A stretch of 39,644 nucleotides of DNA. It comes from a virus. The DNA lies in IMG/VR virus record IMGVR_UViG_3300030060_003886, positions 1 through 39,644 of that record; one strand, given 5' to 3'. Below the pieces are notes generated by a model. The model ran no database searches and was not told the DNA's origin. It was given only the letters and a program-made list of their open reading frames with translations. The translations under genes and the position numbers were made by a program. The first letter of the stretch is position 1; the number at the start of each line of letters is the position of its first letter. Positions 1 to 39,644 of the stretch are shown in pieces.

Positions 1-629
1 GTAACTTCACTGACGTGATTGAGGGTGGCGACCTTGAGTGGAACGGAAGTAAGATGGTTCTACTCGTAAACATCGCCGGGTTCGTAATGGGGCTGATGAA
101 TGGATGGTGGACGGCTAACTCCACCAAGGACAGCGACACACCCCACAAGAACGCACAGATAGTGAGCAAGGCCTACGGGGCAGTAATGTCCTTCATGCCC
201 TTCACCAAGTCCTACAAGGGCGGGGGAGTAGGGAAGGTCGAGTATGCAGCAGACCACACGCTGCTATCCCATCTGTTCGTTCTGTGGTACCAGACCACGC
301 AACTAGCCGAGAACGTAGTCCTAGAGTCGGTTTCGTTCAAGGACACCTACGTTGAGTACTTGGCGAGGCACCCCACCTACAAGAAGGTCGAGAACATCCG
401 TTCCCTCTTGTCGAATGTTGGTATCTGTGCCATCCCCGTACCCAAGTCGTACGTGGACGGCGTAGACATGCGACAGAAGGCCATCTGGGACAAGGTACAG
501 GCCGGGGTCACTCCCCCGGACATCACCGAGTCCAAGGCATTGATGTCCCTGTTCGATGACATGTCGGACTTGGTCAAACCATCCCACCTATTGACGCTAT
601 CCGGTACTACCGGAATGTTGGATTGGTGA
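1..629 (+). CDS. Unknown protein, 5'-truncated by the window edge
   Basis: The reading frame is open from base 3, so the gene begins upstream; a GTG at 15 is only an internal codon. About 208 residues are visible, ending at a TGA at 627-629. A hydrophobic stretch with Val/Leu/Gly/Met lies near the visible N terminus (from about base 57) and could be a buried helix or membrane segment; the rest is mixed and soluble-looking. No family is recognised. It is the last gene before a 460-bp non-coding region, so it probably ends a transcription unit. A virion or morphogenesis role is possible but cannot be supported. Confidence 0.75.
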   Translation, partial: NFTDVIEGGDLEWNGSKMVLLVNIAGFVMGLMNGWWTANSTKDSDTPHKNAQIVSKAYGAVMSFMPFTKSYKGGGVGKVEYAADHTLLSHLFVLWYQTTQLAENVVLESVSFKDTYVEYLARHPTYKKVENIRSLLSNVGICAIPVPKSYVDGVDMRQKAIWDKVQAGVTPPDITESKALMSLFDDMSDLVKPSHLLTLSGTTGMLDW

Positions 630-1091
630 GCGAGTGACTACGACGAGCAGATTCCTGCCCCAGACGACCGGGGCAGGGTCTGTCTCTGAACCCAAAATCG
701 TTGCTGTTGACACAACAGCATGTCCATCAACCCTCTTCGTATCACGTTCCATCCGATGCGTTTCTGACCATATGGTCATCGCAAACGCACAGCACTTGAC
801 TTTCACATATAGTCAGTTTCCCTACTACATCCCACTCACAGCACTGACCACAGTGCCTTCTCGTTTGCAACATACGCTTGTAGACTTCCACACATACATA
901 CTCATCAGTCATGTAGACCCTTTAGACAGCATGACGCCGAAGCCGGAGCCGGAGACTCAATTGGTTAGAGGCGGGTCTAACTCTCAAGATTCTTATTGTT
1001 CTCTCATAAGAGAATATAGTATTATTACTAAAGAATACAACAATAATATCAACAATCCACATCACATTCCCAAACACACGGAGGAGAACAT
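630..1091 (+). other. Hairpin-rich non-coding region
   Basis: This is the only gap over 300 bases. A 153-codon frame crosses it but lacks a ribosome site and the codon character of the neighbours. It holds several perfect inverted repeats: 654-661/670-677 (8 bp, CCTGCCCC/GGGGCAGG); 702-709/713-720 (8 bp, 3-nt loop); 757-763/783-789 (7 bp) enclosing the 14-bp palindrome TGACCATATGGTCA at 765-778; 841-846/851-856 (6 bp, 4-nt loop); and 999-1004/1009-1014 (6 bp, 4-nt loop). TAGACCC at 914-920 can also pair with GGGTCTA at 973-979. The last 90 bases are AT-rich. It could be a structured non-coding RNA, a long leader for the gene at 1092, or a replication origin; the sequence alone does not decide. 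Confidence 0.55.
1012..1048 (+). promoter_or_regulatory. Possible AT-rich promoter for the 1092 gene cluster
   Basis: The segment contains AATATAGTAT and AATAATATC, the most TATA-like stretch before the first gene of the 1092-14939 run. A TATA box here would place transcription starts some 25-30 nt downstream, leaving a short leader that includes the GGAGGAG ribosome site just before 1092. The exact box cannot be chosen by eye. Confidence 0.3.
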
Positions 1092-1322
1092 ATGAAAAAC
1101 AGCAAAGGAGAAATGACGCAAAACGACGAATGCCAGTGGACAGTGGTATGGCGAGGCTTGAACCCCATGAGAGGAGTGCTATGGCTAGACGAGAACTGCC
1201 CCGGACACAGGAACATCAGGTACAATGGTGGCCTCAAGCCAGACGGACAGCACAGCAAGGGAGACTCACGACTAGAGTACGACGAGGAGAAGGGCTACTG
1301 GACAGCAGAGGTGGTACAGTGA
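1092..1322 (+). CDS. Small unknown protein (76 aa)
   Basis: The ATG at 1092 has a strong Shine-Dalgarno, GGAGGAG at about 1080-1086. The protein is hydrophilic with three Trp and two Cys; no family is recognised. Its TGA (1320-1322) overlaps the GTG start of the next gene (1319), so the two are probably translationally coupled. As the first gene after the long non-coding region it likely heads the polycistronic unit. Confidence 0.7.
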   Translation: MKNSKGEMTQNDECQWTVVWRGLNPMRGVLWLDENCPGHRNIRYNGGLKPDGQHSKGDSRLEYDEEKGYWTAEVVQ

Positions 1323-1648
1323 GCGAGCAGCCATTCGACCCAGAGGCAGAGGGAGTCTACGAGGAGCAGGACAAGCAGCAGGCAGAGTGGGAGAGGTTCA
1401 GAGATGACATCCTAATTTTCATGAATGCTGCAATCGAGGGAGGAGAGAGCGCACTCGAATTCAAGAACCCGGTCATCAAGGAGAAGATTTCGACTTACGC
1501 ATACCTTCTCAAGGGTGACATTGACCACGTCGAGACTCTAGTGGACATCAACAAGGCCCACAAGGACATGTTCAGACCACAACCAGAGGAGATGGTAGTG
1601 GTTGACCCGACAGTCAGCGACGTTGGCCCAGAGGAGGACTCAGCATGA
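1319..1648 (+). CDS. Small acidic unknown protein (109 aa)
   Basis: The frame is open further upstream, but the GTG at 1319 overlapping the previous stop (GTGA) fits the coupling style of this genome. The protein is strongly acidic, with Glu/Gln-rich N-terminal and Glu/Asp-rich C-terminal parts around a central region likely to be helical. No domain is recognised. It ends in an ATGA overlap with the next gene. Confidence 0.65.
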   Translation: MSEQPFDPEAEGVYEEQDKQQAEWERFRDDILIFMNAAIEGGESALEFKNPVIKEKISTYAYLLKGDIDHVETLVDINKAHKDMFRPQPEEMVVVDPTVSDVGPEEDSA

Positions 1649-1917
1649 GCAACAAGCAGAAGGGTCGCATCGACAAGACCAGAGACCCACGAATCGGTTG
1701 GTTCGTCAGCGGACCGAGGAGCAAGTTCAACCAAGTACTGTGCGACAAGCACCACAGACTCGCCAACGAGTGCTGGTGCCGTGGCAACAGAGCACTGCAC
1801 GACAAGCAGACTGACCCACAGTTCCAGACCTGTACGCTGACCCGTCACTACAATGGGAATGGTGTGTGGTCTGAGGATGAGCCAGAGGACGTAGTCGTAG
1901 TACAGGAGGATGCGTGA
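1645..1917 (+). CDS. Small Cys/His-containing unknown protein (90 aa)
   Basis: The ATG at 1645 overlaps the previous stop. The N terminus is basic. The middle holds a Cys/His cluster (CDKHH, then CWC, then HD), which may bind a metal, and the C terminus is acidic. The pattern is compatible with a small zinc protein, but it does not match a classic CxxC...CxxC ribbon and no family is assigned. Confidence 0.6.
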   Translation: MSNKQKGRIDKTRDPRIGWFVSGPRSKFNQVLCDKHHRLANECWCRGNRALHDKQTDPQFQTCTLTRHYNGNGVWSEDEPEDVVVVQEDA

Positions 1918-1918
1918 T

Positions 1919-2173
1919 ATGGGTTACATAGCAGGCATGAGTGGAGACAAGGACTTGCAAATCAAGGCTCTGCTGAATAGTCGAGAATCCTACAGGGCTG
2001 CTCTTGAGGAGATAAAGTCGATAGCATTGACTGCACACCCCAGCAAGTTGACGGAGGACATCGTCGCAATATGTGACAAGTTCCTCGACCAACGCTCTGA
2101 CAACCAGAGGTTGAAGGACAGGGTGGCCGAGTTGGAGGCTAGACTCGCTTCACTAGAGGAGGAGTCAGCGTGA
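1919..2173 (+). CDS. Small coiled-coil protein (84 aa)
   Basis: The ATG at 1919 is preferred because AGGAGG at 1904-1909 lies 9 nt upstream; an in-frame ATG at 1910 touches the ribosome site and is less likely. The C-terminal third is heptad-like with regular Leu and Glu/Arg (RLKDRVAELEARLASLEEE), a good coiled coil. That suggests a dimeric scaffold or an accessory subunit. It ends in a GTGA overlap with the next gene. Confidence 0.65.
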   Translation: MGYIAGMSGDKDLQIKALLNSRESYRAALEEIKSIALTAHPSKLTEDIVAICDKFLDQRSDNQRLKDRVAELEARLASLEEESA

Positions 2174-2379
2174 ACATCAGCGACAGAGTGCACAACGTCG
2201 TCAACATCCTGAGCGAGACATTGTTCTGGAAGAACATCATTGGTTTGCTGCAAAGGATGACTGACACCGGAGACAAGTCCTACGCCGAACTAGAGGACAT
2301 CAAGACGCTACTGGAGAAGACAGTCGAGCAGAACGAGAAGATAATCGCAGCACTGACACTGGGGAGGTGGAAGCAGTGA
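2170..2379 (+). CDS. Small helical unknown protein (69 aa)
   Basis: The GTG at 2170 overlaps the previous TGA, with an AGGAGGAG ribosome site just upstream. The protein is amphipathic and probably all-helical, with a possible coiled coil in its second half (ELEDIKTLLEKTVEQNEKI). No family is recognised. It may pair with the preceding coiled-coil protein, since the two are translated together; this is inference. Confidence 0.6.
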   Translation: MNISDRVHNVVNILSETLFWKNIIGLLQRMTDTGDKSYAELEDIKTLLEKTVEQNEKIIAALTLGRWKQ

Positions 2380-2888
2380 CCATGAGCAGCAGACACTACA
2401 ACGACCCCTTCCACAAGCAGGCCCCGTGTGTTATCTCGGAGATGTCCAAGATAAAGAATGGTGCAACCATATGCATCATGGCGTACATGACTCAGTACCA
2501 CAACACCTTCTTCCCTGCATCGACAATCATTCGAGACGCACCACTTGTTAAGGACACCAAGGACAAGATAGTCAAACTAAAGGATTGGAACACTGTCCCG
2601 AACACTCAAGTCGTCAGCAACATGCTGTCGAAACTCGTCAGGACAGGTACGATTGTCGAATTCTGGTGGGAGGAGCACATGGTATCGCTGCATGAGAAAG
2701 CGACCACTGCGGAGAAGAGGAAGAGGACACAGAGGAACATCGAGAAGTATCTGGAGGCGTACCCTTGGAGGAAGCCTCACTTCTGCTCGAACCAGAGATG
2801 GTTGGTTGTCTCCCAGAAGGAGAAGAACACCACATCATTCACACTCAAACTAATTACGGAGGAAATGGACAATGGAAGAGAACAATGA
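2376..2888 (+). CDS. Possible winged-helix protein (about 170 aa)
   Basis: GGAGGT at 2364-2369 sits 6 nt before a GTG at 2376, which overlaps the previous TGA; an ATG at 2382 is the alternative start. The segment around residues 65-95, with a helix (TQVVSNMLSKLVRTG) followed by a short hydrophobic strand, resembles the recognition helix and wing of a winged helix-turn-helix. A Lys/Arg-rich helix follows. DNA binding is plausible, but no family is certain. The 3' end overlaps the start of the giant gene at 2872 by 17 bp. Confidence 0.55.
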   Translation: MTMSSRHYNDPFHKQAPCVISEMSKIKNGATICIMAYMTQYHNTFFPASTIIRDAPLVKDTKDKIVKLKDWNTVPNTQVVSNMLSKLVRTGTIVEFWWEEHMVSLHEKATTAEKRKRTQRNIEKYLEAYPWRKPHFCSNQRWLVVSQKEKNTTSFTLKLITEEMDNGREQ

Positions 2889-5800
2889 GACAAATAAGGA
2901 AATGAAGAATGCGATGAAGAACTTCAGCGTGGCCGGTAGGAGAGCGGCTGAGAGACTGGTGAGAGACACCTTCCTCCCTATACAGGATAAGGAAGTGACT
3001 GTGAAGATGGCTCTGGGTGATAGTATGTTCCAGACAGCCCACTCCATACACAGACAGAGTGCGAGCCTGCCTGTTCTGGAGATGGACTTGGAGAAACTCA
3101 TTGAGACGATGGAGAATCTCGAGTTCATGGGCGTGCTTGACTCACAAATCATGTACGACTTCGGTTTGCACAAGGTAGCGGCTCTGGACATGGGTGGAGA
3201 GGACCCGGACATCACCCCAGACATGGATTTGCACCTGCACTACACGGTCAACAGTGGGTGGTACTCTGCACTGACGCAGATGATGGATGAGCACAGACAC
3301 TGGACTGACAAGCAGCACGGGCTCGTCGATTTGGGTCAGCAGAGAGACTACATCCACCAGATGGCTGACCACATCAGAGACGGTGTGATGACTGCCATAG
3401 AGCGACTCACCGACATCGACCGGGAGACAGCAGGGACGAACCGCTTCGCTGGCACCATCATGAACAGGGCTGCAAGGCTGTTCCAAGAGTACGGCGCTAC
3501 GATGTCCTCCTCATACGCACACAGGAAATGGGGTTATGCTTTCGCCGAGGAGGCCATTGACCGTGACGACAGGCAGAGAGATGGGATGGAGCAGAGGCAC
3601 CGCAGGACTAGTGCTACTCTACTGCATGCTCTGCTTCGCTTCAATCGAGAACCTACGGAGCCATTGAGGTCACAGAAGGCACGAGGCATCCAGAGACTAG
3701 CGGAGAGGCAGGGTGAGACTCACATCTGGCAGACTATGTCAGCCATGTGGCTCACGATGGAGGACGCAGAGAAGACCACGTTACCACTCCTCATGGAGAC
3801 GCTTAGGATTGTGTTCGGTGCTCAGTCCCTCTTCACCAAGCCCCTGTATGTCAGGACTTGCCCAGCATCACCTCGTTCTGGTGTGCTGCCCAACGCTACT
3901 GCCACCTCACCCATCGACTTGCACAATGCCATCAGGGAATTGCACTTGGAGATGACCGATGAGGACAGCCAGTTCTACGACCCAGACGGTGCGCTCTGCA
4001 TCATGGAGAAGATTGACGCTATCTGCTCTGCTGTTCTGCCTGTCGGCCACAGCATCATCAGCGTCGGCTTCGGTCACTCTGCTGCTACTGCGGCGGAGGG
4101 CTCAATCATGCAGTTGGCGCTCAGTCCTAACCTAGCACAGAGCATCAAGGACGCAATCACTGCCCTCAACATCGAGGATGGCATGGACAACCACGAGGTC
4201 GAGTTGGTGTGGGACGTCGATGGCCTGTACTTGGAGATGGACTCACCACCTTGGACCGACTACGTGAAGAGCCCCAACGTAGAGGCCTTCCTCAAGAGCC
4301 AGAACATCCACTCGGACCAGAATTTGACAGCAATCAATGTTCAGGTTCGTGGTCTGCACGGCACCAAGGAGGAGGTGCATGGCATGCCCAACGTCCCCGG
4401 CCATGAGGTGGTCAGAGGCAACATGTGGGCAGCAGGCAAGTGCGAGCATCTCGTCAGCATCAACGTCGGCAAGGGCGACCTAGACGACTGCGCTCATCTC
4501 GAGCACATGATAGACACCAATGCTGTGCCTCAAGGAGGCGTCATCTTCGTCCCTACCGGCACTGATGCCTGCCATGCTGCTGGTCTGGCACTGCAAGGTG
4601 GCATTCCAATCGTCTATGGCATCCCCGAACCTCAACCACCATACAAGACATGGGCCGAGGTAGCACCCGGTTGGGTGGTCTCGACAGACACACCAGACGA
4701 GTTGACCATACAGGGCTGGAGACCTGCCGAGCATCAGGAGTGGTTCCTCAAGGGCTTCCAAGACGGTGACCAGTACTGGGACTTCCAGAACATCGTCACC
4801 GGCCAGTTCTTCCACGAGTTCATATCCGGTCCCAAGCAGGACCCTGACTTCGTGGCCTACATGGCTGGTATCTACACGGCATGGCTGACCAAGGCCACTC
4901 TGGCTGTCGGCATGGGCGAGGCTCGTCATGCCTACAATGGCCAGAATGGTGTATTCTCTCCCGAACTCGGCTTCGGTCATCTGTTCTTCAGCAACGTGCT
5001 GTTCGGAGATGCATACGGCGTCTCTGTGCACAAGAGCAAGTCGACCATCTTCCACACCGGAGAGCAATCGAATGTCGCTGGCAGCAGGACTACCTACTAC
5101 TACCCCATGAAGCACAAGGAGTTTGGCTCGGACAACCTGCACCAACTCCTGAAGTTCTACGAGGCTTTGTTTGACTGCGGTGAGTGGGGTGGCTCGTATG
5201 GTGGACAGGCATACGCCAAGTCCCTGCAACTCGCTGCTGATATCATGCCCTTCATCAAGGCGATGGAGGAGGGAGAGAGAGTCAACTTCAACAACCTACT
5301 CAATGCAATCAACCTCTTGGAGAACACCCAGCACAACACCGCTTGGTTCTTCAACAAGTTCACCAGCAAGACGTATCTGGACATCAGCACCGCTGGTCAC
5401 AAGTCCCTTGTCACCATTCCACAGCAGTACATCATCTGTGCTGCACACCAGATTCGATACTACTCCAGCAGAGACATGGAGGAGATGGTTCACCAGAACT
5501 TCCTCGATGACGAGAAGTACATGAAGCAAGTCGTCTGGCCTGATGTGTCTCACATATTCAAGGGACATGCACATAGTGAGTACAAGGCACTGTGGGACAC
5601 TGTGTATGACGCAGTCATGAACGGAGATTTGGACTCGCTCTTCAAGGACTACCCAGATATCTGTGGGGCTACGGTCCAGCACTTCGAGGACTCCATCTAC
5701 TGCGAGGATTGTGACTCGAAGGGATGCGGTTGCATCACTCAACTCAAGCACTACCACAAGACAGGTGTATGCAGCAATCCACAATGCTCCAACAAGGAAT

Positions 5801-7125
5801 GCATGGACTACGCAATCACTCGGCAAGTGGAGATAACAGGTCTGGAGATGATTCTCGCAGCGAAGTCAGTGGGCACTGTTGCTTTGACAATCTCGAACAG
5901 AGAGCAATACTTGATTGACACGGATGAGGTAAAATTCCCCATGTCCATCCCACCTGCCAAGACTTCGGATGGCCATGACATCATACCTCTGCACGACCAA
6001 AATCTGGCTATTGTAGGACCAGCGAAGACTTTCAACAAGGCCACCGTGACTGATTCTCTTTCCCACATCCACAACTGGATTGTTGGTAGCCCAACAGCAT
6101 CAAGCAGCAATTCCTCTGTCTTCACAGAGATGCCACCAACCCCTGATACAGCACTACACATGCCCTTCACCACCATTGACACAGATGGGGAGGGCATCTT
6201 CTTCAGCAAGGGAGTGAAGATGGGGATATACACAGTCGGAGAGGAGATGTCCGAAGAGGTATGTGCCAAGGGAGGCAAATCAATATGGTTCCTCAACGGC
6301 AGGCGAGAGAACAACGAGCGACTCAGAGAAGAGTTCTCAGTTGGTATGGACTTGGTCTATCACGACCAGATACTAGCAGACATCGAGCATGAGGCCCGCC
6401 GCCTCAAAGCGGTTCTGGGTGAGGAGAAGAACATGCATCTACTAGCCCTGCTTGGCGTCATACAGCACGATACCTACCGAGCATTGTCTGGTCGCTTCTT
6501 GAGAGGGCGAGATGCACCGAAGGGCCACTTCCCAATCGACCCCAAGAAGCAGCGATTCGCTCTCAGGCTCAGTGACAGGCACAAGATGAGGTACTACGAC
6601 ATAGGAGAAATGGTAGATGTCCTCGAGATGTACGGACTAGAGGAGGCTACCAACCTCTTCGGCATGTGCTGGATATTCTCCAATGTGTACCACCATCAAC
6701 TCATGGCTGACCAGAGATTCCTGACAGCGAGGAACAATCCCCAAGCATACGATAGTTTCAGCGTGTCAATAGTGGATGAACTATGCTACCGGAGAGTGGG
6801 GAGGCACATGAACAACCCAATGTCCGTGCTCCTCTACATGCAGAGACTCATATCACGTGAGTCATTCGCGTTCAATTGGAACTACGACATGGCCGTAGGC
6901 TCACTGACTACTTTCAGGCAGGAGCAGATTGCAAACGACATCCCAAATGTGATGGTGCAACAAACCAATAATGGGGTGAGTTCCGGCATCACACCAGTCG
7001 TTGCTTACGCACCATTCAGGTACGCTATGAAGGCTCTCACCACACAACACAAGAAGCACTGGCTCGTAGGAGACAGCACATTTATGACATTCCTCAGGGA
7101 AACTATGAGGAGGAAGAAAATATGA
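2872..7125 (+). CDS. 1417-aa protein with PEP-utiliser-like swivel motif and Cys cluster
   Basis: The largest gene here. The ATG at 2872 has GGAGGA at about 2857-2862. Residues about 550-585 read GGVIFVP..TDACHAAGLALQGGIPIVYG. This resembles the signature of the phosphohistidine swivelling domain of PEP synthase, PPDK and enzyme I (TSHAA..AR..GIP.VVG), with His568 at the position of the phosphorylated His. No ATP-grasp or PEP-binding barrel signature was seen elsewhere. A Cys cluster at C944, C947, C952, C954, C967, C972 and C977 probably binds zinc. The N-terminal 500 residues are helical and charged. The size, single copy and position would also suit a virion-internal or structural protein. 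The swivel assignment is inference from one motif; the rest is unrecognised. Confidence 0.6.
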   Translation: MEENNETNKEMKNAMKNFSVAGRRAAERLVRDTFLPIQDKEVTVKMALGDSMFQTAHSIHRQSASLPVLEMDLEKLIETMENLEFMGVLDSQIMYDFGLHKVAALDMGGEDPDITPDMDLHLHYTVNSGWYSALTQMMDEHRHWTDKQHGLVDLGQQRDYIHQMADHIRDGVMTAIERLTDIDRETAGTNRFAGTIMNRAARLFQEYGATMSSSYAHRKWGYAFAEEAIDRDDRQRDGMEQRHRRTSATLLHALLRFNREPTEPLRSQKARGIQRLAERQGETHIWQTMSAMWLTMEDAEKTTLPLLMETLRIVFGAQSLFTKPLYVRTCPASPRSGVLPNATATSPIDLHNAIRELHLEMTDEDSQFYDPDGALCIMEKIDAICSAVLPVGHSIISVGFGHSAATAAEGSIMQLALSPNLAQSIKDAITALNIEDGMDNHEVELVWDVDGLYLEMDSPPWTDYVKSPNVEAFLKSQNIHSDQNLTAINVQVRGLHGTKEEVHGMPNVPGHEVVRGNMWAAGKCEHLVSINVGKGDLDDCAHLEHMIDTNAVPQGGVIFVPTGTDACHAAGLALQGGIPIVYGIPEPQPPYKTWAEVAPGWVVSTDTPDELTIQGWRPAEHQEWFLKGFQDGDQYWDFQNIVTGQFFHEFISGPKQDPDFVAYMAGIYTAWLTKATLAVGMGEARHAYNGQNGVFSPELGFGHLFFSNVLFGDAYGVSVHKSKSTIFHTGEQSNVAGSRTTYYYPMKHKEFGSDNLHQLLKFYEALFDCGEWGGSYGGQAYAKSLQLAADIMPFIKAMEEGERVNFNNLLNAINLLENTQHNTAWFFNKFTSKTYLDISTAGHKSLVTIPQQYIICAAHQIRYYSSRDMEEMVHQNFLDDEKYMKQVVWPDVSHIFKGHAHSEYKALWDTVYDAVMNGDLDSLFKDYPDICGATVQHFEDSIYCEDCDSKGCGCITQLKHYHKTGVCSNPQCSNKECMDYAITRQVEITGLEMILAAKSVGTVALTISNREQYLIDTDEVKFPMSIPPAKTSDGHDIIPLHDQNLAIVGPAKTFNKATVTDSLSHIHNWIVGSPTASSSNSSVFTEMPPTPDTALHMPFTTIDTDGEGIFFSKGVKMGIYTVGEEMSEEVCAKGGKSIWFLNGRRENNERLREEFSVGMDLVYHDQILADIEHEARRLKAVLGEEKNMHLLALLGVIQHDTYRALSGRFLRGRDAPKGHFPIDPKKQRFALRLSDRHKMRYYDIGEMVDVLEMYGLEEATNLFGMCWIFSNVYHHQLMADQRFLTARNNPQAYDSFSVSIVDELCYRRVGRHMNNPMSVLLYMQRLISRESFAFNWNYDMAVGSLTTFRQEQIANDIPNVMVQQTNNGVSSGITPVVAYAPFRYAMKALTTQHKKHWLVGDSTFMTFLRETMRRKKI

Positions 7126-7733
7126 CGGAAACAAAGATGAAAGAAACAATGAAAGAACACGTGATAACGCCACCAGAGACTGAAATGTCAGAAGTCTTCA
7201 ACGTGGAGAGTGTAGTGGACGGAAGCCTACCCGGATTCAGGGTCAAGGCAAGCATGCTGCGCTCAACAGGCAGACTGCACTTCCAGTTCACATGCCTCGA
7301 CGTTGAGGGACTGCACTCGGACATGCAGAGGAACCTTGGGACACCATTCGTTCAGGGCTCGAACGCCTTGAGGAACTACGGTGTCTCCTTCGACCTCAGC
7401 GTCGCTAGTGGAACCAAGGAGTCAGCAGACCTGATGGAACTCGGTGAGTGGATGATGGAGAACGCAGAGAGGGTCACCTCACTAGCCAGCGAGGACGATG
7501 GCTACGTGATGATGCACTTCGATGGCATCGTCAAGGGCCACAACAACGCCGGAGAGAGGACATGGATGATGAAGTTCAGCACAGGCTCGGAGAAGAGGAA
7601 GATACTCGTTGCCTACAGCAGGTTCGAGTCCACTGTGGAGAACAGCACCGGCAACTACCCGGAACTCAGGCCAGAGTGGTTCATGGCTTGGCTCGCCGAG
7701 AGGTACCTAGCCAACACAGAGGAGGAGGAGTGA
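7122..7733 (+). CDS. Unknown protein (203 aa)
   Basis: The ATG at 7122 overlaps the giant gene's stop. After a Lys/Glu-rich, AT-rich N terminus (a common start style here) comes a folded-looking region with alternating strands and helices and several aromatic residues. No signal peptide, membrane segment, Cys cluster or known catalytic motif is visible. It ends in four Glu residues because GAGGAGGAGGAG also forms the ribosome site for the next gene. Coupling to the giant gene suggests related roles, but this cannot be tested here. Confidence 0.65.
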   Translation: MTETKMKETMKEHVITPPETEMSEVFNVESVVDGSLPGFRVKASMLRSTGRLHFQFTCLDVEGLHSDMQRNLGTPFVQGSNALRNYGVSFDLSVASGTKESADLMELGEWMMENAERVTSLASEDDGYVMMHFDGIVKGHNNAGERTWMMKFSTGSEKRKILVAYSRFESTVENSTGNYPELRPEWFMAWLAERYLANTEEEE

Positions 7734-7735
7734 AC

Positions 7736-7978
7736 ATGAACGCAGAGTCTATTTTCGTGCTCAATGTCCTCATGGAGAACGAGGCTAGGGGTACGTTGGA
7801 GCAGGCCGTTGGAGTATTCAACGACGGCATACTAGCAGATGTGCTGGCCATGGCTCAGGCTGTGGGCATCAAGCCCTCACCGGAGAAGATGGCGAAGGCC
7901 TACGGTAATGTCATCAAGGCCATCGAGTCCAAACTCGGGGTCAATGAGGTCTGTGTGAAAGTGGAGGTAGTAGAGTGA
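7736..7978 (+). CDS. Small helical unknown protein (80 aa)
   Basis: The ATG at 7736 lies 6-7 nt after a GAGGAGGAG ribosome site; an in-frame GTG at 7730 abuts it and is less likely. The protein is Ala/Val/Glu-rich and probably helical, with a predicted strand at the end (VCVKVEVVE). No family is recognised. It overlaps the following gene by GTGA. Confidence 0.65.
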   Translation: MNAESIFVLNVLMENEARGTLEQAVGVFNDGILADVLAMAQAVGIKPSPEKMAKAYGNVIKAIESKLGVNEVCVKVEVVE

Positions 7979-9480
7979 CTTGGGCAGGACACAGTCACCA
8001 CACAGGCTTCAGTGGCTACTCGAAGAACCCAGCGACTGAGTGCCATTGGGGCAACGTGCTGGTGTTCACCACACACGACGGCATCGAAGTACATGCCGGT
8101 GGTAGCAGCAGAGGCGGTGGATGGTGGAAGATGAACCCACTACCAGACCTAGCGATGGGTCCAGACAACGAGGTGAGAAGGGGGTACAGCCAACTCAAGT
8201 GCGAAACGACCACCAAGAACATGGAGGGTTGGAGAGTCAATGCACTGTTCGAGGAGAAGGAACCACCTGCTGTAATCGAGATGGACTTCCCTGACTACAG
8301 CGTACCCAGAGACTGTGACATTCTCTTCTGGGAGACGTTGGTCGAGGACATCAGAGAGCAAGGAGTGAAGAGCATCCACGTCATGTGCATGGGTGGTCAT
8401 GGCAGGACTGGTATCCAACTAGCCTGCCTTCGATGGCACCTAGCGACCGAGGAGGAGAGGAAGGAGTGGCCTGACGCCTACACACTGGTGATGGAGATAC
8501 GAGAGCCTTACTGCGACCACGCAGTCGAGGCCGACTCACAGCAGGCATACGTGGCTTCCATGTGTGGCCTTCCCATCGGAGAGGCATTACCCTTCCACAA
8601 GGGGATAGTGTCCTACCCCAGCAAGACCACCACCACCACATCGTCTAAGAGCAACAGCGGTATTTACGCCGACCTTCTCGAATGCAACGAGTGTGACCTC
8701 ATCATGTTCGAGGACAACACCGCAAACGACATCAAGGAAGGAGACCCATGCTTCGACCACTGCTGCAACGGCACGATGAAGGACATCACCGATGAGGCTA
8801 TCGTTCGCACCAACTACAAGGACGCAGAGATTGGAGAGTACGCTCTCAACCTGACGAACTTGGACATCTGCTCCTCCATCGGCATCACCAAGGTGGGTGA
8901 ACTCAGCGAAGACCTGATGGAGCAACTGCATGGAGAGGATTGGCAGAAGACACTGGACAGGAAGATGAACAGGTACGCCAAATCGACAGTCCGAGGCTTG
9001 CTACTCAGGAACCTCAACACAGCCTTGTCGAACTTGGACAAGGATGCCCATCCCATACTCGTGGTGATTGACGACGCTCTCACTGACGAGAGGGTGTGTG
9101 GCAACAGCATACCGTCCAGTAGGGTTTGGACGAAGTGCGGATTCTGCGAGAGCAAGACGACTCCCGACAGACTGACTCTGGCCTACAAGACAGAGGACAA
9201 CAAGCAGATAGCAGCACCATGCTGCCCGAAGTGCGTCATCTCCTCTGGCTTGGAGTTCCAAGACTTCGTCGAGTGGGAGTCTGACGAGGAGACCGGAGTA
9301 GTGCAACTCCTAGACAAGGAGAACAAAGTAACACCGCAGAAGTACAACATCCTGCATGGCCTCAGTCCTGTTCGTGCTATGAGAGTGCGAGACCTCAGAG
9401 AGAACAAGAAGGAGCAGACCGTGAAGGTCGAGTCATGGGAGGATTGGGATGACGATGAGTGGATGGGGTTGGGCATATGA
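7975..9480 (+). CDS. CX5R phosphatase-like protein with zinc clusters (501 aa)
   Basis: The GTG start overlaps the previous TGA. Residues about 133-148 read HVMCMGGHGRTG, the CX5R loop of cysteine-dependent protein tyrosine/dual-specificity phosphatases, with Cys138 and Arg144 followed by Thr. The family usually has His directly before the Cys; here it is Met. Downstream, CNEC...C..CC (about residues 237-265) and CGFC...CCPKC look like two zinc-binding pairs. Phages carry small proteins with this GGHGRTG-type loop, though usually shorter, so the C-terminal 300 residues are extra. Likely a phosphatase acting on protein or another phosphoester; the substrate is unknown. Next gene overlaps by ATGA. 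Confidence 0.6.
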   Translation: MTWAGHSHHTGFSGYSKNPATECHWGNVLVFTTHDGIEVHAGGSSRGGGWWKMNPLPDLAMGPDNEVRRGYSQLKCETTTKNMEGWRVNALFEEKEPPAVIEMDFPDYSVPRDCDILFWETLVEDIREQGVKSIHVMCMGGHGRTGIQLACLRWHLATEEERKEWPDAYTLVMEIREPYCDHAVEADSQQAYVASMCGLPIGEALPFHKGIVSYPSKTTTTTSSKSNSGIYADLLECNECDLIMFEDNTANDIKEGDPCFDHCCNGTMKDITDEAIVRTNYKDAEIGEYALNLTNLDICSSIGITKVGELSEDLMEQLHGEDWQKTLDRKMNRYAKSTVRGLLLRNLNTALSNLDKDAHPILVVIDDALTDERVCGNSIPSSRVWTKCGFCESKTTPDRLTLAYKTEDNKQIAAPCCPKCVISSGLEFQDFVEWESDEETGVVQLLDKENKVTPQKYNILHGLSPVRAMRVRDLRENKKEQTVKVESWEDWDDDEWMGLGI

Positions 9481-9620
9481 GTCGTGTGTTCGACAACCCA
9501 GCCACTCAGGAGGCTTACGACTACTACATGACACTCAGCGTGGATGCCCTCGCTGTGTTGGCAATACGACTCAGAGAACACAACGGAGATTTTGAGAATG
9601 GAACAACAGATATGGATTGA
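9477..9620 (+). CDS. Small unknown protein (47 aa)
   Basis: An ATG at 9477 overlaps the previous stop (ATGA), and the frame runs 47 codons to a TGA at 9618-9620. The product is compact and helical (AYDYYMTLSVDALAVLAIRL) with an acidic end. The next gene starts inside it at 9598. The overlap style and the lack of another gene here support it, but the short length keeps confidence moderate. Confidence 0.5.
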   Translation: MSRVFDNPATQEAYDYYMTLSVDALAVLAIRLREHNGDFENGTTDMD

Positions 9621-9828
9621 AACAATGGAAACAACGACGGACGAATACAGACAGGAGATGAATGCACAGGGCAGGCTGAACACCATAGCCATGCTCAAGA
9701 GGTTGTGCATACCTCAGAGGTGGGTCTGGGAGAGAGTCAATGACGAATGCTACGTGCCAATGCACCCTGATATAGGCATCAACAGGGCTGGCAGGGTCAT
9801 CGACCCACTAACGGGGAGATACCTATGA
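9598..9828 (+). CDS. Small unknown protein (76 aa)
   Basis: The ATG at 9598 is the first plausible start of this frame, with GGAGA about 9 nt upstream. The N-terminal half is charged and Thr/Glu-rich. The second half has Trp/Tyr/Pro residues and ends in a basic stretch that could fold into a short beta structure (AGRVIDPLTGRYL). No family is recognised. Its stop overlaps the start of the next gene (ATGA). Confidence 0.6.
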   Translation: MEQQIWIETMETTTDEYRQEMNAQGRLNTIAMLKRLCIPQRWVWERVNDECYVPMHPDIGINRAGRVIDPLTGRYL

Positions 9829-11513
9829 GTCCTTACGTCTCATCATTCGGCACTCAGTCTTTCGACAGAGACCACTTTGTCTCTCTCGTTAGCAACTTCC
9901 GAGAGTCACTTGGCTTCGAGGCTGCTGACACGGAGAGCACCTTCGACCCTTGGGACGTGGTGTCCTTGGAGACATCGGGGCTCGATATGCATGACGGCAA
10001 GCCCAATTACGCTTGGCTCGACATGTGGGACTATTGGATGAAACTACCCAAGCACGTGCTGGAGCCGGTCGCATTGATGCACAGCGTGAGAGGCACACGG
10101 AACTATGCTTGCCAGCAGAGAGCGAGACACTCTGCTTCTTACTTCTACATGGTGTTCATGAACGTGTTCCCAGATGAGTGGGAGACACTACCTCTCTATG
10201 CCATGCGGCAGTACACCAAGTCAGCCTTGGGGAAGATGAGAGTGAAGCACGGTGTCTGCGTCAACACCATCAGAGACAAAGCCATGTTCTTCGACAAGAT
10301 ATTGGCGGAGGTCTATCCTGATGGTTTGGCTTTCAATGACTGGAAGGAGATGACCAACGGCAACGGCCATAACTCTCTCTCGGAGAACTTGAGCGTATGG
10401 CAGCGCATCAGAAGCGAGCATCCGTGGTTCCCCCACGTGGATGTGCTGTTCAGCACAGGACACCACCCGAAAGGGGAGAACTTCAGAAGCCCATGGGATT
10501 TCATCCATCAATTCCAACAACACATCAACAGAGACGCCAAGGGTCGTTTCACGGCGAGGACATTCAAGAGGCTAGACCACCTCGTCTACGAGTACGGGAA
10601 CAAGGGAGGGATTACCAACGTCTCCAAGTGGGACAGGTACCATGTCAGAGAATGGCTCTTCAACTACGCATTCAAGCACTACGCAATCGTAGTGAACAGG
10701 GAGAGATTCCCAGAGCGTGCCACAGACGATGAACTAGAGCAAATCATCAACCTACGTTCCATTGAACTCAAGCACATCGCAGGTGGTAGCAAAGTCTACC
10801 GCCACATGAGGGAGAACGTGGAAGACTCTGGCAACAGCATACTCAAGATGGTGCAATACGCTTGGCCCAAGTACGACATGACCCTATCTCGATGGAGCAG
10901 GGCTACTGCGGGGGAGAAGAGAGCGAACATCATGCTTGAGAGGGTGTTCGCCTATCATGGTGAGCATTACTCCCATGGCACTTCCACACCTCTGTTCGAT
11001 GGGGAGGGCAACAAGATGACCTACAACCACCTCCTGAACAGAGACCACCATGACATCAAGGTCGATGGCAGAAGCGATTCGCTCAGGTTCGTCTTGGAGT
11101 CACAGGGGGATTGGCACTTCGTAGACACCGTAGAGGCAGGTGTGGCATACGATGGCACAATGTATTACCGACATGAGATACCCGCATCCTACCTAGAGTG
11201 GTGTGCAGCAAACGACATAGAGCCTGTGGAGAACATGTTGGACTATCGACAGAAAGTACTCGACCCAGAGTGCAGGAGAGCCATAGAGAGCATTGGGTAC
11301 ACTCCTATCTACTTGATGCTCTCCGACTTCTCGTGTGCAGTAGAGGGAGTGCATGAACACATACCGATATGGAGTGGTACATACGTCACACCAGAGATTG
11401 GAGTCAGCATACACAACAACAGGATAGGATTAGCAGAGACATTCGACCTGCAAGGCAGGACAGACATTGGGGACATGATTAGGCAGTACTACGAGGAGGT
11501 AGTATGTGCATAG
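9825..11513 (+). CDS. Large unknown protein (562 aa)
   Basis: The ATG at 9825 overlaps the previous stop. The protein is soluble, rich in His, Trp, Tyr and Arg, with no membrane segment, P-loop or Cys cluster. The histidines are scattered (SHGTSTP, NRDHHDIK, STGHHPKGE), so a metal site is possible but no known catalytic signature is recognised. Codon use resembles the neighbours. Its size and position between small accessory genes suggest an enzyme or virion protein; no function is claimed. Confidence 0.65.
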   Translation: MSPYVSSFGTQSFDRDHFVSLVSNFRESLGFEAADTESTFDPWDVVSLETSGLDMHDGKPNYAWLDMWDYWMKLPKHVLEPVALMHSVRGTRNYACQQRARHSASYFYMVFMNVFPDEWETLPLYAMRQYTKSALGKMRVKHGVCVNTIRDKAMFFDKILAEVYPDGLAFNDWKEMTNGNGHNSLSENLSVWQRIRSEHPWFPHVDVLFSTGHHPKGENFRSPWDFIHQFQQHINRDAKGRFTARTFKRLDHLVYEYGNKGGITNVSKWDRYHVREWLFNYAFKHYAIVVNRERFPERATDDELEQIINLRSIELKHIAGGSKVYRHMRENVEDSGNSILKMVQYAWPKYDMTLSRWSRATAGEKRANIMLERVFAYHGEHYSHGTSTPLFDGEGNKMTYNHLLNRDHHDIKVDGRSDSLRFVLESQGDWHFVDTVEAGVAYDGTMYYRHEIPASYLEWCAANDIEPVENMLDYRQKVLDPECRRAIESIGYTPIYLMLSDFSCAVEGVHEHIPIWSGTYVTPEIGVSIHNNRIGLAETFDLQGRTDIGDMIRQYYEEVVCA

Positions 11514-11604
11514 GACATTCGCACAGCGAAAAAACGGAAGTGAAAAAATGAATATGAAGAAGAAAAATGGAAGCAATAAGAACGGAAGCGAAGAGGTGCT
11601 CTGA
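11514..11604 (+). other. Short A-rich spacer with chained mini-frames
   Basis: Between two clear genes lie two tiny frames: 11504-11551 (15 codons) and 11548-11604 (18 codons), joined by ATGA and running straight into the ATG at 11605. The A-rich GAAAAAATGA context resembles real starts elsewhere (for example 15057), so an 18-residue Lys/Asn-rich peptide may be made. It could equally be a leader or the remnant of a decayed gene. Confidence 0.3.
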
Positions 11605-11940
11605 ATGGTGGAGGTAGGCGAACACCAGATAGAAATCCATGCCCACAGGACAGTACAGCAGTCGGCTGTGCTGTGTCTGGATGAGGTATTGGGTCACAGC
11701 AGCATAGAGGACGCCTTGTACGACCACTACGAGTGGGAGGAAGACGACGTGCATGACATAGAGTATTCAATGCATGTGTCCGGCGTAGTCGCCCACAAGG
11801 CCTACGTGGAGCAGAATACCAAGTTCCAGCAGATGGCGGACAGAGTGAAGGAGTTGGAGAAGGAGAACGAGGCACTCAAAGCACTTGCCAACAAGCAGGA
11901 AGACCCGGAGGCAGAACTCTACACGGAGGTGGAGTCATGA
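11605..11940 (+). CDS. Unknown protein with C-terminal coiled coil (111 aa)
   Basis: The ATG at 11605 has GAGGTG about 8 nt upstream. The first 65 residues are His/Glu/Asp-rich. From about residue 72 a strong heptad pattern follows (ADRVKELEKENEALKAL), giving a coiled coil of about 25 residues, then an acidic tail. Probably an oligomeric accessory protein. It ends in ATGA with the next gene. Confidence 0.6.
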   Translation: MVEVGEHQIEIHAHRTVQQSAVLCLDEVLGHSSIEDALYDHYEWEEDDVHDIEYSMHVSGVVAHKAYVEQNTKFQQMADRVKELEKENEALKALANKQEDPEAELYTEVES

Positions 11941-12092
11941 GCAACATGAGTTACTGCAGGTTCGAGAACACATACGATGACCTGCGAGACTGCTTCGACA
12001 ACTGGGAAGTCAGGAGTGAGTCTGAGGAGGAGTATCAGGCTCTCTTGGTGAAACTGTGCGAGCAGATAGCACAGTACTACGGAGGCGAGTGA
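11937..12092 (+). CDS. Small MSYCRFENT-type phage protein (51 aa)
   Basis: The ATG at 11937 overlaps the previous stop; a second ATG at 11946 gives a protein starting MSYCRFENTYDDLRDC. That start is familiar from many short uncharacterised proteins of tailed phages and bacteria, which keep the Cys and aromatic residues. The rest is acidic and helical. No biochemical role is known to me. The second ATG may be the true start, since the family begins there. Confidence 0.6.
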   Translation: MSNMSYCRFENTYDDLRDCFDNWEVRSESEEEYQALLVKLCEQIAQYYGGE

Positions 12093-12377
12093 ATGGCCGA
12101 CTACTCGGATTGGGTCAATTACATCGACGACGGATACATCGACGACGGAATCATCTGGTCAATCAGAGACCAACTCACCCCACCTGCGAAGGACTACGTC
12201 ATGTGGTCATCCAGCGGATGGGAACTGAACGTGGAGCATCTCATCGAGGACATGGGATTGGAAGAGGACGAGATACTTCTTGTGAGATATGGCGGACATG
12301 ACTACGGTCACACCTCCTGCTGGATTCCGAGGAAGCACTCACCATACGAGTCGGACAGAGTGGAGGAAGAGGAATGA
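12093..12377 (+). CDS. Acidic unknown protein (94 aa)
   Basis: The ATG at 12093 directly follows the previous TGA. The protein is very acidic with many Asp, Tyr and Trp residues, including a tandem IDDGYIDDGII near residue 10. Its last four Glu residues come from GAGGAAGAGGA, the ribosome site of the next gene, whose ATG overlaps the stop. No family is recognised. Small acidic viral proteins sometimes mimic DNA or bind basic partners; that is only a possibility here. Confidence 0.6.
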   Translation: MADYSDWVNYIDDGYIDDGIIWSIRDQLTPPAKDYVMWSSSGWELNVEHLIEDMGLEEDEILLVRYGGHDYGHTSCWIPRKHSPYESDRVEEEE

Positions 12378-12577
12378 AGTCGCAAGAGGTACTGCTTGAC
12401 AATCTACACAATCTAGCGTGTCTGTGTCTCGACTTCATTGACACCGGAGAAGACGAGGAAATCTGGAGGAGACACCTGCTGACTGTCGAACACGCAATCA
12501 GGCTGATTAGCGGCTACTATGAGATGTGGACGGAGATGAATGAGATGGTCCAAACATGGAAGGAGGAAGACGAATGA
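12374..12577 (+). CDS. Small helical unknown protein (67 aa)
   Basis: ATGA-coupled to the gene before, with GAGGAAGAGG as ribosome site. The product looks all-helical with three Trp and two nearby Cys (LACLCL). No recognised family. It ends in EEDE from a GGAGGAAGACGA stretch that serves the next gene. Confidence 0.6.
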   Translation: MKSQEVLLDNLHNLACLCLDFIDTGEDEEIWRRHLLTVEHAIRLISGYYEMWTEMNEMVQTWKEEDE

Positions 12578-12792
12578 CCAAGAAACTGAAATGCCCCAAT
12601 TGTGGGACAGAGGACGAAAGCGACTTCACAGTATGGAAGAAGGGAGAAGTCGGCTTCACAGTCTACTTTGATGGGACTGATATAGAGCCTGATGAGATGA
12701 CCTACGACGAAACATATGTGGATGTCTTCTCATGCCAATGCGGACACGAATCCCGATGGCAATCAGACTTCATGGTAGAGGTGAGAGAATGA
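12574..12792 (+). CDS. Small zinc-ribbon protein (72 aa)
   Basis: The ATG at 12574 overlaps the previous stop and follows GGAGGAAG. Two Cys pairs, CPNC near residue 7 and CQC near residue 55, frame a beta-rich core, the layout of a zinc ribbon. Such proteins bind nucleic acid or partner proteins; the target is unknown. One of a cluster of tiny zinc proteins. Confidence 0.65.
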   Translation: MTKKLKCPNCGTEDESDFTVWKKGEVGFTVYFDGTDIEPDEMTYDETYVDVFSCQCGHESRWQSDFMVEVRE

Positions 12793-12929
12793 GCGTAGCA
12801 GATAGCGCAATCATAGGCCTCTTAGACATTATCCACGCTCACATTGACAACGGAGACATCGACGAGGCCATAGGCGTCATTAACAGGACCAAGGCGACTC
12901 TCGATGGAACATGGAGTGGAAAGGAATGA
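12789..12929 (+). CDS. Small unknown protein (46 aa)
   Basis: Starts at the ATGA overlap at 12789. The product is a short helical protein with alternating hydrophobic and acidic residues (LLDIIHAHIDNGDIDEAI), resembling a single helical hairpin. No family is recognised. It ends in an ATGA overlap with a zinc mini-protein. Confidence 0.5.
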   Translation: MSVADSAIIGLLDIIHAHIDNGDIDEAIGVINRTKATLDGTWSGKE

Positions 12930-13042
12930 GAAACAAGTACCGAGCACTGACCTGCCACTCCTGCGGCAAGCGGAGAAACCTAGTGTGGGACCCAGCACAT
13001 GAGAGGTGCTATGAGTGTCTGCACAAGGAGGTAGTAGCATGA
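12926..13042 (+). CDS. Zinc-finger mini-protein (38 aa)
   Basis: The ATG at 12926 overlaps the previous stop and has AAGGA upstream. The 38 residues contain CHSC near residue 10 and CYEC near residue 28, a complete four-Cys zinc site, with Arg/Lys between, suiting nucleic-acid binding. It is joined by ATGA overlaps on both sides, which supports it as a real gene despite its size. Confidence 0.55.
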   Translation: MRNKYRALTCHSCGKRRNLVWDPAHERCYECLHKEVVA

Positions 13043-13212
13043 CAGATTTGCTGCTATCGAGAATAGAGAACGAAGAATGGACGTTAGAGACATGGGCCAT
13101 AGACGAGCAGTGGCCCGTTTCACTAAATGCTTTGCTACTAGGCAAAGACTATAGGCTGGGGCTATCTCCCCAGAGAAGCAACAAACCAAAAAATTTGGAG
13201 GAAGAAGAATGA
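13039..13212 (+). CDS. Small unknown protein (57 aa)
   Basis: The ATG at 13039 overlaps the previous stop, with AAGGAGGT upstream. The first half is acidic and helical with three Trp; the second half is basic and Pro/Asn-rich. It ends in LEEEE encoded by TTGGAGGAAGAAGA, the ribosome site for the DUF932 gene. No family is recognised. Confidence 0.55.
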   Translation: MTDLLLSRIENEEWTLETWAIDEQWPVSLNALLLGKDYRLGLSPQRSNKPKNLEEEE

Positions 13213-14939
13213 ATGAAAATGAAGCAAATGAAGCAAGCAAGAGAATGCCTGTTTTCGCTACGAGAGTGGAACACAAGAATGACTTAGTCACTGAGTTGCA
13301 CTACGAAGCGATGGCAGGTGCCATCTCGGTCCTAGTACCGAGAGAGGCAGTAGAGACAATGAAGTACGATACCAGCACCAAGTTGTGCTTGGTGTCGGAA
13401 CTGACTGTGCCCTCGGGAGGCGTGTTCAGACCTGAATTCGTCTTCAAGGACGACAAGATGCCCATGGAGCCCACCTCGCAGAGAAGGATAGAGGTGGTCG
13501 ACATGGTCGAGCAGGGAGCGGATGTGAAGAACATCAAGGCATACCTGAATCAGCCTGAGGAGACAGAGGCAGACCCCACGCAGGACGAGGAGTACTCCTC
13601 CTTGTTTATGCCACCCACTCTGGAGGAGGCGCAGACCACCCTACCAAACCAGATGGTGGACGTCGTCATGGACGGTGACCAGTACGTGGAACTACCCGAG
13701 TGGTTCGACGGAGGAGAAGTAGCGTGGGACGGCGCCCTGATAGCAGGAGGTCGTGTCAGCAAGACCGCACCTTGGGACTTCACGCCATCGTTCCTACCCA
13801 ACCACGTAGTCGTGGACACTGGAGAGGGACCACAGGCAGTGAGAGTGAACAAGAAGGACGGCAGAGCCGGTTCGTGGACTGTCCTGAACCCAGCCCTAGC
13901 GAGCGAGCAGAGACCAGCAGGTGCTCTCCTCGGTAGCGTGAGTGACAGGTACTTCACTCTCGGACACCCTGTGTGGGTCAAGCCGATGTTGAAGTACGCA
14001 GAGATGTCAGGCATCAAGAGCGCCGTGACATCATGGAACGAGGGAGCCAAGTGCCGTGTGGACTTAGACGTCACACAGGCCAGCCAGTTGAGGAAGTCTG
14101 CAGCGGACAAACTGAGGCAGAGAGACGGTAAGTACCTAGACACTGACAGTCTGAGTGAGGCAGCGCAGAGCCTAGATGGCCTGTACAAGTTCGGCTTCAC
14201 CATCAACAACAGCCTAGACGGGAGAGGCTCCTTCGGTGCATACGGTTCGGCACTCCGCACCTACTGCATGAACCTAGCAGTAGCAGGCGGCATAGAGACC
14301 GCCATCAAGATGCGGCACACCAGAGGCGTCATGGAGAACGTGGATTGGGACGAGTTCGGTCTCAACCTAGTCAATGCGACAGCAGAACTCAACGAGTGGC
14401 TAGTGAACACCGAACTGATGTCTTGGATACCCATGGACTTGCAACTGATGGACAAACTCCTGACAGTGATGGAGGAGCAGAACCTGATGACTGCACCTAG
14501 AATGGTGAAGAACAAGGAGACGGGACTGATTACCCAAATCAACAGGAGCCACATGGACTTGGCAGTGACACAGGGATGGAAGGAGCCGACCCTATCCTAC
14601 GTAGCCGTGCAGGGAGACCAGCAGAAGACTCTGTACCACGCACTGCAATGCATGACTGGAGCCATGACCCACAAGCCTACGGTGTACGATGACAAGAGGG
14701 AACTCAAGGGTTCCACTCTCGGCATAGACACACTGGACAACAGGCTGAAGAAGGTGAATCAGGTGTTCACTAGTGTGGCTGACCAAGCACTAGGAGCAGC
14801 GAAAGAGGCAATGGGCAAAGACCATCTGTCTCTATCAGACGTAGAAGAAGTTAAAGGATTCGTGTCCGAGCACAAGAGCGTGCTTGGACTAGACGACGTA
14901 CCGCAGTACAGTGAGAAGCATGAGATTGCGGTGCTATGA
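13209..14939 (+). CDS. DUF932 (phage/plasmid-like) protein (576 aa)
   Basis: The ATG at 13209 overlaps the previous stop and follows GGAGGAAGAAG. From about residue 238, LLGSVSDRYFTLGH resembles the conserved segment near the start of DUF932. At about 345-370, an R..C.N segment followed by MRHTRG matches its other hallmark. DUF932 proteins occur widely on phages and plasmids, usually at 300-400 residues. The extra N-terminal ~200 residues here are acidic and Pro-rich and may be a separate domain. The biochemical role of the family is not settled. It is the last gene before the structured element at 14942. Confidence 0.6.
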   Translation: MNENEANEASKRMPVFATRVEHKNDLVTELHYEAMAGAISVLVPREAVETMKYDTSTKLCLVSELTVPSGGVFRPEFVFKDDKMPMEPTSQRRIEVVDMVEQGADVKNIKAYLNQPEETEADPTQDEEYSSLFMPPTLEEAQTTLPNQMVDVVMDGDQYVELPEWFDGGEVAWDGALIAGGRVSKTAPWDFTPSFLPNHVVVDTGEGPQAVRVNKKDGRAGSWTVLNPALASEQRPAGALLGSVSDRYFTLGHPVWVKPMLKYAEMSGIKSAVTSWNEGAKCRVDLDVTQASQLRKSAADKLRQRDGKYLDTDSLSEAAQSLDGLYKFGFTINNSLDGRGSFGAYGSALRTYCMNLAVAGGIETAIKMRHTRGVMENVDWDEFGLNLVNATAELNEWLVNTELMSWIPMDLQLMDKLLTVMEEQNLMTAPRMVKNKETGLITQINRSHMDLAVTQGWKEPTLSYVAVQGDQQKTLYHALQCMTGAMTHKPTVYDDKRELKGSTLGIDTLDNRLKKVNQVFTSVADQALGAAKEAMGKDHLSLSDVEEVKGFVSEHKSVLGLDDVPQYSEKHEIAVL

Positions 14940-14941
14940 CA

Positions 14942-15027
14942 CTCGCACCCTAACGGGGCGAGGGAGGCAAATAGGGGTGCGAGAGAATGTTGTTTCTACC
15001 AACGTGTTCTTACTCCGTCCTCCCTCG
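14942..15027 (+). ncRNA. Interleaved inverted repeats, possible pseudoknot RNA
   Basis: Four arms lie in A-B-A'-B' order: A CTCGCACCC 14942-14950, B CGAGGGAGG 14959-14967, A' GGGTGCGAG 14975-14983, B' CCTCCCTCG 15019-15027. Both stems are 9 bp and perfect; B/B' extends to about 13 bp if two G-U pairs are allowed. The order cannot be drawn as nested hairpins, so the RNA would form a pseudoknot or switch between two folds. A small stem GTTG/CAAC lies between A' and B'. It sits between the DUF932 stop and the 15057 start and could be a leader switch, processing site, terminator or a separate small RNA. Confidence 0.5.
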
Positions 15028-15056
15028 TTCCACAGGGTCGACAATGAGGTGAAAAA

Positions 15057-15473
15057 ATGAAGTTGGACAGAATGAAGAAAATGAAGACGTACCAGAAGAT
15101 GCAGACCGACACGGTGCTGGAGGAGAAGGACATACCCAAAGCGGTATCTAAGAATCTCGAGCATTTCGTAGAGAGCGGTCTGATGCAGGAAGTGGAAGGT
15201 GGCTACATCAAGCCATCCAAGCCAGCATGGGTAGAAGCAGCAGAAGCAGCAGTGGCTCCAGAGGAACCGCAGCAACCAGCAGCACCTGCTGTGACCCAGT
15301 TCGGTCTCGTTCTAGGGAACAGGGCAGCAAGCATAGTGCAACTGTGCGACGCCCTCCAGAGCGGCACGGCTGGACTGACAGCGCTCGGAGACATCAGAGG
15401 CCATGCCATGATGATGCTCTACGACCTGAACCTGCTGGCTCCCGTTGAGCCTGAGGTCGCTGAGAGCGACTGA
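15057..15473 (+). CDS. Possible winged-helix protein (138 aa)
   Basis: The ATG at 15057 follows GAGGTGAAAAA, a good ribosome site. Residues about 25-58 (IPKAVSKNLEHFVESGLMQEVEGGYI) have the helix and wing pattern of a winged helix-turn-helix. An Ala/Pro/Glu linker follows, then a second helical segment and an acidic tail. Probably a DNA-binding regulator. It lies just downstream of the A-B-A'-B' element, which could control it. Confidence 0.55.
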   Translation: MKLDRMKKMKTYQKMQTDTVLEEKDIPKAVSKNLEHFVESGLMQEVEGGYIKPSKPAWVEAAEAAVAPEEPQQPAAPAVTQFGLVLGNRAASIVQLCDALQSGTAGLTALGDIRGHAMMMLYDLNLLAPVEPEVAESD

Positions 15474-15489
15474 GGTTGGAGGGACGCTG

Positions 15490-15852
15490 ATGAAAATGGC
15501 AACAGAGGAGCCAATTGGCCCCTGCCCATGTAAAGGAACGCTTTGCAACAATGGGTTCGGATGGATAATGGGTAAGATGTCCGACCTGCGAGGCGGGTTC
15601 CACAGTAGCAAGCACAACGTAGCCATATGCAGCGAGTTCCCCGAAGACCGAATGGAGTGGGATGCGGAGGATGGAAGATTCCTCCCGCCCCCTCCCCCCG
15701 GTCTGAGGATAGAGACGATGAAGCGTTTCTTGAACTCGGAAGGTGCAGGCGGTGGTGCTGACGACATACAGAACACTGACAGAGCGATGAAAGCATCGGA
15801 GCGGGCCATGGAAAGGCTCAAGGATGATGTATGGAGAGAGGAGTACTCATGA
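15490..15852 (+). CDS. Unknown protein with Cys-rich N terminus (120 aa)
   Basis: The ATG at 15490 has GGAGGGA about 6 nt upstream; the frame is open earlier but lacks a ribosome site. The N terminus contains CPC...C, a possible partial metal site. In the middle is a run of five Pro (RFLPPPPPGL), then a charged helical tail. No family is recognised. It overlaps the next mini-gene by ATGA. Confidence 0.55.
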   Translation: MKMATEEPIGPCPCKGTLCNNGFGWIMGKMSDLRGGFHSSKHNVAICSEFPEDRMEWDAEDGRFLPPPPPGLRIETMKRFLNSEGAGGGADDIQNTDRAMKASERAMERLKDDVWREEYS

Positions 15853-15968
15853 AGTGCCCCATGTGCAAAGGAGCCATGAAACTGAGAGCCTATGGCAACA
15901 CTAACATGAAGGGGACTATGTACTGCTCGACCTGTGACTACAAGACTAGGTTCGGGGTCCCTAGATGA
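15849..15968 (+). CDS. Zinc-ribbon mini-protein (39 aa)
   Basis: The ATG at 15849 overlaps the previous stop. CPMC near residue 3 and CSTC near residue 26, separated by a basic turn, make a minimal zinc ribbon like those of transcription and RNA-binding proteins. The stop overlaps the start of the SNF2 helicase (ATGA), so the two are probably made together and might act together; that link is inference. Confidence 0.55.
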   Translation: MKCPMCKGAMKLRAYGNTNMKGTMYCSTCDYKTRFGVPR

Positions 15969-17944
15969 CTTGGGAACGATACAGAGATGACTACGGACCC
16001 AGAGTTGCGCTCTCCTTCCCCTACGACGAGAAGGCGAAGAACGCACTCAAGAGTGGTCTGGGCTTCCCCGGAGTCAAGTGGGACGGAGAGCGGAAGAAGT
16101 GGTCTGTGAGAGACAACCCCTCAGACCTGACTAACGCTCTGGACATACTGCTGTCCTTCGGCTACGACTTCCCCGGTCTGGATGCTGAGGATGCTCCAGT
16201 GGAGAAGGAGGTGACTGTGGAATATCGCCCGCCTGACAAACTCAGGATGCGATGGCCGTACAAGCCGAACTACGCAGACATCAACACGGCAGTCAAGTCC
16301 TGCGGGCAGGCCAAGTTCGACAAGAAGAGCAAGGAGTGGGTGATACCACTGATTGCCGGAGTCGATGTGGCCGCAGCAGTCAAGCCTCACTACAAGCAGT
16401 TGCACGACGCAATCTTGGAGATACCAGAGGTGAAGGAGGCACATGGCCACATGGCGGAGAGAGTACTACTGAGCAGCGCTGTGGAGGCAGAGCCGATGTG
16501 GCTACCCAACATCAAGAACGCTGAGGAGGTGCGCCCATACCAATGGGCAGCCCCTCAGATGTTCGCTACTGGAGGACAGAACAGGTTACTGCTAGGAGAC
16601 GAGATGGGTCTAGGAAAGTCATTGCAGGCTCTGCTCTGCATCTTGGCAGGACAGTACCAGAGGATACTGATAGTCTGCCCTGCTGTGGTCAAGGTGAACT
16701 GGGCCAATGAGGTAGAGAAATGGACGGACTTGCAATCTACAATAGTCTACGGACGGAAAGACGTAGATTCACGAACGGAAATAGTTACGATGCCGGGTTT
16801 GACGTACCCAGAAGCGGATGTAGTCATAGTCAATTACGACTTGCTACAACACAGAGTAGACGAGTTGCTGGATATGGACTTCCAATGCATCATCTTCGAT
16901 GAGTGTCACAACTTGAAGAGTCAGAAGGCCGAGAGGACCAAGGCAGCCAAACAACTAGCCAAGTGGCCTACCGTGCAGGGCATCATAGCCATGTCGGGTA
17001 CTCCAATCCTGAACAGGCCGGAGGAGATATTCACGACACTGAATATGCTCAAGCCGAGCACGTTCCCAGACTACTTCCTGTTCGGTAAGAAATACTGTGC
17101 AGCAATCCATAACGGATATGGTTGGGACTTCGGAGGTGCGAGCAACATAGAGACGAGCGATGATGGGGTCACAGTGCCTTTGAATCACCTGCTAAAGGAC
17201 GTGATGCTACGAAGGACGATGGATGACCCCAGACTGAGCAGCCAGATGCCTGACCTGCTCGAGACTGTGCTGGAGGTGGAGGTAGATAGGACTCAGTATG
17301 ACGAAGCCTACAACACCTGCATGGACCAACTGGAGTATCACAGGACGACTGGCTCTGGTTCCATACCACCCGGTCTGCTGTTGAACATACTGACGGAGTT
17401 GAGGCACGCTGCCGGTGACGCTAAGGTTGATGTCGCAGTGAAGTGGGCGATTGATTACCATGAGCAGACTGGTAAGCCATTGGTGATATTCGCACATCAC
17501 ATCAATGTGGTGGAGAGAATCGCAACGAGGCTCCATGCCACTCCCCACGAAGTGCGCTTCATCGCGGGTTCTACTCAAGACAAGCAGAGACAGACCATCA
17601 TCGCAGATTTCCAAGAAGGCAAGACACCATTTCTGATTTGCAGCACGTTAGCGATGAAGGAAGGTGTGAACCTAGACACTGCTGATACCACGCTGTTCGT
17701 AGAGAGACAGTGGGTACCAGCACACGAAAAGCAGGCGGCGGCTCGTGTCAGGAGACTGACACAGGAGAGTTCCGTCTGCCACAAGGTAGTCCTAAGTGCA
17801 AAGGACACCGTAGACATGCACTTCGACAAGGTCGTAAGTGAGAAGGCGGCTGTGGTGAAGGCCGCACTGGATGGTACAGATGACGACAAGACGAGGATTG
17901 CACAACTTGTCGCTGATTCACTACTGAAGGAGAGAAGAAAATGA
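15965..17944 (+). CDS. SNF2-family helicase with HARP-like repeats (SMARCAL1-like)
   Basis: The protein is 659 aa. The SF2/SNF2 core is clear: Walker A GDEMGLGKS (residues 211-219), DECH box at 312-315, MSGTP motif III, and a C-terminal motif VI (QAAARVRRLTQ). The N-terminal 150 residues hold two similar segments (about 13-70 and 83-145), each with a [FW]PY strand, a K/DGERKKW or KKSKEW turn and a helix. This resembles the HARP domains of SMARCAL1/HepA-like annealing helicases. Such enzymes translocate on DNA and reanneal or remodel forks using ATP. The probable role is processing of viral replication forks or displacing bound proteins. The HARP call rests on pattern and order, so is less sure than the helicase. 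Confidence 0.85.
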   Translation: MTWERYRDDYGPRVALSFPYDEKAKNALKSGLGFPGVKWDGERKKWSVRDNPSDLTNALDILLSFGYDFPGLDAEDAPVEKEVTVEYRPPDKLRMRWPYKPNYADINTAVKSCGQAKFDKKSKEWVIPLIAGVDVAAAVKPHYKQLHDAILEIPEVKEAHGHMAERVLLSSAVEAEPMWLPNIKNAEEVRPYQWAAPQMFATGGQNRLLLGDEMGLGKSLQALLCILAGQYQRILIVCPAVVKVNWANEVEKWTDLQSTIVYGRKDVDSRTEIVTMPGLTYPEADVVIVNYDLLQHRVDELLDMDFQCIIFDECHNLKSQKAERTKAAKQLAKWPTVQGIIAMSGTPILNRPEEIFTTLNMLKPSTFPDYFLFGKKYCAAIHNGYGWDFGGASNIETSDDGVTVPLNHLLKDVMLRRTMDDPRLSSQMPDLLETVLEVEVDRTQYDEAYNTCMDQLEYHRTTGSGSIPPGLLLNILTELRHAAGDAKVDVAVKWAIDYHEQTGKPLVIFAHHINVVERIATRLHATPHEVRFIAGSTQDKQRQTIIADFQEGKTPFLICSTLAMKEGVNLDTADTTLFVERQWVPAHEKQAAARVRRLTQESSVCHKVVLSAKDTVDMHFDKVVSEKAAVVKAALDGTDDDKTRIAQLVADSLLKERRK

Positions 17945-18180
17945 TGAGACAAGACTTAGGAAGAGCAGAAAGCATAAGCCATGCAGAGTATCACATACTC
18001 GAGTGCTTGGTGAATGAGGTGGACTTGAGCGAACTCAAGAGACGCATGGGCAGCGATGTCCATGCCATCAAGAGGTTCGACAAGGCCGCTGCGAACGTAG
18101 TGGGCCTCGTGGTGAACATGATGGACAGACGCAGGCACAAGTTGCCCAAGGAGCATGTGGATTACAAGGTGAAACGATGA
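17941..18180 (+). CDS. Small basic helical protein (79 aa)
   Basis: Starts at an ATGA overlap with the helicase; a second ATG at 17944 is possible. The protein is helical and basic, especially at the C terminus (RRRHKLPKEH), which suggests nucleic-acid contact. No known domain is recognised. Coupled to the helicase, it may be an accessory factor. Confidence 0.55.
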   Translation: MMRQDLGRAESISHAEYHILECLVNEVDLSELKRRMGSDVHAIKRFDKAAANVVGLVVNMMDRRRHKLPKEHVDYKVKR

Positions 18181-18461
18181 TTCACTTCTCATACACAGGA
18201 CAAGGTGAGACCCTATGTGGAGAGCCTCAACTAGAGGCTGACTTGAAGGACGGCAAACTATGCGAGGACTGCATCACGATAATGTGGAAGGAGCAACACA
18301 GGAGAAACATGTTGATGCCAGAAATCAAGAAGGCGAGGAAGCGGTTGCAGAAGAACGGCAAGGCAGAGGCACCGAAGGCAGAGGCTAGTAAGCAAATAGT
18401 CGAGACAGTGCAGGCGTATAGCGGACTGTACTTGTCCCACTATCTGGAGGCGAGCGAATGA
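18177..18461 (+). CDS. Small Cys-motif unknown protein (94 aa)
   Basis: ATGA-coupled. The first 40 residues contain LCG and CEDC, the pattern of many phage mini-proteins with one zinc site (GETLCG...CEDC). The rest is a Lys/Glu/Ala helix with a near repeat (AEAPKAEA). No function is known; zinc binding is likely but unproven. Confidence 0.55.
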   Translation: MIHFSYTGQGETLCGEPQLEADLKDGKLCEDCITIMWKEQHRRNMLMPEIKKARKRLQKNGKAEAPKAEASKQIVETVQAYSGLYLSHYLEASE

Positions 18462-18958
18462 ACATCTTCGTACTGGATGAGAACCCAATCAGAGCAGCAG
18501 AGATGATGTGTGACAAGCACATACCGAAGATGGTTGTGGAGTCAGCACAGATGATGGCATCAGCCGTGCGTAGGTGGGGTGCCACTGATGATGTCATGCC
18601 ACTGACCAAGGCTGGCAAGCCATACAGGGGAGGCTATGCAAATCACCCATGTACCGTCTGGGCGGGAGATACGTTCGGCAACTTCTCGTGGTTGACTGAC
18701 CATGCCATGGCGCTGTGTGTGGAGTACACATCACGCTTCGGTAAGGAGCATGCGTGTGCTGACCCCATCACCACATTGTGGCACGTAGGCATAGATTGGG
18801 TAGGTGACGATGACTTGACGACAACAGCGTTCGCTCAGGCCATGCCTGATGAGTTCAAGCAAGAGAATGCAGTACAGGCGTATCGTGCCTACTACCACAG
18901 CAAGGCCTTTGCCAAGTGGGAGAAGGGGACGCCTGCACCGCACTGGTGGAACGGGTGA
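18458..18958 (+). CDS. Conserved phage MNIFVLD...CDKH protein (166 aa)
   Basis: The N terminus MNIFVLDENP, then CDKHIPKMVVESAQM, then HPCTVWA, ALCVEYTSRFGKEH and FAQAMPDEFK, match a protein family common in tailed phages, here full length. Conserved Cys18, Asp19, Lys20 and His21 and nearby Glu may form an active site. I recall database labels linking it loosely to pyrimidine-dimer glycosylases, but I do not rely on that. The ATG overlaps the previous stop; the stop at 18956-18958 sits just before the next zinc protein. Confidence 0.65.
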   Translation: MNIFVLDENPIRAAEMMCDKHIPKMVVESAQMMASAVRRWGATDDVMPLTKAGKPYRGGYANHPCTVWAGDTFGNFSWLTDHAMALCVEYTSRFGKEHACADPITTLWHVGIDWVGDDDLTTTAFAQAMPDEFKQENAVQAYRAYYHSKAFAKWEKGTPAPHWWNG

Positions 18959-18962
18959 GCAT

Positions 18963-19148
18963 ATGGAATGTGTGGTTTGCTACAGAGAAGGCGGCAGTGA
19001 TGATGAGGGAGTAATCACACTGCAGAGTACAGAGCACGGCATGGTCTGCCCAAGATGCATCGGGCAGTTAGTCGGTGATGTCATCAAGATGAGAACGCCT
19101 TGGACCAAAGAGGATTTGAAAGCGTGGGGATATGGTGAGGAAGAATGA
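18963..19148 (+). CDS. Zinc-finger mini-protein (61 aa)
   Basis: The ATG at 18963 is closest to the previous stop; the frame is open further up inside the previous gene. CVVC near residue 3 and CPRC near residue 29 form a four-Cys zinc site. It ends in GEEE from GGTGAGGAAGA, the ribosome site of the next mini-gene. Confidence 0.55.
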   Translation: MECVVCYREGGSDDEGVITLQSTEHGMVCPRCIGQLVGDVIKMRTPWTKEDLKAWGYGEEE

Positions 19149-19246
19149 GGAAGTTGTTGAGGCGGTTTTGGGACTGGCTCAAGCAGGATGAAGGAATGAC
19201 ATGGGAAAGATACCATAGGAATATGGAAAGGAGGAAGAAGAAATGA
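19145..19246 (+). CDS. Basic mini-protein (33 aa)
   Basis: The ATG at 19145 overlaps the previous stop and follows GAGGAAG; the stop overlaps the next start. The product is very basic at both ends (RKLLRRFWDWLK and ERRKKK), with a central MTWERY that also begins the SNF2 helicase at 15965. It may be a nucleic-acid or membrane-surface peptide; no family is known. Confidence 0.45.
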   Translation: MRKLLRRFWDWLKQDEGMTWERYHRNMERRKKK

Positions 19247-19536
19247 GAACAATAACAGATAAAATGAACGAGATTGAAATACAAACAAGAGAATTACTAG
19301 AGAAAGCCCAGTTTCTGGAAGGCCAGAAGAACATGATGTCCAATCTGATGGATTGCAATGTGCAAGGCCATGACTGGATACTGCGGAATGTGGAAAGCGA
19401 CCTCACTAAGGTCTTCACGTTAGACATAAGGTGTGCGCGGTGTGGAGCATATGCTGTGAAGCAAGCAGAAAATCCATATCCGATACGAACCCCAGAGGGT
19501 ATGACACTGAACGTGTTCTTGGAGGAAGAGGAATGA
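19243..19536 (+). CDS. Small coiled-coil/Cys protein (97 aa)
   Basis: The ATG at 19243 follows GGAGGAAGAAGA. The first 35 residues are a charged helix (IQTRELLEKAQFLEGQ), likely a coiled coil. CARC near residue 65 and one earlier Cys/His pair could form a zinc site. It ends in LEEEE from the next gene's ribosome site. No family is recognised. Confidence 0.55.
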   Translation: MRTITDKMNEIEIQTRELLEKAQFLEGQKNMMSNLMDCNVQGHDWILRNVESDLTKVFTLDIRCARCGAYAVKQAENPYPIRTPEGMTLNVFLEEEE

Positions 19537-19805
19537 GAACAGAATTCAATGTGTGGACTTTTGAGCCCGGCATAGCGCCCAAAAACGCCATCATTGACGG
19601 GAAGACGTCACCTGTCACTGGAGTTTGCAGTTTGTCCAAACTAACGAGAGAAGGTCAGTTTTACTATGACCCTCGAATTATGCGTTGCCCAGAGTGCTAC
19701 AGTGAGTTCAGCGTAAAGTCCACTGTAATCAAGACAGATGACTATGTGTTGGTGCCTTGCTACGAATGCGAAACTGTGATAAAGATGGCGAGGGGAGGGA
19801 CATGA
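19533..19805 (+). CDS. Zinc-ribbon protein (90 aa)
   Basis: Starts at the ATGA overlap at 19533; the frame is open upstream but without a good ribosome site. CPEC and CYEC, about 25 residues apart and separated by beta-strand-like sequence, give a classic zinc ribbon in the C-terminal half. The N-terminal half is Thr/Ser-rich with one Cys. Role unknown. Confidence 0.6.
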   Translation: MRTEFNVWTFEPGIAPKNAIIDGKTSPVTGVCSLSKLTREGQFYYDPRIMRCPECYSEFSVKSTVIKTDDYVLVPCYECETVIKMARGGT

Positions 19806-19806
19806 C

Positions 19807-20505
19807 ATGGATTGGGAACCAAGAGAACAGGACATAGAATGGACGAAGAACGTATTAGACAGCCTTGAGGTGAATCAAGACTGGATGGAGGGAGAGATGG
19901 CATTCCGCAGAACGGGGGATGCCACTCTCGCCCTCCTCACCCGCACAGAGAGAGCAGAGGACGCTGTGGACAGAGTCAAGCAGGTGTTAGACGTGCTTGA
20001 GTGGGAACTGGACGAGGAGAACGTGAAGGTGATACCTGACGACCCCATCGCAGCGGCTCAAGTCATGCAGCAGGAAGCAGAGTCATGGATGTGCCCTCAC
20101 TGCAACGAGGAGCGTGTGGTGAACATGCCGCTCGAGAACAGCGTGTGGTCCATCCAAGGACAGACCAATTACGTCGACGACGAGGGACATACCAACTCTC
20201 ATGACAGGTGGGTAGTAGGTGTGGTTTGCAACTGCGGAGAAACCGTACACCTCTCTCCCGATGATTACTACCTAGTGGCTGGAGAGGTCAACTTCTACAC
20301 GTGGAACTATGCAGATGAGGAAGGGAGGATATTCTCAGCGAGAGTGATGTCACCCGAGCAGATAGTGGAATGCGTGGATGAGGGCTTCATGGACAAATTG
20401 AACGCCCAACACCTAGGCTCTAGTCTAGGAGACCACGTAGTGCCACCTCACATGCGTGGGACGTACTGCCTCTTTGTCGAGCGAGAGGCAGGTGAGGAAG
20501 AATGA
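19807..20505 (+). CDS. Unknown protein with central zinc site (232 aa)
   Basis: The ATG at 19807 lies 2 nt after the previous stop. The N-terminal 95 residues are acidic and helical. CPHC near residue 96 and CNC near 139, with strands between, form a zinc-ribbon-like core. The C-terminal third is mixed and ends in GEEE from the next gene's ribosome site. Similar in style to the 72- and 90-residue zinc ribbons nearby but longer. No function is recognised. Confidence 0.6.
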   Translation: MDWEPREQDIEWTKNVLDSLEVNQDWMEGEMAFRRTGDATLALLTRTERAEDAVDRVKQVLDVLEWELDEENVKVIPDDPIAAAQVMQQEAESWMCPHCNEERVVNMPLENSVWSIQGQTNYVDDEGHTNSHDRWVVGVVCNCGETVHLSPDDYYLVAGEVNFYTWNYADEEGRIFSARVMSPEQIVECVDEGFMDKLNAQHLGSSLGDHVVPPHMRGTYCLFVEREAGEEE

Positions 20506-20984
20506 GGACCGTCAGGATAAGAGAGAAGGTCAAGAAGTACCTGTTGAACCGAGAAGGTGCCGAGACTGGTAAAATCTACGACCATATCAACGAGACTAGC
20601 AAGTGGGGAGTCACCATGCAGCAACTAGGCAATATCCTGTCCAAGGACAAGGACATCAAACAAGTGGGGACTGTGAGAAAGCAAGGAGCGCTGTCTGGGC
20701 GTTATGACATGATGGTATGGGCCTTGCAACCACATTATGTGGAAAGGGCCTCACTCAGTGAGCAGGAGTTGAAGCAGGTCATTCTAGATTGGCTCAGAGA
20801 ATCAGGGCCGGGAGAGTATCTGGCGAAAGACATCAGGAAGGGACTTGGCTTCACTCACACCATGGCGCACACGACCATATTCAAACAAGCAGCAGACGAC
20901 GGGCCTGAGTGGGTCACGGCTGTGAAGACGTACAAGCCCAGTAGAAGTTCGTTTTACACATATGTGGTCTCACCAATTAATTGA
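20502..20984 (+). CDS. Double winged-helix protein (160 aa)
   Basis: ATGA-coupled to the previous gene. Two similar halves each carry a helix-turn-helix and wing-like pattern: residues about 1-70 (KKYLLNREGAETGKIYDHI, then QLGNILSKDKDIKQVGTV) and about 85-155 (LKQVILDWLRESGPGEYLAKDI, then a wing). The charge and order resemble archaeal wHTH transcription regulators or replication initiators. It lies directly upstream of the leaderless promoter for the replication block, whose box overlaps its stop, so it might regulate that promoter; this is inference. Confidence 0.6.
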   Translation: MRTVRIREKVKKYLLNREGAETGKIYDHINETSKWGVTMQQLGNILSKDKDIKQVGTVRKQGALSGRYDMMVWALQPHYVERASLSEQELKQVILDWLRESGPGEYLAKDIRKGLGFTHTMAHTTIFKQAADDGPEWVTAVKTYKPSRSSFYTYVVSPIN

Positions 20985-20995
20985 TAGACTAGTCA
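20981..20995 (+). promoter_or_regulatory. TATA-like promoter for the 21011 gene
   Basis: TTGATAGACTAGTCA ends 15 nt before the ATG at 21011, and its first base is 30 nt before it. It differs by two bases from TTTATAGACTGGTCA at 32707-32721, which is placed almost identically before 32736. The spacing suits an archaeal TATA box driving a leaderless mRNA. TAGACT at 20985-20990 also pairs with AGTCTA at 21006-21011, which may form an operator-like symmetry over the start site. Confidence 0.55.
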
Positions 20996-21010
20996 CTTTC
21001 TGGTCAGTCT

Positions 21011-22345
21011 ATGAGGTTGGATGAAGCGGCTAACATGATAGCGGCAGTCAAGACAGCCCACGGCAACCCTAGAGAGCAGGAGGGTCTCTTGCATTCCTTC
21101 CTGCTCTCGCATCAAGACAGCATACATGACTTCTGCACTCTTCTATACGGACCCGCGCTCGTGCGCGTGGAAAGCATAATGAGTGCCTTGCATCGCAGTT
21201 ATGCCATATTCCCTGAGGAGTTCGAGTTGCTCGAAGGGACACCACTAGTTCCCAGCCTCGTATCTGAGTCGCCCGACGAGTGCGATGTCAGTATGACGAT
21301 ACCAGAGGCTCTAAGCGCGGTGAAGACGATAGCAGAGGGTGTGGACATCAAAGTCATCATGGATAGGATGGACAAGATATCAGCGGAGTGCGTGTGGAGA
21401 AGAGCCCTTGGAGAGGCACCCATGGTCCCCCGCAAGAGGCTCATGAGAGCCATAGCGCATGGAACGGGGTACTCCCCGGAGAGATTGACCAGCGCTCTCT
21501 CAGTAGAGACGCTCGAGACAGTTCTCACCAGAGCACTGGACGGCACCCTATCAGAGAACTTCGCAATCGAACCCGGCCATCCTTTCAAGGCTCCATCGTT
21601 TGCAGCATGGCGTTATTGGAGTGTCCCGTTCGAGGAGACCTACTACGACATCGTTCGTGGCCCGAGACACTACGCGCACAAGGTACAGGGAGAGGTCTTC
21701 CTCTACGACAGCCAAGGAGAGCAGGTGCGTGGCATGGCTAACATAGTCTATAATGGCGACTGCGTAGCCTTGGTGGCTGAGGATGGGGACGTTATCGAAT
21801 GGCTCTACACTGATGACGAGCCTGATATCTGGATGGGCCACTACTCGCACAGAGCCATAGCACCGAAGAGAATCAAAGACGCACAGCACCTCCGACAGTT
21901 GTGCGAGTCGTTGGAAGAGGGAGAGGTGCTCAAACTGATTGACGGTAGTAGACCACACATCCACAGCCAACACAAAGGCGGGTTCATACTGCCTCGCAGA
22001 GTATATGAACTCCCGCTCCTCATCACTCAAGCCAAGACGAAGTCAGATGGCATATGGGCCAGCATGAAGATAGAGGCAATGGACGGCTTCGACCCAATCC
22101 ATGTCGGCTACGCTAACATCAAGAAGACCAACATGCCTGACAACCCTATCCTCAGAGACGGGGTCAAGAGGTTTGTGTGGACAGAGTTGGAACCCCCTCT
22201 GGTGGGCTCGTTTCACGCTCTCAGGTGCAGAGAAGGCAACGTAGAGGGTGCATATCTAGTATCGCTTGCAACAGACAAGGGAATGAATGACGTCATGCAG
22301 TATGGCGATTTGTGGAGTATTGATGGACATGGACAAGAGCGATGA
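21011..22345 (+). CDS. Degenerate ATP-dependent DNA ligase homologue (444 aa)
   Basis: Residues about 130-200 follow the order of the N-terminal DNA-binding domain of archaeal DNA ligase: a GEAPMVPRKRLMRAIAHGTG segment, then SPERLTSAL, a LDGTL step and EPGHPFKAP before the catalytic domain. The adenylation motif KxDGxR aligns with I214-V-R-G-P-R219: Gly and Arg are kept but Lys is Ile and Asp is Arg. GEVFLYDSQGEQV matches the strand after motif I, and a GDCVALVAEDG segment resembles motif III. Without the lysine no adenylate intermediate is expected, so it may bind nicked or double-stranded DNA instead. It starts a unit with a leaderless promoter, before the LAGLIDADG-like and RFC genes. Fold assignment is inference from alignment by eye. 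Confidence 0.55.
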   Translation: MRLDEAANMIAAVKTAHGNPREQEGLLHSFLLSHQDSIHDFCTLLYGPALVRVESIMSALHRSYAIFPEEFELLEGTPLVPSLVSESPDECDVSMTIPEALSAVKTIAEGVDIKVIMDRMDKISAECVWRRALGEAPMVPRKRLMRAIAHGTGYSPERLTSALSVETLETVLTRALDGTLSENFAIEPGHPFKAPSFAAWRYWSVPFEETYYDIVRGPRHYAHKVQGEVFLYDSQGEQVRGMANIVYNGDCVALVAEDGDVIEWLYTDDEPDIWMGHYSHRAIAPKRIKDAQHLRQLCESLEEGEVLKLIDGSRPHIHSQHKGGFILPRRVYELPLLITQAKTKSDGIWASMKIEAMDGFDPIHVGYANIKKTNMPDNPILRDGVKRFVWTELEPPLVGSFHALRCREGNVEGAYLVSLATDKGMNDVMQYGDLWSIDGHGQER

Positions 22346-22685
22346 TTTCTTCCTAGGCTGGCTGGCGCGGGACGCCCGCTTCCAAGCAAGCGTGCATTTC
22401 TCCCCTAAGAACAAGATAGGCTACACCATACATCGCAAGGTCTACACCAGCATGGAGGATGAGCCAGCGCTCAACATGTGGTTGTCGACACAAGGAGTGT
22501 ATGGGAGAGTCCTACGCGACGTGAAGCAAATCAGAACGCTACTGAAGATACTAGAGCCTGTATGGGAGGCTGTCAAGGACAGGGCCAACCTAGAGAAGTT
22601 GAAACTGACCATGGAAAGCAGCACTGCGAGAAAGATAGGGCATGAGGAGATGCTCGACCTGATTCATAGAATGGATTCTTATTAA
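22323..22685 (+). CDS. LAGLIDADG-like protein, degenerate (120 aa)
   Basis: The ATG at 22323 overlaps the end of the ligase-like gene, with GGAG upstream; ATG 22329 is also possible. FFLGWLARDARFQASV near the N terminus resembles a LAGLIDADG helix and its first strand, with one Asp kept. Then come NKIGYTIHRKVYTS, a YGRVLRD turn and a helical end (IRTLLKILEPVWEAVKDRANLEKL), in the usual order of one LAGLIDADG domain. The glycines of the motif are lost, so activity is doubtful. It may be a captured homing-endonuclease domain; an unrelated alpha-beta fold is possible. Confidence 0.4.
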   Translation: MDMDKSDDFFLGWLARDARFQASVHFSPKNKIGYTIHRKVYTSMEDEPALNMWLSTQGVYGRVLRDVKQIRTLLKILEPVWEAVKDRANLEKLKLTMESSTARKIGHEEMLDLIHRMDSY

Positions 22686-22720
22686 GAGAACTATGCAAGA
22701 AAACAATATTCTTGCGAATG

Positions 22721-22727
22721 TTTATAG
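22721..22727 (+). promoter_or_regulatory. TATA box for the RFC gene
   Basis: TTTATAG lies with its first base 33 nt before the ATG at 22754, in an AT-rich spacer, the distance expected for an archaeal TATA box with a leaderless mRNA. The same heptamer occurs at 32707. A longer frame using TTG at 22712 would run through this box and is less likely. Confidence 0.55.
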
Positions 22728-22753
22728 CCCTGTTTCGCCCGAGGCCGGGTTCC

Positions 22754-23617
22754 ATGAAGTTAGAAGACATGATTCACGATGCAGAGCACCCCCTCAGTGC
22801 AATCAAAGAAATGCTCTCTGAGGGCAACCTCCCAGATTTGCTATTGCACGGCCCACCCGGAACAGGCAAGACGACCACTGCCCACGCCATTGCCAATCAC
22901 GTCGGGGCTGAGATACACGAGTTCAACGCCTCTGATGAGCGTGGTATAGATTTCATACGCAACAGAGTGAAGGAAGTAGCCACACAAAGAGGCTACAGCG
23001 ACCACACAATCATTCTGCTCGACGAGGCTGACGGCCTCACCAAGCAAGCGCAGGACGCTCTCAGGCGCATCATAGAGACTGGCCATGCTCTCTTCATACT
23101 GACAGCGAACGACTACGCGAACATCACAGGCGCATTGAAGTCACGCTGTCTGGCGTTCAACTTCAGACCATACAACGCAGAAGAGGTACTGACTCTACTA
23201 CAAACAAGGTTCCCTAACCTCACCACAGAGCACTCAGCCATAGTGGCAGCCGCATGGAACGGTGACCTCAGGGAAATCAGCAGAGCCATGGAGAGAGCGA
23301 CTAGTGTTGACAATCTGATTGCCATAGCAGGGAGCACTGCACAAACCTACGCAAACCCCTCACTATCCATCGTTGGAGGCGATTGGGAGAGTCTGAGAAA
23401 GGAACTACTCATACTAACCGGAGTCTCTACCATTTCAATGTTAAACAGGTTGCACGATAAAGTGCGACAACTTGATATGGAACCCGCTAGGTTCCATCAC
23501 TATTCCCGCATCTGGGGAGATGCAGTGCTGGCCGCCCATCAATGGCCCCTCGGCTACGAGGGGTTTGTTGATTGGTTCGTGGGTAGTCTCGCTTCCTTGT
23601 GGGATAAGGAAGAGTGA
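22754..23617 (+). CDS. rfcS: Replication factor C small subunit (clamp loader)
   Basis: The protein is 287 aa, AAA+ family: Walker A GPPGTGKT (residues 33-40), Walker B with D90-E91-A92-D93, sensor 1 LTAN, and the SRC motif (SRC followed by FNFRP) that marks clamp-loader subunits and supplies the trans arginine finger. RFC opens the PCNA ring with ATP and loads it at primer-template junctions. It is shorter than the ~320-residue cellular RfcS, mainly at the N terminus and in the C-terminal collar. No large subunit is seen, so it would act as a homo-oligomer or with host RfcL. It is followed by the candidate ssDNA-binding and RecA-like genes. Confidence 0.92.
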   Translation: MKLEDMIHDAEHPLSAIKEMLSEGNLPDLLLHGPPGTGKTTTAHAIANHVGAEIHEFNASDERGIDFIRNRVKEVATQRGYSDHTIILLDEADGLTKQAQDALRRIIETGHALFILTANDYANITGALKSRCLAFNFRPYNAEEVLTLLQTRFPNLTTEHSAIVAAAWNGDLREISRAMERATSVDNLIAIAGSTAQTYANPSLSIVGGDWESLRKELLILTGVSTISMLNRLHDKVRQLDMEPARFHHYSRIWGDAVLAAHQWPLGYEGFVDWFVGSLASLWDKEE

Positions 23618-23622
23618 AGAAA

Positions 23623-24933
23623 ATGAGTGATAATGAATTACCGGAAGAAGTGAAAGAAAGATTGCGATGGTATGCTGAGCAACACAGCGTGTCAGAGGAC
23701 GAGGCTGCAAAGCAGTACCTCGACTACATCGAGGAGCATCTCGGCATCGTCAACCCAAACGAAGAGGATGAGGACTTCCTCGTTGACGCAGCAGAGACGT
23801 TTGTCGTTGAGAGAAGGGTCATGCAGGCCCCCGGCGGGAGCACCGTCGAGTGGGTAGGCTGCTTCATAGCCATCGAGCCAAAGATACGCGACAAGAGAGC
23901 CAACATTCGAGAGCAGGCACTGTCAGAGGCCAGAAAGGACCTCACTAACGCCATCAACGGCGGGAAGATAGCACGTGCCTTCGTAGAGGGTGGTGTGTGG
24001 ATGCTTGAGAAGGCCAATGGCATAGTAGCCTCCACACAAGAGAGGTTCGTGGAGGGGCAAGACCCATGGTTCCTAGTGAGGGACAGTGGTATGACTCTCT
24101 GTTTGCTGCAAAGCAACCCTGACTGGGCACGACATGGAGAACCCATCGCACCGTCTCTGTTCAGTAGGACCTACAGGTTCTACGGGAACGAGCCTGAGAT
24201 GTACGCCGATGACATGCAGGCCATACGCATTGACGTAGGAGGAGCGACCGAAGAGGACGTATCCAAGGCTGTCAGGATAGGACAGGCCTGTAAGATACAA
24301 CTACGCCCGCAAGGCACTGTTACTGAGGGCTGGGAGGACTCCTATCGCGCTGCTAACAACTTCTTCGCCAACGTAGTCTACACAGACGATTTCGTAGCAG
24401 AGAGCGACAGGCAGTACCTCAAAGGAGAGATTCTCATGGGCGGCATGGATTCCTACGTCGCTGATTTGACTGAACTGATGGAAGTCTATCACAACCAATC
24501 TGAGAAGGTATCTGGGTATGACACTCCCGTTGGTCCTCTCGTTTGCATCAAGGGAAAGGTAACTGACATCAACAGAACCGGATACGAGACCGAGTACGAC
24601 CCATACGGCAAGGACTTCAGCATGAGAGTGTCCTCCTTCCAACTACAGAGGGAGTTCGCCAATGACATGTGGAGAAAGGAAATCACCATCAGAGTGCATG
24701 GTTTCCTTGGTGACGAGTGCCACGCATTCGACTACGAGGGCCGTGAAGGGTGGAAGCCCTATGCAGTGAAGTCCACAGTCTACATCTTCGGCAGGCTCGG
24801 TGTAAGAGCCACTGATGACGGGCAGGTCCCTGCCATGAAGGCCATGGGCATCTTCGTCCCCCCTCGACTGGCAATCCCAGCCGGTGAGGGCGGCGACACG
24901 AGCCTAGACCAGTTCGGCGGTGGTGAGCAATGA
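23623..24933 (+). CDS. Unknown replication-block protein, possible OB-fold ssDNA binder (436 aa)
   Basis: The ATG at 23623 is chosen; a GTG at 23614 overlaps the RFC stop but abuts the purine run that would be its ribosome site. The protein is acidic. Residues about 300-400 are strand-rich (VCIKGKVTDINRTGYE, then ITIRVHGFLGDE, then STVYIFGRLGV), the alternation expected of an OB fold. The C-terminal tail is Gly/Asp/Gln-rich and short, loosely like the tails of SSB proteins. It lies between the clamp loader and a RecA-like ATPase, where viruses often place their ssDNA-binding protein. That function is inference from position and strand pattern. Confidence 0.45.
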   Translation: MSDNELPEEVKERLRWYAEQHSVSEDEAAKQYLDYIEEHLGIVNPNEEDEDFLVDAAETFVVERRVMQAPGGSTVEWVGCFIAIEPKIRDKRANIREQALSEARKDLTNAINGGKIARAFVEGGVWMLEKANGIVASTQERFVEGQDPWFLVRDSGMTLCLLQSNPDWARHGEPIAPSLFSRTYRFYGNEPEMYADDMQAIRIDVGGATEEDVSKAVRIGQACKIQLRPQGTVTEGWEDSYRAANNFFANVVYTDDFVAESDRQYLKGEILMGGMDSYVADLTELMEVYHNQSEKVSGYDTPVGPLVCIKGKVTDINRTGYETEYDPYGKDFSMRVSSFQLQREFANDMWRKEITIRVHGFLGDECHAFDYEGREGWKPYAVKSTVYIFGRLGVRATDDGQVPAMKAMGIFVPPRLAIPAGEGGDTSLDQFGGGEQ

Positions 24934-25913
24934 GCGGTTTCAAGGCATTGAAGGAAAAGGAGAAGTCCTTGAATGAAGGTACCCAAGACCTCTCTGAGGC
25001 TCTTAGCAACGTCACTAAGACCCCAATGACCCCCATAAAGGACAAGCCCATGCAGCCCAAACAGGGAAGCACAGAATGGTTCGCTGAGGAAATAGCGCCC
25101 ATCACAGGCGAGTTCGGCGGAGTGGTAGGGGATGACGGGACCTGCAAGACAGCAGTGGTTTTCGACAGCATCCCTAAAGGGCATTCTTGCCTAGTGATTG
25201 ACTTCGATGGTGGTGGTGCAAAACTCCGTGACGCCTTCTACCAAGACAGGCGCTCCGAGTTCAAATGCCAGAACCCATGGGTGATGGAAGGGGAGGCCAG
25301 AACGGCCTACAACTACCCTGCTACTCATGACAAGGTCATGGCGATAGGCAGGAGAGCCCTAGAATGGGCTCAGGCCCAGAATGACGCTGAGTACGAAGGA
25401 GAGCGCTTACACACTGTCCTAGTGACCGCTGTGGACCTATGGGACTCAGTGGCGAGTGCTTGTATGTTCATCGAAGACCTAGGAACGGCCCCAGACGGTA
25501 TAGGGGCCAAAATCAGTCCTCACGAAAAGGTGGGTATGAGGTTCAATTGGCAGATACGCAGCACTAGGTTCCATCAATTGACGTCCTTATGCAGGGAATT
25601 GACCCGACATGGGGTCAATGTCTACTATGAGACGCACTGGAACTACGAACAGACCAAGGAAGGCACCATGACGGGCAACAGGAAGCCCAGATGGGAGAAG
25701 CAGACCGCTAACTACCTACATACACTCTTGGAGATGCAATCTACATCCGTGCGAGATGACGAAGGCCGCCTAACGGGCGAAACACGCTATGAGGCCACTT
25801 TCACCAAATCTCGCAGTCGGCCAGACCTTCTGAACAAGACCAGATTGGTCATGACGACCTATGAGGACAAGAATCACAAATGGAACGGTTTGCCCGAATT
25901 GAAGGGTGAGTGA
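24930..25913 (+). CDS. RecA/Sak4-like ATPase with altered P-loop (327 aa)
   Basis: ATGA-coupled. A P-loop GDDGTCKT lies at residues 67-74; the usual GxxGxGKT has Gly where this has Cys72, while Lys73 and Thr74 are kept. A hydrophobic strand ending in Asp (VLVTAVDLWDS, about residues 165-175) suits Walker B, and a QIRSTRFHQL region with later basic residues resembles the DNA-binding part of Sak4/RadA-type phage recombinases. Such proteins anneal or exchange strands in virus recombination. It lies beside the candidate ssDNA-binding protein, its usual partner. Confidence 0.6.
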   Translation: MSGFKALKEKEKSLNEGTQDLSEALSNVTKTPMTPIKDKPMQPKQGSTEWFAEEIAPITGEFGGVVGDDGTCKTAVVFDSIPKGHSCLVIDFDGGGAKLRDAFYQDRRSEFKCQNPWVMEGEARTAYNYPATHDKVMAIGRRALEWAQAQNDAEYEGERLHTVLVTAVDLWDSVASACMFIEDLGTAPDGIGAKISPHEKVGMRFNWQIRSTRFHQLTSLCRELTRHGVNVYYETHWNYEQTKEGTMTGNRKPRWEKQTANYLHTLLEMQSTSVRDDEGRLTGETRYEATFTKSRSRPDLLNKTRLVMTTYEDKNHKWNGLPELKGE

Positions 25914-26144
25914 GTGTCACGAAAACTCATTATTCCTGAAAATAACTGTAAGCGCTGTGACGGCCTAGGAGTGCTAATGAAGATAGTTGACACTCTCCAT
26001 GGGAAGGACTTCGACCCGGTAATGTGCGATTGCTTGCTAGAGAAGCAATATGCCCAAGACCGAAAAGTTCTTATACACGACGCATGCGAGGCCGCGCCAG
26101 AATTGGGGGACTGCTCTAAAGGGGTGAGAGCATCACCCGAGTGA
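25914..26144 (+). CDS. Small Cys-motif protein (76 aa)
   Basis: The GTG at 25914 follows GGGTGAG and the previous stop directly. CKRCDGLG near residue 12 resembles one half of a DnaJ-type CxxCxGxG zinc motif; CDC follows near residue 38 and two more Cys come later. It likely binds one zinc and may be an accessory factor of the recombination block. Confidence 0.55.
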   Translation: MSRKLIIPENNCKRCDGLGVLMKIVDTLHGKDFDPVMCDCLLEKQYAQDRKVLIHDACEAAPELGDCSKGVRASPE

Positions 26145-26881
26145 GTCTCGGCAAGGCTGGCCTCATCTCATTCTTGACAGGATTCGGACCGGGAGTGGGT
26201 GACCTACGTCTCAAGGCAGCACAGATGTCGCTGTCTGGGACGGTCGCCCTCCCCACACATATGCTGCACACGAGAATCAGTGCTACTGTGGATGACGCTG
26301 GTGACATAGTCATAGCCAACTTGGCTAAACTGCTGACGTTCGTCAAGACGCTACCACAGGACGCACTGGTGAGTCTGTGGCAGCCTAAAAACAGCACGTT
26401 GAGGGTAATATCAGGCAAGACTGAACTGACTCTACCTACCACGGACTATGTAGCCTCACACAAGAACGTGACCAAGGCCATGGCGTTGGTGACAGATGCA
26501 GAGAACAGCAACTGGAAGTCATGGGCAGGCAAGGCACTCACGTGCTATGGGAGACTGCAAGTGGCTGACTTGACTCAACTGAAATCAGTAGAGAAAGTAA
26601 TTGGCAAGGACACCCCTGTCACGATGAAGTTCGACCCCAACGAGGAGCATCTCGAGTTCGCTGCAGGAGCACGTGGCAGTGCGTCGATGTCCATCTGCGT
26701 AGACGTGGAGGACTGTGACGGTCCCGAGGCTAAGTCCCACTATGGGTCTTGGCTACCTCAAGTATTGCACATGATACCTGCTGGTTCGGTAGAACTTTAC
26801 ACTGCCAATGATTTCGTGTGCATATTCCGTCACACCGAGAAGGACCACCTACTACTAGTGATGGACAAAAGAGGTGAATGA
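26141..26881 (+). CDS. Sliding clamp, PCNA-like (246 aa)
   Basis: The GTG start overlaps the previous stop; 246 aa fits PCNA (about 245-260). The strand-helix alternation covers two domains, and the C terminus is typical: an IPAGSVELYTAND segment, then FVCIFRHTEKDHLLLVMDKR, where PCNA has its last strand pair before a charged tail. The N-terminal LISFLTGF and LSGTVALP also fit. It would form the ring that tethers PolB, loaded by the RFC subunit at 22754. Sequence drift is large, so the call leans on length, ending and neighbours (PolB follows directly). Confidence 0.6.
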   Translation: MSLGKAGLISFLTGFGPGVGDLRLKAAQMSLSGTVALPTHMLHTRISATVDDAGDIVIANLAKLLTFVKTLPQDALVSLWQPKNSTLRVISGKTELTLPTTDYVASHKNVTKAMALVTDAENSNWKSWAGKALTCYGRLQVADLTQLKSVEKVIGKDTPVTMKFDPNEEHLEFAAGARGSASMSICVDVEDCDGPEAKSHYGSWLPQVLHMIPAGSVELYTANDFVCIFRHTEKDHLLLVMDKRGE

Positions 26882-26882
26882 G

Positions 26883-29210
26883 ATGATTGTGGATGACTAC
26901 TACGAGAACGGTGAGACTCCCATTATCTACACACGACATCGTGATGCTGACGGGACTCTGATAGAGAACAATGTCAGGGACTACAAGCCTTACTTCTGGA
27001 TTCCTGCTAACGTAGGAGAGTTCCGCAAACGTAGGTTGTTAGTCAGGTATCCGGGCACTGTCATCACAGATGAGACGTCGGTCGGGCTGGACGGCACTCC
27101 ACTCATCAAGGTCGAAGCCGAGTCCCCCTTCGATATCATTAGCATGAGGAGGGAGTTTGACAAGACCTACGAGGCTGACATCAGATTCACAGATAGGTGG
27201 TTGATAGACAACGTGCCTGTCATGCCAGACTGGAAGCCACGTAAGTGGTGGTTTGACATAGAGTGTGATACTGGTGACACTCCCTTCACTACCATCATCG
27301 CTGTCATAGACAGTGACCTAGACAAGCCAGTGGTATTCGCATGGGCAGACGAGCGAACCAACTGCTCTTACGGTGACCCCGGTCTAGGCATACGAAGAAC
27401 CCGCACTGTGCGGGACATCGAGTACGAATTGAACATCTATGGTAGCGAGAGTGATTTGCATGAGGAATTCGTTGAGTTCCTACAGGAGCGTGACCCTGAC
27501 ATGATGATAGCACACGCAGGTTCCTTCTTCGACATCCCTCACCTGCTACAAAGGATACCCAATCCTCAGAGGCTCAGTCCAGTGGGACAGATACGCAGGA
27601 TGAAGAGGGGTCAGGATAGATACGACCCTACTGACCAACCCATCGTAGGAAGATGGCAGTTCGATACAGCAGCACAGGCTGCTAGTGGTACAGGTTTTGA
27701 GCGAGTCTGGAAAGACAGTGGTGGTGGACAACTACCTTCCCTCAAACTCAACGACATCGCTGAGGAAGTAGGGTTAGGGTCCAAACTAACTGAGGAAATA
27801 GAGGGGATGGATGTTCACAATGGCTGGTATGAATACTGGGATGACTTCGTGGACTACTGTCTCCTAGACACTCACCTACTCAGAGGGATAGATGAGGCAC
27901 GGAATGTTACTGACTTCTATATTCAGATGGTCAGACTCTGCGGTGTCTCCCTCCCATCAGCCTGTAATGTCACTAACTTCGCTCGAGGTCTACTGTCTCG
28001 AAGGACTGACAAGAAGGCGCACACTCGATTCAAGGCGGGTGACATTGACAAACTCAAAGGGGCCGAAGTAGGTCTCAACTGTGTGACAGGCCTCCATGAG
28101 GGAGTGGGTGTCATAGATTACAAGGGACTCTATCCCTCGATAATTCTAGGCAGCAACCTATCATATGAGACTAAGAGGGACGGGCCGGGTGAGAACATCA
28201 TCCAGTTGGAGAATGGTTCCTACTGGGACCAGACAGAGCAAGGACTCCTACCATCTGTCGTAGAGTATCTATTCGATTATCGTTCCACATGCAAACAACG
28301 CATGCGAGACGCCAAGACTCCAGAGGAGAGAGCGGCTTGGAACACTACGCAGATGGCAGTCAAGCGCGTCATGGCCAGCCTCTATGGTATGTGCGCTCAC
28401 ATTGGCTATGGATGGGCTGATGGTGACATCGCACACACCATCACACAGGAAGGCAGACGTTGTATCCGCCTCCTAGACAGCGTAGCCACAACCTATGGCT
28501 ACGAGTGCCTCTACGGGCACACCGACTCGGCATTCGTCAAAGTCCCCAATGTCGAAGAGGCACACAAACTCTCTGATAGGATAACAGTAGCAGTGCAAAG
28601 GGAAACAGGGAACAGTATGCTCTTCGCTGAACTGGAAGCGTGGATGCCCTACTGGCTGCTCACTAAGAAGAACAGATATGTCGGCAAGGTGGCATGGCCT
28701 GAGGAAGACCAAGGCAAACTCAAGGTGGCAGGCTTCGGCATGAAAGCATCGAACACCGCACCATTGTCGAAGAAGGTACAGAAGGGAGTGTTCGAGTTGA
28801 TATGTGATGGTGCTAATGAGGACGCTGTCCAAGAGTTCGTGTACCCCATCGCCATGAGTGTCAGGAAAGGTGACGTCCAACTGGAAGACGTATCCATGAA
28901 GACCAGACTGGGCATGCACCTCAAAGAATACAAAGTGCTCAGCGGTGCATCCAAAGCAGCGTCCTTCTACAATGACAAATTCGACGAGAAGTTTGGCAAA
29001 GGCGACTCGGTCCCATGGACTTACGTCAAAGAGGAGCCGGGCATCGCAGCCTATCGTGAACCAGAGGATTTGAGGGGTCTCACATTGGATTCAGATATGA
29101 TTTTGAAGAAAATGCTAAAGACCAAGTTGGACAGTATCTATTCTACCCTTTCTTGGGACTTGGACGGAGCACTCGGTGCACCCACTCCCAAGGCTTACGG
29201 GTGGTGGTGA
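26883..29210 (+). CDS. polB: Family B DNA polymerase (775 aa)
   Basis: The ATG at 26883 follows GAGGTGA and lies just after the clamp stop. Exonuclease motifs: Exo I DIE (D125, E127), Exo II in FFDIPHLL, Exo III YCLLD. Polymerase motifs: A, DYKGLYPSI with D412; B, KRVMASLYG; C, YGHTDS with D548. The usual motif C is DTD, so the first Asp is replaced by His546, while the second, the main metal ligand, is kept. Length fits archaeal PolB. It is the replicative polymerase, with proofreading. No PIP box is seen at its own C terminus, but the next mini-gene carries two. Confidence 0.95.
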   Translation: MIVDDYYENGETPIIYTRHRDADGTLIENNVRDYKPYFWIPANVGEFRKRRLLVRYPGTVITDETSVGLDGTPLIKVEAESPFDIISMRREFDKTYEADIRFTDRWLIDNVPVMPDWKPRKWWFDIECDTGDTPFTTIIAVIDSDLDKPVVFAWADERTNCSYGDPGLGIRRTRTVRDIEYELNIYGSESDLHEEFVEFLQERDPDMMIAHAGSFFDIPHLLQRIPNPQRLSPVGQIRRMKRGQDRYDPTDQPIVGRWQFDTAAQAASGTGFERVWKDSGGGQLPSLKLNDIAEEVGLGSKLTEEIEGMDVHNGWYEYWDDFVDYCLLDTHLLRGIDEARNVTDFYIQMVRLCGVSLPSACNVTNFARGLLSRRTDKKAHTRFKAGDIDKLKGAEVGLNCVTGLHEGVGVIDYKGLYPSIILGSNLSYETKRDGPGENIIQLENGSYWDQTEQGLLPSVVEYLFDYRSTCKQRMRDAKTPEERAAWNTTQMAVKRVMASLYGMCAHIGYGWADGDIAHTITQEGRRCIRLLDSVATTYGYECLYGHTDSAFVKVPNVEEAHKLSDRITVAVQRETGNSMLFAELEAWMPYWLLTKKNRYVGKVAWPEEDQGKLKVAGFGMKASNTAPLSKKVQKGVFELICDGANEDAVQEFVYPIAMSVRKGDVQLEDVSMKTRLGMHLKEYKVLSGASKAASFYNDKFDEKFGKGDSVPWTYVKEEPGIAAYREPEDLRGLTLDSDMILKKMLKTKLDSIYSTLSWDLDGALGAPTPKAYGWW

Positions 29211-29214
29211 AAAC

Positions 29215-29334
29215 ATGGAAGAAGAAAAGACAACACAAATGAGGCAAACAACGCTGTGGGAGTTCCTCCCCAGCAATGGAAGACAGACCACCTTGGAGGA
29301 GTTCGGTGTCAGAAGAACAGCAAATCCCAACTGA
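29215..29334 (+). CDS. 39-aa protein with two PIP-box-like motifs
   Basis: The ATG at 29215 lies 4 nt after the PolB stop, with GGTGGTGA as ribosome site. The product carries QTTLWEFL (residues 11-18) and QTTLEEFG (24-31). Both match Qxx[LI]xxF, the core of the archaeal PIP box through which polymerases, ligases and nucleases bind PCNA; the second lacks the final aromatic residue. Between them are only SNGR and a Pro. The likely role is bridging two clamp subunits or tethering PolB to the clamp, replacing the PIP box missing from PolB. The sequence of the second motif also holds the GGAGGA ribosome site of the next gene. Confidence 0.6.
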   Translation: MEEEKTTQMRQTTLWEFLPSNGRQTTLEEFGVRRTANPN

Positions 29335-29587
29335 CTCTGTGCTTTGGCGGGTGGCTCACCTGCTTCGTGAGAAGAACGAGAAGTATGGCGATAGCGCTCT
29401 CGACCCAATGAGACTGTTCTACAAGGGTGGGGACGACGCTGCTGACATGATTAGGATACGGATAGATGACAAGTTGTCTCGACTGGCACGTGGTAGTGAG
29501 GGTATCGAGACAGACCTCGACATCTATCATGACCTCATTGGTTACCTCGCGCTTCTCATAGTAGCACTAGAGGACGGTGATAAGTAA
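29306..29587 (+). CDS. MazG/DUF1599-like small phage protein (93 aa)
   Basis: The GTG at 29306 is chosen because GGAGGA at 29295-29300 lies 5 nt upstream; an ATG at 29276 lacks one. EKNEKYGDSAL, then RIDDKLSRLARG, and DLIGYLALL near the C terminus match the all-alpha phage family related to MazG (the nucleotide-modification-associated DUF1599 group). Acidic residues on these helices bind metal in relatives. It may hydrolyse or sense nucleotides, but no activity is shown for this size class. Confidence 0.6.
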   Translation: MSEEQQIPTDSVLWRVAHLLREKNEKYGDSALDPMRLFYKGGDDAADMIRIRIDDKLSRLARGSEGIETDLDIYHDLIGYLALLIVALEDGDK

Positions 29588-30504
29588 TGGGTTTGACTCT
29601 GGTCTATGATGACCAATCATCTTATGCTTGGGCACCCAAGATGGGAGAAGACATCGTAATCAGAGTGAGTAAATCCACACTTACTGCTAGTAAATGGTGC
29701 CCAAAACAACTGTGGTTGTCAAAGACTCATGAGGTTCCGCAATTGCAGCACGATTACCTAGTGATAGGTGACGACGTGCATCAGAGCATGGAAGCATTCT
29801 ATGACAACATAAATGCTGACAATATCCCACTGCTGAAAGAAGCGGCAGAAGAGGGGAAGGACCGCTTGGTAATGGAGAAACTCAAGACGTATCTCCCTAG
29901 CCGTGACGAGGTCATCGGTATGAGAAGGGATTCTTCAAAGGACGAACCCTTCTATGAGTTGGAGTATGACCATAACATCACGTGGTTGCTTCGGAATGAG
30001 ATACTCAGGCTGTCTCTCACTGAAGCAAAGCATTTCTTGCCTGTAGCAAACGAGGTGAAACTCTCACCGAGAGCCACATTCCACGTAGATGACAGGGAAG
30101 TGAAAGTGCAACTAGTGGGTATCATTGACCGAATCTTCAGCGAAGGTGAAAACGGTCTGGCCCTGATGGAGTTGAAGACAGGGAAATGGCACCCGAGGAA
30201 ACTGTCTGCCATGAGAATGGAGATGGCATACTACAAGATGCTCATAGAACTGTCTACCGAAGACGAATTGAAAGCGGTAGGGCTCAATGACAAGATGGTC
30301 ACTCACTGGGGCTGGCGATACAGCGCGGCAGACAGACTTGACTACGAGCCAGTGAAGAGAGTGAGTGAGCGTGCTATGCAGACATCGTTGAACAAACTGC
30401 TACGCATGTACGTGGACCAAGAGTTTCCTGTCACTAAGGATGACTTCAAGTGTTCTTACTGTGACTACATGGACCTCTGTCCGAAGTTCAAGGTGGAAGC
30501 ATGA
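29587..30504 (+). CDS. Cas4/RecB-like Fe-S nuclease (305 aa)
   Basis: The start overlaps the previous stop (TAATG). PD-(D/E)xK core: D181 in GIIDRIF, and E195-L-K197 in ALMELKTGK, followed by a helix with Tyr (EMAYYKM) where the QxxxY motif sits. Four Cys are placed as in Cas4/AddB/Dna2: C38 near the start and C289, C292, C298 at the end, which would hold a 4Fe-4S cluster. Such enzymes trim single-stranded ends in recombination. It is near PolB and primase, not cas genes, so it is a viral recombination or repair nuclease rather than CRISPR Cas4. Confidence 0.85.
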   Translation: MGLTLVYDDQSSYAWAPKMGEDIVIRVSKSTLTASKWCPKQLWLSKTHEVPQLQHDYLVIGDDVHQSMEAFYDNINADNIPLLKEAAEEGKDRLVMEKLKTYLPSRDEVIGMRRDSSKDEPFYELEYDHNITWLLRNEILRLSLTEAKHFLPVANEVKLSPRATFHVDDREVKVQLVGIIDRIFSEGENGLALMELKTGKWHPRKLSAMRMEMAYYKMLIELSTEDELKAVGLNDKMVTHWGWRYSAADRLDYEPVKRVSERAMQTSLNKLLRMYVDQEFPVTKDDFKCSYCDYMDLCPKFKVEA

Positions 30505-30629
30505 GTGACGAGTTAGAACACTGGAGTCAGAAACACTTCGCAGAGTTGGCCTTCTGGAGAACGATAGCAGCAGGAGTCAACATCATACTGTCTTCACTGA
30601 TAGCGTTGAAAATATTCGGGTGGATATGA
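30501..30629 (+). CDS. Small single-span membrane protein (42 aa)
   Basis: The ATG at 30501 overlaps the nuclease stop. After a charged N terminus, residues about 18-42 form one hydrophobic helix (AAGVNIILSSLIALKIF). The stop overlaps the next start (ATGA). Possible roles are membrane anchoring, host interaction or lysis; none is supported further. Confidence 0.55.
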   Translation: MSDELEHWSQKHFAELAFWRTIAAGVNIILSSLIALKIFGWI

Positions 30630-30910
30630 TGGACAGGGACTTCCGCATTGCAATGGAAGAAATCAGGTGGACGGCTAAGGACCAATTGCGGCAAGCAATG
30701 GTAGTCTCCTTGAGAAAGCAGTTCGACAGTGACAATGTGTTCATGCACTTCTCTGACGACATCCCCAGAGGGCTACTGATAGACCCAGTGCCGATTGGAG
30801 ATTCCTTGGACATCAGGATACCAAAAGACCTCAGTCCTACGTCAGTAGAAGAACTATACTTTGCGTGTGTGAGTGCTTGTCAGGAGTTCAAGTTGGGTGG
30901 AAGAGAATGA
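30626..30910 (+). CDS. Small unknown protein (94 aa)
   Basis: The ATG at 30626 overlaps the previous stop; ATG 30629 or GTG 30620 are alternatives. The first 40 residues are amphipathic helix with Arg/Gln, followed by a strand-rich middle (GLLIDPVPIGDSLDIRIP) and a Cys-containing end. No family is recognised. It sits between the nuclease and the primase in a single coupled chain. Confidence 0.55.
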   Translation: MMDRDFRIAMEEIRWTAKDQLRQAMVVSLRKQFDSDNVFMHFSDDIPRGLLIDPVPIGDSLDIRIPKDLSPTSVEELYFACVSACQEFKLGGRE

Positions 30911-31977
30911 ACATCATAGAATTTGACTTCCCCCGAGAGGCTGGTCTATTCAGGAAGGTAGTACATACTCCGAAGGACTTGGAAACCTACTGGTCCTCAT
31001 TACGTAACAGTCAGTGTGCCTACACGAGTGTATATGGGTTCAGGGCAGTCAAGCCCAGTGGGAAGAGGGGGGAGTACAACACTGCCATCGTTCGACACTT
31101 CGTGTTAGACTTCGACAAGAAAGCGAGGAAGGCAGGTTTGGTAATCGACGTGTCTGGTGACGAGGTTCTCAACCAAGTCAGGAGGGCACATCAGATGCTC
31201 ATGGACAAAGACGTGCATCACGCGATATGGTTCAGCGGCAATGGTTTCCACATCTGGATTAAACTCTCCAAGACCCATCGCCCTTCTACAGGGAGTGAGG
31301 TCTCACTCATCAAAGCAGCAGGCAAGAAAGTAATCAACAGTTGGAAGGATGCCTTGGACTTGACCTGCATGGACCCCACAGTGCCTTTCGACATGGCCAG
31401 ACTCATACGCATACCCAACTCTTACAACGCCAAGCAACACGTTGGGCGTTGGAGCATACCACTGAAGAGTGAGGAACTCTTCGAGTGGTCTTGGGATGAC
31501 ATCTGTGAGAGAGCAGAGCGTCACCGACGAGGACAGTACATGTACGGCATCAACGGGGTGGACTTGCCCATCGAGCAAGTCAAGAACACACGCTTCACCT
31601 CCTCCGGGCCAGCGTTGGAATTCGACACAGTAGAAATGAACGGCATCAAGATACTACCATGTCTGGTAGAGGCTGCATGTCAAGTGGGGAGCAACCCCCC
31701 ACACGATGCACGCAAGTCGCTGGTAATTTACCTAGCATCCAGACTCAGAAACTTCCTGCCGGTCGAGAGAACCACACCAGAGGCTCGCAATGAGCATGCT
31801 GAATTGATATCCCAGTATCTCCACACATTACAGTGGGCAGACTACGATGAGGGAGTGACACGATACCACGTGTCCACCATAGTCAATGGGGGATACCACC
31901 AGCACTGTGCATCCCTAGAGTCCGGTGGTCTCTGCCTAGGCAGGTGCCAGTTGTGGGATGGGACGGGGTCACTATGA
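30907..31977 (+). CDS. Archaeo-eukaryotic primase, PriS-like with PriL-like C-terminal region
   Basis: The ATG at 30907 overlaps the previous stop; 356 aa. The catalytic domain shows D68-F-D70 after a hydrophobic strand and SGNGFH ending at H115, the two AEP primase signatures; RLIRIPNS is the third conserved region. The last 110 residues carry C252, C258, C334, C343 and C347, with LVIYLASRLRN and HQHCASLESGGLCLGRC. The spacing and helices resemble the 4Fe-4S C-terminal domain of PriL. A PriS-PriL fusion would make primers alone. It lies by nuclease and ERCC4 genes. Confidence 0.8.
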   Translation: MNIIEFDFPREAGLFRKVVHTPKDLETYWSSLRNSQCAYTSVYGFRAVKPSGKRGEYNTAIVRHFVLDFDKKARKAGLVIDVSGDEVLNQVRRAHQMLMDKDVHHAIWFSGNGFHIWIKLSKTHRPSTGSEVSLIKAAGKKVINSWKDALDLTCMDPTVPFDMARLIRIPNSYNAKQHVGRWSIPLKSEELFEWSWDDICERAERHRRGQYMYGINGVDLPIEQVKNTRFTSSGPALEFDTVEMNGIKILPCLVEAACQVGSNPPHDARKSLVIYLASRLRNFLPVERTTPEARNEHAELISQYLHTLQWADYDEGVTRYHVSTIVNGGYHQHCASLESGGLCLGRCQLWDGTGSL

Positions 31978-32669
31978 AGCCTCTGATAATCGACAGCAAT
32001 GAGAGAGGGGCTTTGCCTGACTCGATAGTTCGCAAGGCTATGGAAAAGAAACCTCCAGTACCGACCAAGAGAGAGCACCTCATTGTAGGTGACTACCTGT
32101 GTGGTCAATGGCACATAGAAGCGAAGACCATCAGCGACTTCCTAGAGTCTCTCCGGTCTGGACACATTATGAGGCAGTTGGATAATCTCGATGCGAACGT
32201 GCCGCAGTTCGGCATCCTAGTGTGGGGCGATGTGGGTGCATACGTCAAGCAGGTGAAAGCACGTGGTGGCACCACCAATTACAGCGCAGCGGTCAAGCAA
32301 GTATCAGGAGGGCTGGCACGCATAGCAGCCGACTTCGGTTGTCTGACCTACCGAGCCCCCGACCTCATGGAAGCATCGTACTTCATGGTAGGCTTGCATC
32401 AAAAGACCTACAAGAGTGCGAGCAGGCATGGTGCTCAAGCGATTAAGAGAGTATCTAGCAACGATGTGAGGGTCGACATGCTCCGTACCATCCCCGGAGT
32501 GGGTGACGAGATGGTGGACAATATCATCTCGGAGTGTGGGAGTCTTGAAGAGGCAGCCTGCGGCGAGTGTCTCAAGGGAGTGAAGAGGATGGGCAAGGTG
32601 CTCAGGAACAGAGTCGTCGAGGCTCTCACAAGCGAGGACCCGGTGAGAATCGAGCGCCGTTCTTCTTGA
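31974..32669 (+). CDS. ERCC4/XPF-family nuclease (231 aa)
   Basis: ATGA-coupled to the primase. The nuclease motif is GDY (D40), then E49-A-K51 and D55, matching the GDx(n)ERKxxxD core of XPF/Hef/Mus81, with Ala in place of Arg. IPGVGDEMVDNII, about residues 174-186, begins the helix-hairpin-helix pair that binds DNA. Such enzymes cleave branched or forked DNA. The size fits the short archaeal and viral forms without a helicase domain. It ends the unit just before a new promoter. Confidence 0.85.
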   Translation: MKPLIIDSNERGALPDSIVRKAMEKKPPVPTKREHLIVGDYLCGQWHIEAKTISDFLESLRSGHIMRQLDNLDANVPQFGILVWGDVGAYVKQVKARGGTTNYSAAVKQVSGGLARIAADFGCLTYRAPDLMEASYFMVGLHQKTYKSASRHGAQAIKRVSSNDVRVDMLRTIPGVGDEMVDNIISECGSLEEAACGECLKGVKRMGKVLRNRVVEALTSEDPVRIERRSS

Positions 32670-32706
32670 GATTCTTACGTTATTCTTTTCCGATAGCATA
32701 GATTTG

Positions 32707-32721
32707 TTTATAGACTGGTCA
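32707..32721 (+). promoter_or_regulatory. TATA-like promoter for the 32736 gene
   Basis: TTTATAGACTGGTCA begins 29 nt before the ATG at 32736, in a 66-bp AT-rich gap after the ERCC4 gene. It is nearly the same as the box at 20981-20995 and shares TTTATAG with 22721. It probably drives the helicase-exonuclease-thermosome unit as a leaderless or very short-leader mRNA. A weak GAGGTG lies 3 nt before the ATG and is too close for normal use. Confidence 0.6.
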
Positions 32722-32735
32722 ATGTACGAGGTGGT

Positions 32736-34193
32736 ATGGCAAGAACTTGGGAAGATTATACCGCCGTACAGAAGTACCCTATACTGAGACATTATGTAGA
32801 GAGATACAGGAAGACATCATTCTTTAATGAGACACCAGCAATCCTGTCCTTCTTCTTTCTACAAGGACAAGCGGTCGCTGACTACATACGAATACCAGTC
32901 TGGGCTAGTTACCTAGACCCTAGATTCCACGTGTTCTGGATTCAACCCACTCGTTCTGGTAAGTCAATCGCGTGGGAGTTCATTGGTGAGATTGCTAGGC
33001 ACGCAGGCATTGATGCTGACATCTTCACCTCTGGGACTGACGCTGGCCTGATTGGTTCGTTCAAGTCTCACAAGGACGAGGATGGGAACTACTACACAGA
33101 AGAGGTGCCCGGCCTGTTGAATGGGAATAAACTACTCAACTTCGACGAGGGTAGCATCTTGCTACAGCCTAGTCCGAAGCAGTTCTTCCAAGAGGTCATC
33201 CTCTACCTACAACAAGCCATGAACCCCATTGGTAGCCACAGTAACACACTCACAAAGCACATGAAGGACGGAAAGATTGAGACTGAGTCTCGTGTGTCCT
33301 TCTGGATTACCACCTTCCCTCCTGCTGGTGTGAAGGAGTACGTGCTGACAAAGGGGTTGTTCCAGAGAGTGCTATTGTACTACGCTCCTTGGGACAACAA
33401 CATGAGGATGCAGGTCTCCAAACGCAGGATGAGTGGTGTATGGTCAGACCAGATGGACGAGGTGATGTCCACAGAGGACATCGCAGAGCATTTCGTTGAG
33501 GTGCAGAGCCTAGTCATGGAGCATCTAGTAGCCTGCTCTGACATCAACATGAAGATGTGGCACGACTTAGACCCGAACGTCAAGGAAGAGCGTGCAGAGC
33601 GAGAGAGGATAGTCAGGGACGCTGCTCTCTCCATGTTCGAGAAGAGCAAGGACTTCGACCCAGCAGTGGAGTTGGCTGTCGACGAGTTCTATCATCTGGT
33701 GACTGGCATGGATACCAAACTCAGTGACGTGGTGCTGTCCTTCATGCCGAACATCGAGAACTATCTCAATATCCTAGCAACTCATCTTCTCCTAGTAGAG
33801 ATGAATGACAGGCGAGCATCAGGAATGTATGACCCTGCAGACAAGTGGGTTGTCACGGGTGACCACATCGACATGGCTATGGAGATACTGTACGACGTCT
33901 ACGAGCGTCTCATCATATGGCTGGAGAGTGACTTAGAATTGGGTGCTACAAAGGCAGCCAAACTAGCGAAGACGGAAGCATGGAAGCAAGCCATGGCAGC
34001 GTGCGCTTCAGTCGACCTAGGTGACCACCGTGGTGACGGATGGTACTTGAAGAAGGACATCATCAAAGCCTACGGTCGTCTGGCTGACCGCAGTCAGCCT
34101 GTGGTCTACAAACACTACAACGATATAAGAGCCTCCTTCAAGGAAACGAAGATGGGCGGCGTGCCTTACATTAGATGGAGCGAGAAAGAATGA
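32736..34193 (+). CDS. P-loop ATPase, possible replicative helicase (485 aa)
   Basis: Walker A PTRSGKS at residues 71-77, with K76 and S77; the first Gly of GxxxxGK is missing, as in several phage helicase-like families. Walker B LLNFDEGS has D137-E138. An arginine-containing segment (GLFQRVLLYYAPWD, about residues 206-219) may supply the finger. The C-terminal third is helical and ends in a basic, possibly winged, region. Architecture and size resemble phage DUF3987-like or SF3/D5-type ATPases. Being first in its own unit beside primase suggests the replicative helicase, but this is inference. Confidence 0.5.
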   Translation: MARTWEDYTAVQKYPILRHYVERYRKTSFFNETPAILSFFFLQGQAVADYIRIPVWASYLDPRFHVFWIQPTRSGKSIAWEFIGEIARHAGIDADIFTSGTDAGLIGSFKSHKDEDGNYYTEEVPGLLNGNKLLNFDEGSILLQPSPKQFFQEVILYLQQAMNPIGSHSNTLTKHMKDGKIETESRVSFWITTFPPAGVKEYVLTKGLFQRVLLYYAPWDNNMRMQVSKRRMSGVWSDQMDEVMSTEDIAEHFVEVQSLVMEHLVACSDINMKMWHDLDPNVKEERAERERIVRDAALSMFEKSKDFDPAVELAVDEFYHLVTGMDTKLSDVVLSFMPNIENYLNILATHLLLVEMNDRRASGMYDPADKWVVTGDHIDMAMEILYDVYERLIIWLESDLELGATKAAKLAKTEAWKQAMAACASVDLGDHRGDGWYLKKDIIKAYGRLADRSQPVVYKHYNDIRASFKETKMGGVPYIRWSEKE

Positions 34194-34786
34194 CAAGCAT
34201 AATGGCGTTAGATATCGAGACTGGAAACTACTCTTGGGAAATAGGAGGCTGGGCCAACACCCACCTCTTCGAGCCTACAGTGGTTTGCACATGGGATGGG
34301 AAAGAAGGACACGTCTTCTCCAAGGAAGACATTGATGTCAATGACAGCACATGCCACACTCTCAACGCCAAGACCCTAGGAGAGCATCTGGAAAAACACA
34401 TTGAATCTGGTGGGAAGATAGTGGGGCACAACCTCATGGGTTTCGACCTACCTGTATTGAGAGATGCTCTCGATTGTTTCTACGCAGGTCATTTGATGAG
34501 GAATAATGAACTGGTAATAGACACGTCTGCGCTTCTGCGCTCTGCTACCTCATACGCGCATCACCTCGATGACGTATGCAAACACACGCTCGGTGTGGGT
34601 AAGACGCAGAAGTCAGAGGACGCCCCTAAGATGTGGAGAGAGGGCAAGCACGTAGAGGTTGCAGAATACTGCCTGAAAGACTGCCAGTTGGTCTACGACA
34701 TGTGGATACACGGACAGCAAGAAGGCTTCGTCAAGAACAGGAACCCTGATACTGGAGTGGTAGATGACATAGAGGTGATATGGTGA
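34190..34786 (+). CDS. DEDD-family 3'-5' exonuclease (198 aa)
   Basis: ATGA-coupled. Motifs: ALDIET with D8 and E10, GHNLMGFDLPVL with D86, and Y160-C-L-K-D164, the DEDDy set. It is a stand-alone RNase H-fold exonuclease, like the N-terminal half of family B polymerases and phage proofreading-type exonucleases. The virus therefore has two such domains, one in PolB and this. It may remove mispaired or flap ends. The frame is open upstream (ATG 34175) but the ATG at 34190 keeps the catalytic strand near the start, as usual. Confidence 0.8.
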   Translation: MTSIMALDIETGNYSWEIGGWANTHLFEPTVVCTWDGKEGHVFSKEDIDVNDSTCHTLNAKTLGEHLEKHIESGGKIVGHNLMGFDLPVLRDALDCFYAGHLMRNNELVIDTSALLRSATSYAHHLDDVCKHTLGVGKTQKSEDAPKMWREGKHVEVAEYCLKDCQLVYDMWIHGQQEGFVKNRNPDTGVVDDIEVIW

Positions 34787-34908
34787 ACCTACTAGAAGAC
34801 GCTCCTGCAGGTTTCTTTCAGACTTTCTACATCACCATGTGTGAGTACCTTGATGTGGACCCCGACGCACTATTCATCCAATTAATGGAGGAAACACACG
34901 ATGAGTGA
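34783..34908 (+). CDS. Small acidic unknown protein (41 aa)
   Basis: A GTG at 34783 overlaps the exonuclease stop and has GAGGTGA about 5 nt upstream. The frame runs 41 residues to 34908, 8 nt into the thermosome start. The product is helical, acidic and aromatic (GFFQTFYITMCEYLDVD). Coupling on both sides supports it; function is unknown. Confidence 0.5.
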   Translation: MNLLEDAPAGFFQTFYITMCEYLDVDPDALFIQLMEETHDE

Positions 34909-36424
34909 AAAAGAACAACAGACAGGAAGAGAAGCACAAATGAGCAACATAAAGGCAGCCATGAACGTGGCTGAGACCGTCAGGTCTACCCTAGGTCCAG
35001 CAGGTATGGACAAGTTGCTGACGAACGGCAGTCACCACACTGTAACTAATGATGGTGTTACGGTTCTGAGAGAACTGGACATCGCGCACCCCGGTGCACA
35101 GATGATGGTAGAGGCAAGCAAGACGCAAGAGGCAGTGTGTAAAGACGGCACTACCAGCGTCGTTGTGACAGCAGGACAGATGCTGGCTCTCAGCCAAGGA
35201 CTGCTGATGAGAGGCATACACCCACGTGTCCTCATCAGGTCATTCCAAGAGGGAAAGAACCTAGCATTAGAGCACCTCGAATCTCAAGACATCGACATTC
35301 TAGACGCAGCCAAAACCGCACTGCGGGGCAAGGCTGCAGAGAGTGATTTGGAATACGCTGCTGAGTTATGCGTGAAAGCGTGTCAGAAGGCAGTAGGTAA
35401 TCTAGACCACATCACCGTCATCACGCAAGCAGGTGGCGCACTGTCAGACTCCTACGTCCAAGACGGGCTTGTCATCAACAAGGAGTTCGCCAATGAGGTA
35501 GAGAACAAGTCAGTGGAAGGCAACATCAACATCCTACTACTCAACGGAGGACTAGAGGGGTACGACATCAAGGAAGTGCAGATGCAAGTCGAGAACATGC
35601 AGCAGTTGCACGAGTTGAAGCAACAGGAACTGAGCATGCTGAGCGAGGTCGCCTCCATGGTGGCTGGTGCAGTAGGGCCAGACGGTGTTGTCTTCGTGAG
35701 GGACAGCGTGCATGAGGCAGTAGCACACTACCTCTCCCAGCACGGCATCCCACTAGTCACACGTTTGCAGCAAAGCGACATGGAAGGCTTGTCCAGATTG
35801 TTGGACGTGCCTATCTACCACAGAGTGACTGATGTCGATGAGCCCATCATGGCGACAGACGCATCCGTCAAGCAAGAGAGGATAGGTGACTTGGATTTCA
35901 TCACCGTATCAGGTAGTGGTGAGGCTACGTGCCTAGTGGTCAGAGGCGCCACCAGACAGACCATAGAGGAATACGAGAGAGCATTCGACGACGCCATTGG
36001 TGTCACCTGCCTCGCCATGAGTGACGGAGGGAAGGGGTTCCCCGGTGGCGGTGCCTCTTTCTCCGCAGCATCCATGACCGTGAGAGAGCATGCAGCCACG
36101 AGGCCCAACATGACAGCCAGAGAGAGGATGTGTCTCGAGGCATACGCAGACGCTCTGGAGATTATACCAGCAGCGATAGCGAACAACGCAGGCATGGACC
36201 CACTCGACGTGGTCATGGAACTGAGGTCGGCTGAGGATGGTGTCGGCTTATACATAGACGATAGAGGAGTCGGTGAGATATGCAACACACTAGAGAAGGG
36301 AGTGGTGGAGCCAGAGTCTCTGGTGAAGCAAGTCATAAGCAGTGCGACTGAGGTAGCCACTGCCATCTTGAGGATAGACGACATCATGGCAATGAGGGAA
36401 GACAATGGAAACCTTGTTGGCTAA
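34901..36424 (+). CDS. ths: Group II chaperonin subunit (thermosome)
   Basis: The protein is 507 aa; the ATG at 34901 has GGAGGA upstream. Signatures: RSTLGPAGMDKLL (usually GPKGMDK), NDGVTVL, KDGTTSVVV (usually GDGTTS), FPGGGA and AIANNAGMDPLDVVMELR. The apical domain has the helical protrusion that serves as built-in lid. Shorter than cellular forms (about 540) by the N-terminal arm and Gly/Met-rich tail. It would fold capsid or replication proteins in a double ring, alone or mixed with host subunits. Encoded after the exonuclease; the membrane mini-gene begins inside its 3' end. Confidence 0.95.
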   Translation: MSEKEQQTGREAQMSNIKAAMNVAETVRSTLGPAGMDKLLTNGSHHTVTNDGVTVLRELDIAHPGAQMMVEASKTQEAVCKDGTTSVVVTAGQMLALSQGLLMRGIHPRVLIRSFQEGKNLALEHLESQDIDILDAAKTALRGKAAESDLEYAAELCVKACQKAVGNLDHITVITQAGGALSDSYVQDGLVINKEFANEVENKSVEGNINILLLNGGLEGYDIKEVQMQVENMQQLHELKQQELSMLSEVASMVAGAVGPDGVVFVRDSVHEAVAHYLSQHGIPLVTRLQQSDMEGLSRLLDVPIYHRVTDVDEPIMATDASVKQERIGDLDFITVSGSGEATCLVVRGATRQTIEEYERAFDDAIGVTCLAMSDGGKGFPGGGASFSAASMTVREHAATRPNMTARERMCLEAYADALEIIPAAIANNAGMDPLDVVMELRSAEDGVGLYIDDRGVGEICNTLEKGVVEPESLVKQVISSATEVATAILRIDDIMAMREDNGNLVG

Positions 36425-36551
36425 TCTCTGCTTCGGTTGCTGGGCACTTGTGGGCCTAGGGTTGTTCTACACTGCTCTCGATAGAGCAGTCTTCTCTTTA
36501 TTGAATAGTCGGACATTTATTAAGAGAGACAATAAAACCGAGGAAGAGTAA
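36405..36551 (+). CDS. Small membrane protein (48 aa)
   Basis: An ATG at 36405 with GAGGGA about 8 nt upstream opens a frame that overlaps the thermosome end by 20 bp and runs to a TAA at 36549-36551. Residues 4-25 are one hydrophobic helix (LLANLCFGCWALVGLGLFY), followed by basic residues and a KTEEE end. The layout predicts a type III single-span protein with a cytoplasmic tail. It is the last plus-strand gene before the convergent junction. Real because of ribosome site, coupling and composition; role unknown. Confidence 0.55.
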   Translation: METLLANLCFGCWALVGLGLFYTALDRAVFSLLNSRTFIKRDNKTEEE

Positions 36552-36561
36552 TAAGTCTGGC

Positions 36562-36669
36562 TGTCTTGGAGAAGACAAGAGCGGGCGCGGCATCGTGAGG
36601 GAGGAAACAAAGTCTTCATTTTCTTTGCTTCTGTGGTTCTACAGCACTCTTCTTCCCCTCCTCCCTCAC
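36562..36669 (+). other. Second GAGGGAGG/CCTCCCTC structured element at the convergent junction
   Basis: GTGAGGGAGG at 36595-36604 pairs with CCTCCCTCAC at 36660-36669 (10 bp, 55-nt spacer). Inside are CAAAG/CTTTG at 36608-36627 and CTGT/ACAG around TTCTAC. Upstream, TGTCTT/AAGACA at 36562-36577 forms a hairpin; GAAGAC at 36571-36576 could instead pair with GTCTTC at 36612-36617, repeating the A-B-A'-B' order of 14942-15027. The right arm and TTCTAC segment resemble those of the first element. It may be a terminator or processing signal between the converging units; T-rich runs inside suit archaeal termination. Confidence 0.45.
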
Positions 36670-36741
36670 AGCCCATATCAAAAACAGACTAGAGGCGGAA
36701 GCGAGACCAAGCCCACAATCCTTGGAAGATAGATAGCAACA

Positions 36742-36915
36742 TCAGTCACCTTGGGCGTGCGCTTTCATAGCCAACACATCCCAGTAACCTGCGACTAAGA
36801 GAATGGAAATCATGACACCACCTAGCAAAGGTATGACAGCAGACAGAGTATCCTCGAAAGAGATATCAGAAGCCGCTACCTCTCTGACGATTTCATTGGG
36901 TCTGATGTCCAACAT
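36742..36915 (-). CDS. Small membrane protein (57 aa)
   Basis: A longer frame would need a TTG at 36933; the ATG at 36915 directly after the previous gene's stop is preferred. After a charged N terminus, residues about 27-47 are hydrophobic (AVIPLLGGVMISILLVAGY), one membrane helix, with a short tail. It ends the leftward unit. Its position beyond tail genes could suit a holin-like or virion membrane function; not supported further. Confidence 0.55.
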   Translation of the reverse strand: MLDIRPNEIVREVAASDISFEDTLSAVIPLLGGVMISILLVAGYWDVLAMKAHAQGD

Positions 36916-36916
36916 A

Positions 36917-37210
36917 TCAATACCCCATTTCAAACTTGGATGGACCTTTCATGTTCCTGACGCTCTGCACCGCGAAACGAATCTTCTGAGTGCTGTGGAG
37001 GTTCCAGAACTCTCCTTCCTTGAGACCGAACTCCTTCTCGACTCGTTGGCACAACTCGTAACGGGAGCACTTCTGTAAGTCATCATCTATCTTGAGACCC
37101 AAGACTGCCGACACCTCTTCGTCGGTGTATTTGACACGCCTGTCTAGCCATACGTAGGCATAGCCCATGACCATCATCAACTTACGTGCAGACCAGTGAA
37201 ATAACCCCAT
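36917..37210 (-). CDS. Small unknown protein (97 aa)
   Basis: The ATG at 37210 has GGAGA about 7 nt upstream on the minus strand; a TTG at 37252 extends the frame but lies inside the previous gene without a ribosome site. The product is basic at the N terminus and helical, with two Cys near the middle, and a basic end (KIRFAVQSVRNMKG). No family is recognised. Confidence 0.55.
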   Translation of the reverse strand: MGLFHWSARKLMMVMGYAYVWLDRRVKYTDEEVSAVLGLKIDDDLQKCSRYELCQRVEKEFGLKEGEFWNLHSTQKIRFAVQSVRNMKGPSKFEMGY

Positions 37211-37212
37211 GT

Positions 37213-37311
37213 TTATGTCTCCGTCTGTGCTATCCAGTACTCCCAATCCCAATCGGGATGGGACGCTATCAACTTGGCTAGACTATCACTCCTATCTTTC
37301 TCAGAAGCCAT
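37213..37311 (-). CDS. Mini-protein (32 aa)
   Basis: The minus-strand frame from ATG 37311 ends at a TAA whose last base is 2 nt before the next ATG at 37210. The product is charged and Trp-rich (LIASHPDWDWEYWIAQTET). It has no long ribosome site, and support comes mostly from its tight spacing. It may be a short tail or host-interaction peptide; function unknown. Confidence 0.4.
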   Translation of the reverse strand: MASEKDRSDSLAKLIASHPDWDWEYWIAQTET

Positions 37312-37335
37312 GTCATGAACCGCCCGTACTGCATT

Positions 37336-37352
37336 GGTGTAGAAACTACACC
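37336..37352. repeat. 17-bp inverted repeat in the gap between minus-strand mini-genes
   Basis: GGTGTAGAAACTACACC is a perfect 7-bp inverted repeat around AAA, in the 50-bp gap between the minus-strand genes at 37213 and 37362. An AT-rich TAAAATA box precedes it on the minus strand at about 37360-37366. Together they could be an operator and promoter for the last three leftward genes, or an RNA hairpin. Confidence 0.4.
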
Positions 37353-37361
37353 GTTTGTATT

Positions 37362-37439
37362 TTACAGTTTCGGAAAGGCGAGCCAGAACGTGTTGTTATC
37401 GTTACCCTCTGGTATGAACGAGTTGTTGTCAGACATCAT
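37362..37439 (-). CDS. Mini-protein (25 aa)
   Basis: ATG at 37439 overlaps the previous gene's TGA (ATGA), the coupling used throughout. The peptide is Asn/Asp-rich with an aromatic end (NNTFWLAFPKL). The ribosome site is weak and length small, so the gene is only plausible. Confidence 0.35.
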   Translation of the reverse strand: MMSDNNSFIPEGNDNNTFWLAFPKL

Positions 37440-37633
37440 GCACAACCCATCTTGCACATGCCCTTGTCGAGAGGCTTGCCACAGTTCTTGCAGCACGGCT
37501 TCGCTTTCTTGACACCACACATACCACCCTTGCCGACATCGGCAGTCTTGGTTGGCTTCTTGGGGTTCTTACCTCCCATTGGCTTCAATGCGATGACGAT
37601 AGCGACCTTGCCTTTCTTATTCTTCTTCGTCAT
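37436..37633 (-). CDS. Basic protein with Cys-rich C terminus (65 aa)
   Basis: The ATG at 37633 has GGAGA about 7 nt upstream and lies inside the end of the previous gene. The N terminus is strongly basic (TKKNKKGK). The C terminus holds CGV...CCKNCGKP...CKMGC, enough Cys for a zinc knuckle. A nucleic-acid-binding or virion protein is plausible; encoded within the tail block. Confidence 0.6.
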   Translation of the reverse strand: MTKKNKKGKVAIVIALKPMGGKNPKKPTKTADVGKGGMCGVKKAKPCCKNCGKPLDKGMCKMGCA

Positions 37634-37946
37634 CAGCGTCTCTCCATGGTAACCCCTTAAGAATTATCGGGTTTAATTTTTTCTCGAGGCCAGCCCGGCA
37701 CGTGTCCTCTACTGACTCAACATCAAGGACCTCAGATAGCCACGTCATGACTTGCTCTTCAGTCACGCTCGTGTAGTCTACGAACCCACTAAGGTCTGTG
37801 ATATCCAAAGAATCACACCCAGTTATTCGGTGGGATTGTCCGTCTTGGCTTGCGATGCAATCCCAATGCAATAGGTAAATCACACCTTCCTTGCCTTCAT
37901 AACTTGCATGTCTATCCATTTCATAAACTGTCCAACTTATTTCCAT
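37617..37946 (-). CDS. Tail-region phage protein, DUF7936-like (109 aa)
   Basis: The start EISWTVYEMDRHASYEG, then VIYLLHWDCIAS near residue 25, a TEEQVMTWL segment and an LPW near the end follow a family of short phage proteins found next to tail and fibre genes (I recall the pattern ITWTV...VHW...LTEEQVIGWV...PPLPW). The DUF number is from memory. The usual C-terminal end at Pro-Trp is extended here by RDADDEEE, part of which overlaps the next gene's start. Likely a minor structural or assembly protein. Confidence 0.55.
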   Translation of the reverse strand: MEISWTVYEMDRHASYEGKEGVIYLLHWDCIASQDGQSHRITGCDSLDITDLSGFVDYTSVTEEQVMTWLSEVLDVESVEDTCRAGLEKKLNPIILKGLPWRDADDEEE

Positions 37947-37947
37947 C

Positions 37948-38112
37948 TCAACCCCTCCTCGGCTTCTGCCACAGTGCTCCGCACTCAGGGCATTCCCATA
38001 TCAGTATTCTGGTGCCTCTCTCATTGATGTAGCGCCCCTCTATACGCCTTGCTAGTATGGAAGCAGAGCAATCAGGACACTCCTGACTGAGCCTCTGAAT
38101 CAATTCGCCCAT
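37948..38112 (-). CDS. Zinc-ribbon mini-protein (54 aa)
   Basis: The minus-strand frame from ATG 38112 to TGA at 37950-37948 lies between two tail genes. CPDC near residue 12 and CPEC near residue 41, with strands between, form a clean zinc ribbon. The stop is 1-2 nt before the next ATG, and the end is basic. Possibly structural or regulatory for late genes; no family is assigned. Confidence 0.6.
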   Translation of the reverse strand: MGELIQRLSQECPDCSASILARRIEGRYINERGTRILIWECPECGALWQKPRRG

Positions 38113-38113
38113 G

Positions 38114-38323
38114 TCAATCCATCCATTCTGGCTTGGTAGGCATATTTAGCAATGCTTCCTCTGGGGTGCTGTGCTCATTCGGTAAGTCAAGCAATGCCTG
38201 CCTGTAGATTTGCAATTGTGCTTGCTGAGTGTTGTCTAACAATGAGTATGGTATAGCCAATTGATATTTGTCCATTTGCAACAGTGCTGTGTCTCTCACT
38301 CCTCTTAATTCATCCCAATCCAT
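38114..38323 (-). CDS. Tail-assembly-chaperone-like protein (69 aa)
   Basis: The ATG at 38323 follows AGGTGAT. The pattern W..LR..RD..L.......A...S.....Q...YRQALLDLP, then a Pro-rich end with P.KPEW, matches the small phage proteins beside tail-fibre genes (RDxLL...YRQALRDLP...P..P). They are usually annotated as tail-fibre assembly or tail chaperones. Only 8 bp separate it from the fibre gene, supporting this role. Confidence 0.65.
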   Translation of the reverse strand: MDWDELRGVRDTALLQMDKYQLAIPYSLLDNTQQAQLQIYRQALLDLPNEHSTPEEALLNMPTKPEWMD

Positions 38324-38331
38324 ATTATCAC

Positions 38332-39644
38332 CTACAAGTCAAATGCCACATACAATACTCCAGCAACGTGAGTCACACTACCGCCGCTAGATGACCTCTT
38401 TATCAAAAGTAAGTCATCTGCAGCGACTGTCAAAGGACTGGATAATTCTACTGTTGTGGTGTAGTTAGTACCATTTGGATTCGATAGTGAGGTTCTTGCG
38501 ACATCGACATCTAAAGTTGTCTCCACACCCCCGCTAAGTTTCCTTATTTGCCATGTGTCCGTTCCTGAATTTGTGGTTATGGAACCAGCATAGTAGTGAA
38601 GACTGAGGGCCATTACCTTACCTGCTCTCGGCATTGGGTAAGAGTTTGGATTGACAGTCCCATCACCACCCGGAGGTGCGCGTAAATCAACGGTCCCGGT
38701 TCCCATGCTTGTCCTTTGGTAGTAGTATTTCTGCATGGTATTGAAAGAAGTCTTACTATCACTCCTGATGTTACCAGCGACTGTCACACCATCAGAATCC
38801 GAATGAATCCTGAGTCTCTCTACTGCCGCACCGCTTGAAATGCTGCTTGTACCAGAGTAGAACACCAAATCATTTTCGTTTTGTAATCTCCAATCATTGT
38901 AGTTGTCACCACTACCCCATGTATCATGCGTACCTCGCATCATCTCTATTCTTGGTGTGGGGCTTGAGTTGGTATCTGCGTGAACCCTAATTACTTTGGT
39001 CGGGTTATCATCTTGGAACATGATAGCCCCACCTGCCTTTATCCTCATTCTCTCGATAGAAGTGGTGTCGTCGTTTTGGTCAATGGGTGATGTGAAGAAT
39101 GCTAAAGCCCCACCCTTGTCACCTGTGCCGTGGGTTTCTGCTGCATAAGCCGCGATACCTGCTGATGCCTCAAGCACACTACTTGGGTCATTACCGTCAG
39201 TTGAATCGAAACCGATACCGCCGAGCAAGTCGCCACTAGAAGTTGATGCATCTGCTCTGACAATCATCATTCCGTTGTCGCCATCAGCACCTGTGTGATT
39301 GACTTGGAATCTGTTCTCAGGTGTTACAGTCCCTATTCCGACCTTGCCATCGCCCTCTATGCTCATTCGGATGTTGTTTCCGTTGGTCTTGAACACAATG
39401 GCCTCGTTCTCATCGTTTCTAATTTGAAGACCGTCATTTGAATGGTCGCCAATTATCTTATTGCCACCATCAAAGGTAATGGCTTCGTTTGCTCCTGTCA
39501 CAGTGATGCTACCGGCTACTTCTAATTCTGTTGAAGGACTCGTAGTGGCTATTCCGACCCTACCATCGCCTCTTACAATCATCACATCTTCGTTATCGCT
39601 GAATCTGAATGTGAAGTTATCAGACGATGCAGTTCCGCCTTCGT
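38332..39644 (-). CDS. Tail fibre / receptor-binding protein, 5'-truncated
   Basis: The frame is open to the right edge, so the N terminus is outside the window; internal GTG/ATG near 39585 are not the start. Repeats of the form GDGxVGI..T.SP or TP (GDGRVGIATTSPS, GDGKVGIGTVTPE), then an LEVAGSIT or FQVNHTG strand, mark phage tail fibres with beta-helical or coiled stalks. The end, rich in Gly/Ser/Thr with LSSPLTVAADDLLLIKRS, is a likely beta-sandwich tip that binds the cell surface. As the first gene upstream of a leftward block it belongs to the late virion region. Confidence 0.85.
   Translation of the reverse strand, partial: EGGTASSDNFTFRFSDNEDVMIVRGDGRVGIATTSPSTELEVAGSITVTGANEAITFDGGNKIIGDHSNDGLQIRNDENEAIVFKTNGNNIRMSIEGDGKVGIGTVTPENRFQVNHTGADGDNGMMIVRADASTSSGDLLGGIGFDSTDGNDPSSVLEASAGIAAYAAETHGTGDKGGALAFFTSPIDQNDDTTSIERMRIKAGGAIMFQDDNPTKVIRVHADTNSSPTPRIEMMRGTHDTWGSGDNYNDWRLQNENDLVFYSGTSSISSGAAVERLRIHSDSDGVTVAGNIRSDSKTSFNTMQKYYYQRTSMGTGTVDLRAPPGGDGTVNPNSYPMPRAGKVMALSLHYYAGSITTNSGTDTWQIRKLSGGVETTLDVDVARTSLSNPNGTNYTTTVELSSPLTVAADDLLLIKRSSSGGSVTHVAGVLYVAFDL

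Follow-up and report, generated by a model that had tools for sequence, protein, structure and literature searches.

A mini-gene with PCNA-binding-type motifs, overlooked behind the DNA polymerase gene of a marine archaeal virus and many distant relatives

Does the short frame directly behind the family B DNA polymerase (PolB) gene of this virus encode a protein, and would that protein bind a sliding clamp? The window, which is the whole stretch of 39,644 nucleotides that was analysed, contains at this place a frame translated as MEEEKTTQMRQTTLWEFLPSNGRQTTLEEFGVRRTANPN. The original prediction gave the position of this frame, its length of 39 aa, the motifs QTTLWEFL and QTTLEEFG, and the 13 residues from the Q of the first motif to the Q of the second, and all of these proved correct. 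The ATG lies 4 nt beyond the PolB TGA, in a frame that differs from that of PolB, and is preceded by a GGTGGTGA ribosome site (Table 1).

Both motifs, as well as those of the relatives, contain the Q-x-x-h-x-x-a core of PIP-motif PCNA ligands. The strict QXXhXXaa form has a second aromatic residue (PMC4929162), which is absent here at position 8; the window has L and G, and the family mostly G. Judged by these residues, the motifs are of a single-aromatic PIP subtype. The mini-protein had no Pfam match. For tandem Qxx[LI]xx[FWY] pairs, simulation under a first-order Markov model gave an expectation of about 0.04 for the whole window, where one was observed, and of about 1.5e-4 for the 300 nt behind PolB on one strand. 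Of all plausible window genes, the mini-gene alone has QTTL-type motifs; Qxx[LIM]xx[FWY] occurs only a few times elsewhere, inside larger proteins.

Table 1. Coordinates of the mini-gene, its neighbours, and small proteins of related loci. Positions refer to the window unless a locus (L number) is given.
Feature	Position	Strand	Basis or remark
AAA+ ATPase, likely clamp-loader (RFC small subunit) homologue	22712..23617	+	Pfam AAA E 2.3e-18, DNA_pol3_delta2 E 1.1e-9
Predicted PCNA-type sliding clamp, 246 aa	26141..26881	+	AlphaFold2 pLDDT 95.2, pTM 0.89; Foldseek to clamps
Family B DNA polymerase, 778 aa, C terminus without PIP-type motif	26874..29210	+	Pfam DNA_pol_B E 1.3e-34
GGTGGTGGTGA-type ribosome-binding stretch	29201..29210	+	Overlaps PolB stop, just 5' of mini-gene ATG
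Mini-gene, 39 aa, two PIP-type motifs	29215..29334	+	Translation; kept behind PolB in relatives
Motif 1, QTTLWEFL	29245..29268	+	Core Q, L/I, F/W retained in close relatives
Motif 2, QTTLEEFG	29284..29307	+	Amino acids invariant in nine close relatives
Next gene, 93 aa from GTG, overlaps mini-gene end	29306..29587	+	phrog_1485 E 2.7e-11, unknown function
Protein of ~100 aa between Cas4-like nuclease and primase	30620-30910; L069:8562-8900, L088:9593-9913, L096:8897-9220		
Chaperonin	34901-36424		Read by eye
CxxC small protein (stop-to-stop frames)	L082:2939-3235, L088:3999-4238, L101:3891-4235, L104:3999-4238		

The PolB search of viral contigs resulted in 17 loci at first and in 80 loci with an alignment, and the set of relatives comprises 65 distinct PolBs with identities down to about 40%. 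A mini-ORF with the motif RQT[TK][LI]xE[FWY] was found just behind PolB in tandem form in 22 of the 65 and in single form in five (L036, L037, L044, L070, and L090); the script scored a sixth, L097, as single, which was excluded because its motif sits on a different, CxxC-type protein. All close relatives (84-91% PolB identity) have an ORF of 29-39 aa with two motifs 13 residues apart. Further away, L069 (68%) reads QRKLTEW and QTTLTEW, and L041-L043 (63-64%) read Q[KRT]KLT[QR]W and QTTIDEW. The motif pair also stands behind PolBs sharing merely 40-47% identity; in the far clade (41-45%), the L072 mini-ORF reads MNNERQTTLDEWGMTMDNTRQTTLDEWGMTLE... and L095 has QTTLDEF and QKTLKDY. One decayed motif, QMTLEEC, was seen in L035. 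Across the family, the mini-proteins are 25-69 aa long (29 aa in the shortest tandem members), the motifs are spaced by 13-19 residues, and the consensus is R-Q-T-[TK]-[LI]-x-E-[FWY], often followed by G, which was partly set by the search expression, except for the R, E, and G. On the PolB tree, the tandem form is present in both deep clades and takes 6 changes, versus 18.6 with shuffled labels. A lack of conservation in related viruses had been named in the original prediction as a result that would overturn it; the motifs are kept in 27 of the 65 distinct relatives, and the prediction was not refuted by this test.

A DNA pattern for the tandem motif matched 13 contigs, only one of them new. 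For specificity, the pattern CARACNAVNYTNNNNGANTDB was run over twelve virus records of 21-118 kb. Of its 15 matches, 13 fell in the mini-gene; the other two were in the small protein that precedes the L069 primase and, with a final Cys, at another place. With the pattern reversed as a control, the same records had no match. A hand-made consensus of 45 aa retrieved nothing relevant from the phage collection, and the literature search found no paper on such a mini-protein.

The codons themselves were then considered. In nine close relatives, the 21-codon core has a pN of 0.18 and a pS of 0.52, a ratio of 0.34, which indicates purifying selection. Motif 2 has no amino-acid change in these relatives, but its DNA is doubly constrained, as a GGAGGAG within it closely precedes the GTG start of the next gene and is likely the ribosome site of that gene; motif 1 and the distant relatives are free of this overlap. 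The same GGAGGAG could mean that no protein is made and that the DNA is kept solely for the ribosome site. We regard this as having a negligible chance, since motif 1 falls outside that site, distant relatives encode the same residues with different codons and spacings, pN/pS is low, and the motif pattern is specific to the mini-gene in whole records; the comparative data already contradict it. The next gene (phrog_1485) contains the stretches KYGDSALDP and DDKLSRLARG, which recur behind PolB in relatives.

A few bases 5' of the start of every mini-ORF stands GGTGGTGA, GAGGTGA, GGAGG, or a closely similar site. The gap from the PolB stop ranges from -4 to +13 nt with changing frames (4, 5, 9, 11, 13, 1, and -4 nt). 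The mini-frame lies immediately 3' of PolB and shares the PolB frame in L074, L076, L078, L080, L081, and L089 (gap of 9 nt), so it might belong to PolB, whose C terminus would be lengthened through a frameshift or stop read-through. This seems very improbable, because the frame relative to PolB varies among close relatives while the start codon and ribosome site are constant. The varying frame and the kept ribosome sites favour an independent, coupled gene over a conserved frameshift. By the comparison of sequences, the frame is a real conserved gene below the usual length cut-offs, and the mini-ORF is presumably translated.

The clamp candidate lies upstream of PolB. The fold of its product, predicted with 28 relatives, has the two domains and the length of roughly 250 aa of a sliding clamp, and the top Foldseek matches are sliding clamps, including archaeal PCNA at a TM of up to 0.72 (about 0.7 in general). 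No Pfam, NCBIfam, or PDB sequence match was found for it, PHROGs gave a weak processivity-factor match, and the profile-profile comparison with the PCNA of the host phylum was colinear and weak (probability 4.9%). The predicted structure thus identifies a PCNA-type clamp that is a distant homologue by fold only, and in that sense the PCNA-like gene of the original prediction holds. Clamp homologues were found upstream of PolB in every locus whose contig reaches that far. Structure 7evp, of the phage clamp inhibitor Gp168 (Twort-type), a small virus-encoded clamp ligand, was also among the Foldseek matches. Gp168 has a bacterial clamp as target and is a folded protein without a tandem peptide motif, whereas the mini-protein is a peptide of tandem motifs.

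The AAA+ ATPase is a likely clamp loader, and its name, RFC-S, is given by analogy (PMC10768690). Magroviruses, ocean viruses without a cultured member, have both PCNA and RFC-S in the ICTV listing (PMC10768690). The virus may belong to Magrovirales, which have their own PolB, clamp, clamp-loader ATPase, and chaperonin on a Caudoviricetes genome of marine archaea; the replication genes and the chaperonin of the window fit this description (PMC10768690), and there was no magrovirus among the phage-collection matches listed. Between the loader and the clamp, frame 23614-24933 encodes a large conserved protein that is RPA-like by position and reading only, with no Pfam support. A candidate PIP motif at its C terminus (DTSLDQFG) was rejected, as the relatives keep GG[DN]TxxxQ[FY] instead.

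The last 40 residues of PolB were also inspected. No PIP-type motif occurred there in any of the 65 PolBs, which extends the original observation on the polymerase of this virus. Among the other viral PolBs of the phage collection, the nearest are those of the haloarchaeal Hafunaviridae, which end in EGQSQTGLAAFC with the motif QTGLAAFC; the PolB of a T4-like cyanophage has ASLEFLFG at its end. In these viruses the clamp-type motif is single and part of PolB, whereas in the mini-gene it is separate and tandem. The mini-gene thus lies at the position that a clamp-binding tail takes up in some other viruses. No clamp-type tail was seen in the PolBs of HVTV-1 and a Salinibacter virus.

From the identity of the motifs, we infer that the mini-protein very likely binds a sliding clamp. 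The mini-gene would encode a separate PCNA-interacting peptide, bivalent in most cases, whose translation is coupled to that of PolB. Its RQT[TK]LxE[FWY] motifs could each fill the interdomain pocket of the clamp, and the partner would most likely be the clamp of the virus itself, encoded just upstream of PolB; the operon position points to this clamp rather than to that of the host. The clamp-binding tail present in cis in some related viral PolBs may here be provided in trans by the mini-protein, which may also help to set which protein occupies the viral clamp next to the polymerase. Its place in the operon and the lack of such a tail on PolB favour a role in the viral replisome over a block of host PCNA. 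We lean, with modest confidence, towards the whole statement of a coupled PIP mini-protein that serves the viral clamp and replisome in trans. It is supported by the tandem or single mini-gene in those 27 relatives, in two deep clades and always with a ribosome site; the counterpoint is the clade L045-L068, which manages without the motif. That the polymerase gave up its clamp tail, and that the tail persists as a separate, co-translated, and duplicated mini-protein controlling the contact of polymerase and clamp, is a more doubtful proposal.

The effect on the clamp may be regulatory or one of tethering. Tethering PolB requires a part that binds PolB; no such segment is visible in the mini-protein, and tandem members of 29 aa have little spare room, which makes tethering a weak point of the interpretation. 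Docking in the clamp was tried with a tethered-chain model of L089, in which the stops of the natural same-frame read-through were read as residues (a modelling device; no such protein is claimed); the mini-protein was unplaced with a pLDDT of 29-43, and the pTM of the whole model was 0.58, a crude and weak test that counts neither for nor against clamp binding.

Neighbouring PCNA pockets are an estimated 50-60 A apart. Seven residues, about 25 A at most, separate the phenylalanine of motif 1 from the glutamine of motif 2, so one peptide is unlikely to bridge two subunits of the same ring. Of the original interpretation, the separate PIP-type mini-protein, the PCNA-like clamp, and the motif-free PolB stand, the tethering of PolB is weakened, and the crosslinking of clamp subunits is geometrically unlikely. 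Two motifs spaced by 13-19 residues, as in most members, might join two different rings instead, e.g., for fork coupling or clamp storage. We give such a connector little credence, as there are five relatives with a single motif, the spacing is not rigidly conserved, and the pockets of one ring are too distant by estimate. Because these five relatives keep a single motif, bivalency appears usual but not essential.

The thermosome query for host genomes returned nothing, and a looser query gave Thermoplasmata, with no labelled Poseidoniales. We take the phylum of the Thermoplasmata genome to be that of the host, as Poseidoniales belong there. In this presumed host phylum, 26 of 30 FEN1 loci have a C-terminal Qxx[LIV]xx[FW], often without the second aromatic residue (e.g., QKSLFDFG, QSSLDAFL, and QKNLFDF). 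Given these tails, the viral motifs look functional for clamp binding in cells of this kind, and the motif sequence alone cannot tell the viral clamp from the host clamp as partner. The match in motif type also suits the main rival, a host-directed blocker that would saturate host PCNA, exclude polymerases, FEN1, and RFC, and stop replication or repair. Clamps are blocked in such a manner by p21-type peptides and phage clamp inhibitors, and a very short protein of almost only clamp motifs resembles a competitor peptide. Still, a blocker needs no place directly behind PolB in a replication operon, yet this place is kept in both deep clades, and one that also bound the viral clamp would harm the virus. 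We consider it unlikely, though a serious contender.

Several known systems resemble the mini-protein in part. Archaeal PIP tails (FEN1, RFC-L, PolB, NucS, and NreA), with the published consensus KTTQSTLDSFFK, share with it the Q-x-T/S-L-x-x-F/W core, but they belong to enzymes, whereas the motif here stands alone, usually twice, in its own gene (PMC4929162). TIP of Thermococcales is likewise small, linked to PCNA, and without an enzyme domain, and has a possible N-terminal PIP motif; however, it is a cellular inhibitor of PCNA of 64 aa with a conserved, partial PH-like C-terminal half (PMC4929162). The mini-protein is viral, 25-69 aa long, tandem, encoded in the PolB operon, and has no PH-like part. 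PBP1 and PBP2 of Sulfolobus PolB1 are also small proteins accompanying an archaeal family B polymerase, but they bind PolB1 itself, and the PIP motif is mentioned zero times in that report (PMC5418573); no sequence likeness is claimed. Clamp-binding motifs are normally tails of enzymes, and here a conserved viral gene consists of little else, which raises a testable question: can contact with the clamp be provided in trans, or does the virus carry a clamp competitor of its own? The ocean viruses also gain a gene below the usual length cut-offs and a fold-based identification of their clamp.

Outside one clade, the relatives without the mini-gene mostly bear the motif on other small proteins beside the clamp or primase, and some viruses have the mini-gene plus another such protein. 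In L082, L088, L101, and L104, one PIP-type motif is carried by a CxxC protein, and the stop codon of its gene overlaps the start of the clamp gene. The CxxC protein has a conserved C terminus, [ST]E[RKS][VI]G[MF]xxxxRKYRG. Another carrier, about 100 aa long and encoded between Cas4-like nuclease and primase, has the motif in L082, L087, L088, L093, L096, and L102; its counterpart in the window has no PIP-type motif. In L069, this protein has two C-terminal motifs and ends in QTTLDEWF. Within the flanks seen, the motif is absent from the clade L045-L068, with L040 and L057. The clamp C termini are of the KHQEG type in the motif-free clade, versus the DQR type in most others, and a changed clamp docking with co-variation of pocket and ligand is possible there, as one or few events.
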